A DNA stretch of 64,000 bases from Exiguobacterium sp. s124. Lineage in GTDB: Bacteria; Bacillota; Bacilli; Exiguobacteriales; Exiguobacteriaceae. Below are positions 1 through 64,000 of the stretch, piece after piece. The position numbers and the translations under genes are program-made. The stretch covers positions 124,001 through 188,000 of the forward strand of contig NZ_JACSKH010000001.1 in assembly GCF_018617485.1 (NCBI RefSeq), written 5' to 3'. Numbering within the stretch: the stretch's first letter is position 1; each line of letters begins with the position of its first letter. Below the pieces are notes generated by a model. It was not told where the DNA came from and did not search any database. It saw nothing but the letters and a program-made list of their open reading frames with translations.

Positions 1-24
1 TTAGTCGAATGGGTCAACCGATAA
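1..24 (+). CDS. Possible last codons of an upstream gene (partial)
   Basis: Frame 1 reads seven sense codons (LVEWVNR) and then TAA at 22-24, immediately before a terminator hairpin. That is the layout expected for the 3' end of a plus-strand gene cut by the window edge. The fragment is far too short to identify, and the reading could be chance. Confidence 0.3.
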   Translation, partial: LVEWVNR

Positions 25-25
25 G

Positions 26-60
26 AAAAGGCTTGTCGCACATGTCGACAAGCCTTTTTT
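26..60. terminator. Bidirectional rho-independent terminator
   Basis: Perfect inverted repeat AAAAGGCTTGTCG (26-38) and CGACAAGCCTTTT (46-58), with a 7-nt loop, a T-run on the plus side and an A-run on the left. It can end the minus-strand aldehyde dehydrogenase and any plus-strand gene entering from the left. Confidence 0.85.
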
Positions 61-72
61 GTATGCCTCTAT

Positions 73-1485
73 TTACAACCCGAGTGAGATGTATTTGACT
101 TCTAAAAATTCTTCGATGCCGTGGTGACCACCTTCACGGCCGAGTCCGCTCTCTTTCCAACCACCGAAAGGCGCTTGAGGAGTTGACGGTAGCCCATCGT
201 TCACACCGACAATCCCATACTCTAACGACTCTGCTAAGTAGACGGCTTCATTGATGTCTTGCGTGAATAGATAGGCGGCTAATCCGAACGGCGTATTGTT
301 CGCCCGTTTGATCACTTCGTCGAGTGAATCGAATGTCGCAATCGGTGCGACCGGTCCAAATGTTTCTTCGTTCATGCAGAGCATGTCTTCGTTCGCGTAA
401 CGGATGACCGCCGGACGAATGAAGAGCCCATCTAACACTTCGCCACCGTACACTTCACCGCCACGAATTTGAGCGTCCTCGATGTGTTTTTCGACTTTAC
501 TAAGCGCGTCATCGTCGATGAGTGGACCGATATCGACACCTTCCTCTAATCCGTTCCCGACTTTCAACGCTTCGACCTCTTTGATGAAACGCTCCGAAAA
601 TTCATCGACGACGGCTCGTTCGACATAAATTCGGTTCGCACAGACGCATGTCTGTCCACCGTTACGAAACTTCGTGGCGACCGCTTGCGGGACAGCTTTA
701 TCCAAGTCCGCCTTGGCCGTGACGATGAGCGGGGCGTGACCACCGAGTTCGAGCGAAATCTTTTTCATCGTGTCCGCAGCGTCACGCATGAGCATCTTCC
801 CGACTTCGGTCGACCCTGTGAACGTCAACTTACGAACTCGTTTGTCCTGTTGCCACGCTTTGACGATATCGGAGGCTTGTCCTGTCACAAGATTGATGAC
901 CCCTTTTGGGATTCCTGCCTTATCGGCCAATTTGATCAATTCGATGGCGGTCAGTGGCGTTGCCGATGCGGGTTTCATGACGACCGTACAACCTGCAGCG
1001 AGTGCCGGAGCGACCTTGCGGGTAATCATGGCAGCCGGGAAGTTCCATGGCGTGATGGCAGCGATAACGCCGACCGGTTGCTTGATGGCAAAGATCCGCT
1101 TCTTATTCGATGAGGCGGGAATCGTCTCCCCGTACACCCGTCGACCTTCTGCTGCATACCAATCGATAAAGCCGTTCGCATAGTTGATTTCGCCGATGGC
1201 TTCTTTGAGCGGTTTTCCTTGTTCCTCGACCATCGTCCGTGCGAGCTCTTCCGTATGTTCTGCAATCAATCGGTGCCACTCATTGAGGAATTCCCCACGT
1301 TCTTCTGCAGTTTTTTGTTGCCATTCCTGTAGTGCTTCATGCGCTGCGTCGACGGCTTGAGTCGCTTCCTTCGTATCACTTTTTGTCACGACAGCCATGA
1401 CATTGCCAGTGGCTGGATTACGTACCTCGATTGTTTGTCCGGTTTCTGTCCATTCCCCGTTAATATAGTTTTTCTCTTCTCGCAT
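73..1485 (-). CDS. gabD: NAD(P)-dependent succinate-semialdehyde dehydrogenase family
   Basis: 470-residue aldehyde dehydrogenase, the normal length for GabD-type succinate-semialdehyde dehydrogenases, which oxidise succinate semialdehyde to succinate in the cytoplasm. Visible motifs are the NAD-binding FTGSTEVG (about 222-229), the general-base Glu246 in LELGGHAPL and catalytic Cys280 in GGQTCVCANR; the second Cys282 is shared by many GabD proteins. ITPWNFP near 144-150 is the usual Rossmann entry motif. The ATG has an AAAGGGGAAA ribosome binding site. It is monocistronic, between a terminator and a divergent plsY-like gene. No gabT lies next to it, so the exact aldehyde substrate is inferred from family resemblance only. 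Confidence 0.82.
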   Translation of the reverse strand: MREEKNYINGEWTETGQTIEVRNPATGNVMAVVTKSDTKEATQAVDAAHEALQEWQQKTAEERGEFLNEWHRLIAEHTEELARTMVEEQGKPLKEAIGEINYANGFIDWYAAEGRRVYGETIPASSNKKRIFAIKQPVGVIAAITPWNFPAAMITRKVAPALAAGCTVVMKPASATPLTAIELIKLADKAGIPKGVINLVTGQASDIVKAWQQDKRVRKLTFTGSTEVGKMLMRDAADTMKKISLELGGHAPLIVTAKADLDKAVPQAVATKFRNGGQTCVCANRIYVERAVVDEFSERFIKEVEALKVGNGLEEGVDIGPLIDDDALSKVEKHIEDAQIRGGEVYGGEVLDGLFIRPAVIRYANEDMLCMNEETFGPVAPIATFDSLDEVIKRANNTPFGLAAYLFTQDINEAVYLAESLEYGIVGVNDGLPSTPQAPFGGWKESGLGREGGHHGIEEFLEVKYISLGL

Positions 1486-1577
1486 CTTGATTTCCCCTTT
1501 CCAAAAAGTGCACAGTTAATTAGAGGATACCCGTTTTTCTAGAACGCACACAATTTTCCAAAAAATGAGGGGATACT

Positions 1578-2090
1578 ATGTGGATCATCATCGTCGGCTA
1601 TTTAGTCGGGGGCCTACTCGGGGGTAGGTTATATGGGTTACTAAGTGGACATGATTTAGCGACATCTGGTTCGAAAAATACGGGGGCACGCAACGCGAAC
1701 CGCATCGGAGGAGTGAAGGCATTTCTCATCGTATATGGATTCGACGTGCTCAAGACGATTGTTGTCTTACAGATGAGCGGACCGTATTTTTGGCAGACGG
1801 CGCTTGCGCTCACGCTCGGTCATATTTATCCGTTTTGGCGAATCCGCGCGGGCGGGAAGGGATATGCCGTTTTTTCTGGAATCATATGGGCATACGACCC
1901 GTGGTGGTTTATCGGGGGTCTCCTTGTCCTGTTGCTGTTGATTAAAGGAACAGGTAATTCCCGTGAGACGGGACTAGTAATGCTCGTCTTACTTCCACTC
2001 GCTGCGCTTGGAAGTGTTGGAGACGTCATATGGGCAGTGCTCATCGCAACTGTGATTATCTATCATCATGTGAAGGAGGGGAAACCATGA
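1578..2090 (+). CDS. PlsY-like glycerol-3-phosphate acyltransferase
   Basis: Hydrophobic 170-residue protein with the PlsY signature blocks GSKNTGARN (31-39; family GSxNxGxxN) and GHIYPFWRIRAGGKG (about 85-99; family GHxxPxxxxxxGGKG). PlsY enzymes are polytopic membrane proteins that move acyl groups from acyl-phosphate to glycerol-3-phosphate. At 170 residues it is a little shorter than typical PlsY (about 190-200), so it may be a second, specialised copy rather than the essential housekeeping enzyme. Its stop codon overlaps the ATG of the GNAT gene (ATGA), so the two are probably translationally coupled. Confidence 0.75.
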   Translation: MWIIIVGYLVGGLLGGRLYGLLSGHDLATSGSKNTGARNANRIGGVKAFLIVYGFDVLKTIVVLQMSGPYFWQTALALTLGHIYPFWRIRAGGKGYAVFSGIIWAYDPWWFIGGLLVLLLLIKGTGNSRETGLVMLVLLPLAALGSVGDVIWAVLIATVIIYHHVKEGKP

Positions 2091-2656
2091 TTGTTTACCG
2101 AAAAGCTGGGATATCCGATTTTGATGCGATTCACCGGTTAAATTATGAAACGTTCGTTGAAGAGATTCCGCAACATCCACCGAACCCGGAACGACGGCTC
2201 GTCGACCGATTTCATGGACAGAATACATATTGGATTGGGGAAGTGGACGGTGAAGTGGTCGCCATGTGTGCACTACGTGGCGAAAAACCTTTTTCGTTGG
2301 AACAAAAAGGGGTGCGCATTCCTGACGGGGATTGGATCGAAATTCGTTTGCTTGCTGTGAAGAGCGCGTATCGACGCAATCGGACATTCGCCGGACTGAT
2401 GCGAGCGGTCATTAAAGATGCGACCGATCGTGAAGTGGATGGGATTGTCATCAGTGGGACGACGCGTGAACAAGTGCTCTATCACCGATTCGGATTTATT
2501 CCATTTGCGGATCCAATCGGCCCTGAGGAAGCAAGGTACGTTCCGATGATGTTAACGCGTTCAGCCTTTTATGAATCAAAGTCTGCGTCGACGCTTCGAC
2601 CAATAAGTTTCCTTGCGGGTCCTGTCGAATGCTCGAATCGGTTCAGCAACAACTGA
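2087..2656 (+). CDS. GNAT acetyltransferase; probable N-terminal part of a broken GNAT-aminotransferase fusion
   Basis: The first about 165 residues form a GNAT domain (IRLLAVKSAYRRNRTFAGLM resembles the acetyl-CoA-binding beta4-alpha3 region; YHRFGFIPF is the usual C-terminal GNAT motif). The start at 2087 is chosen because AAGGAGGGG lies 7 nt upstream and the ATG overlaps the previous stop. The last residues (RPISFLAGPVE) do not look like GNAT: they match the N-terminus of class-V aminotransferases (FxPGPVE). The frame then ends after eight further residues while the rest of the aminotransferase continues in another frame from 2629. The natural reading is one fused gene split by a short deletion. 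The acetyl acceptor is unknown. Confidence 0.7.
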   Translation: MIVYRKAGISDFDAIHRLNYETFVEEIPQHPPNPERRLVDRFHGQNTYWIGEVDGEVVAMCALRGEKPFSLEQKGVRIPDGDWIEIRLLAVKSAYRRNRTFAGLMRAVIKDATDREVDGIVISGTTREQVLYHRFGFIPFADPIGPEEARYVPMMLTRSAFYESKSASTLRPISFLAGPVECSNRFSNN

Positions 2657-3600
2657 CAAAGCGAATCGGACTTCCTTACGTCTATACGCTTCTCGGAAGT
2701 GGCACGGTCGCCAATGATGCGGTCGCGGCAAGATTGCGGGGACGTGGTGTCGTTTTATGCGCCGGCGAATTCGGGGAGCGTCTCATGGATCACGCATCCC
2801 GCGCCGGTCTCTCATTTGATGTCATTCAAGTGGACGAGGAAGGGAAATGGGAGGTTGCTCAACTTGAGCAGATTGAACCGGAGTGGGTGTGGACGGTACA
2901 TTGTGAGACATCTTTAGGCATCTTAATCGATCTGGCCCCGCTTCACACGGGGCAAGGTGTCGTCGCCGTCGATGCAATCAGCGCGGTCGGGACACTTGTC
3001 TATGATTATTATTTCGCGGACTACGTGACTTTTTCCTCGGGGAAAGGATTACGGAATGCGCCAGGTCTCGCGTTCGTCGCGATGAAAGAGCAGGCGGAAA
3101 TGATGCGAGACGTGCCACGCTACTTTGATTTGTCCCTCTATCAACCAATCGCCTTCACACAATCGGAACCGCTCCTTGCGGCGATGGATGTCGCATTAGA
3201 GGAATTAACGGAAGAACAGGTCGCGTCGCATCAGGAGAAGATGGCATTGTTGGTCAACTCACTTCGCGAGAATGGCTTACAATTCAAGCTGAGTCCCTCC
3301 CAGTCACCTGGCATCATCACAATCCCGATGCCGTGCGGACAGTCCTCGATTGAGTTAGGTCGACAACTATCCTATCAAGGTTATCTCGTCCAATATGAGA
3401 GCGAATATTTGAAACGGGCGAATGTCATCCAAGTATCGACGATGGGCTGGACGACACCTCGCATGATGCGTGACGTCGGTGCCTATATTGCCGAGTGGAT
3501 TCAACAAAAAACCGCCACTCTGGAAAGTGACGGTTCGCTTAAACACGAAAATCCTGACGTGCCAAGTGACGAATTTTTCGTCCGAGGCGTCTCCAATTGA
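2629..3600 (+). CDS. Class-V aminotransferase, N-terminally truncated by apparent frameshift
   Basis: 323-residue PLP-dependent fold-type I protein of the alanine-glyoxylate/serine-pyruvate aminotransferase kind. LLGSGTVAND (21-30) is the PLP phosphate-binding segment, VVAVDAISAVG (111-121) carries the PLP-contacting Asp, and FSSGKGLRN places the Schiff-base lysine at Lys139. The family's first about 35-40 residues are missing here; part of them (ISFLAGPVE) occurs in the overlapping GNAT frame. No convincing ribosome binding site precedes the ATG at 2629, so independent translation is doubtful. The 3' end also runs through the terminator and last codons of the convergent UbiB-like gene, giving an atypical polar tail of about 29 residues. 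Likely non-functional, or expressed only by frameshifting. Confidence 0.7.
   Translation: MLESVQQQLTKRIGLPYVYTLLGSGTVANDAVAARLRGRGVVLCAGEFGERLMDHASRAGLSFDVIQVDEEGKWEVAQLEQIEPEWVWTVHCETSLGILIDLAPLHTGQGVVAVDAISAVGTLVYDYYFADYVTFSSGKGLRNAPGLAFVAMKEQAEMMRDVPRYFDLSLYQPIAFTQSEPLLAAMDVALEELTEEQVASHQEKMALLVNSLRENGLQFKLSPSQSPGIITIPMPCGQSSIELGRQLSYQGYLVQYESEYLKRANVIQVSTMGWTTPRMMRDVGAYIAEWIQQKTATLESDGSLKHENPDVPSDEFFVRGVSN
3505..3535 (-). terminator. Terminator of the UbiB-like gene, inside aminotransferase coding sequence
   Basis: AACCGCCACT (3510-3519) pairs with AGTGACGGTT (3526-3535) with one mismatch around a 6-nt loop. Read on the minus strand it is followed by TTTTTT, directly after the stop of the convergent kinase gene. 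It lies within the open reading frame of the aminotransferase. Confidence 0.7.
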
Positions 3601-5176
3601 AGTAAGCCAGCACAGACACTACGCCACCTGACCAGAACAGCCATTCATCTGGTCGGATATAGCCGAGTAGCCCGACGAGCAACCCGAGCAAGATGACGAT
3701 GGCATTGAACGTCTGACGGTGCAAGAGTTCTTTCGATTCCAAGTTGCGTTGGAACATCGCTTGCTCCGACAGACGTTTTCGTGTCGGCTCTTTTAAGTAA
3801 TTGTCGAGAAGCGGTGGCACGTTCAACAATTTCTTCGCATAGTTGATCCCGGTCTTCACATAACGGTTTTGAAGTGTCGTGCCGTCCTCCTCGAGCCATT
3901 CGATGACAATCGGTTTGCCGAGTGTGAACAGGTCGATTTTCGGATCGAGGATTTGCAGGATGCCGAGCAAAGTCGAGGCGGCCCGACCGAAGAAGGCGAA
4001 TTCCGCCGGGAGTTGGATCGGTTCGTTTTTGACGAGCAACTGAATATCCTGCAATACTTTCTCAATTAACTTCGTATCGACGGTGTCGATATCGGTCTCT
4101 AAATAAAATGTGACGGCTTTCTCGAGTGCTTGGCGAATGTTTTGCTTGTTCGCCGTCGGCAAGAGGAAGCGTAAGTCTTCTAGGCCGTCGACGATGCTGT
4201 CATAGTCGAGCGAGATGAACGCCTGTAAAATGTTTCGAATCGTTGCCATGTCTTGTGCCGTCGTCTGTCCGACCATTCCGAAGTCGAGTAAGATGATGGT
4301 GCCGTCTGCTCGGATTTGGACGTTTCCGGGGTGCGGGTCAGCGTGGAACTGTCCTCCGAACAACAATTGTTCGGCGGCGAGCGTAAATAGTCGTTCGGCT
4401 AGGGCGGAGCGATCGATTTCATTTTCTTTTAAGAAGGCGAGGTCGGTGATGCGTCGTGCATCGACCCAGTCCATCGTCAAGACGCGGTTCGTACAGAGGT
4501 GTTCGTGATAATCCGGGATGTAAACGTCCGGGTTATCCGCATATTTGGCTTTGAAATATAAGGCGTTTTTTAATTCGGTTTGAAAATTTAGTTCATCCCC
4601 GATGACAAAAATCATTTGGCGATATAAGCTATCTAAGTCGGTCGATTTTGCGAGGGATGTCCGCTTCAACATCGACGTGACAATCCGCATGGCCCGGAAG
4701 TCGGTACGGATGATTTTTTCGATATTCGGACGTTGAATTTTGATGGCGACCCGCTTGCCGTTTTCTAGAAGGGTGGCACCGTACACTTCCCCGATTGAGG
4801 CGGAGGCGACGGCGTCAATACCAACGTCTTTGACGACTTGCGTGTAAGGGACGCCCCATTCCGCTTCTAGAATCGCGCGCGACTTGTCCCAACCCGATGT
4901 CGGGACACGGTCGACGAGTTCAGACAGTTCGTTCAAGACGGCCGGAGGCAATAAATCGGCACGAATGGACAAGAATTGTCCGAGCTTGATCAACAAGCCT
5001 TCGAGTCGGAGTGCGTTTCGTTTATACTCACGCGCGAGCTTGAGCATGAGTGCTTCATATTCTTCTGTCGTGGCGACACCTTGCTGTTGCTTACGTGAAA
5101 AGGCGTATAGCCGAATGATGAATCGGGCGAACATGGTGACGATAATCCATATGCGGAACAAAGCGATACGTTTCAT
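3539..5176 (-). CDS. ABC1/UbiB/AarF atypical kinase family protein
   Basis: 545 residues with the diagnostic UbiB features: KxGQ motif in LIKLGQFLS (62-70), the Ala-rich nucleotide loop ASASIGEVYGA (about 124-134) that replaces the glycine loop, the VAIKIQRP lysine (Lys146), DELNFQTELKN, and the catalytic loop HADPHPGNV (278-286) followed by DFG (298-300). Two hydrophobic helices near 493-530 would anchor the C-terminus in the membrane. Family members support isoprenoid quinone biosynthesis or lipid homeostasis as atypical ATPases; which one applies in a menaquinone-using Firmicute is not known. The 3' end overlaps the convergent aminotransferase frame by 62 nt. Confidence 0.85.
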   Translation of the reverse strand: MKRIALFRIWIIVTMFARFIIRLYAFSRKQQQGVATTEEYEALMLKLAREYKRNALRLEGLLIKLGQFLSIRADLLPPAVLNELSELVDRVPTSGWDKSRAILEAEWGVPYTQVVKDVGIDAVASASIGEVYGATLLENGKRVAIKIQRPNIEKIIRTDFRAMRIVTSMLKRTSLAKSTDLDSLYRQMIFVIGDELNFQTELKNALYFKAKYADNPDVYIPDYHEHLCTNRVLTMDWVDARRITDLAFLKENEIDRSALAERLFTLAAEQLLFGGQFHADPHPGNVQIRADGTIILLDFGMVGQTTAQDMATIRNILQAFISLDYDSIVDGLEDLRFLLPTANKQNIRQALEKAVTFYLETDIDTVDTKLIEKVLQDIQLLVKNEPIQLPAEFAFFGRAASTLLGILQILDPKIDLFTLGKPIVIEWLEEDGTTLQNRYVKTGINYAKKLLNVPPLLDNYLKEPTRKRLSEQAMFQRNLESKELLHRQTFNAIVILLGLLVGLLGYIRPDEWLFWSGGVVSVLAYFNWRRLGRKIRHLARQDFRV

Positions 5177-5275
5177 TGTAATACCGACATCCTTTACGAC
5201 AGTCGCTCGACTGACCTGATTTTTTGTAACTATACTTTACCATACAATGCGTTGAAGAAAGGGCAAGGGATGTTC

Positions 5276-5875
5276 ATGGAGTGGGAATTGCTCAACGTCG
5301 TCGGGACGATTGCGTTCGCGGCGAGCGGAGCCATCATTGCGATGGATGAAAAATACGATATTTTTGGGGTCTGGTTGCTCGCGTTTATCACCGCCTTTGG
5401 TGGCGGCGCGATTCGGAACGTCCTGTTAGGAAACCCCGTCAGTTTGATTTGGCAACAGAACGATTTATTTATTTTATGTTTTCTGGTCGCACTCCTCATC
5501 TTCCTGCTACCAAGTGTTGTATTGCCACATTGGGAACGCTGGGGTGTGATTGTGGATGCAATCGGATTGGTCGCCTTTGCCTTTCAAGGAGCACAGGTCG
5601 CAATCAAGCTGGATTTACCGTTATCGGCAGCAATCGCGGCGGCTGTCCTGACCGGGGTCGGGGGTGGCGTGGTCCGCGACTTACTGGCTGGGCGTAAACC
5701 GCTCGTCTTGCAATCAGAAGTGTACGCGATTTGGGCGATTCTCATTGCGGTCATCACGTATTACTTCAAGCTCGAAGGCGGTCTTGCCGTCTATGCGCTT
5801 TTAATTGTCGTAGCGACACTTCGAGTGATATCCTACTATCGAAAGTGGAATTTACCAGCACGAAAAGTCAGATAA
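5276..5875 (+). CDS. TRIC-type cation channel / UPF0126 membrane protein (YvgT-like)
   Basis: 199-residue polytopic protein with the two repeated family signatures, GTIAFAASGAIIAMDEKYDIFG with ITAFGGGAIRNVLLG in the first half and VDAIGLVAFAFQGA with GVGGGVVRDLLAG in the second. Prokaryotic members form trimeric monovalent-cation channels; bacterial physiology is poorly known. In-frame starts are TTG 5252, ATG 5270 and ATG 5276. The last is preferred because homologues begin MxWELL, though 5270 with GAAAGGG upstream is also possible. The DUF423 gene follows 12 nt downstream, so the two are probably co-transcribed. Confidence 0.8.
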   Translation: MEWELLNVVGTIAFAASGAIIAMDEKYDIFGVWLLAFITAFGGGAIRNVLLGNPVSLIWQQNDLFILCFLVALLIFLLPSVVLPHWERWGVIVDAIGLVAFAFQGAQVAIKLDLPLSAAIAAAVLTGVGGGVVRDLLAGRKPLVLQSEVYAIWAILIAVITYYFKLEGGLAVYALLIVVATLRVISYYRKWNLPARKVR

Positions 5876-5887
5876 GGGGGAACGAAA

Positions 5888-6253
5888 ATGAAGATTTTAC
5901 TAATGATCGGTGCCGGATTGATGGCACTCGGTGTGGCACTTGGCGCGTTCGGTGCCCATGCGCTAAAAGAGAGACTGTCACCGAACATGTTGGCGAACTG
6001 GCAGACGGGCGTGCTCTATCATATGATCCATGCGCTCGGAATCGTCGGGATCGCAGCGCTCCTCATGCGTGTGAGTATCAGCCAATTTAACATTGCCGGC
6101 TGGCTCATGTTTGCGGGAATCATCTTTTTCTCTGGAAGTTTATACGTCATGGCGTTGACGGGAATCACGAAACTCGGAGCCGTGACACCAATCGGCGGCG
6201 TCTTATTCATTGCTGCTTGGATTTTTGTCATCGTCGGTGCGATGAAATTGTAA
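5888..6253 (+). CDS. DUF423 small membrane protein (YwdK-like)
   Basis: 121 residues with four predicted membrane helices and the family's N-terminal pattern GALMALGVALGAFGAHALKERLS-type (here about residues 8-31) and WQTGVLYHMIHALGI near 40. The family is widespread and has no established biochemical function. AAGGGGGAACG precedes the ATG by a standard distance. It ends a two-gene unit with the TRIC-like channel and is followed by a strong terminator. Confidence 0.8.
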   Translation: MKILLMIGAGLMALGVALGAFGAHALKERLSPNMLANWQTGVLYHMIHALGIVGIAALLMRVSISQFNIAGWLMFAGIIFFSGSLYVMALTGITKLGAVTPIGGVLFIAAWIFVIVGAMKL

Positions 6254-6276
6254 TGACAGAATCAATTTATTTCGAC

Positions 6277-6326
6277 ATCCATGTCTTTGCTCATGTACAC
6301 ATGCAGCGAGGGCATGGATTTTTTTG
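6277..6326 (+). terminator. Rho-independent terminator
   Basis: Outer stem ATCCATG/CATGGAT with an inner nested stem (CATGT/ACATG) is followed by a run of seven T. It closes the TRIC/DUF423 unit. Confidence 0.75.
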
Positions 6327-6593
6327 ATGAGTCATCCCATCAATTGGAAAACAGATTTGCGCTTCATGTATTTATTATTTGAAAATAGGGTAAAGTGTTC
6401 TCTATTTACATAAAATATTACAGGGAGATGTCAGAATGAACGATTAGAAAAGGTATTGATAAATAATAAGTTCAACATATTCGTTGCCTGTGCTGTTGTT
6501 CATGCGTAATAAAATTGAAATATAACTTTAACAGGAAAATATCTAGCAGTTAGATATAATTAGTCATGTTGAAACTCAACCAAATGATCGTTT
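6327..6593. other. AT-rich intergenic stretch, no gene seen
   Basis: About 270 bp noticeably richer in A+T than the flanking genes, with no open frame that has a ribosome binding site and no recognisable RNA fold. It lies just upstream of the promoter of the secreted M23 peptidase and may hold upstream control elements. Confidence 0.5.
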
Positions 6594-6621
6594 TTGTTAC
6601 ATACTGAAACGGCTTTAAAAT
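6594..6621 (+). promoter_or_regulatory. Candidate sigma-A promoter of the M23 peptidase gene
   Basis: TTGTTA (6594-6599), 16-bp spacer, TAAAAT (6616-6621). It lies 54 bp before the start codon. No experimental support; chosen by position and consensus match. Confidence 0.45.
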
Positions 6622-6675
6622 ATGTAGTGTAGTAGGTACTCACGTTTGTCATTTAAGAAAGGATGTACCCCATTC

Positions 6676-8187
6676 ATGAATTGGAAACGCACAGTCTCGA
6701 CGCTGACGCTTGGTGTGATGCTTATCAGCACACATACAGTTGCCGACGCATCGACTTCGATTAAAGAAAAACAAGAAGAACAACAAAAAGTACAAGAGAA
6801 GCGCAATGACGTGAAAAAGAACCAAGCCGATACGTCTTCAAAGATTGAAGTGAACAAAGAAGAGATTTCAAAAGTTCAGGCAGAGGTCAATAAAATGGAC
6901 GCGCAGTTGCAAGACATCATCAACGATGTCGCTATGAAGCGCCAAGAAATCAAGCGCACCGAGATGAAAATCGAGGATCTTGAAGCCGACATTAAAGATT
7001 ACCAAGAAAAAATGAAGGCACAAGAAGCGATGATGAAAGAACGTATGGCCACGATGCAAAAGAACGGTGGCGGCTCAATTAACTGGGCTGAATTCATCTT
7101 CGGTTCAAAAAACCTCTCTGATCTTGTCACGCGTATGATCACGGCTGGAACGATTCAGCGTAGTGACCAAGAGTTGTTCGATGACTATGAAGCGACACAA
7201 AAATCGCTCAAAGAAGCACAAGCGGACTTGAAAGCAGAACGTGCTTCGCTTCTCGAACAACAAAAAGCACTTGAAGTGCGTCAAGCTGAGCTCGAGAAGA
7301 AAATGAAGCAACGTGAGAAGCGTATCAAAGAGCTTGAAGAGAAGAACATCAAGTTTGAATCGCAAATCTTCGACCTTCAAGAAATTGAAGCGACGTTAGT
7401 GGCACAAGAACAAGCAATCGCGGCTGAAATCGAAGCACAGCGTCGCGAAGAAGAGGAAGCCCGTCGTCGTGCTGAAGAAGCAGCTCGTCAAGAGGCGGCA
7501 CGTAAGGTAGAAGAAGCACGCCAAGCAGAAGCTGCACGTCAAGCTGAGGCTGCTCGCAAGGCAGAGGCAGCACGAGAAGCGGAAGCGGCTCGTCAAGCTG
7601 CTGCACAACAAAAGCAAGACAATAAAACGAATACCCCGTCTTCGTCGTCTTCAAACAATACGGCTCCATCAACACCAGCACCAAAACCGGAACCGGCGCC
7701 GAAACCCGCACCAACACCAGCGCCGAAACCGGAGCCAAAACCGGCACCGACGACATCGACGCCAGCACCGTCTAGCTCAATGTTCATTCAACCGGCTTCA
7801 GGACGCTACTCACAAGGGTGGGGTCCGGCGAGCGGTGCGTATGGTTACACGTTCCATAACGGTTTAGATATCGCTGGTCCAACAGGTACACCGATTCGTG
7901 CATCTGCGACAGGTACGGTCATTCGTGCAGGCTGGGGTGGCGCTTACGGGAACCACGTCATGATCGCGCACGTCATCAACGGTCAAGTTTGGACGACAGT
8001 TTATGCACACATGAACTCAGTATCTGTCAGCTCAGGACAGCGTGTGACACAAGGATCAAATATCGGGACACTTGGAAACACAGGGAACTCGTCAGGTCCG
8101 CACTTGCACTTTGAGATTCATAAAGGCGGCTACTCGTACTCGGCAACGAGCGCAGGTAGCACGGTCAACCCGCGTCAGTTCTTCTGA
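6676..8187 (+). CDS. Secreted peptidoglycan endopeptidase: coiled coil plus M23 (LytM) domain
   Basis: 503 residues: signal peptide (about 1-25, ending VADA), a long charged coiled coil (about 30-320), a Pro/Lys/Glu-rich linker (about 330-365) and a C-terminal M23 peptidase domain. Zinc ligands are visible as His394 and Asp398 in HNGLDIAG and His476/His478 in GPHLHFEIH. The segment GGSINWAEFIFGSKNLSDL in the coiled coil is typical of PcsB/EnvC-like hydrolases controlled by the divisome or FtsEX. The product is probably exported and cleaves peptidoglycan cross-links. An upstream in-frame TTG (6646) lacks a ribosome binding site, so ATG 6676 is chosen, with AAGAAAGGA about 12 nt upstream. Confidence 0.85.
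   Translation: MNWKRTVSTLTLGVMLISTHTVADASTSIKEKQEEQQKVQEKRNDVKKNQADTSSKIEVNKEEISKVQAEVNKMDAQLQDIINDVAMKRQEIKRTEMKIEDLEADIKDYQEKMKAQEAMMKERMATMQKNGGGSINWAEFIFGSKNLSDLVTRMITAGTIQRSDQELFDDYEATQKSLKEAQADLKAERASLLEQQKALEVRQAELEKKMKQREKRIKELEEKNIKFESQIFDLQEIEATLVAQEQAIAAEIEAQRREEEEARRRAEEAARQEAARKVEEARQAEAARQAEAARKAEAAREAEAARQAAAQQKQDNKTNTPSSSSSNNTAPSTPAPKPEPAPKPAPTPAPKPEPKPAPTTSTPAPSSSMFIQPASGRYSQGWGPASGAYGYTFHNGLDIAGPTGTPIRASATGTVIRAGWGGAYGNHVMIAHVINGQVWTTVYAHMNSVSVSSGQRVTQGSNIGTLGNTGNSSGPHLHFEIHKGGYSYSATSAGSTVNPRQFF
7431..7614 (+). repeat. EAARQA-type tandem codon repeats inside the M23 peptidase gene
   Basis: The DNA encodes about ten degenerate repeats of a six-residue unit EAARQA/EAARKA, forming the end of the coiled coil. 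A second repetitive stretch (about 7669-7770) encodes alternating PKPEP/PKPAP units of the wall-spanning linker. Repeat number is likely to vary between strains. Confidence 0.7.
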
Positions 8188-8199
8188 TGCCCTATACAG

Positions 8200-8230
8200 A
8201 AAGCTCCTTTCGATTGCGAAAGGAGCTTTT
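8200..8230 (+). terminator. Terminator of the M23 peptidase gene
   Basis: AAGCTCCTTTCG and CGAAAGGAGCTT form a 12-bp stem with a 4-nt loop, followed by TTTT. Confidence 0.8.
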
Positions 8231-8238
8231 GTGCGTAC

Positions 8239-8267
8239 AAAAAATCCCTCCGCTATGGCGAAGGGAT
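8239..8267 (-). terminator. Terminator of the amino-acid permease gene
   Basis: ATCCCT-CCGC and GCGA-AGGGAT form a hairpin which on the minus strand is followed by TTTTTT. It sits just past the permease stop. Confidence 0.7.
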
Positions 8268-8272
8268 CAACG

Positions 8273-9634
8273 TTAGTTGGCTTGCTCGATATCGCTTGAA
8301 TGATCTTGTTTCTTACGCATTCGTTCACGCACGTAATAGATAATCGTCAACCCAATCAACCAAGGTACCCCGAACTTCAACAAGATGTTGAAATCGGTGA
8401 ACCATGTCGTGATCATCAGGCTGAGGAGTAAGACCGCCCCGAGTATTGGGAGGAACGGATATCCCATCATACGGACTGGGAGTTTTCGTCCGGTCCATTT
8501 CTTCCGGAAGAACAAGTGGGAGACGAAGACCATGAACCAAGTGAAAATGGCTCCGAACATCGAGATTCCCATCAAGAACGGATATGACGATTCCATAAAC
8601 ACTTGTAATAAAGCGGCTAGGACGATGCCACCCGTTGAAACGAGTAATGCGAACATCGGGATGCCGTTTTTGCTGATTTTTTTGAACGCTTTCGGTGCAT
8701 CGCCGGCTTCTGCGAGCGAGTACATCATGCGTGTTGATGCATAGAGCTGTGCGTTCATCGCTGACAAGGCGGCAATCAAAATCACGAAGTTGAGGATACC
8801 TGCCGCGAACGGCACATCAAACTGTTCCATGACGAGCACGAACGGACTTTGATCGATTCCGGCTTGCTGCCATGGGATGAGCATGAGCATGATGGCAAGC
8901 GTGACGACATAGAAGAACGTCAAGCGGAACACGGTAGCGCGTAAAGCGCGTGGTACGGCCTGGTCCGGGTCTTTTGCTTCGCCTGCTGTGACGGCGACGA
9001 GTTCGGTTCCGAGGAAACTGAAGAGGGAGATGAAAATCGTCACCCACATTCCGTAAAACCCGAAAGCGAAGAAACCTTCGTTTCCAGTCGTGATCGATTC
9101 AATCGGTGATCCTGGTTCGCCGAACAATGTGGCGGCACCGAGGACGATGAATAGGATAATGGCAGTTACTTTGATGAAGGATAACCAGTATTCGGTCGTC
9201 CCGAACGTGTGAACATGACGGGCGTTGACGTAAATGAGTAGTCCACCGAAGAGGGCGACCCAGACGAACCCGTTCACATCTGGGAACCAGTAGCGCATAT
9301 AGATGGCGATGGCACTGACCTCAACCCCTACAGCGAGTACGTTCGCGACCCAGTAAGAGTAACGGACGAGAAAGCCTGCGAGTGGATGGACGTATCGCTC
9401 GGCAATCGTTCCGAATGATCCGGATGTTGGATGGGCGACCGTCATTTCGGCGAGTGCACCCATGAGTAAGAGGACGATGAACGCCCCGATGGCATAGCTG
9501 ACGAGCACGCTCGGACCAGCGGTTTGGATCGCAAGCCCGCTTCCGAGGAACAGCCCGGTTCCGATGGCACTCCCGAGGGAAATCATCGTGAGTTGCCGGG
9601 TGGACAGCTCGCGTTTTAGTTTGTTTGTTTCCAA
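8273..9634 (-). CDS. Amino-acid permease, APC superfamily (AAT family)
   Basis: 453 residues with about 12 membrane helices. The N-terminal signature LSTRQLTMISLGSAIGTGLF and the following GPSVLVSYAIGAF are typical of the amino acid transporter (AAT) family, and GELVAVTAGEAKDP-like sequence (FLGTELVAVTAGEA, about 220-233) is the conserved helix-6 region. These are proton-driven amino-acid importers; specificity cannot be read from sequence. Translation starts at TTG with AAAGGAGA 7-8 nt upstream. It is divergent from the trp operon, but no T-box lies on its own side, so a tryptophan role is not indicated. Confidence 0.82.
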   Translation of the reverse strand: METNKLKRELSTRQLTMISLGSAIGTGLFLGSGLAIQTAGPSVLVSYAIGAFIVLLLMGALAEMTVAHPTSGSFGTIAERYVHPLAGFLVRYSYWVANVLAVGVEVSAIAIYMRYWFPDVNGFVWVALFGGLLIYVNARHVHTFGTTEYWLSFIKVTAIILFIVLGAATLFGEPGSPIESITTGNEGFFAFGFYGMWVTIFISLFSFLGTELVAVTAGEAKDPDQAVPRALRATVFRLTFFYVVTLAIMLMLIPWQQAGIDQSPFVLVMEQFDVPFAAGILNFVILIAALSAMNAQLYASTRMMYSLAEAGDAPKAFKKISKNGIPMFALLVSTGGIVLAALLQVFMESSYPFLMGISMFGAIFTWFMVFVSHLFFRKKWTGRKLPVRMMGYPFLPILGAVLLLSLMITTWFTDFNILLKFGVPWLIGLTIIYYVRERMRKKQDHSSDIEQAN

Positions 9635-9776
9635 AATCGATTCTCCTTTAGTTGAGTGAAATGTTGTTGTGGACGACTATAGCAGACAGAAAAAAACGAT
9701 GTCAATTCGAAAAACCGATGAAGGTTCTCGATTTCGGGGTGCACATATAGAGGCAAAGTTTTTCTAATTTTTTTAT

Positions 9777-9805
9777 TTGACAGGGATGCATCCTCCCTGT
9801 ATAGT
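9777..9805 (+). promoter_or_regulatory. Consensus sigma-A promoter of the trp operon, dyad in spacer
   Basis: TTGACA (9777-9782), exactly 17 bp, TATAGT (9800-9805): a near-perfect vegetative promoter. The spacer holds the inverted repeat CAGGGA...TCCCTG (9781-9799) with a nested palindrome GGATGCATCC, which could be an operator. Transcription would begin near 9812, at the head of the first T-box leader. Confidence 0.8.
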
Positions 9806-9811
9806 ACGAGT

Positions 9812-10095
9812 TAACTTAACTGAAACGAATAAAGGCGTCGACGAAGAGAAGTAACGACGAATCTTGTATGACAGAGAGCTGATGGTTGGTGCGAATCAGT
9901 ATACAGGACGTCGCGAATGGACTTCTGAGCTCTAAACCGAACTTTGAGTAGGCTTTAGCGGGTTACCCACCGTTATCACGGGGAAGCGGATGATTGTCCG
10001 TGAAGTGGGTTCTTCGGAACCAACGAAGGTGGCACCACGGGGTTACTCGTCCTTCTTGTAGCGTAAGCTATGAGGAGGCGGGTAACCCCTTTTTC
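9812..10095 (+). promoter_or_regulatory. T-box riboswitch 1 (tryptophan, UGG specifier)
   Basis: Leader RNA with Stem I (AGAGAAGTAACGACG start), specifier loop GAA-UGG-A with Trp codon UGG at 9918-9920, T-box sequence AACGAAGGTGGCACCACGG (10022-10040) whose UGGC can pair with the uncharged tRNA-Trp acceptor end, and a terminator stem GGGGTTAC/GTAACCCC with TTTTT ending at 10095. Uncharged tRNA-Trp should stabilise the antiterminator and allow read-through. It is followed directly by a second T-box instead of a gene. Confidence 0.9.
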
Positions 10096-10104
10096 GTTTC
10101 AACA

Positions 10105-10360
10105 ATATAAATCGAGGATTGAGAAGAGTAGCGCGAGAAGACGTTTCGTCCAGAGAGTCAGGGATGGTGAGATCCTGACCGAGGCGTCCGCGTGAATGGG
10201 CTCATGAGAGCATGGCTGAATGAAGTAGGTCGTGACGGCTTCCCCCGTTATCGGGATACGATGTGATTGCATCGGAGAGTGGATTCTTCGGAATCAACGA
10301 GAGGTGGCACCGCGGTCTAGAACCGTCCTCCATACGACGACTGTCGTGTGGAGTTTTTTT
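10105..10360 (+). promoter_or_regulatory. T-box riboswitch 2 (tryptophan, UGG specifier)
   Basis: Second complete T-box: Stem I beginning GAGGATTGAGAAGAGTAGCG, specifier loop GUGAA-UGG-G with UGG at 10197-10199, T-box AACGAGAGGTGGCACCGCGG (10296-10315), and terminator CTCCATACGAC/GTCGTGTGGAG followed by seven T (10354-10360). It is in series with the first, so RNA polymerase must pass two tRNA-Trp-dependent terminators before trpD. No promoter was seen between them. Confidence 0.92.
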
Positions 10361-10388
10361 ATACACATTTTTAGAGGGGGAACAGACG

Positions 10389-11378
10389 ATGATTCAACAA
10401 TTGGAGACAAACGCACTATCAACAGCAGATATGAAAGTGGCAGCAAGCGAGATGTTCCAAGCGGATGAAGCACAAATCGAACGGGTGCTACTCGCGATGA
10501 AAGAACGTGGGGAGACGGCAGAAGAGATGGCGGGACTCGCGGCATACATCTGTGAAGCAGCACAGTTCCCCCCGACGGATTTGCCTGTACTTGATGTCTG
10601 TGGCACGGGCGGTGATGGGGCGCACACGTTCAACATCAGCTCGACCGTCGCCTTCGTGTTGGCCGGTCTCGGCATCCCGGTCGCCAAACATGGGAACCGT
10701 AGCGTATCGAGTCGGTCTGGAAGTGCGGACGTCCTCGAGGCATTGAACGTTCCGATTGTGAAGACGGCGGAAGAAGTACATGCCGACTTGAAACGGACGA
10801 ACTTGAGTTTCTTGTTCGCCCAGCATGTCCACCCGATCATGAAGCACGTCATGCCGGTCCGGAAACGACTCGCGACGGCGACCATCTTCAACCAAATCGG
10901 ACCGCTTACGAATCCGCTTCGTCCGAAACGACAACTGATCGGTGTCTACCATCCATCACTACTTGAGAAGATGGCGACAGCGATGCGTCATCTTGGGGTA
11001 GAGCGTGGCATGGTCGTACACGGTGCGGGTGGCCTCGATGAAGCGAGCCTCGCTGGTGTGAACGAGGTGTACTTCTTTGACGGGGAACAGACGGCGCGTT
11101 ACGCGGTCGACCCACGAGATGTTGGCTTGATGCGGGCACCGCTCGAAGTACTACGTGGAGGAACGCCGGAAGAGAACGCCGCGACACTACTCGCTGTATT
11201 GAACGGGGAGTCGGGCCCGGCGCGAGATGTCGTCTTATTGAATGCGGCGCTTGCCCTTTGCACGTACGGCACGACTTCAACGCTTCGTGCAGGGGTGAAA
11301 GAGGCGAAACGCAGTATCGATGAAGGGCACGCCTTACGCGTGTTACAACACTTACAACGTACGGAGGTAGAGGCATGA
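10389..11378 (+). CDS. trpD: Anthranilate phosphoribosyltransferase
   Basis: 329 residues, normal family length. It transfers the phosphoribosyl group of PRPP to anthranilate, the second step of tryptophan synthesis. The PRPP/glycine loop LDVCGTGGDG (68-77) and KHGNRSVSSRSGSADVLE (100-117) are the family hallmarks. The start at 10389 follows GAGGGGG by 8 nt; the longer open frame back to 10263 lies inside the T-box terminator and is not coding. First gene of trpDCFBA; trpE and trpG are absent from the operon. The stop overlaps the trpC ATG. Confidence 0.96.
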   Translation: MIQQLETNALSTADMKVAASEMFQADEAQIERVLLAMKERGETAEEMAGLAAYICEAAQFPPTDLPVLDVCGTGGDGAHTFNISSTVAFVLAGLGIPVAKHGNRSVSSRSGSADVLEALNVPIVKTAEEVHADLKRTNLSFLFAQHVHPIMKHVMPVRKRLATATIFNQIGPLTNPLRPKRQLIGVYHPSLLEKMATAMRHLGVERGMVVHGAGGLDEASLAGVNEVYFFDGEQTARYAVDPRDVGLMRAPLEVLRGGTPEENAATLLAVLNGESGPARDVVLLNAALALCTYGTTSTLRAGVKEAKRSIDEGHALRVLQHLQRTEVEA

Positions 11379-12136
11379 GTTATTTAACGAAAATCATCGG
11401 AACGAAAATCGAAGAGGTCAGTCGTATGGAGCCGATTGATATCACCATGACAGAGCCGATTGCTCTCTTGAATCGAATGCGTGATGGATTCCACATCATC
11501 TCGGAAATTAAACGTTCGTCACCTTCGAAAGGAATGATTCGGGAGGATGTAAACGTCGCCGAACGGGCCCGTCAATATGAACAAGCTGGAGCGACGATGA
11601 TTTCGGTGTTGACGGACACGACGTATTTCAATGGGTCTTTTGAAGATCTACAACAAGTCGCCGACGTCGTCACAATCCCGGTACTCTGCAAAGACTTCAT
11701 CATCGATGAACGACAACTCGACTATGCGAAGCATTACGGTGCGAGTGTGGCGCTCCTCATCGTAGCGGCACTTCATCCGAAACGTCTCCACGAGTTGACA
11801 CGATACGCTCGCTCGATCGGTCTTGACGTCTTGGTCGAAGTGCATGACGAAGCCGAGTTACACATCGCGCTCGAGCTCGATGACGTGTTGATTGGCATCA
11901 ACAATCGAGACTTAAAAACGTTCGAGGTATCACTTGAGACATCAATCGATTTGATGGAACGTTATCCCGATGTCACGTTCGTCAGTGAAAGTGGAGTCAG
12001 CACCGTCGAGGCGGCAGCGCGTCTAAAAGAAGCCGGGGCCAGCGCCATTCTCGTCGGAGAAGCACTCATGCGGGAAGAAAACCCGACCCGGTTACTCGAG
12101 GAGTTGAAAACATGTTCGTTAAAATTTGTGGATTGA
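11375..12136 (+). CDS. trpC: Indole-3-glycerol-phosphate synthase
   Basis: 253 residues, a TIM barrel that closes CdRP to indole-3-glycerol phosphate. Catalytic residues are visible as Glu44/Lys46 in SEIKRSSPSKG, a lysine in VLCKDFIID (about 108), NNRDL (about 175) and the phosphate-binding SESGV and ILVGEALMR near the C-terminus. ATGA overlap with trpD and a 25-nt overlap with trpF indicate translational coupling. Confidence 0.96.
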   Translation: MSYLTKIIGTKIEEVSRMEPIDITMTEPIALLNRMRDGFHIISEIKRSSPSKGMIREDVNVAERARQYEQAGATMISVLTDTTYFNGSFEDLQQVADVVTIPVLCKDFIIDERQLDYAKHYGASVALLIVAALHPKRLHELTRYARSIGLDVLVEVHDEAELHIALELDDVLIGINNRDLKTFEVSLETSIDLMERYPDVTFVSESGVSTVEAAARLKEAGASAILVGEALMREENPTRLLEELKTCSLKFVD

Positions 12137-12684
12137 AGACAGAAGAAGCGGTCGAAGCGGCGGTCGAAGCGGGGGCGGATGCCATCGGATTCGTGTTCGC
12201 CCCGAGTTCCCGTCAAATCGACGTGGCCACTGCGAAGACGTTAGCAGCGCGTATCCCGCAATCGGTTCGAATCGTTGGTGTGTTTTTAAGTCCTTCAATG
12301 GAAGACATCGCGCAAACGATGGACGTGGGACTGACGGATTTACAAATTCACCATCGAACGCAGTCAATCGAACAACTACGAATCTTCGGATTACCGATTA
12401 TCGATGCGTCGACCGAGGTGGCGGCGGATGTTCGATTGATGGACCATCCGACCCCGGGCAGTGGACAGATTTTAGACTGGGCAACGATTGAACGACCGAA
12501 TCGTCCATTTTGGTTAGCAGGTGGCCTATCCCCAGACAATGTAAGACAAGCGATTCAAACGATCCAACCAGACGGCGTCGATGTCTCGAGCGGTGTTGAG
12601 ACAGACGGTGTGAAAGATATCAAAAAAATTCGCACGTTCATTCAACGTGCCAAGGAGGAACTAGGATGTATGCACAACCAGTGA
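12112..12684 (+). CDS. trpF: Phosphoribosylanthranilate isomerase
   Basis: 190 residues, slightly short for the family (about 200-215). It performs the Amadori rearrangement of PRA to Cd[15 protein letters not shown] carries the catalytic cysteine (Cys6); the acid Asp lies in [10 protein letters not shown] (about 161-170). [14 protein letters not shown] is the conserved beta2 region. The ATG lies inside the end of trpC with GAGGAGTTG upstream, and the gene overlaps trpB by 19 nt. Confidence 0.94.
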
Positions 12685-13850
12685 ACGGGAAATTTGGACA
12701 ATACGGTGGAAAGTATATTCCGGAGACGCTTATGCAGGCAGTCGAAGAATTAGAGGTCGCTTACGAAGAGGCGAAGCAAGACCCTGAGTTTCAAGAGCGC
12801 TTCTCTTCCTTATTAAGCGAATACGTGGGACGTGAGACGCCGCTCTATTATGCGTCGAACCTGAGTCGTCGTCTTGGGACGAACGTCTATTTGAAACGTG
12901 AGGACTTGAACCATACCGGTGCCCATAAGATCAACAACACGATCGGACAGGCGCTCCTTGCGAAACGGATGGGGAAACAAAAAGTCGTCGCCGAGACGGG
13001 AGCGGGTCAGCATGGTGTCGCGACTGCGACAGTATGTGCGTTACTCGATTTAGAATGTACGATCTTCATGGGTGAGGTCGACGTTGAGCGCCAGGCGTTG
13101 AACGTGTTTCGGATGGAATTGCTTGGAGCGAAAGTCGTTCCGGTCAAATCAGGTAGTCGTACACTAAAGGATGCCGTCAATGAAGCGCTCCGTTACTGGG
13201 TCAAACATGTCGACGATACGCATTATGTGATGGGTTCAGTACTTGGACCGCATCCGTTCCCGCAGATGGTACGTGATTTCCAAAGTGTGATCGGGACAGA
13301 GACACGTCGTCAAATCCTTGAACAGACAGGACGCCTCCCAGACGCCGTCGTCGCTTGTGTCGGTGGAGGAAGCAACGCCATGGGCATGTTCTATCCGTTC
13401 TTAAACGATGAATCGGTCGCGCTCTATGGTGTCGAGGCAGCAGGTAGTGGGATTGATACAGACAAACACGCGGCGACACTCACGAAAGGTGAAGTCGGTG
13501 TGTTACATGGGTCGCTCATGTATGTGTTGCAAGACGCGGCCGGTCAAATCGAGGAGGCACATTCGATCTCAGCCGGACTCGATTATCCAGGGGTAGGACC
13601 AGAGCACAGCTTCTTGAAAGACATCAAACGGGTGCGGTATGCAGCTGTCACGGATGACGCGGCGCTCGATGCATGTCTCGCGCTCAGCCGCCAAGAAGGC
13701 ATCATTCCTGCCCTCGAATCATCACATGCCCTTGCTTACGCAGAGACGCTCGCGAAGACGATGGGTGAAGAGGAGACATTGGTGATCTGTTTATCAGGGC
13801 GTGGAGACAAAGACGTCCACACAATCCGAGAGAAGGTGGCGACACGATGA
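12666..13850 (+). CDS. trpB: Tryptophan synthase beta subunit
   Basis: 394 residues, PLP-dependent, joins indole to L-serine in the alpha2beta2 complex with TrpA. The Schiff-base lysine is Lys88 in [17 protein letters not shown] (about 111-118) binds the substrate carboxylate and GGGSNAMG (about 230) the PLP phosphate. The N-terminus [16 protein letters not shown] is that of the major TrpB1 type. A full AAGGAGG ribosome binding site lies inside the end of trpF. The stop overlaps the trpA ATG. Confidence 0.97.
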
Positions 13851-14614
13851 AATTAGAGACAGCGATTCGCGAACGAGAAGGAGCGGCGTTCGTTCCGTAT
13901 ATTATGGCCGGTGACGGTGGGATGGACCGACTCATCCCGACCATTGTTGAACTAGAACGGATGGGTGCGACAGCGATTGAACTCGGTATCCCGTTCTCCG
14001 ATCCGGTGGCAGATGGTCCAATCATTGAGGCGGCAGGAATGCGTGCGCTTGAAGCGGGCGTGACGCTCGAAATGGTATTGAACCATTTAATAGAAGGAAA
14101 TGATCAATTTAACGTTCCGATCGTGTTGATGACATACTTGAATCCTGTGTTTCGATTCGGGATTCAACCGTTCTTTGACCGAGCGAAGGAATGCGGGGTA
14201 AGCGGGGTCATCATTCCTGACCTTCCGTTTGAAGAAAGTCTTCAATTGTTCGCAACGATTGATCGCCATGACGTCGCGGTCATCCCGCTCGTGACGTTGA
14301 CGAGCAGTGAGGCGCGGACAGCATCCATCTTAGAGAAAGCGGAAGGATTCGTCTATGCGGTCACGCTCAAAGGAACGACAGGGAAAGCCGATGTGTTCCC
14401 AGATGAATTACTCGCCTATTTGACTCGATTGACAGAGCAGTCACGCGTTCCTGTTTTGGCAGGATTCGGCGTACATTTACCGGAGCAAGTGCAGACGCTT
14501 GGAAATGCATGTGATGGTGTCGTCGTCGGAAGCTTTATCGTCGAGGCGCTCCATGAAGGAAGAACAGACGACGTTGAGACGTTGATTCAATCAGCAAAAC
14601 AAATGCACGTATAA
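13847..14614 (+). CDS. trpA: Tryptophan synthase alpha subunit
   Basis: 255 residues, TIM barrel that releases indole from indole-3-glycerol phosphate and channels it to TrpB. The catalytic acids are Glu45 in [16 protein letters not shown] and Asp56 of the same segment. [10 protein letters not shown] and the phosphate-binding GFGV and VVVGSFIVE are also present. Last gene of the operon, followed by a strong terminator. Confidence 0.96.
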
Positions 14615-14649
14615 AAAATCAGCGCTTCATACGAAGCGCTGATTTTTTT
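14614..14649. terminator. Bidirectional terminator, trp operon / antiporter gene
   Basis: AATCAGCGCTTC and GAAGCGCTGATT form a perfect stem with A-run before and T-run after, serving both convergent genes. Confidence 0.9.
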
Positions 14650-14651
14650 GC

Positions 14652-16151
14652 CTACAATTCCACTCGGTCGAGACCGTCTTCACCAAATTTCTGGTCGAGT
14701 TGATCATGACGATACATCGAGGCGAGTACATATAAAAGGTCACCTTCCTCGATGGATGTTTGTCCATTTGGTGGAATCAAATATTCGTTTCGGACGATGG
14801 CGTTCACGACGGTGTTCGGTGGGAGCGTGATATCCGCGAGCGTCTTACCAATCATCGAGGAACTCTCCGTGACAACGTAAGGAACGAGTTTATGTTGGGA
14901 CTGTTTGCTCGAGACGAGGGCAATGGTATATGGGGAACGGATTTTATCCGGACCGAGTAATCCCAATTTCTCGGCAAGCGGTGTCAATGTCGTCCCTTGA
15001 ATCAAAGCGCTCGTCACGACGACGAAGAAGACGGCATTGAATAAGAGTTGACTGTCCTCAATACCAGCAATTAACGGGAATGTAGCTAAGACGATTGGAA
15101 CAGCTCCCTTCAGGCCGGCCCATGAGATAAACAGCTTCTCTTTTCTCGTGAATGCCATCCCGAGCGTCGATAAATAGACGGCGATCGGACGAGCCAAGAA
15201 CATGAGGACGAATGAAATGAGCAGTCCTTTCCAAATCAAGTCCGGTTCGATGAGTTGACGAGGGAAGACGAGTAACCCAAGAATGACGAACATGATGATC
15301 TGCATGATCCATGCGAGCGCTTCTGAGAATTGAACAATCGTCACTTCATGCGCGGTATCCGCATTTCCGACAATCATCGCAGCGATATAGACCGCGAGCA
15401 GACCGCTTCCTAATAAGTATGCGGTGACACCATATGTGAGAAATGCCATCGAAATCATGAGCACGGCATGAAGACCGCTCGACTCTAATCTTAGGTGATT
15501 CAACATGAGGCGGGACAGTTGACCAAGGATGAAACCGATGAGAGCCCCGACCACGATTTGAAGGACAAACATCCAGATGCCATCCCAGATAGTCGTATCT
15601 GGCTTCATCATGAAATCGAGGGCAAGAATCGTTAAAAACATCGCCATCGGGTCGTTCGTGCCGGACTCGGCTTCGAGTGTCGCACCGACTTTCGGTGAGA
15701 TATTCTTTCCTTTAAATGCGGCAAAGACGGCCGCTGCGTCGGTCGAACCGATAATCGCACCGAACAAGAAAGATTCAATCCAATCGAAACCAAATACGAA
15801 ACGAACGGCCACAGCAACAACGCTTGTCGTGATCAACACACCAAACGTAGCGAGTGAGGCGGCTGGAACGAGGACGTTCCGCATCGACGACCATTTCGTC
15901 TGAAGACCCCCTTCAAACAAAATGACGATTAAGGCGGCGACTCCGATCAACTGCGCCAGATTCGAATCGTCGAAGAAGATGAGACCGGTGATATCACTTC
16001 CCATGATCATGCCGATTCCCATAAATAAAATCAAGGCGGGCAAGCCGAATCGAGTGGAGATTCGCGTCGCCATGACACCGGACACGAGTAGTAATCCGAA
16101 GAGTAAAATGAGTACATCAGTACTTAGAACAGGTACGGGCAAGCACAACAC
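14652..16151 (-). CDS. K+/H+ (or Na+/H+) antiporter, CPA family with TrkA-C domain
   Basis: 499 residues: about 12 membrane helices (1-390) of the NhaP2/CvrA monovalent cation:proton antiporter type, with GSTDAAAVFAAF (about 136-147) carrying the ion-binding Asp and GTNDPMA (about 165-171), then a cytosolic RCK-C/TrkA-C-like regulatory domain (about 415-490). Such proteins export K+ or Na+ in exchange for protons. The track start is GTG at 16151, but AAAGGA lies only 1 nt before it; TTG at 16142 with a 10-nt gap is a better initiation site, so the first three residues are uncertain. Confidence 0.85.
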   Translation of the reverse strand: MLCLPVPVLSTDVLILLFGLLLVSGVMATRISTRFGLPALILFMGIGMIMGSDITGLIFFDDSNLAQLIGVAALIVILFEGGLQTKWSSMRNVLVPAASLATFGVLITTSVVAVAVRFVFGFDWIESFLFGAIIGSTDAAAVFAAFKGKNISPKVGATLEAESGTNDPMAMFLTILALDFMMKPDTTIWDGIWMFVLQIVVGALIGFILGQLSRLMLNHLRLESSGLHAVLMISMAFLTYGVTAYLLGSGLLAVYIAAMIVGNADTAHEVTIVQFSEALAWIMQIIMFVILGLLVFPRQLIEPDLIWKGLLISFVLMFLARPIAVYLSTLGMAFTRKEKLFISWAGLKGAVPIVLATFPLIAGIEDSQLLFNAVFFVVVTSALIQGTTLTPLAEKLGLLGPDKIRSPYTIALVSSKQSQHKLVPYVVTESSSMIGKTLADITLPPNTVVNAIVRNEYLIPPNGQTSIEEGDLLYVLASMYRHDQLDQKFGEDGLDRVEL

Positions 16152-16294
16152 ATCCTTTCAAAAACAATACTCTTAGGTTCATTGTACCATGAAATCGTCT
16201 GATATTTCAGAATTGGCGATTATACAAACCATACACATTGGAATTGTCAGTTATAAATGTGATAAAGTGAAAGCAAAGATAAGGAGGGATGATG

Positions 16295-17233
16295 ATGTCT
16301 AAAATTCACGTCATTCATGAAAACGAAGAATGGACGAACCACCTTGTCCATCGCTTAGAAGAACTACAGTTACCTTATGAATTATGGCACTTGGACCAAG
16401 GGACGATTGATCTCGAAGCAACGCCCCCGGAAGGTGTCTTCTATAATCGCATGAGTGCCTCTTCGCATACACGTGGACATCGGTACGCACCCGAGTTAAC
16501 GGAAGGTGTCCTCGCTTGGTTAGAGGCGAACGATCGGACCGTGTTCAACGGCACACGTGCCATCCGCCTAGAAGTGAGCAAAGTCAATCAATACACGGCG
16601 CTTCGCCGCGAAGGGATCCGCGTACCGAAGACGATTGCGGCAGTCGGTAAGGACCAAATCATCGAGGCGGCCGAAAAGCTTGGGATGACACCGTTCATCA
16701 CGAAACACAACCGTGCCGGGAAAGGGCTTGGCGTCCAGTTGTTCCATACGATCGAAGGACTGAAAGAATATGTATATGGTCCCTCGTTCGAGGACTCGGT
16801 TGACGGCATCACGCTCATCCAACAATATATCGAAGCCCCGGAACCATATATCACTCGCTGTGAATTCATCGGTGGAAAGTTCTTTTATGCGGTTCGTGTC
16901 GATACGTCGGAAGGCTTCGAGCTCTGCCCGGCAGATGCGTGCTCGATTGAAGATCAGTTCTGTCCGGTCGGAGAGACGCCGCCTGCGAAGTTCGAGATCG
17001 TCGAAGGATTCGATGACCCGATCATTCCACGGCTCGAGCAGTTCCTGAAAGCGAATGCGATTGATATCGCCGGAATCGAGATCATTCGAGACCAAGACGG
17101 CAACGTCTACGCCTATGACGTCAATACGAACACGAACTATAATTCCGATGCCGAAGCAAAAGCGGGACGTTTCGGGATGCTCGAATTGGCAACTTTCTTA
17201 GGGGACGCACTTCACGTCACCACGACAAAATAA
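16295..17233 (+). CDS. RimK-like ATP-grasp ligase
   Basis: 312-residue ATP-grasp protein of the RimK/alpha-L-glutamate ligase type. VSKVNQYTALRREGIRVPKT (about 93-112), PFITKHNRAGKGLGVQLF (ATP-binding lysine and glycine loop, about 133-150) and YAYDVNTNTNYN near the C-terminus (metal ligands) show the fold. ATP-grasp ligases join a carboxylate to an amine or thiol; the substrates are unknown. Three ATGs run in tandem from 16289; the third is chosen because AAGGAGGG is 7 nt upstream of it. Monocistronic, followed by a terminator. Confidence 0.75.
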   Translation: MSKIHVIHENEEWTNHLVHRLEELQLPYELWHLDQGTIDLEATPPEGVFYNRMSASSHTRGHRYAPELTEGVLAWLEANDRTVFNGTRAIRLEVSKVNQYTALRREGIRVPKTIAAVGKDQIIEAAEKLGMTPFITKHNRAGKGLGVQLFHTIEGLKEYVYGPSFEDSVDGITLIQQYIEAPEPYITRCEFIGGKFFYAVRVDTSEGFELCPADACSIEDQFCPVGETPPAKFEIVEGFDDPIIPRLEQFLKANAIDIAGIEIIRDQDGNVYAYDVNTNTNYNSDAEAKAGRFGMLELATFLGDALHVTTTK

Positions 17234-17259
17234 GGGTCAGGCGCTCGCCTGACCCTTTT
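17232..17259 (+). terminator. Terminator of the ATP-grasp gene
   Basis: GGGTCAGGCG and CGCCTGACCC form a near-loopless stem followed by TTTT. It overlaps the stop codon of the small minus-strand reading frame. Confidence 0.8.
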
Positions 17260-17383
17260 GCTGTGTATGTTTGAGTTGCTCTTCAAATCGATGTTGGACT
17301 AATTCTGCTGTCGGTGCCATTCGTTCGATGAACGAATCCAAACGTTCCGCAGTGTCTCGATCGGTTTCTTTGAACACGCGCAT
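17237..17383 (-). CDS. Small charged protein of 48 residues, unrecognised
   Basis: A short frame with ATG at 17383 and GAGGTG 7 nt upstream encodes a very polar, probably helical peptide (MRVFKETDRDTAERLDSF..., ending KGQASA). It is too short for ordinary gene callers. Support is the well-placed ribosome binding site and coherent amphipathic composition; against it, the 3' end coincides with the terminator of the convergent ATP-grasp gene. It lies upstream of and in the same direction as nothing obvious (chdC is on the same strand upstream). Function unknown. Confidence 0.5.
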   Translation of the reverse strand: MRVFKETDRDTAERLDSFIERMAPTAELVQHRFEEQLKHTQQKGQASA

Positions 17384-17458
17384 CGTTGTTCACCTCGTTG
17401 ATCAGGATTACTTGCTTACATCATCCTTAATTCCCGAGGTGCTATACACGTAAACCTT

Positions 17459-18235
17459 TTACACGCTAAAGAATGTGCTCAAATTTTCTTTCGGTAAGAT
17501 ATTTCCGACGTAGAAGTCACCGAACTCACCATATTTCGCACTCACTTCGTCGAAACGCATCTCATAGACAATTTTCTTGAACTGAAGTGAATCTTCAGCG
17601 AAGAGCGTGACGCCCCATTCCCATGCGTCGAATCCAGTCGACCCACCGATGAACTGTTGAATCTTACCGGCATAGCTACGGCCGATCATGCTATGGCGAT
17701 ACATGAGGTCTTTGCGCTCATCCATCGACAACATGTACCAGTTGTCTCCGTCACGACGAGCCTTGCTCATCGGATAGAAACAAATGTGTGCCGTTTTTGG
17801 AAGTGTCGGATAGAGACGTGAGCGGATATGAGGATTTTGATACGGGTCCCCATCTCCAGATCCGCGATACATACCGAGCTCGATGACCGATACGTATGAA
17901 TACGACGGAATCATATAGTCATATAGTGCCGTTTTGCGGAATGCGCGCTCGACATCTTCAAGTTCGTTGAATGTCGGGCGAAGCACCATCAAGACGAGGT
18001 CTGCCTTTTGACCGAGAATCGAGTAGAAAGCGTGGCTTCCCTCACCGTTCACTTCGACTTCTTCGAGTGAAGCGAGGAACGCAGTGAACTCGTCAATCAT
18101 CTGTTGACGTTTCTCAGCATCGACGAGCTTCAAACGAGCCCAATCGATCGTACGGAAATCATGAAGTGAATACCAACCGTCTAACGTGGCGGCGGCATGT
18201 TGTGTATCTGTTGTAGGTATTGGACGTTCTGACAT
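17459..18235 (-). CDS. chdC: Coproheme decarboxylase (HemQ, chlorite-dismutase family)
   Basis: 258 residues. This enzyme makes heme b from coproheme III in the coproporphyrin-dependent pathway used by Firmicutes and Actinobacteria, with H2O2 as oxidant. The proximal heme ligand is His181 in DLMYRHSMIGR; the catalytic tyrosine is expected at Tyr154 in FYPMSK. GSTGFDAWEWGVTLFAED and the C-terminal FGDFYVGN are family hallmarks. The ATG has AAAGGAG upstream. It is divergent from pta, an arrangement also seen in B. subtilis (ywfI-pta). Confidence 0.93.
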   Translation of the reverse strand: MSERPIPTTDTQHAAATLDGWYSLHDFRTIDWARLKLVDAEKRQQMIDEFTAFLASLEEVEVNGEGSHAFYSILGQKADLVLMVLRPTFNELEDVERAFRKTALYDYMIPSYSYVSVIELGMYRGSGDGDPYQNPHIRSRLYPTLPKTAHICFYPMSKARRDGDNWYMLSMDERKDLMYRHSMIGRSYAGKIQQFIGGSTGFDAWEWGVTLFAEDSLQFKKIVYEMRFDEVSAKYGEFGDFYVGNILPKENLSTFFSV

Positions 18236-18464
18236 AAAAAAACTCCTTTCGGGACTTGGCTTCGCCGTCTATTTTACCATACACGCTTCACTGACTGGCA
18301 AATTTGAGACACTGTGAGGGTTATCACGATTCACGAGGGGTAAAGAACAGAAGGTACCGGGATGAAAACGGCTACAAAAATGGCTGTATCAGTCGATTTG
18401 TTAAAACTGTTCTATTCATATAATGATTGATTCTAAGCGATTTATGGCGAAATGGGCAGAATAG
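18236..18464. other. Intergenic region between chdC and pta
   Basis: About 230 bp upstream of the pta promoter. It must hold the chdC promoter; beyond a TATAAT-like hexamer near 18419 I see no clear dyad, RNA fold or small gene. Confidence 0.4.
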
Positions 18465-18493
18465 TTTATTTTAAAAAGGGTACTGTGTATAAT
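18465..18493 (+). promoter_or_regulatory. Candidate pta promoter
   Basis: TTTATT (18465-18470), 17-bp spacer, perfect TATAAT (18488-18493), 80 bp before the pta start. Confidence 0.5.
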
Positions 18494-18573
18494 TGAAATC
18501 GCGTAAAGACACAAGTCAACGGCAAGACCATTCGTCGTCATGCTGTAAATTGAGAAAAAGGGGTTCATTCGTT

Positions 18574-19563
18574 ATGAAATTATTTGAAACGTTGAAGCAA
18601 AAAGTCAGCCCGGTTCGTCCGACCATCGTCTTCCCAGAAGGCGTCGATGAGCGTGTTCTTGGAGCCGCTGTTCGTTTGAAAGCGGACGGTATGGTTGAGC
18701 CGATCGTCGTCGGTGCAAAAACAGACATCGAAGCGGTTGCTGCGAAGCACGGTTTCGACATCTCAGGTTTGACACAATACGACCCAGCGACATACGAAGA
18801 CATCGATGTCCTCGTCGAATCATTCGTTGAGCGTCGCAAAGGAAAAGCGACGGCTGAACAAGCTCGTGAGCTCCTCACATCGGATGTGAACTACTTCGGA
18901 ACGATGCTCGTTCATACAGGAAAAGCAGAAGGTCTTGTCTCAGGCGCGATGCACGCGACGGCTGATACGGTACGTCCGGCACTTCAAATCATCAAAATGC
19001 AACCAGGCATTAAAAAGACGTCAGGTGTGTTCATCATGGTACGTGACGATGAGCAGTACGTCTTCTCAGACTGTGCAATCAACATCGCACCAGACGCAGC
19101 GGATTTAGCAGAGAACGCGTTCTTGTCGGCAGCGACAGCGAAGACGTTCGGCATCGACCCACAAGTCGCGCTTCTTAGCTTCTCAACGAAAGGTTCTGCG
19201 AAGTCACCTGAAACAGAGAAAGTCGTGGAAGCGACACGCCTTGCGAAAGAAAAATCACCGAACCTTCCAATCGACGGAGAACTTCAATTTGATGCGGCAT
19301 TCGTCCCTAGCGTAGCGGCGAAGAAAGCACCAGGTTCTGATGTGGCTGGTAATGCGAACGTATTCGTCTTCCCAAGTCTTGAAGCAGGAAACATTGGTTA
19401 CAAAATGGTTCAACGTTTCGGTGGATTCGAAGCGATCGGTCCGATCCTTCAAGGTCTCAACAAACCAGTAAACGACTTATCACGTGGCTGTAACGAAGAG
19501 GACGTCTACAAATTGACACTCATCACAGCAGCACAAGCGATCGACGAGCGCAACGAAGCGTAA
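18574..19563 (+). CDS. pta: Phosphate acetyltransferase
   Basis: 329 residues. Interconverts acetyl-CoA and acetyl phosphate in overflow acetate metabolism, partner of acetate kinase. This is the short single-domain type normal in Firmicutes. VFPEGVDERVLGAA near the start, GLVSGAMHATADTVRPALQ (about 113-131) and LLSFSTKGSAKSP (about 206-218) are family motifs. ATG 18574 is chosen over the longer open frame because AAAAAGGGG lies 10 nt upstream and homologues begin here. Confidence 0.96.
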   Translation: MKLFETLKQKVSPVRPTIVFPEGVDERVLGAAVRLKADGMVEPIVVGAKTDIEAVAAKHGFDISGLTQYDPATYEDIDVLVESFVERRKGKATAEQARELLTSDVNYFGTMLVHTGKAEGLVSGAMHATADTVRPALQIIKMQPGIKKTSGVFIMVRDDEQYVFSDCAINIAPDAADLAENAFLSAATAKTFGIDPQVALLSFSTKGSAKSPETEKVVEATRLAKEKSPNLPIDGELQFDAAFVPSVAAKKAPGSDVAGNANVFVFPSLEAGNIGYKMVQRFGGFEAIGPILQGLNKPVNDLSRGCNEEDVYKLTLITAAQAIDERNEA

Positions 19564-19569
19564 GTTTTT

Positions 19570-19601
19570 GGCATCCTTCTTCTTAGAAGGGTGCTTTTTT
19601 T
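19570..19601 (+). terminator. Terminator of pta
   Basis: GCATCCTTCT and AGAAGGGTGC stem followed by a T-run. Confidence 0.85.
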
Positions 19602-19609
19602 GTGTTTTT

Positions 19610-19637
19610 TTGAATAGTAGCTGAGGTAAACTATAAG
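19610..19637 (+). promoter_or_regulatory. Candidate promoter of the rhodanese gene
   Basis: TTGAAT (19610-19615), 16 bp, TATAAG (19632-19637), located between the pta terminator and the rhodanese ribosome binding site. Confidence 0.45.
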
Positions 19638-19667
19638 AGGAATCCATTATTGAAAGGGGAGCTATGT

Positions 19668-19967
19668 ATGCAAAGCATTCATGCGACGGAATTACGAGGA
19701 AAGTTAGAGAACGGGGAGTCTCTCCATATCATCGATGTGCGCGAACAAGATGAATATGATGCAGGGCATATCCCGAACGTACCGCTCTATCCACTATCTG
19801 AATTCCCACATGTGACAGAAAAATTGGCGCAAGATAACGTCTATCACGTCATTTGTCGTTCAGGTGGACGGAGTCAAACAGCATGTGATTACCTAGAGTC
19901 ACAAGGTTATAAAGTGATTAATGTCGACGGCGGCATGCTCGCTTGGGACGGCGACATCGAAGCGTGA
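19668..19967 (+). CDS. Single-domain rhodanese
   Basis: 99 residues from ATG 19668 (GAAAGGGGA about 8 nt upstream). Rhodanese fold with HIIDVREQDEYDAGHIPNV (about 23-41) and the active-site loop ICRSGGRSQ, whose cysteine carries the persulfide (about residue 66). Cytosolic sulfur carrier or sulfurtransferase; partner unknown. The stop overlaps the start of the small membrane protein gene (TGATG). Confidence 0.88.
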   Translation: MQSIHATELRGKLENGESLHIIDVREQDEYDAGHIPNVPLYPLSEFPHVTEKLAQDNVYHVICRSGGRSQTACDYLESQGYKVINVDGGMLAWDGDIEA

Positions 19968-20131
19968 TGTTAGAAAATCCTTGGGTCGTCGTACCTCTTC
20001 TCATCGCACTTTATTTTACGGTCTATGCGGTGATGAAGCGATTTGACTGGGAGAAATGGCGACTCGTCTGGGCAGTATGGGTGATGCTCATCATCATCTT
20101 GTTGACGATTGAACTCGTGACAAGTCTATAA
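19967..20131 (+). CDS. Small two-helix membrane protein (54 residues)
   Basis: Starts at ATG 19967, overlapping the rhodanese stop, and encodes two hydrophobic segments (about 5-23 and 34-52) around a charged turn (KRFDWEKWR). No family recognised. The tight coupling suggests a role connected with the rhodanese or simple co-expression; a GTG at 19964 is an alternative start. Confidence 0.6.
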   Translation: MLENPWVVVPLLIALYFTVYAVMKRFDWEKWRLVWAVWVMLIIILLTIELVTSL

Positions 20132-20172
20132 AAAATGCGGAACCTCTATTAAAAAGAGGTTCCGCATTTTTT
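20129..20172. terminator. Bidirectional terminator
   Basis: AAAATGCGGAACCTCT and AGAGGTTCCGCATTTT form a long perfect stem with A-run and T-run, serving the rhodanese unit and convergent folE2. Confidence 0.9.
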
Positions 20173-21082
20173 ATGCGTCTTGGCGCTTATCAAATGTGAT
20201 TGATGCGATCGCGTCATGTTGGTGAATCGACTCTTCGTTACGGCATTCGACGAAGAAGTTCACGACTTGTTTCATCTCGTACAAGTCAGCCGCAATCAAG
20301 CGGACCATGTCCTCGACGAAACGTGGGTTTTCGTATGCGATTTCAGTCGCACGTTTTTCATCCGGACGTTTGAGGACCGGGTGAAGTGGTGCCGAGGCGT
20401 TCGACTCTGCCGCATCGAGAAGGGCTGCACGCCAGTCGAATCCGTCCATCGACGTCTCATCAAGACCGGCTTCGATCGTGATGTAACCACGTTGGTTATG
20501 AGCGCTATACTCACTGATTTCTTTTGAACATGGGCAAAGCGTCGTGACGTTGATAACGAGACCGACCGTCACGTTTGCGACGCCCGTTTCAAGGTTGTAC
20601 GTCACACGGTGCATGACGTCCGCGTTCATCAAACCGCTAAGTCCAGTTGCTGGTGCTTTGCGCGTAAAGAACCATGGGTAACGGATTGTCAATTGGCCTT
20701 CCGTCTGTTCCATACGCTCCGCAAGCTCCTGTGCGAACTCGATCAACGAACGGTTCGATACCGTCCATCCTTGTTGATGGTACGCGTCGAGCTGTTCCGT
20801 CAAGCGGGACATGTTGATCCCTTTACGGTCTTGAACGAGCGATGTCGTCAATTCGAATGTAGCGACCGTCGACTGGACCCCGTCCGGCGTCTCGACGTTC
20901 ACAGGGTGCTTCACGTTTGAGATGCCGACACTGTCGAGGGCGAATAAGAAGTTTTTCGGTGTATTTTGTAAATCGACCATCTGTTCTTTCTCGGTCGGCT
21001 TTGTTCCTTTAATCGGTGGGACCGACCCGAACAATTTATGTCGTTCTGCTTTTGTAGGTAAAGCGACATGGCTTGTAGACAT
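20171..21082 (-). CDS. folE2: GTP cyclohydrolase IB (FolE2)
   Basis: 303 residues. Makes 7,8-dihydroneopterin triphosphate from GTP, the first step of folate synthesis. This is the type IB enzyme, unrelated in sequence to FolE and not strictly zinc-dependent. TTLCPCSKEISEYSAHNQRG (about 190-209) contains the conserved metal-site cysteine. Family members are often induced by Zur under zinc starvation; I could not see a clear Zur palindrome upstream. AAAGGAGAATC precedes the ATG. Confidence 0.93.
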   Translation of the reverse strand: MSTSHVALPTKAERHKLFGSVPPIKGTKPTEKEQMVDLQNTPKNFLFALDSVGISNVKHPVNVETPDGVQSTVATFELTTSLVQDRKGINMSRLTEQLDAYHQQGWTVSNRSLIEFAQELAERMEQTEGQLTIRYPWFFTRKAPATGLSGLMNADVMHRVTYNLETGVANVTVGLVINVTTLCPCSKEISEYSAHNQRGYITIEAGLDETSMDGFDWRAALLDAAESNASAPLHPVLKRPDEKRATEIAYENPRFVEDMVRLIAADLYEMKQVVNFFVECRNEESIHQHDAIASITFDKRQDA

Positions 21083-21335
21083 AATCGGATTCTCCTTTTT
21101 TAGAGCGGTTCAAAGGACCACTCGTTCTTGTTAGGATTTTATCACGAAATGATGGCTGAACGGGTATGATTTTGCTCTCATAACATGTTTTCAATATGCA
21201 ATCGGAAAAAATCCTTCAGATATTGAAGAAAGAGGATTGATTTACGTTATGAACGGGAATAAAATGGTCCTGTGAACTTAAAAAATAGATCACTATTAAA
21301 TATGAAGGAATTGAAAGAAAAAAGGAGATGTTTTT

Positions 21336-22166
21336 ATGGATTGGCAGTTAGTCCTGCAGTATGCCTGGATCGTCGTCGTACTCGTCGGTTTGGAAGGTTT
21401 GTTATCTGCAGACAACGCGCTCGTCTTGGCCGTCATGGTCAAACACTTGCCGCGTACAGAGCAGAAGAAGGCATTGTTCTACGGACTCTTAGGGGCGTTC
21501 GTCTTCCGGTTTATCGCATTGTTCTTAATCTCATTCTTGATCAACGTATGGCAAGTACAGGCACTCGGTGCACTTTACTTAATCGGGATGAGTGCGCGAC
21601 ACCTGTATATGACCTATAAGGCGAGAAAGGTGGAGCCGCAACAGGAGTTGGCGGCCGAAGCGAAAGAAGAGACGGCTGTCACAGAAAAGCCGGTATCGAA
21701 GAAAGAGTTTTGGCTCACTGTCGCGAAAGTCGAGTTTGCGGATATCGCCTTTGCGGTCGATTCGATTTTGGCAGCGGTCGCGCTTGCGGTCAGCTTGCCG
21801 CCACTCGGTCTCGGTGAGATTGGTGGGATTGACTCAGGTCAGTTCTTCGTCGTCTTGACAGGTGGTCTCATCGGGGTCGTCTTGATGCGATTTGCGGCAC
21901 GTATTTTCGTCAAGTTGCTTCATCAACGTCCGACACTTGAAACGGCTGCTTTCATCATCGTCGGCTGGGTCGGGGTCAAGTTGACAGTTCTCGTACTCGA
22001 ACATCCGGGATTCAAAGAATTGATTGCCGGTACACCGTTCGAATTCATGGGACTCCCAGATGGATTTGTTCACTCGACGGCTTGGACGATCTTCTTCTGG
22101 TCGGTCATGGTTGGGATTGCGACATGGGGCTGGTTCTCATCGAAGCCGACAGCGGTCAAACACTGA
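21336..22166 (+). CDS. TerC-family membrane transporter (YkoY/YceF-like)
   Basis: 276 residues, about seven to eight helices. VGLEGLLSADNALVLAVMVKHLP (about 17-39) and EFADIAFAVDSILAAVAL (about 129-146) carry the paired conserved acidic residues of TerC proteins. B. subtilis homologues supply or export Mn2+ for secreted metalloproteins. A charged cytoplasmic loop lies near 88-125. AAAGGAGATG precedes the ATG. I looked for a yybP-ykoY manganese riboswitch in the 250-bp upstream region and did not see one. Confidence 0.85.
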   Translation: MDWQLVLQYAWIVVVLVGLEGLLSADNALVLAVMVKHLPRTEQKKALFYGLLGAFVFRFIALFLISFLINVWQVQALGALYLIGMSARHLYMTYKARKVEPQQELAAEAKEETAVTEKPVSKKEFWLTVAKVEFADIAFAVDSILAAVALAVSLPPLGLGEIGGIDSGQFFVVLTGGLIGVVLMRFAARIFVKLLHQRPTLETAAFIIVGWVGVKLTVLVLEHPGFKELIAGTPFEFMGLPDGFVHSTAWTIFFWSVMVGIATWGWFSSKPTAVKH

Positions 22167-22185
22167 TTTTAGATAGATCGTATAT

Positions 22186-22224
22186 AAATCCCCTCCGAAC
22201 CTCAGATGTTCGGAGGGGATTTTT
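22186..22224. terminator. Bidirectional terminator
   Basis: AAATCCCCTCCGAAC and GTTCGGAGGGGATTT form a 15-bp perfect stem followed by TTTTT; it overlaps the end of the convergent GNAT gene. Confidence 0.9.
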
Positions 22225-22684
22225 GTAGGCGTTTCATCGAGAGAAAGGGATACACCCCGCCATTCGTCTCCTGCATGAACGTTTCCTGTGGAATAAAACC
22301 GAGCGACTCGTATAATCGAATGGCCCGTTTGTTGAACGTGGCGACGGCCAATTGAATCGTACAAGGTTTATATGTCACCTCTATCCAATCTAGAATCGAT
22401 GTGAGAAATCGGTTGCCATTCCGGTTTCCTGTCAGATCAGGGCGCATCCCTAGACCGATGGAAATGGTGTCCGTTGATTCGAACTGCAATGTGACGAAGC
22501 CGATCAGTTCATCGTCATCAAGGATGGCGAACGTCGTCTCTCCCCGTTCATCCGCATCTAAAAATAAGGCGAGGTCTTCCTCGTCGGCGTCCATATTGTA
22601 AAATGCATAGTCGCCTTCATAGCGCCATTCGAAGGCAATCAGTTCGGCTTGCTCTTGTGTGAGTGGATGAAACGTATGGCTCAT
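22202..22684 (-). CDS. GNAT family N-acetyltransferase
   Basis: 160 residues with the GNAT core: SIGLGMRPDLTGNRNGNRFL (about 96-115) is the acetyl-CoA-binding motif and NKRAIRLYESLGF (about 128-140) the usual C-terminal motif. Substrate not deducible. The stop codon lies inside the shared terminator. Divergent from a VOC protein. Confidence 0.82.
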   Translation of the reverse strand: MSHTFHPLTQEQAELIAFEWRYEGDYAFYNMDADEEDLALFLDADERGETTFAILDDDELIGFVTLQFESTDTISIGLGMRPDLTGNRNGNRFLTSILDWIEVTYKPCTIQLAVATFNKRAIRLYESLGFIPQETFMQETNGGVYPFLSMKRLQKSPPNI

Positions 22685-22759
22685 AAAAATTCCTCGTCTC
22701 TGATCGAAGTGGTCGTGCTACACTCAAATCGTATCATGAAAATAAGGGGAGGGAACGTG

Positions 22760-23140
22760 ATGGCAGTCAAGTTGGACATGGTCGGGATCGTCGTGACGGA
22801 TATGAAGCGGTCGCTCGACTTTTATCGTGCGCTCGGGTTTGAGATTCCGGAAGCGATGAATGGGGAAGCGCATGTGGAAATCGATGAGGGGGGCGTTCGT
22901 CTCGCGTTTGATACGGTGGAAGTTGCCGAATCGGTATACGGGGAATGGAAACAGGCAGACGGGCATCGGATTGAGCTCGCCTTCTTATGTGAGAGCCGTG
23001 AGTCGCTTGATCGATTATATGACACGGTTCTCGAAAAAGGATATGCGTCACACAAAGCCCCATGGGATGCGTTCTGGGGTCAACGTTACGCCATCCTGTA
23101 CGATGCCGATGGGAATTTAATCAGTTTATTTGCTTCATAA
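22760..23140 (+). CDS. VOC superfamily protein (glyoxalase/bleomycin-resistance fold)
   Basis: 126 residues in two beta-alpha-beta-beta-beta modules: VGIVVTDMKRSLDFYRALGFEI at the N-terminus and GQRYAILYDADGNLISLFA at the C-terminus. Members bind metals and small electrophiles or antibiotics. ATG 22760 is chosen since AGGGGAGGGAACG lies just upstream. Substrate unknown. Confidence 0.82.
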   Translation: MAVKLDMVGIVVTDMKRSLDFYRALGFEIPEAMNGEAHVEIDEGGVRLAFDTVEVAESVYGEWKQADGHRIELAFLCESRESLDRLYDTVLEKGYASHKAPWDAFWGQRYAILYDADGNLISLFAS

Positions 23141-23141
23141 A

Positions 23142-23173
23142 AATAATCCCGGGCCATGTGGCTCGGGATTATT
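23142..23173. terminator. Bidirectional terminator
   Basis: AATAATCCCG and CGGGATTATT arms flank GGCCATGTGGCT; it serves the VOC gene and the convergent hxlR-like gene. Confidence 0.75.
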
Positions 23174-23483
23174 GATTGTCGTGGCACTCTCCCCATGAAC
23201 AAAGGGCATTCATGGCGGGTTGCAGTCCGAGGGCGTCTTCGGTCAATGAATATTCGACGTGCAGGTGCTTCTCGGTCGAGTAGTCGACACGGCGAACCAT
23301 GCCGAGCTGCTCGAGCTCGCGCAATTGGTCGGTCAACACTTTTCGGCTGACGTCCGGAATCGCTCGTTGAATATCAGAAAAACGAAGCGGTCCATCTTGA
23401 AGCGTGCAGTACACTTGGGGGCGCCATTTGCCGCCGATAATCTCAAGTGCGCGGTTGACAGGGAACGATGTGGTCATGTTCAA
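23169..23483 (-). CDS. HxlR-family transcriptional regulator
   Basis: 104 residues, a winged-helix regulator of the HxlR/DUF24 type: GGKWRPQVYCTLQDGPLRFSD (about 17-37), ISRKVLTDQLRELEQLG-like recognition segment (about 45-61) and VEYSLTEDALGLQPAM. It lacks the N-terminal cysteine used by redox-sensing members such as YodB; Cys26 is the first available. It is divergent from a VOC protein and a zinc-type alcohol dehydrogenase, the usual arrangement for an electrophile- or quinone-responsive regulator controlling detoxification genes. Confidence 0.87.
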   Translation of the reverse strand: MNMTTSFPVNRALEIIGGKWRPQVYCTLQDGPLRFSDIQRAIPDVSRKVLTDQLRELEQLGMVRRVDYSTEKHLHVEYSLTEDALGLQPAMNALCSWGECHDNQ

Positions 23484-23595
23484 GGAGCCTCACTTTCGGG
23501 TAGTTACTTCAATGTGCGTACTTTTTTTCTTGCTTCAATGACAGTATCTTATCGTTATCCGCTAAATTGAGCAAACAAAAAGGAGTAGATGAAAC

Positions 23596-24087
23596 ATGAC
23601 GTATCCAAGAACATTTTCACACATCGGTCTTTCTGTGCCGAACGTAACCGAGGCTGTTAAATTTTATGAGGACGTGATGGGGTGGTATACGATCATGACA
23701 CCGTCAGACGTCGTCGAAGATGATTCGCCAATCGGCGTGATGTGTACCGACGTCTTCGGACCGGGATGGGGTAAATTCCGAATCGCCCATATGTCAACGG
23801 GAGATGGAATCGGGATCGAGTTGTTCGAATTCCCGAACAACGAGACACCAGAAGACAACTTCGAGTTTTGGAAGACAGGGATCTTCCACTATTGTGTACA
23901 AGACCCTGACATCGAAGGGCTCGTCGAGAAGATTGTCGCTCACGGCGGGAAACAACGGATGCCGATTCGCGAATACTACCCAGGCGAGAAACCATATCGC
24001 ATGGTGTACTGCGAAGACCCATTCGGTAACCTCGTCGAAATTTACTCACACTCATACGAACTGACGTATTCGGAAGGAGCTTACTAA
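23596..24087 (+). CDS. VOC-family dioxygenase-like protein
   Basis: 163 residues of the glyoxalase/extradiol dioxygenase fold. Metal ligands would come from His8 in FSHIGLSVP, a mid-protein His in FHYCVQDPD (about 98) and Glu in GNLVEIYSH (about 145). Likely detoxifies or modifies an aromatic or carbonyl compound. AAAAGGAG precedes the ATG. It lies 2 nt before the oxidoreductase and is presumably under the divergent HxlR regulator. Confidence 0.8.
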   Translation: MTYPRTFSHIGLSVPNVTEAVKFYEDVMGWYTIMTPSDVVEDDSPIGVMCTDVFGPGWGKFRIAHMSTGDGIGIELFEFPNNETPEDNFEFWKTGIFHYCVQDPDIEGLVEKIVAHGGKQRMPIREYYPGEKPYRMVYCEDPFGNLVEIYSHSYELTYSEGAY

Positions 24088-24089
24088 AC

Positions 24090-25070
24090 ATGAAAGCATG
24101 GCTACTCGACCAACCCGGTCTAGATCATCTGCATATTGGAGAAATCGAGCGTCCGACACCTGGAGCCGGAGAACTGTTGATTCGTGTCGAAGCGGTCGCC
24201 TTGAACCCGGTCGACTATAAAGTCGGATCAAACGGAAATCCGAATTGGTCATATCCACACATTCTCGGAGTCGACCTCGTCGGAGAAGTCGTCGAGGTCG
24301 GTTCGAGTATCGCCAACATCATTACGGGGTCACGTGTAGCCGTGCATACGAATCTTTCGAAATATGGAGGATTCGCTGAGTATACGGTCGTCGATGCCCG
24401 GGCGTGTGCAGTCGTCCCACAAGGTGTAAGTGACGAGGCAGCGGCCTCGATCCTGTGCGCGGGAATGACAGCGTATGAAGCGGTCATGCAGAAGTTGAAC
24501 ACGCGGGATAAAGAAACGATTCTTGTGCACGCCGGTGCGGGCGGTGTCGGCGGTTTTGCGATTCAACTCGCGAAGCGCCTCGGTCTGAAGGTGTTCACGA
24601 CGGCATCTCCTGAAAACTTTGAGTGGGTAGAGTCACTCGGGGCGGACGTAGTCATCGACTATAACGTCGAGGACGTGACGGCACGAATCATGGAAGAGAC
24701 GGATGGTCGCGGTGCCGACTTGATTTTGAACACGGTCGGTCGTGACGTCGCGACGGCTGACCTCGATCGTCTCGCGTTCAGCGGACACCTCGCCTATATC
24801 GCCGGTCCACCAGATATGACGAACATGAAAGGCTTCACTCTTTCGCCTTCGATTCACGAGGTGGCGCTCGGGGCGGCGCATGCGAGCGAGGACGAACATG
24901 CGATTCGCAACTTGGCGTATATGGCCGAAGAGTTGATGAATTTGCTCGATGCTGGTGAACTGAACGACCTCGTGACAGAAGTGTTGTCGTTCGACCAATT
25001 GAAAGAAGGTCTCGAAAAACTACAAACGCGAAAAGTGCGCGGTAAACTCATCGTCCGCATTCGCGACTGA
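24090..25070 (+). CDS. Zinc-type alcohol dehydrogenase-like / quinone oxidoreductase
   Basis: 326-residue medium-chain dehydrogenase/reductase. GroES-like N-terminal domain (VALNPVDYKVG, HILGVDLVGEV) and Rossmann domain with HAGAGGVGGFAIQLAKRLG (about 150-168), typical of NADPH quinone or enone reductases without structural zinc. Two nucleotides separate it from the VOC gene, so the pair forms an operon for carbonyl or quinone detoxification. Confidence 0.86.
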   Translation: MKAWLLDQPGLDHLHIGEIERPTPGAGELLIRVEAVALNPVDYKVGSNGNPNWSYPHILGVDLVGEVVEVGSSIANIITGSRVAVHTNLSKYGGFAEYTVVDARACAVVPQGVSDEAAASILCAGMTAYEAVMQKLNTRDKETILVHAGAGGVGGFAIQLAKRLGLKVFTTASPENFEWVESLGADVVIDYNVEDVTARIMEETDGRGADLILNTVGRDVATADLDRLAFSGHLAYIAGPPDMTNMKGFTLSPSIHEVALGAAHASEDEHAIRNLAYMAEELMNLLDAGELNDLVTEVLSFDQLKEGLEKLQTRKVRGKLIVRIRD

Positions 25071-25078
25071 AAAGACGG

Positions 25079-25108
25079 CTCCCTGTTATACTGACAGGGA
25101 GTTTATTT
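25079..25108 (+). terminator. Terminator after the oxidoreductase gene
   Basis: CTCCCTGT and ACAGGGAG stem with a 7-nt loop followed by TTTATTT. Confidence 0.7.
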
Positions 25109-25125
25109 GTTGAGGAGGGTAAAGG

Positions 25126-26190
25126 ATGGAACGATTGGCAGACACATATCGTCAGACAGATGTTCAGTTGAGCGGTCACGGGAAACGAGAAGTCGGGGTG
25201 TTGAAACGCGCGTTTGAACAGGTGCGTGAAGATGAGCCGAGTGACCAGTATGGACAGGGGAAAACGATTCGCCAGTTCGAAGAGAAGATGGCGCACATTC
25301 TCGGGAAAGAATCGGCGGTATTCTTCCCGAGCGGAACGATGGCACAACAGATTGCCTTACGCATTTGGTGTGATGAAACAGGGAAGAAGACGGTCGCATA
25401 TCATCCGCTCTGTCATCTCGAGATTCACGAACAGGATGGCTTGAAAGAGTTACATCACATCGAACCGATCTTGGTCGGGGACGAAAATCGATTGATGACA
25501 CTCGAAGAGATTCAAGCGTTGCCAGACATCGCGTGTCTGTTGCTTGAACTGCCACAACGCGAAATCGGTGGAGAGCTGCCGACGTTCGAAGAGCTCGAAG
25601 CGATTAGCGAGCATTGTCGCGACAAAGGGATTTATCTACATCTAGACGGGGCACGACTGTTCGAATCATTACCGTATTACGAGAAGGAAGCATCTGAGAT
25701 TTGTGCGCTCTTCGATAGCGTGTACGTCTCATTCTATAAAGGAATCGGTGGTATTGCCGGGGCCATCCTTGCTGGACCGAAGGCATTTTGCGACACGTCG
25801 AAAGTATGGAAGCGTCGCTATGGCGGTGACTTGATCAGCTTATATCCATACATCCTTTCTTCGGATTATTATTATGAGTTGCGGAAAGACAAGATGGCCG
25901 AGTATCGAGACGAGGCCGTCCGATTGGCAGCGCGCTTCAATGAACTCGATGGCGTGTGGACGACACCACACATCCCGGTCACAAATATGTTCCATCTTCA
26001 CTTCCATGGGGCAAAGGAGGAAGTAGGTGAGCGGATTGCAGGAATCCAAGAAAAAACGGGGATTGGCATCACCGGTTATCTCGTTGAAAAAGAAGGGTAC
26101 TGTTCGACAGAAATCAGTATTGGTGATGTCTATCTTGAGATTAATTCCAATCAACTTGATGATGTATTTAGACAATTCCATGCTGAATGA
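25126..26190 (+). CDS. Threonine-aldolase-like PLP beta-eliminating lyase
   Basis: 354 residues of the beta_elim_lyase family (L-threonine/allo-threonine aldolase type), fold-type I PLP enzyme. FFPSGTMAQQIALR (about 66-79) binds the PLP phosphate, IYLHLDGARLFE (about 172-183) gives the conserved Asp, and SFYKGIGGIAGA (about 203-214) the Schiff-base lysine. Probably cleaves threonine or a related beta-hydroxy amino acid to glycine and aldehyde; substrate not proven. GAGGAGGGTAAAGG precedes the ATG. Confidence 0.82.
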   Translation: MERLADTYRQTDVQLSGHGKREVGVLKRAFEQVREDEPSDQYGQGKTIRQFEEKMAHILGKESAVFFPSGTMAQQIALRIWCDETGKKTVAYHPLCHLEIHEQDGLKELHHIEPILVGDENRLMTLEEIQALPDIACLLLELPQREIGGELPTFEELEAISEHCRDKGIYLHLDGARLFESLPYYEKEASEICALFDSVYVSFYKGIGGIAGAILAGPKAFCDTSKVWKRRYGGDLISLYPYILSSDYYYELRKDKMAEYRDEAVRLAARFNELDGVWTTPHIPVTNMFHLHFHGAKEEVGERIAGIQEKTGIGITGYLVEKEGYCSTEISIGDVYLEINSNQLDDVFRQFHAE

Positions 26191-26194
26191 GCGT

Positions 26195-26231
26195 AAAGCC
26201 TTGAAGAGCGTTGATCTTCAAGGCTTTTTTA
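26195..26231 (+). terminator. Terminator after the lyase gene
   Basis: AAAGCCTTGAAGA and TCTTCAAGGCTTT form a perfect 13-bp stem followed by a T-run. Confidence 0.88.
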
Positions 26232-26248
26232 TATTGAGATAAATCTCG

Positions 26249-26280
26249 CTTTCCAAAGTGATTAAAGTCACTTCGGAAAG
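26249..26280. repeat. Long dyad upstream of the sulfide oxidoreductase gene
   Basis: CTTTCC-A-AAGTGA-TTAAAG-TCACTT-C-GGAAAG: two 6-bp arms on each side, symmetrical with a single unpaired position. There is no T-run, so it is not a simple terminator. It sits about 185 bp before the sqr start and could be a regulator site. Confidence 0.6.
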
Positions 26281-26464
26281 AGGAGAGCGTAAACAGACTT
26301 TTCAATAAACCAGTGTGTTATACAACATATATCAACAGTGTGGACGGAAATTGAGGGACTTCCCCTATATCAAATGTATACGCTTTCAAATATGCTTGAT
26401 TTGTAGAGTAGTTCACTTATTTGTCAAAAAATAACGCGTGATGAAACGGAAGGGGCTGTATAGG

Positions 26465-27658
26465 ATGCGTATGCATTATCGTATTGTCATTATCGGTGCG
26501 GGAACTGGGGGAATCAGTGTAGCGGCAAGATTGCTTCGAGAGAAGCATCATTTGAAAGATGAGATTCTACTGATTGATCCTGCCACTACCCATTATTATC
26601 AACCGTTATGGACGCTAGTCGGAGCAGGTATCGTGAAGAAAGAAGAGTCAGCCCGCCCGATGGATTCTCTCATCCCTGATGGGGCGAAGTGGTTACAAGA
26701 TCATGTAACGACATTTGATCCTGAAAACAATCAAGTCGAAACGTCAAGTCACGGAAAGATTCAATATGATTTTCTCATCGTGTCACCAGGGATTGAAATT
26801 GACTGGGGACGCATCAAAGGATTAAAAGAATCGCTTGGAACAAAAGGGGTCTGCAGTAACTACTCATACGAACACGTTGACTACACGTGGGATACACTCG
26901 AGAAGTTTACAGGAGGAACTGCATTGTTCACACATCCAGCCACTCCAGTGAAATGTGGGGGTGCCCCTCAAAAAATCATGTATCTAGCTGAAGAGTATTT
27001 AGCGAAGAAAGGGATTCGAGATTCGAGTCGAGTGGTCTTCGGTTCAGCCAATCCTGCCATTTTTGATGTTGCGAAGTATCGTGATGCATTAGAAATTGTA
27101 CTTGAACGAAAACAGATTGAAACGCATTTCCGGGTAAATCTGACGGAAATAAAAGCAGATGAAAAAATTGCGATTTTTGAAAACTTAGATTCAGGTGAAT
27201 CGTTCGAGATGAGTTATGACATGATTCATGTCACACCACCGATGCAAGCTCCAGCTTTTGTTCGAAATAGTTCATTGGCAGACTCCGGTGGTTGGGTCGA
27301 TGTCGACAAATATACACTTCAACATAAACAATTTAAAAATGTGTTCGGGTTAGGTGACTGTACGAACTTACCGACATCGAAGACAGGTGCAGCGATTCGA
27401 AAACAGGCACCTGTCGTTGTCCAAAATGTACTGGATGCAATGTATGGCCATTTGCCGATTGCTTCTTATGACGGTTATTCTTCGTGTCCGATTGTCACGG
27501 GATATGGTTCATTGATTCTAGCAGAGTTTGATTATGATAAAGTTCCACAAGAATCGATGCCGTTCAATCAAGCAAAAGAAAGACGAAGCATGTACATTTT
27601 GAAAAAAGACTTTTTACCGATTATGTACTGGAACGGCATGTTGAAAGGGACGATGTGA
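26465..27658 (+). CDS. sqr: Sulfide:quinone oxidoreductase
   Basis: 397-residue FAD disulfide reductase, peripheral membrane enzyme that oxidises sulfide to sulfane sulfur and passes electrons to the quinone pool. N-terminal FAD loop IIGAGTGGISVAAR (9-22). Candidate redox cysteines are Cys130 (GVCSNYSYEH), Cys164 (TPVKCGGAPQK) and Cys341 (CPIVTGYG). GLGDCTNLPTSKTGAA is the second FAD motif. ATG 26465 is chosen (GGAAGGGG 9 nt upstream; homologues start here) over GTG 26438. Followed 16 nt later by a DUF1641 gene, a common partnership. Confidence 0.9.
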   Translation: MRMHYRIVIIGAGTGGISVAARLLREKHHLKDEILLIDPATTHYYQPLWTLVGAGIVKKEESARPMDSLIPDGAKWLQDHVTTFDPENNQVETSSHGKIQYDFLIVSPGIEIDWGRIKGLKESLGTKGVCSNYSYEHVDYTWDTLEKFTGGTALFTHPATPVKCGGAPQKIMYLAEEYLAKKGIRDSSRVVFGSANPAIFDVAKYRDALEIVLERKQIETHFRVNLTEIKADEKIAIFENLDSGESFEMSYDMIHVTPPMQAPAFVRNSSLADSGGWVDVDKYTLQHKQFKNVFGLGDCTNLPTSKTGAAIRKQAPVVVQNVLDAMYGHLPIASYDGYSSCPIVTGYGSLILAEFDYDKVPQESMPFNQAKERRSMYILKKDFLPIMYWNGMLKGTM

Positions 27659-27674
27659 GAAAGGAGAGATCGTA

Positions 27675-28235
27675 ATGGAACGTTCTGCATTTGAAGAACA
27701 AACGGTCGAGACCGTACTGACAAGACCTGACGTTGAACAAGCACTGATTGCACTGATCGATCGTTTGCCCAAAATTGAACAGTCTCTCCGCCGTTTAGAG
27801 GATGCTGTTGATTTTGGTATGGCAACGATGAAAGATGAATCGGTAAAAGAGAAAGTTGACGCGGCCATCGACAATTCCAATATCCAAATCGAAACGCTGG
27901 AAGCGGCTATAAAACTGACCGAAAAGTTGCCGATGTTACTACAGGTGACGAATCAACTTGAGTCCATGTTCTCGTTTGTTCAAGATGTATACCACGATGA
28001 ACAAACAAAAGCATTAATTGAGCAACGGATCGAAGAGTATGCCGTGCCAGCGAAAGAGAAGGCTGAATGGACACGAGAAATGTGGACAGAAGTACAACAA
28101 CGTGTCGAACAGGATGACCGCCACATCACCCTATTTTCACTCATGCGTTGGATTAAAGAACCATCAGTTCAACACGGCCTTAAATACGTTCAAGCGACTG
28201 TTGATGTACTAAACGAACGGACAATCAAACGTTAA
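27675..28235 (+). CDS. DUF1641 protein associated with SQR
   Basis: 186 residues, soluble, strongly helical. RPDVEQALIALIDRLPKIEQ at the N-terminus and SLMRWIKEPSVQHGLKYV near the C-terminus fit DUF1641, often found beside sulfide:quinone reductases and formate dehydrogenase-like genes. Its biochemical role is unknown; proximity suggests it helps sulfide oxidation. AAAGGAGAGATCGTA precedes the ATG. Confidence 0.8.
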   Translation: MERSAFEEQTVETVLTRPDVEQALIALIDRLPKIEQSLRRLEDAVDFGMATMKDESVKEKVDAAIDNSNIQIETLEAAIKLTEKLPMLLQVTNQLESMFSFVQDVYHDEQTKALIEQRIEEYAVPAKEKAEWTREMWTEVQQRVEQDDRHITLFSLMRWIKEPSVQHGLKYVQATVDVLNERTIKR

Positions 28236-28274
28236 ACATGAATGAATCATGATGAATAGAGTTTTCAATAAATT

Positions 28275-28301
28275 AGACGTGCCTCGAGGCGCGTCTTTTT
28301 T
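28275..28301 (+). terminator. Terminator of the sqr unit
   Basis: AGACGTGCC and GGCGCGTCT arms around TCGA, then TTTTTT. Confidence 0.85.
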
Positions 28302-28323
28302 CATGAGGGAATGAAGTGCATCA

Positions 28324-28352
28324 TTTGGGTTTGTTTACCCATAGGGGTATTA
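28324..28352 (+). promoter_or_regulatory. Two-component operon promoter with CsoR/CstR-like operator in spacer
   Basis: TTGGGT (28324-28329), 17 bp, TATTAT (28347-28352). Between and overlapping the -10 lies TACCCATAGGGGTA (28335-28348), an inverted repeat with TACCC/GGGTA arms. This is the form of operators bound by CsoR-family repressors (copper- or persulfide-sensing); it also fits two back-to-back NarL-type heptamers. No csoR gene is in the window. Confidence 0.6.
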
Positions 28353-28389
28353 TGGATATAAGAACTGAAAGAGTGCGGAGGGGGTAACG

Positions 28390-29415
28390 TTGACACTACG
28401 TGACTTTGAACATCAAATATTAGACGTACTCAAAGACGGTGTGATTGTGATGGACCATGACCGAACCATCATCTCGATGAATCAATCGGCCGAACAATTG
28501 ACGGGATGGCAAATCGGTGAACCGGTTCCTTATTGTTCTTTTTGTCAGAAGAGAAACGTGAACATTGGCGAAGAACGTTGCTATTTGATTGAACATGAAC
28601 GTTCCCCATATTTCACCTCGGAGATGCCGACATACTCTGGGAACATGGTTGATGTCGAGATGAACACGGCACGCATCTTAAATGATCCGACAACCGGTGC
28701 GACATACTATCTGCTCGTCTTACGAGATTTCACAGAACGAAAACGCAGGGAAGCGCATATTTTGAGAGAACAAATGGTTCGGGAATTGATTCGGGCGAGA
28801 GAAGAGGAGCATGAACGATTGGCTCAAGAGTTACATGATGGGGTCGGGCAATCGCTGTTTAGTATTACGCTTGCCTTGAATTCACTGCAATCAGACGTCG
28901 TTGATCCCGATAAAAAAGAATATTTGAGTTCTGTCATTTCTGAAGTGAGTCTTCTAATGGATCACGTAAGAAATTATTCAAAACAGTTGAGACCAGTCGA
29001 ACTTGATCAATTTGGACTGGAATCTGCACTACACGTGTTATTTGATAGTTTTGCCACTCGGTATCCGAACGTCGCATTTCATACGGACTTCCGACTAAAG
29101 ACACGATGTGACGCTCTTGTTGAGATTAATGTATATCGGATTGTTCAAGAGGCACTTGTGAACGCGATGAAATATGCGAACCCGACACATATAGATTGTC
29201 GAATCACGGAGCATGATGGACGAATCGAATTGTTATTCTGGGATGATGGGATTGGCTTTGATTCTCGCGAAGTTTCGAAAGGGTTAGGGCTACGTCACAT
29301 GGAAGAGAGAGCAAAAACAATAGAAGGTTTGTTTCAGATCGTTTCGGTGATCGGACACGGGACTGAAATTTTAGTGTCGATTCCGAGAGAGCGAGGTCAT
29401 GATGAAACCGATTGA
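28390..29415 (+). CDS. Sensor histidine kinase, PAS with cysteine cluster, HisKA_3 type
   Basis: 341 residues without membrane helices: PAS domain (about 1-115), then HisKA_3 with the phosphoacceptor His149 in AQELHDGVGQS, and HATPase with IVQEALVNAMKYA (about 255), DDGIGFD and GLGLRHMEERA. The PAS domain carries Cys49, Cys52 and Cys64 (CSFCQKRNVNIGEERC), suggesting metal, Fe-S or thiol-based sensing, comparable in principle to the cytosolic oxygen sensor NreB. Starts with TTG preceded by GGAGGGGG. Overlaps the response regulator by 17 nt. Confidence 0.87.
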   Translation: MTLRDFEHQILDVLKDGVIVMDHDRTIISMNQSAEQLTGWQIGEPVPYCSFCQKRNVNIGEERCYLIEHERSPYFTSEMPTYSGNMVDVEMNTARILNDPTTGATYYLLVLRDFTERKRREAHILREQMVRELIRAREEEHERLAQELHDGVGQSLFSITLALNSLQSDVVDPDKKEYLSSVISEVSLLMDHVRNYSKQLRPVELDQFGLESALHVLFDSFATRYPNVAFHTDFRLKTRCDALVEINVYRIVQEALVNAMKYANPTHIDCRITEHDGRIELLFWDDGIGFDSREVSKGLGLRHMEERAKTIEGLFQIVSVIGHGTEILVSIPRERGHDETD

Positions 29416-30046
29416 TGTATTGATCGTCGATGACCATGAACTGGTTCGTCGCGGATTGAAACTGATGTTTCGTTCGAATGAGCGAATTCGTGTAGTCAGT
29501 GAAGCGGGGGAAGGAGCGGCAGCGATACAAGAAGCGATTCGAACCAGTCCAGACGTCGTTTTACTTGATATTACGATGCCGAACGGGTTGGATGGTTTTT
29601 TGACGGTTCAAGCGCTCGCTGAGGAAGTGCCTTCCGCAAAAATCATCTTACTGACGATGCACGATGAAGAGATTTATATCAAACGCGCTCTTGAACTAGG
29701 GGTACTAGGTTATATGTCGAAAAATAGCGATCCATCTCAGCTATCTGAGGGAATTGAGAGCGTATTTGAAGGAAAACGATATTACGCCACTTCGTTGACC
29801 GAGGAACAGATGGAGAGGATTGTCCTTCAAAAGAACAATCATCCGTTATTGACACGCCGGGAACTAGAAATCGTGCGGTTGTCGACTTTAGGATATAGCC
29901 ATAATGAAATCGGAGAAAAATTAGGAATCAGTCCCAAAACAGTAGAGAATCATAAAGCTCGGATTATGAACAAACTGCAGATGAAGCACCGACACGAATT
30001 GGTGCAATACGCCTTGAAAAATCATTTGATTGAAATGGAAGGATGA
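29399..30046 (+). CDS. NarL/FixJ-family response regulator
   Basis: 215 residues: receiver domain with acidic pocket DD (11-12), phosphoacceptor Asp57 in VVLLDITMPNG and the conserved Lys (about 107, GYMSKNS); C-terminal LuxR-type HTH (about 145-205, LTRRELEIVRLSTLGYSHNEIGEKLGIS region). Partner of the preceding kinase. ATG 29399 and 29402 are both possible. ATGA overlap with the next gene. Confidence 0.92.
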   Translation: MMKPIDVLIVDDHELVRRGLKLMFRSNERIRVVSEAGEGAAAIQEAIRTSPDVVLLDITMPNGLDGFLTVQALAEEVPSAKIILLTMHDEEIYIKRALELGVLGYMSKNSDPSQLSEGIESVFEGKRYYATSLTEEQMERIVLQKNNHPLLTRRELEIVRLSTLGYSHNEIGEKLGISPKTVENHKARIMNKLQMKHRHELVQYALKNHLIEMEG

Positions 30047-30426
30047 CTGAAGGTATGAAGTTAGAAGTAGAAAAAACAATCGATTCACAATATATCCAGC
30101 AGCACCTAGCGAACGAGCGGACGTTCCTCGCATGGATTCGTACTGCGATTACCGTAATTGGGATCGGTTTCTTAGTGACGAACTTTCATTATTATCGAAG
30201 CGAGAATTTGAGTGGTGCAGAACATCAATTGATCTCAGCAATCGGAATGTTATCGATTTTGTTTGGCATCAGTACAATTCTTGTAGGAACCCGTTCCTAT
30301 TTGAAAAAAGTGCATACGATTAACACGCAACAATTCAAATCTGCGAAGATGAGTCTCATTGCCTTGGCAATTGGGATGGTCTTCATCTTTTCACTAATCC
30401 TCGTCGTGAGCTACTTCTTGTTTTGA
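30043..30426 (+). CDS. DUF202 (YidH-like) membrane protein
   Basis: 127 residues: conserved N-terminal ANERTFLAWIRTAITVIGIG (about 24-43) and three membrane helices. DUF202 proteins are small inner-membrane proteins without an established function. It overlaps the response-regulator stop by 4 nt, so it is a co-translated output or accessory part of the two-component system. Confidence 0.85.
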   Translation: MTEGMKLEVEKTIDSQYIQQHLANERTFLAWIRTAITVIGIGFLVTNFHYYRSENLSGAEHQLISAIGMLSILFGISTILVGTRSYLKKVHTINTQQFKSAKMSLIALAIGMVFIFSLILVVSYFLF

Positions 30427-30434
30427 ACGCAATC

Positions 30435-30468
30435 AGGCACCGCCTCTATTACGAGGACGGTGCCTTTT
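30435..30468. terminator. Terminator between the DUF202 and SRPBCC genes
   Basis: AGGCACCG and CGGTGCCT arms with inner CCTC/GAGG pairing, followed by TTTT; convergent position. Confidence 0.75.
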
Positions 30469-30471
30469 CCG

Positions 30472-30972
30472 TTACTGCGTCACAATCGCTTCAAGACGAT
30501 CGAGTTGAGAGGTGAACCCTTCGACAGCGCCCATCTCGACGACTTGTCGGAGAGCCTCTTCATTCGGGAATTCGGAGCGGCTAATGAATAACGTGCCTTC
30601 CGATGTATCGAGAAATTCATTCGTAATCGTCATGACAGGCAAGTCCGGGTTGACGTGTCCGTCCGCATCCGAGAACGCATCCGTATAGACGATTCGTGAG
30701 TAAGGGTCGATGTCGATAAAGGTCGATTTTCCCCATGACTCCATACCGTAAAAGTCACCTTGATCTTTGTCGACACAAGTCATGCAATAATGCCAAATTC
30801 CATCTGGTTTGAAGTCGAAGCTGTATACTTTCGTCTCCCATCCAGACGGTCCCCACCATTTTTCTAAATGTGCGGGTGTCGAGAATGCTTCAAATACAAG
30901 TTGACGTGGTGCCTTGAACAGACGTTCCATGATCAATGTCGTGCCCTCTACATGTGATTTGACCGTACTCAT
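30472..30972 (-). CDS. SRPBCC/AHSA1-type ligand-binding protein
   Basis: 166 residues in the START-like AHSA1 fold: MERLFKAPRQLVFEAFSTP (about 15-33), LEKWWGPSGWET and WHYCMTC. Members bind hydrophobic ligands and are very often paired with an ArsR-type regulator, as here. ATG 30972 overlaps the arsR-like stop (ATGA); the longer open frame to 31059 lies inside the regulator gene. Ligand unknown. Confidence 0.87.
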   Translation of the reverse strand: MSTVKSHVEGTTLIMERLFKAPRQLVFEAFSTPAHLEKWWGPSGWETKVYSFDFKPDGIWHYCMTCVDKDQGDFYGMESWGKSTFIDIDPYSRIVYTDAFSDADGHVNPDLPVMTITNEFLDTSEGTLFISRSEFPNEEALRQVVEMGAVEGFTSQLDRLEAIVTQ

Positions 30973-31301
30973 GATCCATTCTCCTCTCGTTGTGACTCCG
31001 CTAAAAACGTCTCCAATCGATCGAGTCGCTCTGTTTCCCGAGCCATATAGGTCCGCCAAGCATCCAACGGTTTGAGTGCTTGAGACTTGAGTGCGTAGCG
31101 TCTTCGATTGGCATCAATGGTTACCGTGACGAGACCTGCGTCGTATAGAATTCGCAAATGCTTCGATGTCTGCGGTTGACTAATCCCAAGCTGATTTGCC
31201 ATCATTCCGACCGTCCACTCTTGTTTCCGTAACAATTCGATCATCCGCAACCGGTTCGGGTCGGCTAACGCATGAAACAAAGAAGCCAATCTCTCTTCCA
31301 T
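30969..31301 (-). CDS. ArsR-family winged-helix regulator
   Basis: 110 residues: LFHALADPNRLRMIELLRKQ (about 7-26), NQLGISQPQTSKHLRILYDAGLV recognition region (about 36-58) and a C-terminal helix. No ArsR/SmtB metal-binding cysteine motif is visible, so it probably senses a non-metal signal or the ligand of its SRPBCC partner. A perfect dyad 26 bp upstream is its likely operator. Confidence 0.88.
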   Translation of the reverse strand: MEERLASLFHALADPNRLRMIELLRKQEWTVGMMANQLGISQPQTSKHLRILYDAGLVTVTIDANRRRYALKSQALKPLDAWRTYMARETERLDRLETFLAESQREENGS

Positions 31302-31326
31302 TTTTTCGTCACCGTCCTCTTATTTC

Positions 31327-31350
31327 GAATATTCCCAATTAGGAATATTC
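31327..31350. promoter_or_regulatory. Operator-like dyad upstream of arsR/SRPBCC
   Basis: GAATATTCC-CAATTA-GGAATATTC: 9-bp perfect arms with a 6-bp centre, with another GGAATA half-site 8 bp further on. It lies between the gshF stop and the regulator start, as expected for autoregulation. Confidence 0.65.
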
Positions 31351-31364
31351 CGAAACAGGAATAC

Positions 31365-33656
31365 TCAATATTTAAACAATAAATCAAGTAGTATCTCACC
31401 AATCAATCGTTCTTTTCCCTCATAGGGGAACGCATGGATATGAATGGCGGGATTAAAATTCAGTTCGATGATGCCGTATTCAATATGCTCATCATTAAGA
31501 GATGGAATCATCATATCGACACCACAGATGGTTGCCCCGACTGACTTAGCGGCATCGACAGCAATGCGTTTATAGACGTCAGGAATTTGGTCTGTGTAGT
31601 CGATACTGTCGCCACCTGTACTGATATTAGAGTTTTCGCGCAAGAAGACACGCTCACCGACAGCGGGGATACTGTCAGGTGTCATATCTTGTGCACGTAA
31701 AAAGGAAATGACGATGTCATCGATTTCAATTTTCTCGAGTGGTGTCTTGTATCCTTTTCCGCGTAACGGGTCTTCATTTTTTGTCGCAACGAGTTGACGA
31801 ATGGAAGAGGTGCCATCTCCAGTGACGTTCGCCGGGACACGATGGAGGATGCCCGCGACTTCCTCTCCGATGACGAGGAAGCGATACTCTTTTCCAGGTA
31901 AGAATGTCTCTAGTAAAACGACATCGTCAAACGTTTTCGCATACTGAAATGCAGAGAGTGCTTCCTCATACGTCGCTCCGTCTTTAAAAATGTGAATACC
32001 GACTCCGAAGTTTGTGGACTTTGGTTTTAAGACGATGGGGTGTTTTGAAAATGAATGCCATGCCTGAGATAAATCCGATTCCTCTTGAAGTTCTACCCCT
32101 TCAGGGACACGAATGCCGTGTTCGGTGAGTACAAACTTCGTCACCGTTTTATTCTCCATCATTAAGACGGAAACATAATTGTCTTTTGATGTTTTCGTTG
32201 CCTGTTTGACGTATTCTTCGTGTTTGCCGTTTCGAATCCGAATGAACTGGTCGGAACGATCGATGACGTCGACACGATAACCACGTTTAATTGCGGATTT
32301 CATTAAGATTTGAGTAGACAGTTCCAGGTCGGCATAACCGTGGATGCGAAAACGATTTGCATAGGCGTCCTCATAAAAATGTTCTGCTTGGGCTAGGGAC
32401 CATGCGTGATAGCCTGTCTCGGTCATAATCGTCTTTAATCGGGAAGCGTACGTCCGGTCCACGTGATCAATTTTTTCGCGTACAGCGGGAAAGACATCTT
32501 CGAAGCCGAGGCCATGGTGTGTGTTGAACGCATCGATGGCATCGAAAAGTTCTGTTGCGTACGTGTGTAAAGGTATGGCGTGACCATCTCGAGTCAATAT
32601 GCTTGTAGGAGACATGCCTTCTTTGGCGACACGTTGTTGATTATTGTACGTTTCAGCTTGCCAATCGAAATAAGGTGTCTCCTCAGTAAAGGTCAAGTAC
32701 AGCAAAAACAGATGAAGGAACCGTAAATCCGAACGCGCAATTCCGGTCTTTTCAAACGGATTCAAATCAATATTGCGAATTTCGATATAATCGATGCCGT
32801 GTGCTTCGAGTTGATTTAAATCGTTACCACCTTTCGATGTTTTCAATCGGATGGGGGAGTAAAGTTCGTTCGGATTGGCAATCTCGCCTTTGGCAATGAA
32901 CCGTCTTACGTCGTCTATATAACTTGAGAGTGTCGCATAATTTGGATAAAGCGGTTCAACATTCGTATACCCACAGTCGCTATTCCGATATGACAATGCT
33001 TGTTTATTTGAAAAAGTATCTTCGTGGAGTGCTTGCATCTGACTGACACATTGTTCTTCATAACTCACATGAACGGCTGGTGTAGCACCGAACAAATAGA
33101 CGATGAGCCAACGCATCCGTAAATATTGACGAATCAACTTTAAGTAAAGCTGATCTTTGAAGTGTCGATATTGTTCAGGGGATCCTTCGTACAGTGCGGA
33201 TAACATCTCATCGGAAAACGAAAAGTTGAAATGGATTCCGGAAATGAGTTGTTTTTTCGCCCCATACTTGTGGAGCAAATGCTCCCGGTAACGGCTAGCT
33301 TCGAGTCCAGTCACACCAAAATCAGCGAGTGGAATCGTGCCACCTTCCGGCAATGCGCATGGCATAGATTGTGGCCACAGGCGTTCGTCGCCTATGTTTA
33401 GCGCCGTGATGTCGTATAGCGTTTCTAAAAAGTCATGTGCCGCCTCGATTGTCGGAAATGTCGGGGTGATGAGCTCGATTTGACTTTCCGAGAAGTCAGT
33501 CGTGATATATGGATGTGTCGCTTTATGACCGAGTGCTTTTGGATGCTTCGTAACAGCGAGTGTGCCGTCTGACGTGACCCGTAACATTTCTCGCTCGATG
33601 GCAAATTTTCCACTCGTGATGAGCTGGTGGGGTAGTTGATTAAACTGCTTCTGCAA
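31365..33656 (-). CDS. gshAB: Bifunctional glutamate-cysteine ligase / glutathione synthetase (GshF)
   Basis: 763 residues, the length of GshF fusion enzymes that make glutathione in one polypeptide. N-terminal gamma-glutamylcysteine ligase domain (about 1-480: GKFAIEREMLRV, TTDFSESQIELITP, YIEIRNIDLNPF) and C-terminal ATP-grasp glutathione synthetase domain (about 490-760: HPIVLKPKSTNFGVGIHIF, LVIGEEVAGILHR, GVDMMIPS, IIELNFNPAIHIHAFP). It starts with TTG (AAGGAAG about 10 nt upstream) and overlaps the MATE gene by 17 nt, so the two form an operon. Confidence 0.93.
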   Translation of the reverse strand: MQKQFNQLPHQLITSGKFAIEREMLRVTSDGTLAVTKHPKALGHKATHPYITTDFSESQIELITPTFPTIEAAHDFLETLYDITALNIGDERLWPQSMPCALPEGGTIPLADFGVTGLEASRYREHLLHKYGAKKQLISGIHFNFSFSDEMLSALYEGSPEQYRHFKDQLYLKLIRQYLRMRWLIVYLFGATPAVHVSYEEQCVSQMQALHEDTFSNKQALSYRNSDCGYTNVEPLYPNYATLSSYIDDVRRFIAKGEIANPNELYSPIRLKTSKGGNDLNQLEAHGIDYIEIRNIDLNPFEKTGIARSDLRFLHLFLLYLTFTEETPYFDWQAETYNNQQRVAKEGMSPTSILTRDGHAIPLHTYATELFDAIDAFNTHHGLGFEDVFPAVREKIDHVDRTYASRLKTIMTETGYHAWSLAQAEHFYEDAYANRFRIHGYADLELSTQILMKSAIKRGYRVDVIDRSDQFIRIRNGKHEEYVKQATKTSKDNYVSVLMMENKTVTKFVLTEHGIRVPEGVELQEESDLSQAWHSFSKHPIVLKPKSTNFGVGIHIFKDGATYEEALSAFQYAKTFDDVVLLETFLPGKEYRFLVIGEEVAGILHRVPANVTGDGTSSIRQLVATKNEDPLRGKGYKTPLEKIEIDDIVISFLRAQDMTPDSIPAVGERVFLRENSNISTGGDSIDYTDQIPDVYKRIAVDAAKSVGATICGVDMMIPSLNDEHIEYGIIELNFNPAIHIHAFPYEGKERLIGEILLDLLFKY

Positions 33657-34968
33657 GGGAAATCACTTCCTTTTTCGTTAATCGGACAAAGAGGGCGGAG
33701 ACAAGTCCTTTCGTGATACTTGAAATGGCGATACTCCACCAGATGGCATCGATTCCGAGATAAGGCTCAAGAACAAATGCGAGCGGGATACGGGCCACTG
33801 TGAAAATAATCGAGATGGTCGCAGGGATTTTCGGTAATCCGAGTCCTGAGAAGTATCCGTTTCCAATCATTTCAATCGATGAGAAGACGAGCGAAATGCC
33901 AATAATTCGTAAGTAACTCGCCCCAATCTCGATGGTTCGAATGTCATCGACGAATAGACCAATGAGCAAATCCGGAACGATTAAAAATACCAACATGATG
34001 AATCCCGTATAGATCATCCCGAGTCGGGTCGTTACGCGGTAACCTTCATACACACGATCTACTTTTCGTGCCCCGAGGTTTTGTCCGGTGTAGCTAGCCA
34101 TTGCTCCGTTCAAGCCACCAATCATCATGTAGGCAATCGACTCGATTTGGAGTCCGATGCGCTGTGCCGCAATCGCTTCTGTCCCATACGAACCGATCAT
34201 GCGGGCAAGAAAAATACTGATTACCGTGAACAAAATACGTTGGGTTGCCATCGGAAAACCAAGACGAAACACCTCTACATAATCAGCTCGAGTCGGCTGA
34301 ACGACTTCATCCCAACTGAACAATGTACGAGCGCGGTGCCAAAACAATCCGAACATGATGACGTTGGCGACAAGTGTCGCAAGAGCAGCCCCGATCACAC
34401 CGAGTTGGAATGGATAAATGAAAATCGGGGAGAGAATCATATTGAGGATGACACCTGTCGCATTGATACGCATCGCTGTTGTCGTATTGCCATATGCACT
34501 GAATAGACGAGCAAACAACAGATTAAAGAAAGAGAAGATGAGCATTGGAGCGCTGACGAATAAATATTCGTACGCAAGCTGCTCCACGTCGGGGGCGCCC
34601 ATATTCAAAAAGCCGATGAAGGTATGACCGAATAAAATCAGCAATGTGATGTACGAAAGACCGAGTGTTAGATTCAGACGCCTGCCGGCCCGGACATAGC
34701 GCTGAACCAGATCGAGGTCACGTCTCCCGACAGCTTGTGATACTTTGATGCCGGCGCCAACGACAATCAACGATTGAATCGCCTGGCCGAGCATGATATA
34801 AAAACTGGCCGCACCGATACTTGCCACAGCATCGCTCCCGAGCGCACCGACCCAAAACATGTCGACGAGACTATACGTAAACTGTAATAATGAGCTACCG
34901 ACGAGCGGAAGGGCGAGAGCCAGAATGACACGTTGCACGTTTCCAATCGTCAAATCGACAGTTTTCAC
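33640..34968 (-). CDS. MATE-family efflux protein
   Basis: 442 residues, 12 predicted helices. LALPLVGSSLLQFTYSLVDMFWVG (about 15-38) and its half-repeat partner are typical of MATE drug/Na+ or H+ antiporters. Start GTG 34968 is chosen because AAGGAG lies 9 nt upstream and homologues begin there; the 35 extra residues of the longer frame are not MATE-like. Overlap with gshF raises the possibility that it exports a glutathione-related or toxic compound. Confidence 0.86.
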   Translation of the reverse strand: MKTVDLTIGNVQRVILALALPLVGSSLLQFTYSLVDMFWVGALGSDAVASIGAASFYIMLGQAIQSLIVVGAGIKVSQAVGRRDLDLVQRYVRAGRRLNLTLGLSYITLLILFGHTFIGFLNMGAPDVEQLAYEYLFVSAPMLIFSFFNLLFARLFSAYGNTTTAMRINATGVILNMILSPIFIYPFQLGVIGAALATLVANVIMFGLFWHRARTLFSWDEVVQPTRADYVEVFRLGFPMATQRILFTVISIFLARMIGSYGTEAIAAQRIGLQIESIAYMMIGGLNGAMASYTGQNLGARKVDRVYEGYRVTTRLGMIYTGFIMLVFLIVPDLLIGLFVDDIRTIEIGASYLRIIGISLVFSSIEMIGNGYFSGLGLPKIPATISIIFTVARIPLAFVLEPYLGIDAIWWSIAISSITKGLVSALFVRLTKKEVISLAEAV

Positions 34969-34993
34969 GAAGCAAGACTCCTTACATTCTTTA

Positions 34994-35015
34994 TATAACC
35001 ATTTAGTTATATATA
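34994..35015. promoter_or_regulatory. Operator-like dyad upstream of the MATE gene
   Basis: TATATAAC-CATTTA-GTTATATA: 8-bp perfect arms around 6 bp, 26 bp before the MATE start codon. The shape suits a MarR, TetR or ArsR dimer. No such regulator is immediately adjacent. Confidence 0.6.
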
Positions 35016-35097
35016 AGCACTGTGTAATAGAATTGGCAATCATGATGTCCGAATCGATGAAAAATGGACACAAAAAAAGGAATTCGTGATGAATTCC

Positions 35098-35565
35098 TTA
35101 ATGTTGATAGCCGCGAATCCAGGTCGTCATATAGACGAGTGTCGCAATGATGAGCGTTGAGGCGAGTGCATAAATTGGATAGGCGGGGAGTGTATCTTCA
35201 AACAACGGATAGAACATAAACGATCCCATGAAAATAGGAACGGAAATGCCGAACGAGACGTATGCAGCTTTTGTCGCTTTCGCTGTGATGATTTGTTCAC
35301 GCTCATCGACCTCACTGAACTCGGTCATCCGGACAGACCATTGGGCAAAGCTCAACTGTTTATTCGGGCGGGTGTTAAACGAATAGACTGTCCAAACAAT
35401 TCCAAAAACAATGAGTAATAGCAGTGGAAGTAGATTAAATTCAACTAAGAATCGGTCAGACTCGATGACGGTCTTCGAAACATCAGACAAAAACGAGCTG
35501 AATAGAAAAGCCATCAGGACATACAAGATGATACTGGAAATTGACTGAACGACGACGTGTTTCAT
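35098..35565 (-). CDS. Four-helix membrane protein paired with an XRE regulator
   Basis: 155 residues from ATG 35565, with helices near 10-28, 45-63, 95-115 and 125-145 and an acidic stretch EVDEREQIITAKATKAAY before the third helix. This pattern resembles DUF2178/DUF3796-type proteins that accompany small XRE regulators. Function unknown. The start overlaps the regulator stop (ATGA); the longer frame upstream is a shadow of the regulator gene. Confidence 0.7.
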   Translation of the reverse strand: MKHVVVQSISSIILYVLMAFLFSSFLSDVSKTVIESDRFLVEFNLLPLLLLIVFGIVWTVYSFNTRPNKQLSFAQWSVRMTEFSEVDEREQIITAKATKAAYVSFGISVPIFMGSFMFYPLFEDTLPAYPIYALASTLIIATLVYMTTWIRGYQH

Positions 35566-35771
35566 TTTGTTTCCTCCTCGATTGTAAATATAGATTCGAC
35601 CGGTTCCTTGAACACGCGTGCGATGTGCATCGCCAGCATGAGTGATGGCGTGTAGCTGCCTTTCTCGAGCGAGATGATCGTCTGTCTCGTCACACCGACC
35701 TGTTCGGCAAGGTCGCCTTGGGTTAACTGGTGCCGGGCACGCAGTTCTTTCACGCGGTTGACTAATGGCAT
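35562..35771 (-). CDS. Small XRE-family helix-turn-helix regulator
   Basis: 69 residues, essentially one HTH_3 domain: VKELRARHQLTQGDLAEQVG and VTRQTIISLEKGSYTPSL are the two HTH halves. This size class is usually co-transcribed with a membrane protein, as here. Its operator is probably the repeated TGTAAA/TTTACA array just upstream. Confidence 0.9.
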   Translation of the reverse strand: MPLVNRVKELRARHQLTQGDLAEQVGVTRQTIISLEKGSYTPSLMLAMHIARVFKEPVESIFTIEEETK

Positions 35772-35803
35772 CGTGCCACCTCATTTCTAGTTTCTACCAC
35801 TAG

Positions 35804-35842
35804 TGTAAAACAAACTTTACATAATGTAAAGAAGACTTTACT
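35804..35842. promoter_or_regulatory. Array of TGTAAA/TTTACA half-sites (XRE operator)
   Basis: TGTAAAACAAACTTTACA (35804-35821) is an inverted repeat, overlapping the perfect palindrome CTTTACATAATGTAAAG (35815-35831), followed by another ACTTTAC. Four alternating half-sites in about 39 bp between the XRE gene and the divergent dioxygenase-like gene. Confidence 0.7.
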
Positions 35843-35887
35843 TATTTGGAGATGATACAATAACGATATAGTCGAAAGGGGAGATGG

Positions 35888-36823
35888 ATGGTGAAGGTGA
35901 TTAGTGGACAACATCACGTGTCAGCGATGACCGGGGATGCCAAGAAGAACTTACGATTCTACACGGAAGTACTAGGGGTGCGGCTCGTCAAAAAGACGGT
36001 AAACCAGGATGACCCATCGATGTATCACTTGTTCTATGCAGACGAGACGGGGACACCCGGAACCGATTTGACGTTCTTTGAGTTACCGTTTCTCGGACAG
36101 ACGTATCGAGGGTCGAACAGTATCTCCCGGACAGCGCTCAGGGTGCCGGATGGGGCGCTCACGTACTGGCAAGAGCGTTTTGACACGTTTGATGTATCTT
36201 ACGGAGAAATCGAGTCGGTTTTAGGAAGGGCAACTCTTTCGTTCGAAGATCATGAGGGGCAACGTCTCTGTCTTGTGGAAGGTGGGAGTGGGACACCTTG
36301 GAAAAAAGGTCCTGTGCCAACAGATGTCGGTATCTTCGGTCTCGGATTCAGTGAGTGGACGGTACGACGGATCGAAAAGACGGCACGGGTATTGACTGAA
36401 ATACTTGGCTATCGATATGTGACGACGTTTGAACGGGATGGTCACGATGTGCGTGTTTTTGAAACGGGAGAAGGTGGAGTAGCGACAGAGATTCATCTCG
36501 TCGATCGACCGGATTTGCCATCGGAGCGACCAGGGCGGGGAAGTGTGCATCATGTGGCGATTCGAGTGGAAAAGACAGACGATATGGCGAATTGGATCGA
36601 GAAACTTGACGCGCGTGGGATCAGTCACTCTGGTCTTATTGACCGCTACTATTTCCAGTCGATTTACTTCCGTGAACCGAGTGGAATCTTAGTGGAACTG
36701 GCGACGGACGAACCAGGATTCGCAACGGACGAATCCATTGAAACGCTCGGAGAACGCTTGGCATTGCCTCCGTTCCTTGAGTCGAGACGAATTGACATCG
36801 AAGCGAAGTTGAAGCCGCTGTAA
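35888..36823 (+). CDS. Ring-cleaving dioxygenase-like VOC protein (MhqO/MhqA type)
   Basis: 311 residues, two VOC modules: GQHHVSAMTGDAKKNLRFYTEVLGVRLVKKTVNQDDP at the N-terminus (about 7-43, in the family it includes the first metal His) and VHHVAIRVEK / REPSGILVELATDEPGF in the second half. B. subtilis MhqO-like proteins are induced by quinones and thought to handle hydroquinones. GGGGAGATGG precedes the ATG. Confidence 0.87.
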   Translation: MVKVISGQHHVSAMTGDAKKNLRFYTEVLGVRLVKKTVNQDDPSMYHLFYADETGTPGTDLTFFELPFLGQTYRGSNSISRTALRVPDGALTYWQERFDTFDVSYGEIESVLGRATLSFEDHEGQRLCLVEGGSGTPWKKGPVPTDVGIFGLGFSEWTVRRIEKTARVLTEILGYRYVTTFERDGHDVRVFETGEGGVATEIHLVDRPDLPSERPGRGSVHHVAIRVEKTDDMANWIEKLDARGISHSGLIDRYYFQSIYFREPSGILVELATDEPGFATDESIETLGERLALPPFLESRRIDIEAKLKPL

Positions 36824-36826
36824 CCA

Positions 36827-36860
36827 AAAACCCGACGAACTTTTCAGTCCGTCGGGTTTT
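36827..36860. terminator. Bidirectional terminator
   Basis: AAAACCCGACG and CGTCGGGTTTT arms; serves the dioxygenase-like gene and convergent nsrR (it overlaps the nsrR stop). Confidence 0.85.
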
Positions 36861-37284
36861 GTATGCCCAATAGCATCGCGAGTTCGTTCGTTCGATTAGC
36901 GACGAGGTCCGCAATCGTGTAACGATCGAGGACATGAAAGAACGCCAGCATGGCCTCATTCAACACACTTCGTAAGTCACAGGCCGGCGCGATCACGCAT
37001 CGGCCTTCCCCGAAGCACTCTACGAGCTCGAGCGGTTCCATCGACCGAACGACCTCGCCTACGTTGATGTCTTCCATCGGGCGCGCGAGACGGAATCCAC
37101 CGCCGCGACCACGCACCGACTCCAAATAGCCATGTTTGCCAAGGTCGTAGACGACTTTCATGACATGGTTTTTGGAGATGTTATATTGATCCGCCACTTC
37201 TTGAATCGTGACGAGCCGATGTGAAAACGTGGCGCTATACATTAACGTCCGTAGTGCGTAGTCACACGTTTGCGTAAGTCTCAT
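36844..37284 (-). CDS. nsrR: NsrR, Rrf2-family nitric-oxide-sensing repressor
   Basis: 146 residues: winged helix with IQEVADQYNISKNHVMKVVYDL and YLESVRGRGGGFRLARP (about 52-68), then the three-cysteine Fe-S motif ECFGEGRCVIAPACDLRS (about 89-106). NsrR represses hmp and related genes until NO destroys the cluster. It is divergent from hmp with a matching dyad on the hmp promoter. Confidence 0.92.
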   Translation of the reverse strand: MRLTQTCDYALRTLMYSATFSHRLVTIQEVADQYNISKNHVMKVVYDLGKHGYLESVRGRGGGFRLARPMEDINVGEVVRSMEPLELVECFGEGRCVIAPACDLRSVLNEAMLAFFHVLDRYTIADLVANRTNELAMLLGIQNPTD

Positions 37285-37389
37285 CCATCATCACCTCTCG
37301 TTTCATTGTACAAGACAATCCCTAAAAGTGCGATTCGTGTAAATGTGAAAGGGTAATGGCAGAAATGAGTCGGAATCGTGAAATCTGTT

Positions 37390-37438
37390 TTAAAGAAGTA
37401 TTTCATATATTGCTTTAAAGTGATTAGACTCACATAAT
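37390..37438 (+). promoter_or_regulatory. hmp promoter overlapped by NsrR-like operator
   Basis: Dyad TTAAAGAAGTAT-TTCAT-ATATTGCTTTAA (37390-37418; 10 of 12 arm positions symmetrical) overlaps the -35 of TTGCTT (37410-37415), 17 bp, CATAAT (37433-37438). Position and form fit NsrR repression. Confidence 0.7.
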
Positions 37439-37470
37439 GAACGTGTACGAAACAAAAGGGGGACATACAC

Positions 37471-38571
37471 ATGTTAGATCGACAAACGATTGAAATTGTA
37501 AAAGCGACAGCGCCCGTTTTAAAAGAACACGGTGTGACAATCACGAAGCACTTTTATCAACGAATGTTTGAACAAAATCCAGAAGTTCGTCACTTCTTCA
37601 ACCATACGAACCAAAAACGAGGACGTCAGCCAGAGGCACTCGCAAACGCGGTCTATGCGGCAGCGCTTCATATCGACCGGCTCGAAGCGATTCTTCCAGC
37701 CATTCAACCGGCACTCCATAAACATAAGAGTTTGAACATTCGTCCCGAACACTATCCGATCGTCGGTGAAAACTTGCTCGGGGCGATTCAAGATGTCCTC
37801 GGGGAGGCCGCGACACCAGACATCATCGATGCCTGGGCAAAAGCGTATGGTGTGATTGCCGACGTCTTCATCTCACTTGAGAAACAGATGTATGATGACG
37901 CGCCATGGGTCGGATTTAAATCGTTCGTCATCGAAGAAATCATTGAAGACACACTGGAAGTGAAGCGATTCCGTCTCGTCGCAAAAGATAAGGTCGTCGG
38001 CACAGCCATTCCAGGACAATACGTCTCGGTTCAAGCCCGAATCGCTGGTGAGGACATCGTGCACCATCGGCAATATAGCGTCATCGACACGACAGAAGAC
38101 GGCTACTGGATCGCACCTAAAAGAGAGGGGCTTGTTTCAAACTGGCTTCATGAACAGACGGTCGGTACCGAAATTCCGGTAAGCGCACCAGCAGGCGAAT
38201 TCACCCTTGAAGCGTCAAATCGTCCGCTCACACTGATTGCTGGAGGGATCGGCATTACACCGCTCTTCAATATGGCGAAGACGGCACTCGGTCAAGGACG
38301 TTCCGTCACGTTATTGCATGCTGTTCGGAGTATGGACCTCCGTCCGCTCGGAGACGAACTTGATGAACTTGTGGATCAAGGGCTTCACCTTATCACACAC
38401 GTGGATGGCGAATCGGGTTGTATGAGTGCGACGCAACTTGAGGCACTCGATGTCGAAGGTCATGATGTCTATACGTGCGGACCGAACGCGATGATGGAGA
38501 CGATTGTTCGCGTCATTCCTCAGGCACGATATGAATTTTTCGGGCCATCTGCAACGCTCTCTTTAACGTAA
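37471..38571 (+). CDS. hmp: Flavohemoglobin (nitric oxide dioxygenase)
   Basis: 366 residues, somewhat shorter than most Hmp (about 395-410). Globin domain 1-140 with Tyr29 (HFYQRMF), Gln53 and proximal His85 (HKHKSLNI) at exactly the positions of E. coli Hmp; FAD domain with RQYSVID (about 200); NAD domain with IAGGIGITPL (about 255), YTCGPNAMM and YEFFGP. Converts NO to nitrate with NADPH and O2. The shortening lies mostly in the FAD and NAD domains. AAAGGGGGACATACAC precedes the ATG. Confidence 0.94.
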   Translation: MLDRQTIEIVKATAPVLKEHGVTITKHFYQRMFEQNPEVRHFFNHTNQKRGRQPEALANAVYAAALHIDRLEAILPAIQPALHKHKSLNIRPEHYPIVGENLLGAIQDVLGEAATPDIIDAWAKAYGVIADVFISLEKQMYDDAPWVGFKSFVIEEIIEDTLEVKRFRLVAKDKVVGTAIPGQYVSVQARIAGEDIVHHRQYSVIDTTEDGYWIAPKREGLVSNWLHEQTVGTEIPVSAPAGEFTLEASNRPLTLIAGGIGITPLFNMAKTALGQGRSVTLLHAVRSMDLRPLGDELDELVDQGLHLITHVDGESGCMSATQLEALDVEGHDVYTCGPNAMMETIVRVIPQARYEFFGPSATLSLT

Positions 38572-38579
38572 CCAATCAA

Positions 38580-38619
38580 AAAAAGTGTCGCAGACTTGGA
38601 TGGGTCTGCGACACTTTTA
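38580..38619. terminator. Bidirectional terminator
   Basis: AAAAGTGTCGCAGAC and GTCTGCGACACTTTT form a perfect 15-bp stem between hmp and the convergent paralogue pair. Confidence 0.92.
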
Positions 38620-39129
38620 TAATGAAATAGATGTAATGATTTGATCATGTTGATCGAATGTTTGGATCGTTAAGGCATCCTCCAACGAGTTATACATGTC
38701 TAAGAAAAAGAAATCACGGTTTCCGCCGTTACTGGCGTCGTTGAGCATATGTTCTTCCGACCACAGTTCTCCTTCAATCTGTAACTTCGCCACCTGCTGA
38801 GCATGATGATTCAAACGAAGAGCAAGATAGTGATTAGTGCCGTTCTGAATATCAATATAGTCAAAAGGCGTAGACGGTTCCGTATCGACGGTTACAGAAT
38901 CATAGCCGTCCTGATTTTGTTCCGCGACACCTAAGATTCTCTCCTCATCATTTGTGAAGAGTGCGAACACCGTGTCGTCCTTCTTATAATATTGATACAC
39001 GACAAATCCCTGATCCGATAAATGACGGCCGAGCTGGATTTTGTCCAGTAAAGAAGTGCGGAAGGCTGAAACGATAGCGATGCTTAGAATGAAGAATAGA
39101 AAGATTCCGACTTTTTTTCGGTTTGGCAT
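38617..39129 (-). CDS. Membrane-anchored protein, paralogue B of a tandem pair
   Basis: 170 residues: a positively charged N-terminus, one hydrophobic segment (about 7-24, FLFFILSIAIVSAF) and an exported-type polar domain. No known family recognised. It shares a pattern with its upstream neighbour: LFTNDEERILGVAE, TEP..FDYIDIQN and YLALRL. The two genes are separated by about 43 bp and are probably co-transcribed. Function unknown. Confidence 0.65.
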   Translation of the reverse strand: MPNRKKVGIFLFFILSIAIVSAFRTSLLDKIQLGRHLSDQGFVVYQYYKKDDTVFALFTNDEERILGVAEQNQDGYDSVTVDTEPSTPFDYIDIQNGTNHYLALRLNHHAQQVAKLQIEGELWSEEHMLNDASNGGNRDFFFLDMYNSLEDALTIQTFDQHDQIITSISL

Positions 39130-39172
39130 AATTGGTCTCCTTTTTTATAGCGGTGTTTCTGAAGAAGGTTCA

Positions 39173-39733
39173 TCACATGGACGAATAGGGTTGTGAAGAT
39201 AACACTTTGTGGTCACGGTCCAATGTTTCAAGAGTTCCTTCTTCAAAAGAAGATGTATTTAATTTCATGACGTATGTCATGACATATGTTTCATCTTCAG
39301 GATTATTTACAGTAAATTCTTTAGATTCGTCCCCTCGTTTTAATCGTAAATAAACGACATCTTCCGGGCGTTCTTTTAGATGGACGCCGATGTACTCCTT
39401 GTTTTCAACTTGAAGGGTGACGAAATCAAAAGATTGATTCGGCTCTGTTTGTTTCGTGACAGACCCTAAGTTCTCTGTTTCGACATCAATCTCGGCTAGA
39501 CCGATGACAGAGCGATCTTCATTTGTGTAAAAAGAGAGAACGGACTGTTCCATGTTATGAATTTCAAACGTATACCAATCGTTCATCGTCATATAACGAT
39601 TCATTTCCTTTTCGGCATTCTTGTATGAGTTACCGTTCTGAATGTTGGTGTACGTGTACAGTCCGACACCGACTGCGATGGCCACGATGATAAGACCGGA
39701 GACGATTGTGAGTAGTACGGTTCGCTTAGACAT
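39173..39733 (-). CDS. Membrane-anchored protein, paralogue A of a tandem pair
   Basis: 186 residues with an N-terminal membrane segment (about 7-28) and an extracytoplasmic domain. SFYTNEDRSVIGLAE, TEPNQSFDFVTLQVEN and YIGVHL align with the corresponding parts of the following gene, showing a local duplication followed by strong divergence. AGGAAGAACC precedes the ATG. No homologue with known function recognised. Confidence 0.65.
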   Translation of the reverse strand: MSKRTVLLTIVSGLIIVAIAVGVGLYTYTNIQNGNSYKNAEKEMNRYMTMNDWYTFEIHNMEQSVLSFYTNEDRSVIGLAEIDVETENLGSVTKQTEPNQSFDFVTLQVENKEYIGVHLKERPEDVVYLRLKRGDESKEFTVNNPEDETYVMTYVMKLNTSSFEEGTLETLDRDHKVLSSQPYSSM

Positions 39734-39765
39734 GGTTCTTCCTCCAATCTGTTATAGAAACACAG

Positions 39766-39801
39766 ACACCCCATGCCTCTTGTGAGTGCATGGGGTGTTT
39801 G
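39766..39801. terminator. Hairpin downstream of the DUF350 gene
   Basis: ACACCCCATGC and GCATGGGGTGT form an 11-bp stem. T-runs on both sides are weak, so termination strength is uncertain. Confidence 0.6.
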
Positions 39802-39803
39802 AA

Positions 39804-40217
39804 TTAGTACGTTAAGCTCGCGGCGACGATGATGCCGACGACGAGTGATGCGGCGAACAAGCTGAAACCGATGGCCATGTTGCCGTTCTCGACTTCTTTT
39901 TCTAAGTTCACGCCGGGCGTGAGGATGTATTCAAACGTCCAGAACGCCAATACTTGGGCGGCGATGCCGACGAGTCCCCAGATGAACGCATCGAGCAAGT
40001 TGACGCTGTTCGCCCAAACCGTATAGATGACGATGGCAAGTCCGAGCGCTTTCCCCCAAAGTTTCAAGGCGACGGCCATGTTGCCTTCTTTGATTAACTT
40101 ACGTTCCGAATATTTGGTCGTCAGTGCGAAGATGATGAGGCCTGCGAGAATGAGACCGAATCCTGTCCCGAGGTGGGCGAGGAAGCTTAAAATTGAGTCG
40201 AGTGTGATGAAAGTCAT
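39804..40217 (-). CDS. DUF350 (YjfL-like) membrane protein
   Basis: 137 residues, four helices arranged as an internal duplication: EGNMAVALKLWGKALGLAIVI (about 44-64) and ENGNMAIGFSLFAASLVVGII (about 110-130) correspond. DUF350 proteins are found with glutathionylspermidine-synthase-like ligases. The function is unknown; a channel or membrane scaffold has been suggested from context. Last gene of a four-gene unit, with a 4-nt overlap with the ligase gene. Confidence 0.87.
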   Translation of the reverse strand: MTFITLDSILSFLAHLGTGFGLILAGLIIFALTTKYSERKLIKEGNMAVALKLWGKALGLAIVIYTVWANSVNLLDAFIWGLVGIAAQVLAFWTFEYILTPGVNLEKEVENGNMAIGFSLFAASLVVGIIVAASLTY

Positions 40218-41443
40218 GAGTTTGTCTCCTTTTGTGTAGGTGTGCCAACGGCTAAGTAGTAAGATTGGTTGTTCGTGATCATGCTACCGGCGCGAACGCC
40301 GAGTGCGGACGAGTGTCCATTCAGACAAAAACATCCGATCATATAATGTGTCTCGATCCGACCTTTGACGGTCATCGTCATCCGTGTCGGAAGTTCAATG
40401 AACTGTTGGTACACAGCCGTCTCTTCTGCATACGTTTGTAGTGCTTCGCGATGAAACGGTTGACCGTCTTTCGTGTACAAGATGACGGAGTCACCTTCAC
40501 GTCCGAACGCCGGCTTTTTCACATAGTCCGCTTCACCGAGAAACGGTGTGTCTTCTAAGTAAGTCGGTAAAAAATATGTTCCGATGATGTCACGCTCGGC
40601 TTCATCGAACAGTGTCTCGGTCTCATACAATTCCCAAATCAGGGCCTGTACGCCTTTCGATTGCATGAGAAAAGCAGAGAGCGGGTTGAGCAGTGACACA
40701 TGTTTTTGTAGGTTCAGTTCGAGTAACCGAATGCCGATCAAATCCCCGTCTGCTGCGCGGTCGTCCACGAGATGCTCAATCGGATACGTTTGACGATATA
40801 GGATGTCGATTCGCTCACCGGATGGCGTGTAAACGCCGTCTTCGTCGACGAGTAAAGCGTGCAACGGTACGAATTCAGACGGTAAGTCAAGCGTTTCTTG
40901 TAAGAAGCGCGCCGTCCACTTGTCTTCGATATTGTCATCATGTGCCGTAAAGACAATCTTTGGAGTACCTTCTCGAGAAAGTCGTTGCCACGCGGCGACG
41001 ATAGCTTTCCGCAGCTCGGTTTTCAGTTGGGCGGTGGCTTCCCTGTTCGGGTCGAGGAGACCAAACTCAGAAGCGACCACGCCGTTCACGTCAAACAGCT
41101 CTTTAATAAAGGTCGGCGTATCTGCATTGAACTCCATCAACTTGAGTTGACCGTCTTTCATGATCCAGTCGTAACGACCGATGATCGTCTCCTGTGGCAT
41201 CGTCTTCTCCCGTAAGAACGGCAGGCTCGCCTCGGGATAACCAAGCAGTCGGAGCGTCTCGTCAGGTAGCGTACGCAACAATTGATTCGTCTTCCGGAAA
41301 ATCGAGTCAACCGCCTCGGTCGCCTCTCGGACAGAGGCAACCTGCGAGGCGGTCATCTCGAAACAATCGTATAAGGCATATTCTTCATCGTTTAAATCGG
41401 GCCAAAAATAAGGGATTTGACTGTAAAGTTCGTCACGCGTCAT
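40214..41443 (-). CDS. Glutathionylspermidine-synthase-like ATP-grasp ligase (YjfC type)
   Basis: 409 residues with only the synthetase-type ATP-grasp domain and no amidase domain. GRYDWIMKDGQLKLMEFNADTPT (about 88-110) and YVKKPAFGREGDSVILY (about 318-334) are the signature motifs for metal, substrate carboxylate and ATP; AGSMITNNQSYYLAVG closes the fold. The reaction would be amide bond formation between a peptide or glutathione-like carboxylate and an amine. The candidate acceptor is the GGFGG-ending lipoprotein encoded just upstream, whose stop overlaps this ATG. A glutathione route exists in the same genome region (gshF). Confidence 0.88.
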   Translation of the reverse strand: MTRDELYSQIPYFWPDLNDEEYALYDCFEMTASQVASVREATEAVDSIFRKTNQLLRTLPDETLRLLGYPEASLPFLREKTMPQETIIGRYDWIMKDGQLKLMEFNADTPTFIKELFDVNGVVASEFGLLDPNREATAQLKTELRKAIVAAWQRLSREGTPKIVFTAHDDNIEDKWTARFLQETLDLPSEFVPLHALLVDEDGVYTPSGERIDILYRQTYPIEHLVDDRAADGDLIGIRLLELNLQKHVSLLNPLSAFLMQSKGVQALIWELYETETLFDEAERDIIGTYFLPTYLEDTPFLGEADYVKKPAFGREGDSVILYTKDGQPFHREALQTYAEETAVYQQFIELPTRMTMTVKGRIETHYMIGCFCLNGHSSALGVRAGSMITNNQSYYLAVGTPTQKETNS

Positions 41444-41808
41444 CCGCCGAATCCACCTTTAGAGCCACTGCCGAGTCCAGATTTTGATGATCCTGAATTT
41501 GAGCCGTTCGATACGGCGCCAGTCGCACCACCGTTGGCTTTATATGTCTTATATGACGAAGAACTCTTCAATGCGTTTTTTGAGCGGAACAGGCTTCCGA
41601 GTAAGAAGTAACTGCCGTAGTGCGGAGAACGGTCGTCATCGCAATAATACGACTCGGTCTCGTCATCCCAGTCCCAATCGTCACATTCGTAACCGGTCGG
41701 CTCTTCCGGGAGCGCCGCTTCTTCATATTCATCCCCACCGCAAGCAGCAAGGGAAGTCGTCAATACCGCGACGGAGAGTCCGCTTAAAATTTTCTTGCTT
41801 GTCTTCAT
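41440..41808 (-). CDS. Acidic lipoprotein with Gly/Ser-rich GGFGG tail (YjfM/DUF1190-like)
   Basis: 122 residues: lipoprotein signal peptide (KILSGLSVAVLTTSLAAC, lipobox LAAC, lipidated Cys22), a very acidic segment (about 25-60, with two further cysteines), a hydrophobic patch near 66-72 and a low-complexity Ser/Gly tail ending KGGFGG at the stop codon. The tail and genome position match E. coli YjfM-like (DUF1190) proteins. The C-terminal glycines could be the substrate of the overlapping ATP-grasp ligase. Overlaps both neighbours by 4 nt. Confidence 0.75.
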   Translation of the reverse strand: MKTSKKILSGLSVAVLTTSLAACGGDEYEEAALPEEPTGYECDDWDWDDETESYYCDDDRSPHYGSYFLLGSLFRSKNALKSSSSYKTYKANGGATGAVSNGSNSGSSKSGLGSGSKGGFGG

Positions 41809-42263
41809 GTTGATTCCTCCAATTCATAACCCGTCGGTGTGACGTAGATGACATACACACCACGATCTTCATCTGTTTCTGCTGAATCGCGTTCATATTC
41901 TTTGCCGGCGACATACAAGTACTGGCTCCCGAGCATGGCAAGCGCATCGAGGTGGCGGTCGACGTAATAGGCTTCGAGCAATGGGTTGTCAAATCGGTCA
42001 TCGAGTGTGCGGATTTCGACTTTGATTTCGCTCGTTTCGTGCTTGTCCATCGGTCCCTCTGTATAGCGATCGACATAGATTAAAAAGTATTGATCGCCTT
42101 CTAGGGCAGACGAGCGCTGTTTGTATGTCATGCCGTCTTTGACGAAAAACTCACATTCGCGACGGGCCAACACTTCATCTAATCCGAGAGACGTGTAATG
42201 GTATAGTGGTTCGAACGATAATTCATTTTTATAGAGACGATACTCTAAGACGATTGAGTTCAT
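41805..42263 (-). CDS. Conserved-looking protein of unknown function, first gene of the ligase operon
   Basis: 152 residues, soluble, no signal peptide, mixed alpha/beta composition with many acidic residues. FVKDGMTYKQRSSALEGDQYFLIYVD and GVYVIYVTPTGYELEE are the most regular parts. I do not recognise a family. Its stop overlaps the lipoprotein start (ATGA) and it heads the operon, so it is probably a dedicated cytoplasmic component. GGAAGGACTGAC precedes the ATG. Confidence 0.65.
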   Translation of the reverse strand: MNSIVLEYRLYKNELSFEPLYHYTSLGLDEVLARRECEFFVKDGMTYKQRSSALEGDQYFLIYVDRYTEGPMDKHETSEIKVEIRTLDDRFDNPLLEAYYVDRHLDALAMLGSQYLYVAGKEYERDSAETDEDRGVYVIYVTPTGYELEEST

Positions 42264-42369
42264 ATGTCAGTCCTTCCTTTTTTCTTTTTATACGGAATCA
42301 CCATCAAAATGGTTTCGTGAATCTTTTTGTGGATACGTTTAGTATATAAGAGAGAAGGAGGGGGAAACA

Positions 42370-43389
42370 GTGCATATCTTATTTCGTTTATGGAAAGGGT
42401 TAGCGAAATTATCATTTTTGAATGTCATCTTAGCTTCGATTGGCATCATTATCCTAGGAACCGTGCTCGGTTACTGGTTAGAACCAGAAACATTCGGGTC
42501 ATTGTTTGATTCGTTCTGGTGGACGATGACGACATTGACGACCGTCGGATATGGAGATTTTTATCCGTCCTCCGTGGCGGGGCGATGGCTCGGGATTTTC
42601 TTATTCCTATTCGGGATTGGGATTATCGGGGCGTTGATTGGAAAATTGGTTGAAATCGGTGCGACGTTTCAACGGTTAAAACGGGAGGGAAGACTAGTGT
42701 ATCGTGGAGAGGGACATTATGTGTATATCGGGTGGTCCCCGAAGACGAGAAAGGCAATCGATGAAGTGCTCAACTATGAACCGAAAGCAGAGATCGTCCT
42801 CATTGACCAGTTAATCGAGGAGCCGTACGTGCATGATCAAGTTCACTTCGTATCAGGAGATGCTTCAGATGAAGCGGTATTGTTGCAGGCGAACGTCTTG
42901 AAGGCACGACGCGTCGCCATTTTCGCGGATGCGCGCATCACGGAGACGTTACTCGCCGATGGGAAATCACTCTTGATCGCGTCAGCGGTCGAGGCGTTAT
43001 CTTCTGAGCATCAAGTGGACCTGCACACTGTCGTTGAAGTGTGTGAAGAGCGGAACATCTCGAAATTCAAACACGTCCGGGTCGACGACTTTATTTTAGC
43101 GAACGACTCGGTCTCGCTCTTGATGGCGAAAGCGACGTTACAACCAGGAACGACGGCGATTTTCCGTCAATTGTTAAGCAAACAGTCGGGTGGGAACATT
43201 CAAGCCTTGAAACCAAAAGTCGCGTGGCAAAATGTTCGACAAGCGAACACGGCTTTGCTTGAATCAGGGGTGACACTCATCGCGGTCAATGACCGATTGG
43301 ATGTGGCGACGATGCTCGATTTGCCGCTACAGGATACAGACATGTTATATGTCGTCTGTCATGACGATGTATTTGAACGATTATCGTAA
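42370..43389 (+). CDS. Two-helix potassium channel with TrkA-N (RCK) domain
   Basis: 339 residues: two membrane helices (about 16-36 and 72-92) flanking the pore with the K+ selectivity filter TVGYGD (58-63), then a cytoplasmic RCK domain (about 108-335). Similar to B. subtilis YugO. Begins with GTG preceded by AGAAGGAGGGGGA. Divergent from the ligase operon with about 106 bp between starts, and 11 bp before the tandem HD gene. Confidence 0.9.
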   Translation: MHILFRLWKGLAKLSFLNVILASIGIIILGTVLGYWLEPETFGSLFDSFWWTMTTLTTVGYGDFYPSSVAGRWLGIFLFLFGIGIIGALIGKLVEIGATFQRLKREGRLVYRGEGHYVYIGWSPKTRKAIDEVLNYEPKAEIVLIDQLIEEPYVHDQVHFVSGDASDEAVLLQANVLKARRVAIFADARITETLLADGKSLLIASAVEALSSEHQVDLHTVVEVCEERNISKFKHVRVDDFILANDSVSLLMAKATLQPGTTAIFRQLLSKQSGGNIQALKPKVAWQNVRQANTALLESGVTLIAVNDRLDVATMLDLPLQDTDMLYVVCHDDVFERLS

Positions 43390-43400
43390 GGAGTGAAACC

Positions 43401-44528
43401 ATGCATAACGGAACGTTTATCCGAAAGATGACACGCATGCAAAACGTGCAACGATGGGACGAATATGCCCCACATTATCACGATAACGCAGCAAGTCATA
43501 GCTTTCGTGTCGCGGTCTTCAGCTTGATCGCGGCTTATGTGGAGAAAGAGAACGGACGTGAAGTCGACTTGCTCGATTTGCTCGGGAAAGCTATTTTCCA
43601 CGACATGAATGAAGTACAGACCGGTCCAATCATGCACCGGACGAAAAAGGAACCAACCTTGATTGGTCACATCGAACGTATGGAGCGGACAGCAAGTCTC
43701 GGTCTGGTCGAACTGCTATCGCAATCGTTACGTCCTCACTTCCACCGTTTTGTTGTCGAGGCGGAAGATGACTCGTTCGAAGGACGAATCGTCGACGGAA
43801 TCGATTCATTCGATGCGATGCTGTTCGTGCGACGGGAAGTCGCCCATGGCTCTCCACACTTTGATGACAAACTAGAAGAGATGAAAGCCGCGCTTCGTCA
43901 TCATCCGATTGATTCAGTTCGTTGGCTGTTCGATCAGGTTGAGGCAGAGACCGATGTGTTGCGGTTCATCGAGAACGTCATGCGGATGGACAGTGTCCGT
44001 CGTTGGAAAGGGCGCTTCAATACGATTGACGACAACGATGCGATTCATGGTTTTCGGGCAGCCGCGCTCGGAATGTTCAGTGGACTTTTAGAGCGTGAGA
44101 AGTACGACGTCAACGTCGATGTCGCCGAACTCGTGGCCCGTCTTCTCTGTCACGACTTAGTCGAAGGCGTCACCGGGGACGTGCTCGGACCTGTCAAACA
44201 TTCGACGAAAGAGACAGGAGCCGCATTTGAGGCATACGAGCGAGCAGAGAGTGAACGTCTTCTCGGGTTGTTGCCGGCATATATGCAGCCGGCGTTCCGT
44301 CGATATATGGCTGATTCGAAAGATGATACGTATGAAGGGATGCTCGTCGACATGATGGATAAGCTTGATGCGCTCATCAAGATGAACATGGAGCGCAAGA
44401 TGAACGGGGCTGAGTATGAGGTCACGTATCGCGAGCAACTCCGTAAAGTCCAGATGCGTTATGAGAACCCGAGTATGATCTTCTTCCTCGCCTATATTTT
44501 GCATGACCTGGATTACGTGACAAGTTAA
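43401..44528 (+). CDS. Tandem YfbR-like HD-domain hydrolase
   Basis: 375 residues formed by two HD domains. Domain 1 (about 1-185): NAASHSFRVAVFS and FHDMNEVQTGPI; domain 2 (about 192-370): DNDAIHGFRAAALG and CHDLVEGVTGDVLGPVKHSTK. Both keep the H...HD metal-binding pattern of YfbR-type nucleotidases and repeat the layout MxxVxRW..., ESF/DTYEGxxVD. Probably a nucleotide phosphohydrolase. It follows the K+ channel by 11 bp with TAAGGAG, so channel and hydrolase are co-expressed. Confidence 0.83.
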   Translation: MHNGTFIRKMTRMQNVQRWDEYAPHYHDNAASHSFRVAVFSLIAAYVEKENGREVDLLDLLGKAIFHDMNEVQTGPIMHRTKKEPTLIGHIERMERTASLGLVELLSQSLRPHFHRFVVEAEDDSFEGRIVDGIDSFDAMLFVRREVAHGSPHFDDKLEEMKAALRHHPIDSVRWLFDQVEAETDVLRFIENVMRMDSVRRWKGRFNTIDDNDAIHGFRAAALGMFSGLLEREKYDVNVDVAELVARLLCHDLVEGVTGDVLGPVKHSTKETGAAFEAYERAESERLLGLLPAYMQPAFRRYMADSKDDTYEGMLVDMMDKLDALIKMNMERKMNGAEYEVTYREQLRKVQMRYENPSMIFFLAYILHDLDYVTS

Positions 44529-44533
44529 TGAAT

Positions 44534-44564
44534 AGGCGGATGGCACAAGCCATCCGTCTTTGTT
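44534..44564 (+). terminator. Terminator of the channel/HD unit
   Basis: GCGGATGGC and GCCATCCGTC stem with a 4-nt loop followed by TTTGTTT. Confidence 0.75.
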
Positions 44565-44659
44565 TCGTTCGACTGAACTATTCAAATGAAAAATAGTTAG
44601 GGAGAGAGAACTGTTTTTATCTGTCTATCTATGCAACAAAATCAAAATCCTTCACAATG

Positions 44660-44683
44660 ATTAATGCAAGCGCTTTCATTAAT
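44660..44683 (+). promoter_or_regulatory. cre site (CcpA) upstream of the amylase gene
   Basis: TGCAAGCGCTTTCA (44665-44678) fits the catabolite-responsive element with its central CG, embedded in a larger palindrome ATTAATG...CATTAAT (44660-44683). It lies 18-40 bp before the start codon, just upstream of the AGGAGG, so CcpA could block elongation when glucose is present. Confidence 0.85.
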
Positions 44684-44700
44684 CGAATGAGGAGGAATGA

Positions 44701-46248
<1,548 letters not shown>

Positions 46249-46257
46249 ATCCATCAG

Positions 46258-46293
46258 GCTTGTCTCACCAAAATTGAGACAAGTCTTTTTTTC
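46258..46293 (+). terminator. Terminator of the amylase gene
   Basis: GGCTTGTCTCA and TGAGACAAGTC stem followed by seven T. Confidence 0.88.
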
Positions 46294-46321
46294 TGAATTT
46301 TCACCATATAAGTTTTATACG

Positions 46322-46330
46322 TGATATAAT
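46322..46330 (+). promoter_or_regulatory. Extended -10 promoter of the desaturase gene
   Basis: TGATATAAT is an extended -10 element (TGnTATAAT) without a good -35. Transcription from it would give a 5' leader of about 115 nt before the desaturase start. Confidence 0.5.
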
Positions 46331-46451
46331 GACCTAGTGTTAATTCTTGATAGGGACGATTTCCGATCCATGAATTCACATTGAACAACGTCGGTTGTTG
46401 GTTTCATTTATATTTTTGCGTTGTGACGCTGTTGAATTCAAGGAGGTTGTG

Positions 46452-47465
46452 ATGAGTAAAGAAAAGATTGCCCAATTAAGAAAGCACGTCTCGCCGTTTG
46501 AAAAGTCCGATATCCGGATTAGTGTGCGGCAGATGATCAATACGATTTTACCGTTTCTCGTATCGTGGTTTTTAGCGTATCAACTACTGAGTGTCTCCAT
46601 CTTCCTGACATTGCCGTTCACGTTGATTGCGGCAGGATTTGTGGTGCGCATGTTTATCATCTTCCATGACTGTACGCACGGTTCGTTCTTTAAAAATAAG
46701 AAGGCGAACGCGATTGTTGGAACGATCACAGGAATCTTGACGCTATTCCCTTACGAGAAGTGGAAGCGAGAGCATGCGATTCATCATGCATCGAGTGGGA
46801 ATTTGGATAAACGAGGTGTCGGGGACATCTGGGTCATGACGATTGAGGAGTACATCGAAGCCTCGAAATGGACGCGATTGCAGTATCGCCTGTATCGCCA
46901 TCCGCTCGTTATGTTCGGTCTCGGGCCACTTTGGCTCATTCTCGTCACGAGTCGTTTCAACCGAAAGGACGCCCGGAAAAAAGAAAGACAAAACACGTAT
47001 CTCATCAATATTTCGCTCGTCGTGTTATACGGCGCGTTGATTTATTTGGTCGGTTGGCAGGCCTTCCTGATTGTGCAGGGAACGACGATGTTCATCGCCG
47101 GTGTACTCGGGATTTGGTTATTCTATGTCCAGCATACGTTCGAAGATTCATACTTCGAGGATGAGCAGGAATGGGATTACGTGAAGGCGGCAATCGAAGG
47201 GAGCTCGTATTACGAGTTGCCGAAAGTGCTTCAATGGGTGACAGGGAATATTGGTTTCCATCACGTCCACCATTTGAGCCCCCGTGTCCCGAACTACCAT
47301 TTGGAGAAGGCGCATACGTCAACACCGCCATTGCAGCGGGCGACAACGATCGGACTGTTTTCAAGTTTGAAATCGTTACGCTACAAATTGTACGATGCGA
47401 ACAATAAAACATTCGTCACGTTCCGGGAAGTGCGTCATCTCTTGCGCCGAACGAACGCGGCATAA
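46452..47465 (+). CDS. des: Acyl-lipid fatty acid desaturase
   Basis: 337 residues, four helices, integral membrane di-iron enzyme introducing a double bond into phospholipid acyl chains. The three histidine boxes are HDCTHG (72-77), HAIHHAS (about 108-114) and GFHHVHHLSP (about 269-278). Same type as B. subtilis Des, which is cold-induced through DesK/DesR. ATG 46452 follows AAGGAGG. The long leader may help cold-dependent expression; no desKR genes lie nearby. Confidence 0.9.
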   Translation: MSKEKIAQLRKHVSPFEKSDIRISVRQMINTILPFLVSWFLAYQLLSVSIFLTLPFTLIAAGFVVRMFIIFHDCTHGSFFKNKKANAIVGTITGILTLFPYEKWKREHAIHHASSGNLDKRGVGDIWVMTIEEYIEASKWTRLQYRLYRHPLVMFGLGPLWLILVTSRFNRKDARKKERQNTYLINISLVVLYGALIYLVGWQAFLIVQGTTMFIAGVLGIWLFYVQHTFEDSYFEDEQEWDYVKAAIEGSSYYELPKVLQWVTGNIGFHHVHHLSPRVPNYHLEKAHTSTPPLQRATTIGLFSSLKSLRYKLYDANNKTFVTFREVRHLLRRTNAA

Positions 47466-47502
47466 AAAAAGCTTGTCCCCGTCAAAAGGGACAAGCTTTT
47501 TA
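47464..47502. terminator. Bidirectional terminator
   Basis: AAAAGCTTGTCCC and GGGACAAGCTTTT arms with A- and T-runs, serving des and convergent lipM. Confidence 0.9.
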
Positions 47503-48330
47503 GCGTTTCCAGACCCATTCATCACTCTCATACTTTTTGACGAGCAAGTCAATTTCGGACTGTTGGTCTTCTGTGAAGACGAGCGGTTCGAACGTCAACG
47601 AGAAGGCGTCCTTGAAGCCGGTCTCGAACGCGGCGGCCACTTCGTCAAACGTGACGAAGCGCTGTAGCGTGTCATTCAAGGCGACGGCTTTCTCGCTGAA
47701 TCGACTTTTGGCTTCACGCTTTTCGGATTCCTCCATCGCGAAACAGTCGAACAATACCTCATCGTCGACAGAAAGAGGAATGGATCCATGTTGAAGGACC
47801 GCCCCTTGATGACGCACTTGTGCGCTACCCGCAATCTTTTTCCCATCGACGGCCAATTCATAATAAGAGGCGGCATCGAAGCAGACAGCGGATTTCGGTT
47901 TGCGGAGCGCCTCGCGATCCTCTTCTGTCAACGGGACCGAGAATTCGGCGGGTACACCGAGCTCGTGGTAACCACGGCGGACCCCTTCCGTGAGCAAGCG
48001 ATAGCTCTCGATGATATTTGTCGGCAGGGCCGGTGTCGATTCGGGCAAGATGACGCTATACGTCAACTCGTCCGCGTGCAATACAGCCCGTCCGCCTGTC
48101 AGGCGACGTACGACCGGGATGTTGTTCGCCGTGAGGGCGTCACGGTCCAAGTCACGTGTCGCCCGTTGGAAACGCCCGACGCTGATCGCATGAGGTGCCC
48201 ATGAATAAAAACGGAGCGTCGGTTTGAGTTCTCCCTTCGCGACCCAATTGGCGATGGCTTCGTCAATCGCCATGTTTTCGGCCGGTGAAGTCGATTCGGT
48301 TCTAAGTAAGTGCCACGTCGTACCAGTCAT
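47500..48330 (-). CDS. lipM: Octanoyl-ACP:GcvH octanoyltransferase (LipM)
   Basis: 276 residues of the biotin/lipoate transferase fold. RRLTGGRAVLHADELTYS (about 75-92), the acyl-accepting Cys150 in SAVCFDAASYYEL and VDGKKIAGSAQVR (about 164-176) match B. subtilis LipM, whose catalytic residue is also Cys150. It loads octanoate from ACP onto GcvH, the first step of protein lipoylation in bacilli. Downstream of lipA on the same strand, 17 bp apart. Confidence 0.92.
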   Translation of the reverse strand: MTGTTWHLLRTESTSPAENMAIDEAIANWVAKGELKPTLRFYSWAPHAISVGRFQRATRDLDRDALTANNIPVVRRLTGGRAVLHADELTYSVILPESTPALPTNIIESYRLLTEGVRRGYHELGVPAEFSVPLTEEDREALRKPKSAVCFDAASYYELAVDGKKIAGSAQVRHQGAVLQHGSIPLSVDDEVLFDCFAMEESEKREAKSRFSEKAVALNDTLQRFVTFDEVAAAFETGFKDAFSLTFEPLVFTEDQQSEIDLLVKKYESDEWVWKR

Positions 48331-48347
48331 AATCTCTCTTCTTTCTG

Positions 48348-49244
48348 TTAGTCGATTGGCAACATCGTGTGGCGACGTGCCTTGTGTACTTGTTCATCCG
48401 CATGGTAAGACGAACGGACGAGCGGACCTGCCTCACAATGTGAGAATCCTTTTGATAGCGCAATCTCTTTCAACTCAGCGAACTCGTCTGGATGATAGTA
48501 ACGTTCCACCTCGAGGTGTTTCTTCGTCGGTTGTAAGTATTGTCCGAGTGTCAAGATGTCGACGTTGTGCGCACGGAGGTCATCCATCGCTTCAATCAAT
48601 TCTTCTTTCGTCTCCCCGAGTCCGACCATGATCGACGACTTCGTCGGGATATCCGGATTCAACTCTTTGGAACGCTTCAAGAATTCGAGTGTGCGGTCAT
48701 ATGTCGCTTTGGCACGCACTCTCGGTGTGAGGCGGCGAACCGTCTCTAAGTTATGGTTCATGATGTCAGGACCCGCATCAATCAACGTTTGTAAGGCAGA
48801 GAAGTCACCCATCATGTCAGACGGAAGTACTTCGATGGATGTCTCCGGATTCATAGAACGGACGGCGCGAACCGTTTCCGCAAAGACCGTCGCCCCGTAA
48901 TCGTTCAAATCATCGCGTGCGACGGCAGTGATGACGACGTGCTTCAAGTTCATGAGACGGACCGATTCGGCGACGCGCTTTGGTTCTTCCCAATCGAGCT
49001 CGTTCGGTTTACCTGTCGTGACAGCGCAAAAGCGGCAGGCACGTGTACAAATACTCCCTAGAATCATGAATGTCGCAGTCCGACGTACCGCCCAGCATTC
49101 ATGAATGTTTGGACACTTGGCTTCCTCACATACCGTATGTAGATTTTTCTCGCGCATCATCTTCTTCAGACCGGTATACGTGTCATTCGTGTTCAATTTA
49201 ATCTTTAGCCATTCCGGCTTTCGTTTCAGTTCCCCTCTTGCCAC
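48348..49244 (-). CDS. lipA: Lipoyl synthase
   Basis: 298 residues, radical-SAM enzyme inserting two sulfurs into octanoyl-protein. Auxiliary cluster [12 protein letters not shown] (about 39-50), radical-SAM motif CTRACRFC (about 65-72) and the C-terminal RSSYHAD serine ligand are all present. GTG at 49244 is chosen as start because AAAAAGGGGGAAA lies about 7 nt upstream and the extra 21 residues of the longer frame are not conserved-looking. Confidence 0.95.
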
Positions 49245-49403
49245 AATAATTTCCCCCTTTTTGAAAGTTAACCTGTATCGAATTGAGTTTACCAAAAAAA
49301 GAATCAAAAACGAACCACGGAAATTATTGGTTTTGCCAATACAGTTTTCTGTGTATCAAAACAGAAACATTATTTCAAAATGGTTACGCTTTCACGCGAG
49401 TGA
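49245..49403. other. Intergenic region between lipA and nagZ
   Basis: Contains the lipA promoter region on the minus strand and, at 49381-49394, a cre-like sequence (minus strand TGAAAGCGTAACCA) just upstream of the nagZ promoter. No gene seen. Confidence 0.4.
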
Positions 49404-49432
49404 TTGTTTCTGAAAAGTGGAGTTGCTATACT
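49404..49432 (+). promoter_or_regulatory. Candidate nagZ promoter
   Basis: TTGTTT (49404-49409), 17 bp, TATACT (49427-49432). Confidence 0.6.
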
Positions 49433-49476
49433 GTTGTTGACCACCTGAATAAGAACCAAATGTAACTGATGCGATC

Positions 49477-49530
49477 AGGCATGGGGTGAACGAGCGTTGA
49501 TGAGGCAACGCTTCTTCCTCCATGCCTTTT
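49477..49530 (+). promoter_or_regulatory. Leader hairpin in the nagZ 5' untranslated region
   Basis: Outer stem AGGCATGG/CCATGCCT and inner stem AGCGTTG/CAACGCT, followed by TTTT, lie between the nagZ promoter and its start codon. This is terminator-like, so it may attenuate transcription. Confidence 0.55.
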
Positions 49531-49571
49531 CGTTTGGGGGTCAGTCAAATTGGACGAAGGGGAGTGGGAAC

Positions 49572-51521
49572 ATGAACAAGGCATTGAACTGGACGGCAAC
49601 TCTCGGATTGACGACGGCACTAGTGATCTCATCGGTTCCGGCAGCGGATGCGGTCGTGGCGGAAGGGACGCCGACGATGTCGATTGACCAGCGTGTCAAT
49701 ACGAAGCTAGAGTCGATGACGCTCGAACAAAAAATCGGGCAGATGATCATGCCGGACTTCCGGCTTTGGAACGGGGCGAACCATACATCTCTCGGACCGG
49801 AAGTGGCGCGTGTCATCGATCGTTTTGATCTCGGCGGCGTGATTCTGTTTGCGGAGAACGTGAAAGAGACGGAGCAAACGACGAAACTCGTTCACGATTT
49901 GCAGGAAGTCGTGAAGCAAGACGACAGCAACGACATTCCTCTCTTTGTCACGATTGACCAAGAGGGAGGCATCGTGACACGTCTCGGGACGGGGACGAAC
50001 TTACCTGGGAATATGGCGATCGGCGCGACGCGAAACAGTCAATATGCATATGACGCTGGAAATATCATCGGTTCTGAACTACACGCACTCGGGGTAAACG
50101 TGAACTTCGGACCGGTACTTGACGTCAACAATAATCCAGGGAATCCGGTCATCGGTGTCCGTTCTTTCTCAAGTGACCCTGAACTAGTCGGTGAACTAGG
50201 TTCGGCGATGACGCAAGGCATTCAAGACCAAGGTGTCGCGGCGACGGCGAAGCATTTCCCGGGTCATGGGGATACGGCCGTCGACTCGCATTATGGGTTA
50301 CCGGTTGTCGATAAGTCGCTCGACGAGTTGCGCGGTCTCGAGTTGCTCCCGTTTAAACGTGCCATCACGGAAGGGATCGATATGATTATGACGGCACACA
50401 TCGGTATGCCACAAATCGAAGATGAGGTCGTCGAGTCGGATCGCGGCACGTTCCCGCTCCCGGCGACACTTTCGGACGACGTCATTACAGGAGTGCTTCG
50501 TGAGGAGCTCGGATATGATGGGATTGTTGTGACCGATGCGCTCAATATGCAAGCCATCACGGACAACTTTACGGAAGCAGAGGCAGTCATCAAGACGTTT
50601 GAGGCAGGCGTCGATATCGCGCTCATGCCGACGATTTTGCGTTCAGAGGCAGACGTGATCAAACTCGAAGCTATCTTTGAAGAAGTCATCCAAGCGGTGA
50701 AAGATGGCCGCCTATCTGAAAAGACTATTGATGAATCAGTCGAACGTATTTTGACATTGAAGGCAGAGCGTGGCATTTGGGGAGAGACAATCGATTCGAC
50801 GACACTCGAGGCGAAGCTGACAGAAGCGAACGCCGTCGTAGGTAGTGCGGAGCATAAAGCGAAAGAACGGGAAATCGCGGAAGCGGCCGTCACCCTCGTG
50901 AAGAATGAGGACAAGACACTCCCGTTCAAACCGAAAAAAGGGGATACGGTGCTCGTCTTGTCACCAGCAAAAGATCAGACGGATAGCATGGTGAAGACAA
51001 TCAAGTCGCTCGAGAAGAACGCCGGGAATATGAAAGACGTGAACGTCATCACGGCAAACTATTCGGCGTCAACGCCACACTTGGCGCAGAATCCGGCGCT
51101 ACAGCAACAAGTTGAGGCAGCCGATTATATCATCGTCGGTTCGAACGTGAACAATAGCGCGAAATTGAAGCCAACGTCAGCTGACCATTACGTGCCGGCC
51201 GAAGTGTTCCGTTACGCGAACGAGACAGGGAAGAAGTCGGTCTTACTCAGCTTGCGCAACCCATACGATGTCGCCGTTCAGCCAGACGCTCCGGCGCAGC
51301 TCTTGATCTATGGGTTCAAAGGCGACCCGAACGGACCGGACTCAGAAGCAGGGAACTTGAAATCGGCCGGACCGAACTTGCCGGCGGGCATTCGTGCCAT
51401 CTTCGGTGAAGTGAAGCCGCAAGGGACGTTGCCAGTAGACGTACCGAAATTTGTGGACGGTGTGTTCCAAGACGAGAACTATGCACAGTTTGGAGATGGA
51501 TTTACGAACTGGAATCGCTAA
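49572..51521 (+). CDS. nagZ: Exported beta-N-acetylglucosaminidase, GH3 (NagZ/YbbD type)
   Basis: 649 residues: signal peptide (about 1-26, ending AADA), GH3 catalytic domain (to about 390) and a C-terminal domain as in B. subtilis NagZ. Motifs: FVTIDQEGGIVTRLG (about 132-146), KHFPGHGDT carrying the general acid/base His dyad, and the nucleophile Asp in GIVVTDALNMQ. It removes terminal GlcNAc from muropeptides or chitobiose-like fragments outside the cell, supplying MurNAc for the murQ-murP cluster 9 kb downstream. ATG 49572 is preceded by AAGGGGAGTGGG. Confidence 0.92.
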   Translation: MNKALNWTATLGLTTALVISSVPAADAVVAEGTPTMSIDQRVNTKLESMTLEQKIGQMIMPDFRLWNGANHTSLGPEVARVIDRFDLGGVILFAENVKETEQTTKLVHDLQEVVKQDDSNDIPLFVTIDQEGGIVTRLGTGTNLPGNMAIGATRNSQYAYDAGNIIGSELHALGVNVNFGPVLDVNNNPGNPVIGVRSFSSDPELVGELGSAMTQGIQDQGVAATAKHFPGHGDTAVDSHYGLPVVDKSLDELRGLELLPFKRAITEGIDMIMTAHIGMPQIEDEVVESDRGTFPLPATLSDDVITGVLREELGYDGIVVTDALNMQAITDNFTEAEAVIKTFEAGVDIALMPTILRSEADVIKLEAIFEEVIQAVKDGRLSEKTIDESVERILTLKAERGIWGETIDSTTLEAKLTEANAVVGSAEHKAKEREIAEAAVTLVKNEDKTLPFKPKKGDTVLVLSPAKDQTDSMVKTIKSLEKNAGNMKDVNVITANYSASTPHLAQNPALQQQVEAADYIIVGSNVNNSAKLKPTSADHYVPAEVFRYANETGKKSVLLSLRNPYDVAVQPDAPAQLLIYGFKGDPNGPDSEAGNLKSAGPNLPAGIRAIFGEVKPQGTLPVDVPKFVDGVFQDENYAQFGDGFTNWNR

Positions 51522-51524
51522 ATG

Positions 51525-51561
51525 AAAATGAGCTCACCCGATAGAGGGGAGCTCATTTTTT
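51525..51561. terminator. Bidirectional terminator
   Basis: AAATGAGCTC-ACCC and GGG-GAGCTCATTT arms; shared by nagZ and the convergent degV-like gene. Confidence 0.85.
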
Positions 51562-52405
51562 ATGCCTCGAAGTAGGCGATGACGAGTAGACCTGGACCGG
51601 TATGGGCACCGATGGCAGAGCCGACAAGTGTTTTCGTGATGTGTTTCGGTTGGACATGCTCACGAACCATCTTCTCGAACTGTTCCGCTTTTTCTAGATC
51701 GTCACCGTGACCGATGAACAAGTGCCCGTTCTCGACGAGTGGCTTCGATTCCATCGTCCATTCGACCATGCGACGCATAACTTTTTTGTGACCACGTACT
51801 TTTTCAATCGGCACGAGCTTTCCGTCCTCGACCGTCAGTAACGGCAGAATCGTCAACAAATCACCGATGAAAGCACTCGCTTTCGAGACACGTCCGCCGC
51901 GCATCAAGTATTCGAGTGACTCGACCGTGAACAAGTGACGGATCTTTCCGACGAGCGAAGCGGCATACGCGACCGTCTCTTCGTACGTATGGTCTTGCCC
52001 GTACTCCGCGACCGTCTTGACGAACAATGCTTGTCCGACCGAAGCCGTTCGCGTATCGAGAATCTCAAAGGTGCTGTCTGGATACTCCTCTTTGAGCATC
52101 TCCCCGACCATGACAGCCGTTTGGTATGTACCGGAGAGTTCTCCGGAAAATGCGAGATATAAAAACGGGATTTCGGCTTCAAGGTGTTGACGGAAACAAT
52201 GCTCGATTCGCGACGCCTCGATTTGGAACGTCTTCGGCGTCTTGCCTTGACGCATTGCGTCGTACACGTCTTTCGCTTGAATCGTCTCTCCATCTAAAAA
52301 CTCTTCGTTGTCGATGATGACACCAAGCGGTAAAATCTCAAGACCGTATTCGATGATTTGATCGTGGGTCAAATCGGCCCCGGTGTCTGTGATCAGTTTA
52401 AACAT
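51560..52405 (-). CDS. DegV-family fatty-acid-binding protein
   Basis: 281 residues from ATG 52405. FKLITDTGADLT (N-terminus), LYLAFSGELSGTYQTA (about 83-98) and the C-terminal GSAIGAHTGPGLLVIAY are DegV signatures. Some members (FakB) present fatty acids to FakA kinase. A GTG at 52417, overlapping the lipL stop, would add four residues but lacks spacing to the ribosome binding site. Co-transcribed with lipL. Confidence 0.88.
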   Translation of the reverse strand: MFKLITDTGADLTHDQIIEYGLEILPLGVIIDNEEFLDGETIQAKDVYDAMRQGKTPKTFQIEASRIEHCFRQHLEAEIPFLYLAFSGELSGTYQTAVMVGEMLKEEYPDSTFEILDTRTASVGQALFVKTVAEYGQDHTYEETVAYAASLVGKIRHLFTVESLEYLMRGGRVSKASAFIGDLLTILPLLTVEDGKLVPIEKVRGHKKVMRRMVEWTMESKPLVENGHLFIGHGDDLEKAEQFEKMVREHVQPKHITKTLVGSAIGAHTGPGLLVIAYFEA

Positions 52406-52413
52406 TGGATGAA

Positions 52414-53256
52414 TCACTCCTCTGTTAATTGTTGTTCAATCTCGCGTAATGGTTCATTCCGTTTCCACATCCGGTCAAGTTGACTCACGAGTGTCGTTTG
52501 TTCTTCAGCCGTCAGTGACGCGTTTTGGAGTGTGCTGACTGTGGAAAGAACGCGGTAGGCCCGTGTGAGGACGTCCTGAACCGTAAGGGGGATACCGAGC
52601 AAGTCTTCAAGCGACGCCATCGTTTCCGGTACAATGGTAGGGTACGTAAATTTGGTCGTTTCCCCTTGAATCGCCAAGTCATAGAAGTCGCGGATGATTT
52701 CAGCACGTGCGCTGCCACTCTTCCTGACGCTCAAGTAAATTTGAACGGCGACGCCGCCACGGACGCGTCGTTGCGAAATACCGGCGAACTTTTTACCGTC
52801 AATCGACAAGTCGAAACTTCCCGGACAATAGGAGCCGACGACTTCCCCTGGGACGATGTCGTTCGTGACGTCTTGGAACATCTGTTGGATGAGTGAGGTC
52901 ATGGCCTCATAGCCGCTGTCGATTTGAATCCCGTCTTTCTCGGGTAAGATTAAAGATAAGTTGAGGACATCATCGTCTAGGACGACGGCGAGTCCGCCTG
53001 AGTTTCGGACGACCGGTCGAAAGCCACGCTCATGTAAATACCGGACCCCATCTTTTAAATGAGGCAACCTTGCATCTTGAATTCCGAGTACAATCGTATC
53101 GGTGTGCACCCATGCGCGCAAGACGGCGCCTAGTTGTTGGGTGGAAGCACACAACGTATCATCAGTCGCAAACGATTGTTCCGCTTGAAACATCGGGCCG
53201 AGGCTCGATTGGTCGATCACACGATAGCTCGGTTGGTTTAATAATGGATGGATCAT
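52414..53256 (-). CDS. lipL: Octanoyl-[GcvH]:protein N-octanoyltransferase (LipL)
   Basis: 280 residues of the lipoate transferase fold. Acyl-accepting Cys144 in GSYCPGSFDLSIDGKKFAGISQRR and RNSGGLAVVLDDDVLNLSL (about 84-102) identify it as the amidotransferase moving octanoyl or lipoyl groups from GcvH to E2 subunits. With LipM and LipA, all three dedicated relay enzymes lie within 6 kb. ATG with AAAGGAATTAAGT upstream. Confidence 0.92.
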   Translation of the reverse strand: MIHPLLNQPSYRVIDQSSLGPMFQAEQSFATDDTLCASTQQLGAVLRAWVHTDTIVLGIQDARLPHLKDGVRYLHERGFRPVVRNSGGLAVVLDDDVLNLSLILPEKDGIQIDSGYEAMTSLIQQMFQDVTNDIVPGEVVGSYCPGSFDLSIDGKKFAGISQRRVRGGVAVQIYLSVRKSGSARAEIIRDFYDLAIQGETTKFTYPTIVPETMASLEDLLGIPLTVQDVLTRAYRVLSTVSTLQNASLTAEEQTTLVSQLDRMWKRNEPLREIEQQLTEE

Positions 53257-53362
53257 ATACTTAATTCCTTTTCACAAATAATTTTCCTTCTCATTATAGC
53301 ATGGAGGGAACGATTCGTTTGAAGTCGAATCTAGAACATAACGAAACGTAGGAGGGCATGTC

Positions 53363-54658
53363 ATGTACTCGTCACGAGGACAATTATCTGGATCGAAAGT
53401 GTTTAAAGATCCGGTACACCGTTATATTTACGTCTACGATCATCTGATTTGGGAACTGATTAACACGAAAGAGTTTCAGCGCTTGCGTCGCATCAAACAA
53501 CTTGGAACGTCCTTTTTAACGTTCCACGGCGCGGAGCACACCCGCTTCCATCATTCTCTCGGCGTATATGAGATTGCGCGCCAATTGATCGACCAGTTCC
53601 AACAATATCCGGAATGGGATGACCGCGACCGTGAATTACTGCTAGCAGCGGCGCTCTTGCACGATGTGGGTCATGGACCATTCTCGCACGCGTTCGAACA
53701 TGTCTTCTCGGTTCGACATGAAGTGTGGACCGAGCGAATCATTCTAGGAGATACCGAGGTCAATCAAGTGTTGTCCGAGATGGGTGTCGGGTTCGCGGAA
53801 GAAGTGGCCGCCATCATCAATAAGACGCACCCGAACCGCTTGATCGTCAATATGCTCAGTTCGCAGCTTGATGTCGATCGGATGGATTATTTGCTCAGAG
53901 ATGCGCACTTTGCGGGCGTCAGTTACGGGAAGTTTGATTTAGAACGTATGTTGCGCGTCCTCAGACCGGATGAAGACCAAGTCGTCGTCAAACAGTCGGG
54001 GATGCATACGATCGAAGATTACATCATGCGCCGCTATCAGATGTATTGGCAAGTGTACCTTCATCCGGCGACACGTTCGAGTGATCTTCTCTTAAAAGCG
54101 ATTCTCGAGCGGGCACAGGAACTGTATGAGAGCGGGTATCCGTTTAAGATGACACCGAAGCACTTCTTACCGATTTTCGAACAAAACGGCATGTCACTTG
54201 ACCAATATTTGAAGTTGGACGAGACGGTCGTCTACTTCTATTTCCAAGAGTGGATGGAAGAAGATGACGCGATTCTAGCCGATTTATCGAGCCGCTTCGT
54301 GAATCGGCGTTTATTGAAATATAAAAACTTCCCGGAGGCGAACCGCGTCCGCTATATGGAACGGTTACGTCAAACAATGGACGAGATCGGATTACCGCCC
54401 AAATACTATTTACTCGAAGATCAGCTGAGTCAATTGCCGTACGATTTATATAAAGGACAGGGCAAATATGAAGGCATTTATCTTCAGATGAATGATGGGG
54501 AGCGGAAAGAGATTTCGGAAGTGTCCATGCTCGTCCAATCGATTTTGAACTCGAGACAATCCGATGAAAAAATTTATTATCCAGAAGATGTGTTACTGAA
54601 CTTAAGGGAGCATGCGAATGAGAAATCGTGGCTCTTGTCGACATTGAAATCCGAATAA
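53363..54658 (+). CDS. HD-domain nucleotide phosphohydrolase (YwfO-like)
   Basis: 431 residues, same length as B. subtilis YwfO, a dNTP triphosphohydrolase-related protein. HD residues: RFHHSLGVYEIA (His near 57), LLHDVGHGPFSHAFEH (His-Asp about 102-103 plus the following His pair) and MLSSQLDVDRMDYLLRDA (about 168-185). Likely cleaves nucleoside triphosphates. GTAGGAGGGCATGTC precedes the ATG. Confidence 0.88.
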   Translation: MYSSRGQLSGSKVFKDPVHRYIYVYDHLIWELINTKEFQRLRRIKQLGTSFLTFHGAEHTRFHHSLGVYEIARQLIDQFQQYPEWDDRDRELLLAAALLHDVGHGPFSHAFEHVFSVRHEVWTERIILGDTEVNQVLSEMGVGFAEEVAAIINKTHPNRLIVNMLSSQLDVDRMDYLLRDAHFAGVSYGKFDLERMLRVLRPDEDQVVVKQSGMHTIEDYIMRRYQMYWQVYLHPATRSSDLLLKAILERAQELYESGYPFKMTPKHFLPIFEQNGMSLDQYLKLDETVVYFYFQEWMEEDDAILADLSSRFVNRRLLKYKNFPEANRVRYMERLRQTMDEIGLPPKYYLLEDQLSQLPYDLYKGQGKYEGIYLQMNDGERKEISEVSMLVQSILNSRQSDEKIYYPEDVLLNLREHANEKSWLLSTLKSE

Positions 54659-54679
54659 CCCGCAAAGGGGCGTGACACG

Positions 54680-56266
54680 ATGGAGATTGCGACATTGATT
54701 GGTGGAATCGGGATTTTTTTGCTCGGGATGACGTTACTCACAGATACGCTCAAAAAGTGGGCCGGTACACGACTGCGTCATCGGTTGAACCAATTCACTG
54801 ATGGCTCGCTGTCGGGTGCGACACTTGGGGCGACGCTGACAGCCTTATTCCAGTCCTCTACCGTGACGACGTTGATGACGATCGGCTTTGTGAGCGCGGG
54901 TCTGATTACGTTCACGCAAGCTTTGCCACTTGTCATCGGGGCGAACGTAGGTAGCGCGACGACCGGATGGATCATCGCCATCCTTGGCTATAACGTAGAC
55001 GTACGTCAATTATTCTTGCCACTCATCGGAATCGGAATGGCGTTTCGTCTCTCTGCTCCACGTTTTCGCCGAGTCGGGCTTCTATTCGTCAGTATCGGTC
55101 TCATTTTTGTCGGGATTGGGACGCTACAGGATGCCATGGGGGATGCGGTGACGTTCTCGTTCGGACCAGTCGGGTCGATGAGTATCACTCAACAAGCACT
55201 CCTCATTGGAATCGGTTTTGTGATGACCGTTGTCCTCCAGTCGTCGACAATCGGGCTCGTCTTAACGATGACCGCCCTTGCGACAGCTGCGATCACACTT
55301 CCACAAGCCGCTTACTTGGTACTCGGTCAAAGTGCTGGAACGAGTCTCGTCGTGGCACTCGGTTCAATTGGGGGCTGGAAGTCGGCTAGACGTATCGTGT
55401 TAGGCCACGCCATCTACCATGTGTCAATCGTTCTCATCGGATGGCTGACGTTCCCGATTCTCTTTTTTGTCGTCAATCGAGTAGCCGATTGGTTCAACTG
55501 GAACGACCTGTTACGCCTCGCCTTATTTCATACGACATTCCATGTGTTAGGGGCGCTTTTGTTTTTACCGCTTTATCAACCGTTTGCAAGACGTCTCTTA
55601 AAGTGGATTCCGAGCCGCTCAGAAAAATTGACACGCCTGCTCGACAAGAACATGTCTCAACTCCCGACCGTCGCTCTTGAGGCGGCGCGGCGGTCCCTAC
55701 TCGAAATCGAACGCTATTTAGGAAACGAGACCGAGTTGCTCGTTCGAGAGGGACGTCTCCGTGAAGATGAGTTGACGCTCGTCGATAAGACGCTGAGCGA
55801 TGTACGTGTCTTTTTGAGTACGATTCGTCTCGACGATGTCGGGAAGCAGAACGATTACGGGCAACATTTGTCCTTGTTGCATACGATTGATCACCTCGAG
55901 CGGTGGTTATACGTGTTGCGAGAAGTCGAGCCGGTCCAGTCACTGCGGGACACCGATTTTTTGGCGGCACGTGAACTCGTGTTGCACGAACTCGACCTTG
56001 TGCATCAATTGAACCATCATACGCCACCGGAAGACTCGAAGATGTGGAAGCAGGCATCGAAACAGCTGGCGGAGTATCGGAAGGCGCATCGCTCGGAGCT
56101 GTTAGAAGAAACGGCTGCGAATCAGCTAGAGATGGAGCAGACGATTCAAAAAGTACAAGTGCTACTCTGGCTCGACCGCATCGGTTACCACATTTGGCGG
56201 GCGACGCGTCACTTGATTAAGCCGACCGTACCGAGTGAACGGTTCGAAATGAACCGAGAAGACTGA
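54680..56266 (+). CDS. Na+/phosphate cotransporter with PhoU-like domain (YjbB/NptA type)
   Basis: 528 residues: eight to nine helices in two repeats with FQSSTVTTLMTIGFVSAG (about 54-71) and LQSSTIGLVLTMTALA (about 186-201), both carrying the QSSS/T-type substrate motif, then a cytosolic helical PhoU-like domain (about 325-520). Transports or exports phosphate with Na+. AAAGGGGCGTGAC precedes the ATG; 20 bp after ywfO-like and 20 bp before the next gene. Confidence 0.88.
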   Translation: MEIATLIGGIGIFLLGMTLLTDTLKKWAGTRLRHRLNQFTDGSLSGATLGATLTALFQSSTVTTLMTIGFVSAGLITFTQALPLVIGANVGSATTGWIIAILGYNVDVRQLFLPLIGIGMAFRLSAPRFRRVGLLFVSIGLIFVGIGTLQDAMGDAVTFSFGPVGSMSITQQALLIGIGFVMTVVLQSSTIGLVLTMTALATAAITLPQAAYLVLGQSAGTSLVVALGSIGGWKSARRIVLGHAIYHVSIVLIGWLTFPILFFVVNRVADWFNWNDLLRLALFHTTFHVLGALLFLPLYQPFARRLLKWIPSRSEKLTRLLDKNMSQLPTVALEAARRSLLEIERYLGNETELLVREGRLREDELTLVDKTLSDVRVFLSTIRLDDVGKQNDYGQHLSLLHTIDHLERWLYVLREVEPVQSLRDTDFLAARELVLHELDLVHQLNHHTPPEDSKMWKQASKQLAEYRKAHRSELLEETAANQLEMEQTIQKVQVLLWLDRIGYHIWRATRHLIKPTVPSERFEMNRED

Positions 56267-56286
56267 AGGAAAATGGAGGAATGAGA

Positions 56287-56940
56287 ATGGCAACATGGGT
56301 GACTCACTTTCGAATCGCGGAGGAGATTCTCGAGACGGATTCCGCGTTTGAACGCATACCTTTTTTAGTAGGGAATATCGGTCCAGACTGTGGGCTGGTC
56401 GGAGCGGATGGACGTCCAGAACCGCCGAAAACGATCACACATTTCAAAACCGAGAACGGAATATCTGCTGACCTGTTCAAACAGACATATTTAGATGGGA
56501 ACACATCAAAATCTGATGCGGTATGGTCTTATTTGGTAGGCTATTATTTTCATCTGGTCACAGACGAGTATTGGGTGCGGTTGACCCGTGCGAAAAAAGA
56601 AGAGCCGATTGTACGAGCAATCGTCGGGACACCAGACTATACCCGTTTAGTCAAAACGGACTGGTATGGAATCGACTTTGAATATCTGGCAAAACATCCG
56701 AATCATATCTTTTGGACGGACTTCCGCCACATCCATGGATTCGAAGACGTGTTACCGTTTTTCCCTCAAGGACAGACGGCGCAACAAATTCAAAACATCA
56801 CATCCTTTTATGAGACGCACCCGTTCGACCCACATCATGAATATGTATATATGTCACCTGAAGAGGTTGATTCTTTCGTCGAGGAAGTGCTGGATGGTCT
56901 AAAAACGAAGATTCAAGAAGTTCAACGTATACATAGTTGA
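56287..56940 (+). CDS. Zinc-dependent phospholipase C-like hydrolase
   Basis: 217 residues. MATWVTHFRIAEEIL at the N-terminus, FLVGNIGPDCG (about 24-34), THFKTENG and YYFHLVTDEYW (about 80-90) give the His/Asp pattern of the zinc phospholipase C/S1-P1 nuclease-like family (PF00882). No signal peptide, so cytoplasmic; actual substrate unknown. ATG 56287 is preferred over 56281 because GGAGG lies 7 nt upstream of it. Confidence 0.75.
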   Translation: MATWVTHFRIAEEILETDSAFERIPFLVGNIGPDCGLVGADGRPEPPKTITHFKTENGISADLFKQTYLDGNTSKSDAVWSYLVGYYFHLVTDEYWVRLTRAKKEEPIVRAIVGTPDYTRLVKTDWYGIDFEYLAKHPNHIFWTDFRHIHGFEDVLPFFPQGQTAQQIQNITSFYETHPFDPHHEYVYMSPEEVDSFVEEVLDGLKTKIQEVQRIHS

Positions 56941-56953
56941 CGTGGTGCTTAGA

Positions 56954-56985
56954 TGAAAAACGGACTCCGATTCAAGGAGTCCGTT
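56954..56985 (-). terminator. Terminator of the tautomerase gene
   Basis: AACGGACTCC and GGAGTCCGTT stem; on the minus strand followed by TTTTT. It also forms a hairpin just after the convergent hydrolase gene. Confidence 0.8.
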
Positions 56986-56991
56986 CGTCAC

Positions 56992-57180
56992 TTATTTTTT
57001 GTCCGCGTGCATGACGCCGGCTTGCCCGTAGTGCGTCGCATCCATCTCTTCGATGAAGACGGTGATGTTTTCTTTCGGGGCATTCGTCGTCTCGGAGACG
57101 GCATCCGTCACTTTTTCGATCAATGCGCGTTTTTGTTCCACGGTCCGGCCCGGGAGCATTTTTACCGTTACGTAAGGCAT
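56992..57180 (-). CDS. 4-oxalocrotonate tautomerase-family protein (YwhB-like)
   Basis: 62 residues including the initiator Met; the catalytic Pro follows directly (MPYVTVKMLPGRT), and the VEQKRALIEKVTDAV helix and ITVFIEEM strand are typical. Small cytosolic tautomerase, hexamer-forming family. The second ATG is chosen because removal of Met must expose Pro1 and GGAGGA is 7 nt upstream; the frame also has an ATG two codons earlier. Confidence 0.87.
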   Translation of the reverse strand: MPYVTVKMLPGRTVEQKRALIEKVTDAVSETTNAPKENITVFIEEMDATHYGQAGVMHADKK

Positions 57181-57327
57181 GGTCATTCCTCCTTAGATGA
57201 AGTCTCTTTCATTGTAGTGAATCCCCTTCCTCTAGAAAAGAAAATTCTCATCTACCGAGAAACGTGAGCTCATTTTTACCGGATTTGGGGTAATAAACAA
57301 GACAGAGCGAATGTAGGAGGAATCGAG

Positions 57328-58182
57328 ATGAAGTGGAAAGGGAGACAACAGAGCCGGAACGTCGAGGATCGGCGGGGACGTAGTATCGGAGGAAAAGGAA
57401 TTGCCGGGGTCGGGGGTGGTCTCGGATTAATTCTCGTCATCGTCTTCACGTTATTGAACGGAGGAAACCCGACCGACCTCGTCAATAATATCGGACTCGG
57501 TGAGCCTCAATCCGAAGGAACATACACCGGGACAGCACGAGAAGAAGAGATGGCGGACTTCGTTGCGGTCGTCTTGAAAGATACGGAAGAAGTATGGACG
57601 GACATTTTTGCGGAGAACGGCATGACGTATCAAGAACCAACGCTCGTCCTGTTTTCGGGACAAGTCGAATCCGCTTGTGGAATAGCCGGGTCAGCGGTCG
57701 GTCCCTTTTATTGTCCGGGCGACCAAAAGCTGTACATCGATTTAAGTTTTTATGACGAGTTGAGTCAACGCTTCAATGCGCCCGGTGATTTTGCGATGGC
57801 GTATGTCGTCGCCCATGAGGTCGGGCATCATGTCCAGACGCTTCTTGGGACGACGGAAGACATCATGCCGCTACGTAACGAGATGAGCGAGACGGAATTC
57901 AATCGCTATCTCGTCCGTTTCGAGTTACAGGCAGATTACTACGCGGGCGTATGGGCGCATCATGCGCAAGGACTTGGTTATCTTGAAGCAGGGGACGTCG
58001 AAGAGGCGATGAATGCGGCCCATCAAATTGGTGACGACACGTTGCAACGACAGGCTCGCGGTTACGTGACCCCTGATTCGTTCACGCACGGGACGTCCGA
58101 ACAGCGGATGCGTTGGTTCGAAAGAGGCTTTGAGAACGGGTCGATTCAAGGTGGCGATACGTTCAATACGAACAACTTATAG
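57328..58182 (+). CDS. YpfJ-family neutral zinc metallopeptidase-like protein
   Basis: 284 residues: basic N-terminus, glycine-rich stretch and one membrane helix (about 26-48), then a zinc peptidase domain with AYVVAHEVGHHVQTLLG (about 154-170; HExxH-like, with the second His ligand) and FELQADYYAGVWAH (about 204-217). Probably membrane-anchored with the active site outside. Target unknown. GTAGGAGGAATCGAG precedes the ATG. Confidence 0.88.
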   Translation: MKWKGRQQSRNVEDRRGRSIGGKGIAGVGGGLGLILVIVFTLLNGGNPTDLVNNIGLGEPQSEGTYTGTAREEEMADFVAVVLKDTEEVWTDIFAENGMTYQEPTLVLFSGQVESACGIAGSAVGPFYCPGDQKLYIDLSFYDELSQRFNAPGDFAMAYVVAHEVGHHVQTLLGTTEDIMPLRNEMSETEFNRYLVRFELQADYYAGVWAHHAQGLGYLEAGDVEEAMNAAHQIGDDTLQRQARGYVTPDSFTHGTSEQRMRWFERGFENGSIQGGDTFNTNNL

Positions 58183-58207
58183 GTCGGGCGTGCGCTCGAC
58201 CTTTTTT
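58181..58207 (+). terminator. Terminator of the ypfJ-like gene
   Basis: AGGTCGGGCG and CGCTCGACCT stem followed by six T. Confidence 0.8.
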
Positions 58208-58213
58208 AGCCGA

Positions 58214-58243
58214 TTGGAATATGAGGAAAGAATCCGCTATCAT
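58214..58243 (+). promoter_or_regulatory. Candidate murR promoter
   Basis: TTGGAA (58214-58219), 18 bp, TATCAT (58238-58243), starting right after the preceding terminator. Confidence 0.5.
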
Positions 58244-58277
58244 AAAGGAACAACAGTTGCAGGAAGGGGATGACCCG

Positions 58278-59126
58278 ATGGAATCCTTACTTACGAAAAT
58301 CGATTTAGCAAAAGACGATATGACAGCGGTTGAAAAGAAAATCGCGGACTATATTTTGTCCCATTCAACGCTCATTCCAAATATGACGACGAAAGAGCTT
58401 GCCCAAAAGACGGATGTGTCTGAGGCGAGTATCGTCCGTTTCGCCCGAGTGATTGGAATTGATAGCTTTAAAGCGTTTAAACTCGCACTCGTGAAAGACT
58501 TGGCGGTCACCGAGACGACACTGACGGACTTCAACGTTCTCCAGCAAAAGGATACGCCATATGATTCGTTTCAAAAAGTCATTCATGTAAATAAAACAGC
58601 TATCGAAGCGTGCGCCGAAGCGATGGATAAACGGGAACTCGAACATGCGATCGACTTGTTCGCACGTGCGAATCGTGTCGTCTTTTATGGGGTCGGAGGA
58701 TCATCGACCGCGGCCATCGATGCGCATTATAAATTCACGAAACTCGGGTATGCGGCTACGACGTCACCTGACTTTCATTACATGTTGTCGTTGATTCCGC
58801 ATTTAGGAAAATCGGATGTCTTCGTCGCCATCAGCACGTCGGGACGGACGAAAGATGTGCTCGAACTTGTTCGTTTCGCTAAGAAGAAACGTGTGCCCGT
58901 CATCGCCATCACGAACTTGGACAAGTCCCCACTTTACCGGGAAGCGGACGTGCGACTTTGCACGCCGAACGTCGAGAGTGATTTCCGAATCGCGAGCATC
59001 GCCTCTCGGATGACGCAACTGACGATTGTCGATACGTTATACATGGGTCTCCTTCACCGTAAAGGAGAAGGGTTGATCGATCGCTATGCCGAAGCACGAG
59101 ATGAGATGGTGAAGTTACGCCGATGA
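58278..59126 (+). CDS. murR: MurR/RpiR-family transcriptional regulator of MurNAc genes
   Basis: 282 residues: N-terminal HTH_6 domain (VEKKIADYILSH, TTKELAQKTDVSEASIVRFARVIG, about 13-56) and C-terminal SIS sugar-phosphate-binding domain (VVFYGVGGSSTAAIDAHYKF about 134-153; ISTSGRTKDVLEL). It should respond to MurNAc-6-phosphate. ATG 58278 is chosen with AAGGGGATGACC upstream. The stop overlaps the GNAT start. Confidence 0.86.
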   Translation: MESLLTKIDLAKDDMTAVEKKIADYILSHSTLIPNMTTKELAQKTDVSEASIVRFARVIGIDSFKAFKLALVKDLAVTETTLTDFNVLQQKDTPYDSFQKVIHVNKTAIEACAEAMDKRELEHAIDLFARANRVVFYGVGGSSTAAIDAHYKFTKLGYAATTSPDFHYMLSLIPHLGKSDVFVAISTSGRTKDVLELVRFAKKKRVPVIAITNLDKSPLYREADVRLCTPNVESDFRIASIASRMTQLTIVDTLYMGLLHRKGEGLIDRYAEARDEMVKLRR

Positions 59127-59590
59127 TTCAACCGTATACGAAAGACGACCGATCGGAGTTGGAAGACTTTTTGATGCGGCAACACACCTTCGCTCTCTTG
59201 AATGGACAGTCCATTCAGGAATTTCGTGATGAGAATGTGGCAGATTTTGAAGAAGACGGTACCGTCAGTCTGATTGATCGTGAAGATGGTCAGATTGTCG
59301 CAATCGCGGACCTGTTGAAACGACATCCGGTGGACGGCTCGCTTTGGCTCGGACTGTTTGTCGTCGATGAAATCCTTCACGGGACAGGCTTGGCGCAAAC
59401 GTTGTATGAACAACTCGAAGAACATTTTATGCGTCCGTATCAGACGGTATTTCGGTTAGGTGTCCTTCCGGATAACATTCGCGCCCGTCGGTTTTGGGAA
59501 CGGAACGGCTATGTATACGAGAAGGATTCTGTCACGAACAAAGGGGTACGCGTTCACGTCCTGAAGAAACAACTCATTCGAACGGAGTGA
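59123..59590 (+). CDS. GNAT acetyltransferase co-translated with murR
   Basis: 155 residues. FVVDEILHGTGLAQTLYEQL (about 92-111) is the acetyl-CoA motif and RRFWERNGYVYE (about 131-142) the C-terminal GNAT motif. It overlaps murR by 4 nt and precedes murQ, so it might act on a muropeptide or amino sugar, but the acceptor cannot be read from sequence. Confidence 0.8.
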   Translation: MIQPYTKDDRSELEDFLMRQHTFALLNGQSIQEFRDENVADFEEDGTVSLIDREDGQIVAIADLLKRHPVDGSLWLGLFVVDEILHGTGLAQTLYEQLEEHFMRPYQTVFRLGVLPDNIRARRFWERNGYVYEKDSVTNKGVRVHVLKKQLIRTE

Positions 59591-59609
59591 GTTTTTCTTT
59601 CACCCAATT

Positions 59610-59671
59610 ATGAAATTTAGTTTCATTTAATTTTAATAATAAATTGACTTTAAATTTCAATATAGTACGAT
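59610..59671 (+). promoter_or_regulatory. murQ promoter and MurR-like operator dyad
   Basis: Perfect dyad ATGAAA-TTTAG-TTTCAT (59610-59626), then TTGACT (59644-59649), 16 bp, TACGAT (59666-59671). A second TTTCAA/ATGAAA set lies across the spacer and after the -10. Good candidate for MurR binding. Confidence 0.6.
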
Positions 59672-59700
59672 GAAATCATAGAGAAGAAAGGATGATGGCG

Positions 59701-60585
59701 ATGCTAGAGAAATTGGCTACAGAAAGACGGAATGAACGAACGATGTATCTAGACGAGATGTCGATTGAGGAACGATTGACGATCATGAACAGCGAGGACC
59801 GACAAGTTCCGCAAGTGATTCAAGATCAGATTCCAGTCATCGCGCAAGTCGTAGAGCATGTCATCGCATCCTTTCGTAAAGGCGGTCGCTTGATTTATAT
59901 CGGGGCAGGCACGAGCGGTCGATTAGGGATTTTAGACGCTGCCGAGTGTGTGCCGACGTTCGGGGTGTCCCCGAATCAGGTCATCGGGTTGATCGCTGGC
60001 GGCGAACGAGCGCTCATTCAAGCGGTCGAGGGAGCGGAAGACAGTAAGGAATTGGCAGTCAACGATTTGAAAGCGCTTCAATTGACGGAGGACGACACGG
60101 TCATCGGCATTGCAGCGAGCGGACGGACGCCTTATGTGGTCGGTGGTCTCGATTATGCACGCGAAATCGGTGCGACAACGGCAGCCATTTCCTGTAATCA
60201 GGACGCGATCATCAGCCGACATGCGGATTATCCGATTGAAGTCGAGACCGGACCAGAAGTATTGACAGGTTCGACGAGATTGAAGGCAGGAACGGCCCAA
60301 AAACTTGTCCTCAACATGATTTCGACGACGTCGATGATTGGAGTAGGAAAAGTGTATCAAAACTTGATGGTCGATGTGCAACCAACGAACGAAAAGTTAG
60401 AAGTACGTGCCAAACGGATGATCGCAGAAGCGACAGGGGTCGACATGGAGACGGCCGCGCGTTATTTTGAGTCATCCAAAGGACATGTCAAAACGGCGAT
60501 CGTTATGATTTTAGCGGACGTCTCTTACGAGGAGGCCGTCGAACGATTAGAGCGTGCGAACGGATTTGTCCGCGAGTCGCTATAA
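59701..60585 (+). CDS. murQ: N-acetylmuramic acid 6-phosphate etherase
   Basis: 294 residues, SIS-fold lyase removing D-lactate from MurNAc-6-P to give GlcNAc-6-P. IYIGAGTSGRLGILDAAECVPTFG (about 62-85) includes the catalytic Glu; IGIAASGRTPYVVGGL and ELEVRAKRM-like C-terminal helices fit. Three in-frame ATGs (59692, 59695, 59701); the last has the best spacing from AGAAAGGA. Followed 14 bp later by murP. Confidence 0.94.
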   Translation: MLEKLATERRNERTMYLDEMSIEERLTIMNSEDRQVPQVIQDQIPVIAQVVEHVIASFRKGGRLIYIGAGTSGRLGILDAAECVPTFGVSPNQVIGLIAGGERALIQAVEGAEDSKELAVNDLKALQLTEDDTVIGIAASGRTPYVVGGLDYAREIGATTAAISCNQDAIISRHADYPIEVETGPEVLTGSTRLKAGTAQKLVLNMISTTSMIGVGKVYQNLMVDVQPTNEKLEVRAKRMIAEATGVDMETAARYFESSKGHVKTAIVMILADVSYEEAVERLERANGFVRESL

Positions 60586-60599
60586 GGGGGAAAATCGAG

Positions 60600-61973
60600 A
60601 TGAAGAAAGAAGAGGTTTTAGCACGGGATATCCTCGCACATGTCGGGGGGAAAGAGAACATTCGTCAACTCGCGCACTGTATGACGCGTGTCCGATTATC
60701 ATTAAAAGATCCAACGAAAGCCGATCTTGACGCTTTGAAGAAAATTGATGGCGTCATGGGGGTCATCGATGATGAGACGTTACAAATCGTCGTCGGTCCA
60801 GGAACGGTGAATCGGGTCGCGGATTATATGAGTCATGAGACTGGTCTCGCGATTGGGGAAGAATCGGTGGATGCGAACTTGACGTTAGAAGAGCGCGCAG
60901 CGGTCGAACGTCAAAAAGTAAAAGAGAAGCAAAAGTCACCATTTAAACGCTTCCTTCGACGACTCGGGAACATCTTTATTCCGCTCATTCCGGGTCTCGT
61001 CGCTTCAGGAATTATCAACGGCGCGGCAAACTTTGCGGTCAACGCTGGTGTCGACCGAACAGAGACGTGGATGCAGATTCTACTCGTGCTCGGGAGCACG
61101 GTCTTCGCGTACTTAGCCATCCTTGTCGGGTGGAACACGGCGAAAGAGTTCGGGGGAACACCGGTGCTCGGGGCGATTGCTGGGGGGATTTTGTTCAATC
61201 CGCTCCTCGCAGACATCGTGATTTACGGGGAACCGCTCGTCGTCGGACGTGGTGGATTGTTCGGTGTCATTTTTGCCGGTTGGCTCATGACCTATATCGA
61301 GAAACACATTCGTCGCTTCATGCCAGTATCGATTGATATTATTTTTACACCACTCTTCACGGTTCTCATCGTCGGGTTTACGGCACTTTATGCAATCATG
61401 CCGGTCGCAGGCGTGTTGTCGGACGGCATCATGCGAGGCATCAATGCGACGCTTGAATTTGGAGGACCTGTCGCTGGAGCACTTTTGGCCGGTTTCTTCT
61501 TACCGCTCGTCATGGTCGGGTTACACCATGGCTTGACGCCAATCCATTTAGAATTGTTAAACACCGTCGGGACGACTGCGCTCCTTCCAATCTTGGCGAT
61601 GGCAGGTGCCGGTCAAGTCGGTGCTGCTCTCGCCATCTTCGTGAAGACAAGCAACCCACGTCTCCGTAATATTATCAAAGGGGCGATCCCGGTCGGCTTC
61701 CTTGGAATCGGCGAACCGCTCCTTTACGGGGTCACGCTTCCGCTCGGACGTCCGTTCTTGACGGCATGTCTCGGGGCAGCAGTCGGTGGCGCCTTCCAGG
61801 CAACGATGAAGACGGCCGCACTCGGAATTGGCGTATCGGGTCTATCCCTTACGCCGCTGATTGACGACGGGATGTACTTGACGTACGTCGCCGGTCTATT
61901 GATTTCCTATACGGCAGGTTTCCTGTTTACTTATTTCTTCGGCTTCAAAGAAGAGATGGCAGACGGGATTTGA
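60600..61973 (+). CDS. murP: PTS EIIBC component, MurNAc-type (MurP)
   Basis: 457 residues: N-terminal EIIB domain with phosphorylated Cys27 in LAHCMTRVRLSLKD, a linker rich in charged residues (about 85-120), and a C-terminal EIIC domain of about ten helices (LIPGLVASGIINGAANF, GTPVLGAIAGGILFNP, GVGEPL-like LGIGEPLLYGV). Imports and phosphorylates MurNAc or a MurNAc-containing disaccharide; no EIIA domain, so it uses a separate one (commonly Crr/glucose type). Between murQ and mupG. Confidence 0.92.
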   Translation: MKKEEVLARDILAHVGGKENIRQLAHCMTRVRLSLKDPTKADLDALKKIDGVMGVIDDETLQIVVGPGTVNRVADYMSHETGLAIGEESVDANLTLEERAAVERQKVKEKQKSPFKRFLRRLGNIFIPLIPGLVASGIINGAANFAVNAGVDRTETWMQILLVLGSTVFAYLAILVGWNTAKEFGGTPVLGAIAGGILFNPLLADIVIYGEPLVVGRGGLFGVIFAGWLMTYIEKHIRRFMPVSIDIIFTPLFTVLIVGFTALYAIMPVAGVLSDGIMRGINATLEFGGPVAGALLAGFFLPLVMVGLHHGLTPIHLELLNTVGTTALLPILAMAGAGQVGAALAIFVKTSNPRLRNIIKGAIPVGFLGIGEPLLYGVTLPLGRPFLTACLGAAVGGAFQATMKTAALGIGVSGLSLTPLIDDGMYLTYVAGLLISYTAGFLFTYFFGFKEEMADGI

Positions 61974-61980
61974 CAAACAA

Positions 61981-62007
61981 AGATGGCTCGGTCGAGTCAT
62001 CTTTTTC
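61981..62007 (+). terminator. Hairpin terminator between murP and mupG
   Basis: AGATGGCTCG and CGAGTCATCT stem (one mismatch) followed by TTTTTC. It may reduce mupG expression relative to murQP. Confidence 0.65.
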
Positions 62008-62033
62008 TATACGTTTTGTGAGGAGGGAAATAG

Positions 62034-63083
62034 ATGAGAGGGATTTCCGTTTACTTAAGTGAGGAATTGACGCCTGCGTCCATTGATTGGATTGAACGCA
62101 TGCGAGAGAGCGGATTTACGAGCATCTTCACGTCGCTTCATATTCCGGAAGACGATTCGACGTTATATACAGAACGGCTCCAGCAGTTAGGAGCGTTGGC
62201 AAAACGGCTTGAGATGGAACTCGTGGCAGATATCGCCCCGTCGTCTCTACAGGCGCTCGGGAAAGATTGGGATGATGCCCATACATTGTTAGAGTGGGGA
62301 GTTACGGGATTACGTGTCGATTATGGAGTCACACCGAAACAAGTGGCAGACTTGTCACGACATATGATGGTCGCACTCAATGCCAGTACGCTCACGGAAG
62401 TAGAACTTGATCAGATGTTGCAACATGGATTACTACGTGAGAATGTTGAAGCGTGGCATAATTTTTACCCGCGACCTGAGACGGGGCTCGACCGTCTTTG
62501 GTTTGACGAGAGAAATGCGTGGTTACATGCGCAAGGAATCAAGGTACAAGCGTTCATCCCTGGAGATGAACAATTACGCGGTCCCCTCCATGAGACGCTG
62601 CCGACACTTGAGGCTCACCGCCATCAGTCCCCCCTTTCGTGTTATATCGATTTAAAAGCCACGGTTGACCGGATTTTGATTGGCGACCCGTGCGTGTCAG
62701 AGCAGACGATGCGACAGTTTCAGGCGTATGAGGAAGGGGTAATCGTCCTGCGCGCCACTTCCGAGCATCGTGTCAAATCACTCCCGACACTCCATACGAA
62801 TCGGATGGACCCGGCCCGGGACGTCCTCCGTTCGGTCGAATCGAGAGCATACGGACGACCGGGAGATCAACTGATTCAACCGCAAAAAACAGAAGGAAGA
62901 CCGTTTGGAAGCATTACAATCGACAACGATCGTTACGGGCGTTATGCAGGGGAACTGCAAGTGACGAAGCGAGATTTGCCCGCGGATGAACGGGTCAATG
63001 TCATCGGTCGGGTCATCGAAATGGACCGTCCGCTCGTTCAATACATCGGACCAGGTGGACGATTCCAAATTGACTGGACGTGA
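62034..63083 (+). CDS. mupG: 6-phospho-N-acetylmuramidase (MupG, DUF871)
   Basis: 349 residues: N-terminal TIM barrel (GISVYLSEE, FTSIFTSLHIPEDD about 29-42, ELVADIAPSSLQALG about 63-77, NFYPRPETGLDR about 144-155) and a C-terminal cyclophilin-like domain (about 240-349). Characterised S. aureus MupG splits MurNAc-6-P-GlcNAc inside the cell. Position after murQ and murP matches that pathway. GAGGAGGGAAATAG precedes the ATG. Confidence 0.9.
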   Translation: MRGISVYLSEELTPASIDWIERMRESGFTSIFTSLHIPEDDSTLYTERLQQLGALAKRLEMELVADIAPSSLQALGKDWDDAHTLLEWGVTGLRVDYGVTPKQVADLSRHMMVALNASTLTEVELDQMLQHGLLRENVEAWHNFYPRPETGLDRLWFDERNAWLHAQGIKVQAFIPGDEQLRGPLHETLPTLEAHRHQSPLSCYIDLKATVDRILIGDPCVSEQTMRQFQAYEEGVIVLRATSEHRVKSLPTLHTNRMDPARDVLRSVESRAYGRPGDQLIQPQKTEGRPFGSITIDNDRYGRYAGELQVTKRDLPADERVNVIGRVIEMDRPLVQYIGPGGRFQIDWT

Positions 63084-63138
63084 CTCAGGATTGCCACCAT
63101 CCTATATCATTGTGTACAGTAGAGAGGGAGGGTGGAAC

Positions 63139-63642
63139 ATGAAAGACATTAATTTTAATATCATTTCAGACGATGCGACGGACGGACACGGCGGTTTTGG
63201 TGTCGGTTCGCTTAGCTTAAATAACATGTCCCCGGTCATCATTGACGTCGAGGCAGGCACAGCGACGATTGATATGGGCGCCATGCACGCCAAGTCAGCC
63301 ATTGAGAAGCGCATCAAGTTTTTGACGGACCAAGAGGCGGTACCGAACGGGAAACCATACTGGATCGTGTGGGTGACGGTCGGTCGGAAACCGGAAGGCT
63401 TTTACTATGGTGGCGTCGCGGCATGTGACATGTTGGTAGATGTCGAAGCGAGACGAGGCTATAAACTATTGCCTTATCACGTCAATCAAATGGACAAATC
63501 GTTGAAGGGTCGGATTTTAATCGACATGATGGACGCTCCGTCCCGCAGCGTATTGGCGAATTTCTTACAAGAATATCGTCCAGAAATTTGGACGAACTCG
63601 ACTGAACTTCATGCAGAGCTCGAGCGCTTAGGTGCCGAGTAA
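63139..63642 (+). CDS. YwhD-family protein
   Basis: 167 residues, cytoplasmic, resembling B. subtilis YwhD: ISDDATDGHGGFGVGSLSLNN near the N-terminus, IDMGAMHAKSAIEKRIKFL and NGKPYWIVWVTV. Family function unknown. ATG 63139 is chosen with AGAGAGGGAGGG upstream; the longer frame runs back through mupG in another phase and is not coding. Followed by a terminator. Confidence 0.82.
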   Translation: MKDINFNIISDDATDGHGGFGVGSLSLNNMSPVIIDVEAGTATIDMGAMHAKSAIEKRIKFLTDQEAVPNGKPYWIVWVTVGRKPEGFYYGGVAACDMLVDVEARRGYKLLPYHVNQMDKSLKGRILIDMMDAPSRSVLANFLQEYRPEIWTNSTELHAELERLGAE

Positions 63643-63679
63643 AAAGATTGGACGATTTTTTCGTCTCCAATCTTTTTTG
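63642..63679 (+). terminator. Terminator of the ywhD-like gene
   Basis: AAAGATTGGACGA and TCGTCTCCAATCTTT (one bulge) flank six T, then TTTTTT. Confidence 0.85.
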
Positions 63680-63736
63680 TTTCGCATTTTTGGGAGTAAC
63701 AGGAAATTATGTAACTGAAGAGATATTCATTTGTAA

Positions 63737-63766
63737 TTGTATGAAAATTCAGTATTATGATATACT
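63737..63766 (+). promoter_or_regulatory. Candidate promoter of the symporter gene
   Basis: TTGTAT (63737-63742), 18 bp, TATACT (63761-63766) with TGA directly before the -10 (extended -10). Confidence 0.55.
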
Positions 63767-63799
63767 GACTACATTGTGAAAAAAAGAAAGGGTGATACG

Positions 63800-64000
63800 A
63801 TGAGCGAAACGAAAAAAATCTTAATCGGTCTCGCGCTAGGTGTTGTAGTTGGTCTCGGATTGGCGGGATTGCCGGATTCAATTTATGAGATTGTGAATCC
63901 GTATATTTTATCTCCGGTAGGAACGGTCTTTTTGAATCTGATTAAAATGTTAGTCGTGCCGATTGTCTTCTTCTCGATTATTTTAGGCGTCATGGGTCTC
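63800..64000 (+). CDS. Dicarboxylate/amino acid:cation symporter (partial, N-terminus)
   Basis: First 67 residues of a DAACS-family transporter (GltT/GltP/DctP type): ILIGLALGVVVGLGL, LSPVGTVFLNLIKMLVVPIVFFSII (about 37-61) is the conserved second-helix region. Imports glutamate, aspartate or C4-dicarboxylates with Na+ or H+. AAAGGGTGATACG precedes the ATG. The gene continues beyond the window. Confidence 0.88.
   Translation, partial: MSETKKILIGLALGVVVGLGLAGLPDSIYEIVNPYILSPVGTVFLNLIKMLVVPIVFFSIILGVMGL

Follow-up and report, generated by a model that had tools for sequence, protein, structure and literature searches.

A candidate CstR-type operator in the promoter of a two-component operon next to sqr in Exiguobacterium sp. 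s124

In Exiguobacterium sp. s124 the promoter of a two-component operon that lies next to a gene of the sulfide:quinone reductase type (sqr) carries an inverted repeat, which raises the question of which regulator would act on it. The window analysed is a stretch of 64,000 nucleotides of this genome. An earlier note on this DNA placed a CsoR/CstR-like operator, probably of CstR, between TTGGGT and TATTAT, in the promoter of a two-component operon with sqr as the adjacent upstream unit, and named a pair of NarL-type heptamers as the alternative. Coordinates and comparison within the genus confirm the motif in this place, and the operon and its upstream neighbor are as described there. With a probability of about 0.8, the sequence comparisons reported below indicate that the operator is a site for the CstR-like persulfide sensor of the same genome, which would control the kinase operon in the manner proposed in the last section. 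The features of the locus are as follows:

26258–26271, palindrome: Crp/Fnr-like palindrome GTGATTAAAGTCAC (GTGA-N6-TCAC), upstream of sqr
26352–26367, + strand: putative response-regulator (NreC-type) box TGAGGGACTTCCCCTA, a palindrome, before sqr
26465–27658, + strand: sqr; ATG 26465 is the likelier start, the ORF being open from 26438
27675–28235, + strand: small protein encoded between the sqr and kinase genes; we take it to be DUF1641-like, and at E 0.01 Pfam gives no match
28325–28330, + strand: −35-like TTGGGT, a poor match (3/6) to TTGACA
28336–28350, + strand: candidate CstR-type operator TACCCATAGGGGTAT, of the form TAC-X8-GTA
28348–28353, + strand: −10-like TATTAT, 5/6 match to TATAAT
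28390–29415, + strand: NreB-like PAS histidine kinase with a TTG start (PAS, HisKA_3, and HATPase_c domains)
29399–30046, + strand: NreC-like response regulator of the NarL family (Response_reg and GerE domains)
30043–30426, + strand: DUF202 membrane protein (domain assignment), third gene of the operon

The operator and its promoter

The operator, whose first 14 bases TACCCATAGGGGTA span 28336–28349 on the + strand, lies in the 17-bp spacer between the −35-like and −10-like hexamers and contributes its final three bases as the first three of the latter; its first base stands 54 bp upstream of the kinase start codon. The ORFs of kinase, regulator and DUF202 protein overlap. When both strands of the window were searched with up to three mismatches allowed, the operator was the sole place matched; this count is what chance would give (shuffle mean 1.41), and the case for the operator therefore rests on comparison.

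A weight matrix was trained on 38 sites of the genus taken from dioxygenase and cstR promoters, with no kinase-promoter sites included. On this matrix the operator 15-mer ranks first among all 15-mers of the window on both strands (8.0, the next scoring 5.8). Its score is the lowest of the kinase-promoter sites, the others reaching 10.2–14.2, because its positions 5–8 read CATA as opposed to NNAG in all 38 training sites; this low rank is the chief weakness in the case for the operator. In an alignment of the five intergenic stretches from genomes that have the kinase, 12 of the 15 operator positions are invariant, compared with 35 of the 143 positions in the remainder of the stretch.

Distribution of the motif and the regulator that would read it

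A scan of the genome for csoR/cstR genes and for the motif, a check proposed in the earlier note, found two CsoR-family genes, one CstR-like and one CsoR-like, and four exact matches to the strict 15-mer TACC-N4-GGGGTAT in 2.82 Mb (15 contigs), the reversed control giving none. The lack of any CsoR-family gene, which that note named among its grounds for refutation, does not apply to this genome. The first match lies between cstR and the sulfur operon that cstR faces, which begins with a rhodanese followed by a CoA-disulfide-reductase-like/rhodanese/TusA/DsrE fusion. The second precedes a rhodanese and then a metallo-beta-lactamase/rhodanese protein of the persulfide-dioxygenase type, a unit divergent from rhodanese-TauE; the third precedes a rhodanese, probably membrane-anchored, just beyond the window; and the fourth is the operator in the kinase promoter. 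The CstR-like gene (C2:287680–287952) is on a different contig from the kinase locus, and its product has two cysteines, an asparagine at the position of the CsoR histidine and 7mq1 as its closest solved chain.

Across 19 genomes of the genus the strict motif occurs 73 times and its reversed control 17 times. According to coordinates and flanks, 72 of the 73 sites stand before the kinase, a sulfur gene or another gene of this module, and the lone exception (G008:C2:219887) has no related gene seen nearby. The sites are found at cstR (19) and before the dioxygenase unit (19), the membrane rhodanese (19), the kinase (5), a gene divergent from sqr (4) and a CitMHS-type permease (4), with one each before sqr and DUF202 in genome G002 and the one unrelated site in G008. 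The cstR/rhodanese, rhodanese-dioxygenase and membrane-rhodanese units each carry the motif in 19/19 genomes, and in the same promoter register, the −35 being taken in this comparison as the best of three spacings; at all 14 sites examined, the TAT of the motif opens a hexamer with at least 5/6 identity to TATAAT. The kinase is present in five of the 19 genomes (E 1e-60) and is preceded by the motif at 45–58 bp in all five, while the motif also occurs in the 14 genomes without kinase.

Some of these loci have features of their own. One genome, G005, encodes a second kinase, 62% identical, for which a strict site is absent from the 20 kb read; this kinase/regulator pair (L068:7459–10709 and L060:23–5731, on G005:C6) belongs to a cluster with the order sqr-small protein-dioxygenase-TauE-cydAB-kinase-regulator, with a further response regulator nearby (L060:6936–7580). 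The CitMHS/TrkA-C permease directly preceded by a CstR-type site in four of the 19 genomes (L164, L166, L168, and L177; type assigned by scanning for three of the four) is possibly a sulfur-anion transporter. The membrane rhodanese of G012 (L203:357–724) matches as two pieces that overlap but differ in frame, which may reflect a frameshift or an error in sequencing.

It is unlikely that the operator is instead a copper site of CsoR and the two-component system is induced by Cu(I), although in this genome csoR is followed by a gene for a copper-translocating ATPase and although a G-tract repeat with TAC and GTA at its ends is common to the sites of CsoR and CstR (PMC3902906); cross-talk is possible from sequence. 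The operator shares with CsoR operators the G-tract inverted repeat and its bounds, but the published CsoR spacing is TAC-X9-GTA (PMC3902906), whereas the operator has TAC-X8-GTA, the form common to cst sites and not found at csoR. All 19 csoR promoters of the genus carry the G-tract site that is one base longer (TTAC[G/C]GGGTAGGGGTAT in 18 and TTAGGGGGTAGGGGTAT, with TTAG, in G008), the one csoR promoter scored reached −10.3 on the matrix, and among the 73 strict sites in 19 genomes none precedes a copper gene. The strict motif is present both at the operator and at the site of the genome's own cstR cluster.

A NarL site consists of two TACYYMT heptamers in inverted orientation, separated by 2 bp (7-2-7). 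Both halves of the operator fit this heptamer, the regulator has a GerE/LuxR-type domain and two-component operons are often autoregulated (PMC8774646); autoregulation by the operon's own response regulator through paired heptamers is nonetheless slightly less probable than the copper reading, since the heptamers abut (7-0-7), the motif persists in genomes that lack the kinase and a different palindrome, the one before sqr, tracks the kinase and is the probable target of the regulator. The alternative of the earlier note is thus unsupported. Least probable, to the point that we give it hardly any weight, is a chance resemblance without function: the window count would agree with it, but the motif recurs in 5/5 orthologous promoters, nearly all strict sites of the genus stand at related genes and the operator is far more invariant than its surroundings. 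To judge from sequence, the operator looks like a CstR site rather than a CsoR or NarL site, and the CsoR/CstR-like reading is narrowed to CstR by the CstR-like gene, the motif shared with sulfur units and the longer csoR site.

A bifunctional glutamate-cysteine ligase/glutathione synthetase is encoded at 31365–33656 on the − strand (NCBIfam E 2e-274), and glutathione persulfide may be a CstR signal in this genome. A persulfide-sensing role for an ArsR-family gene (30969–31301) was rejected, since no cysteine occurs in its translation.

The sqr promoter and the kinase family

The best NCBIfam model for sqr is type III SQR (E 5.7e-76, below the model's cut-off). Of the link to sqr made in the earlier note, the adjacency holds; in this genome no strict CstR-type site stands in front of sqr, on which CstR would act by way of the two-component system. 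The box TGAGGGACTTCCCCTA, probably the binding site of this operon's regulator, is identical in the five genomes of the genus with the kinase, and TRRGGGRNNYCCCYYA has a single match in this genome, namely the box before sqr; the relaxed pattern is found away from sqr twice in G001 and once each in G010 and G005. In G002 sqr, the small protein and DUF202 are present, the kinase and regulator are absent between them, the sqr promoter has a CstR-type site in place of the regulator box, and DUF202 alone retains the operator. The pairing of box and regulator is supported by this genome, a single case, because the box is absent where kinase and regulator are absent, and the co-variation, as read from sequence in this one genome, shows direct and indirect CstR routes to sqr in one genus.

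The upstream region of sqr also holds the Crp/Fnr-like palindrome GTGATTAAAGTCAC, kept in the five genomes with the kinase; Crp-type HTH proteins are encoded in the genome, and the palindrome suggests that sqr responds to oxygen or redox state too. In four relatives a TsoY-family gene that has a CstR-type site to itself runs divergently from sqr (L056:767–1948, L057:4216–5394, L058:6156–7337, and L059:716–1888; assigned from one scanned member, to which the others are 72–74% identical). Gene and site are absent here between the aldolase gene and sqr (26188–26464), though this interval still holds the Crp/Fnr-like palindrome and the regulator box.

The wider kinase family was surveyed in 398 genomes of the class, drawn evenly and with at most five candidates scored per genome; at E 1e-70 the kinase was found in 45 of them, as 47 genes in all. 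A nearby sqr with 50% identity or more accompanies 33 of the 47 kinase loci and is missing from 14, two of which (L103 and L106) are on contigs shorter than 9 kb. Outside Exiguobacteriaceae strict CstR-type sites were found at four of 38 loci (L105, L133, L134, and L135), that of L105 falling within a coding gene, and because such sites are rare near kinases there the link between operator and kinase is a genus-level trait. CstR genes occur in the flanks of two of 43 other Bacilli loci (E 1e-3; flanks only), and a scan of genome contigs gave seven loci, namely four in Exiguobacterium, one each in Cerasibacillus and Bacillus sp. DNRA2 and a weak match in Acetivibrio.

The staphylococcal NreC target sequence is TAGGG-N4-CCCTA. 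Among the sqr promoters near a related kinase 31 were scanned, i.e., those of the 33 loci with sqr apart from L110 and L134, and TAGGG-N6-CCCTA was found in 15; as 11 of these come from one family (f22), the 15 are not independent. The other 16 comprise the five Exiguobacterium boxes (below the scan cut-off and found on closer look), TGAGGGAATCCCCCTA at L068 and ten whose G/C repeat is shorter or missing.

The PAS domain of the kinase contains C49-X2-C52-X11-C64, invariant in 47/47 homologs, while the two other cysteines of this kinase are conserved in 4/47. The cysteine spacing of staphylococcal NreB is C-X2-C-X11-C-X2-C; in all 47 homologs three cysteines are found, and the fourth position is a non-cysteine in the printed alignment. 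A solved PAS domain found by sequence, 9wex, has the same three cysteines. Fold searches with the predicted kinase returned histidine kinases and other PAS proteins, 9wex not being among the matches listed. The prediction, made from seven sequences, has a mean pLDDT of 75.3 and says nothing on cysteine geometry because confidence is low around residues 51–70 (block means 49 and 55; residues 53–56 below 50). Judged by conservation, the three cysteines are a lead on how such kinases may sense sulfide.

A proposed cascade and its relation to known systems

Of the proposed scheme, the sequences show the operator motif with its promoter register and its conservation across the genus, cstR with the motif that it shares and the separate sqr box that co-occurs with the kinase; partly from the Bacillus licheniformis system we infer CstR binding, repression, the signal of the kinase and the activation of sqr. 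In the absence of persulfide, CstR would sit over the spacer and the first bases of the −10 hexamer and block the kinase/regulator/DUF202 operon. As sulfane sulfur builds up, CstR would be modified and leave, allowing kinase and regulator to be produced; the kinase would then respond to sulfide, and the phosphorylated regulator would bind TGAGGGACTTCCCCTA and activate sqr. Persulfide would thereby license sulfide sensing. A more detailed version of this gate, to which we give somewhat short of even odds, holds that persulfide, through CstR, sets whether the sulfide sensor is made, that the sensor reads its signal at the invariant C-X2-C-X11-C site of the PAS domain (either reactive thiolates or three cysteines that hold a metal or an Fe-S cluster) and not at heme, and that the wiring is modular, as in G002. 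That genome would represent a natural rewiring, with a CstR-type site directly at sqr, the regulator box gone and neither kinase nor regulator.

The operator would add, through genome comparison, an independent example of a sensor cascade that leads from persulfide to sulfide, rewired in trans; in the literature searched, such a cascade is described for one Bacillus. That literature, mostly non-subscription, held no report of this locus under Exiguobacterium with sulfide, CstR, two-component or YrkD/NreBC terms, and the searched passages of PMC9405070 contain no operator sequence. PMC4349456 was set aside since its letters match but a different regulator is concerned.

Staphylococcal NreABC likewise pairs a PAS kinase with a NarL-type regulator that has a G+C-rich palindromic target (PMC8139620), and staphylococcal NreB holds a [4Fe-4S] cluster (PMC8774646, PMC8139620). 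The locus described here differs in having no nreA, a sulfide-oxidation context, three cysteines and a box spacing of N6. With the CstR regulon of Staphylococcus aureus it shares a CstR-like repressor and rhodanese, CoA/persulfide and TauE-type genes, but there CstR appears to control one operon only, as suggested in PMC5480029, whereas here at least three to four dispersed units would be involved, including a two-component system.

In B. licheniformis MW3 (YrkD-NreBC-sqr-pdo; Tang et al., 2023, PMC9918477) a CstR-like repressor stands above an nreBC-type pair acting on sqr, as proposed here: YrkD represses an 11-gene cluster, sulfane sulfur relieves this repression, and NreBC senses sulfide and activates sqr-pdo. 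Both systems have a PAS histidine kinase, a NarL-type regulator, and rhodanese, TauE and dioxygenase genes in the same regulon; the locus here also agrees with the B. licheniformis type in its PAS–HisKA_3–HATPase kinase with a GerE-type regulator, linked to sqr, and in the putative regulator box of the sqr promoter. YrkD does not bind the sqr promoter region, the repressor being inactive at that promoter, as would be the case here, and the authors regard heme as one possible sensing route and the mechanism as needing further work (PMC9918477). The two differ in layout. In B. licheniformis there is a single 11-gene cluster and the repressor reaches nreBC via promoters at the cluster start (PMC9918477), whereas here cstR and the kinase locus are on different contigs, the kinase operon carries a candidate operator of its own, sqr forms a separate unit before the kinase and the dioxygenase is encoded elsewhere. 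The locus in the window is a variant of the B. licheniformis cascade in which the operator would act in trans on a separate operon.
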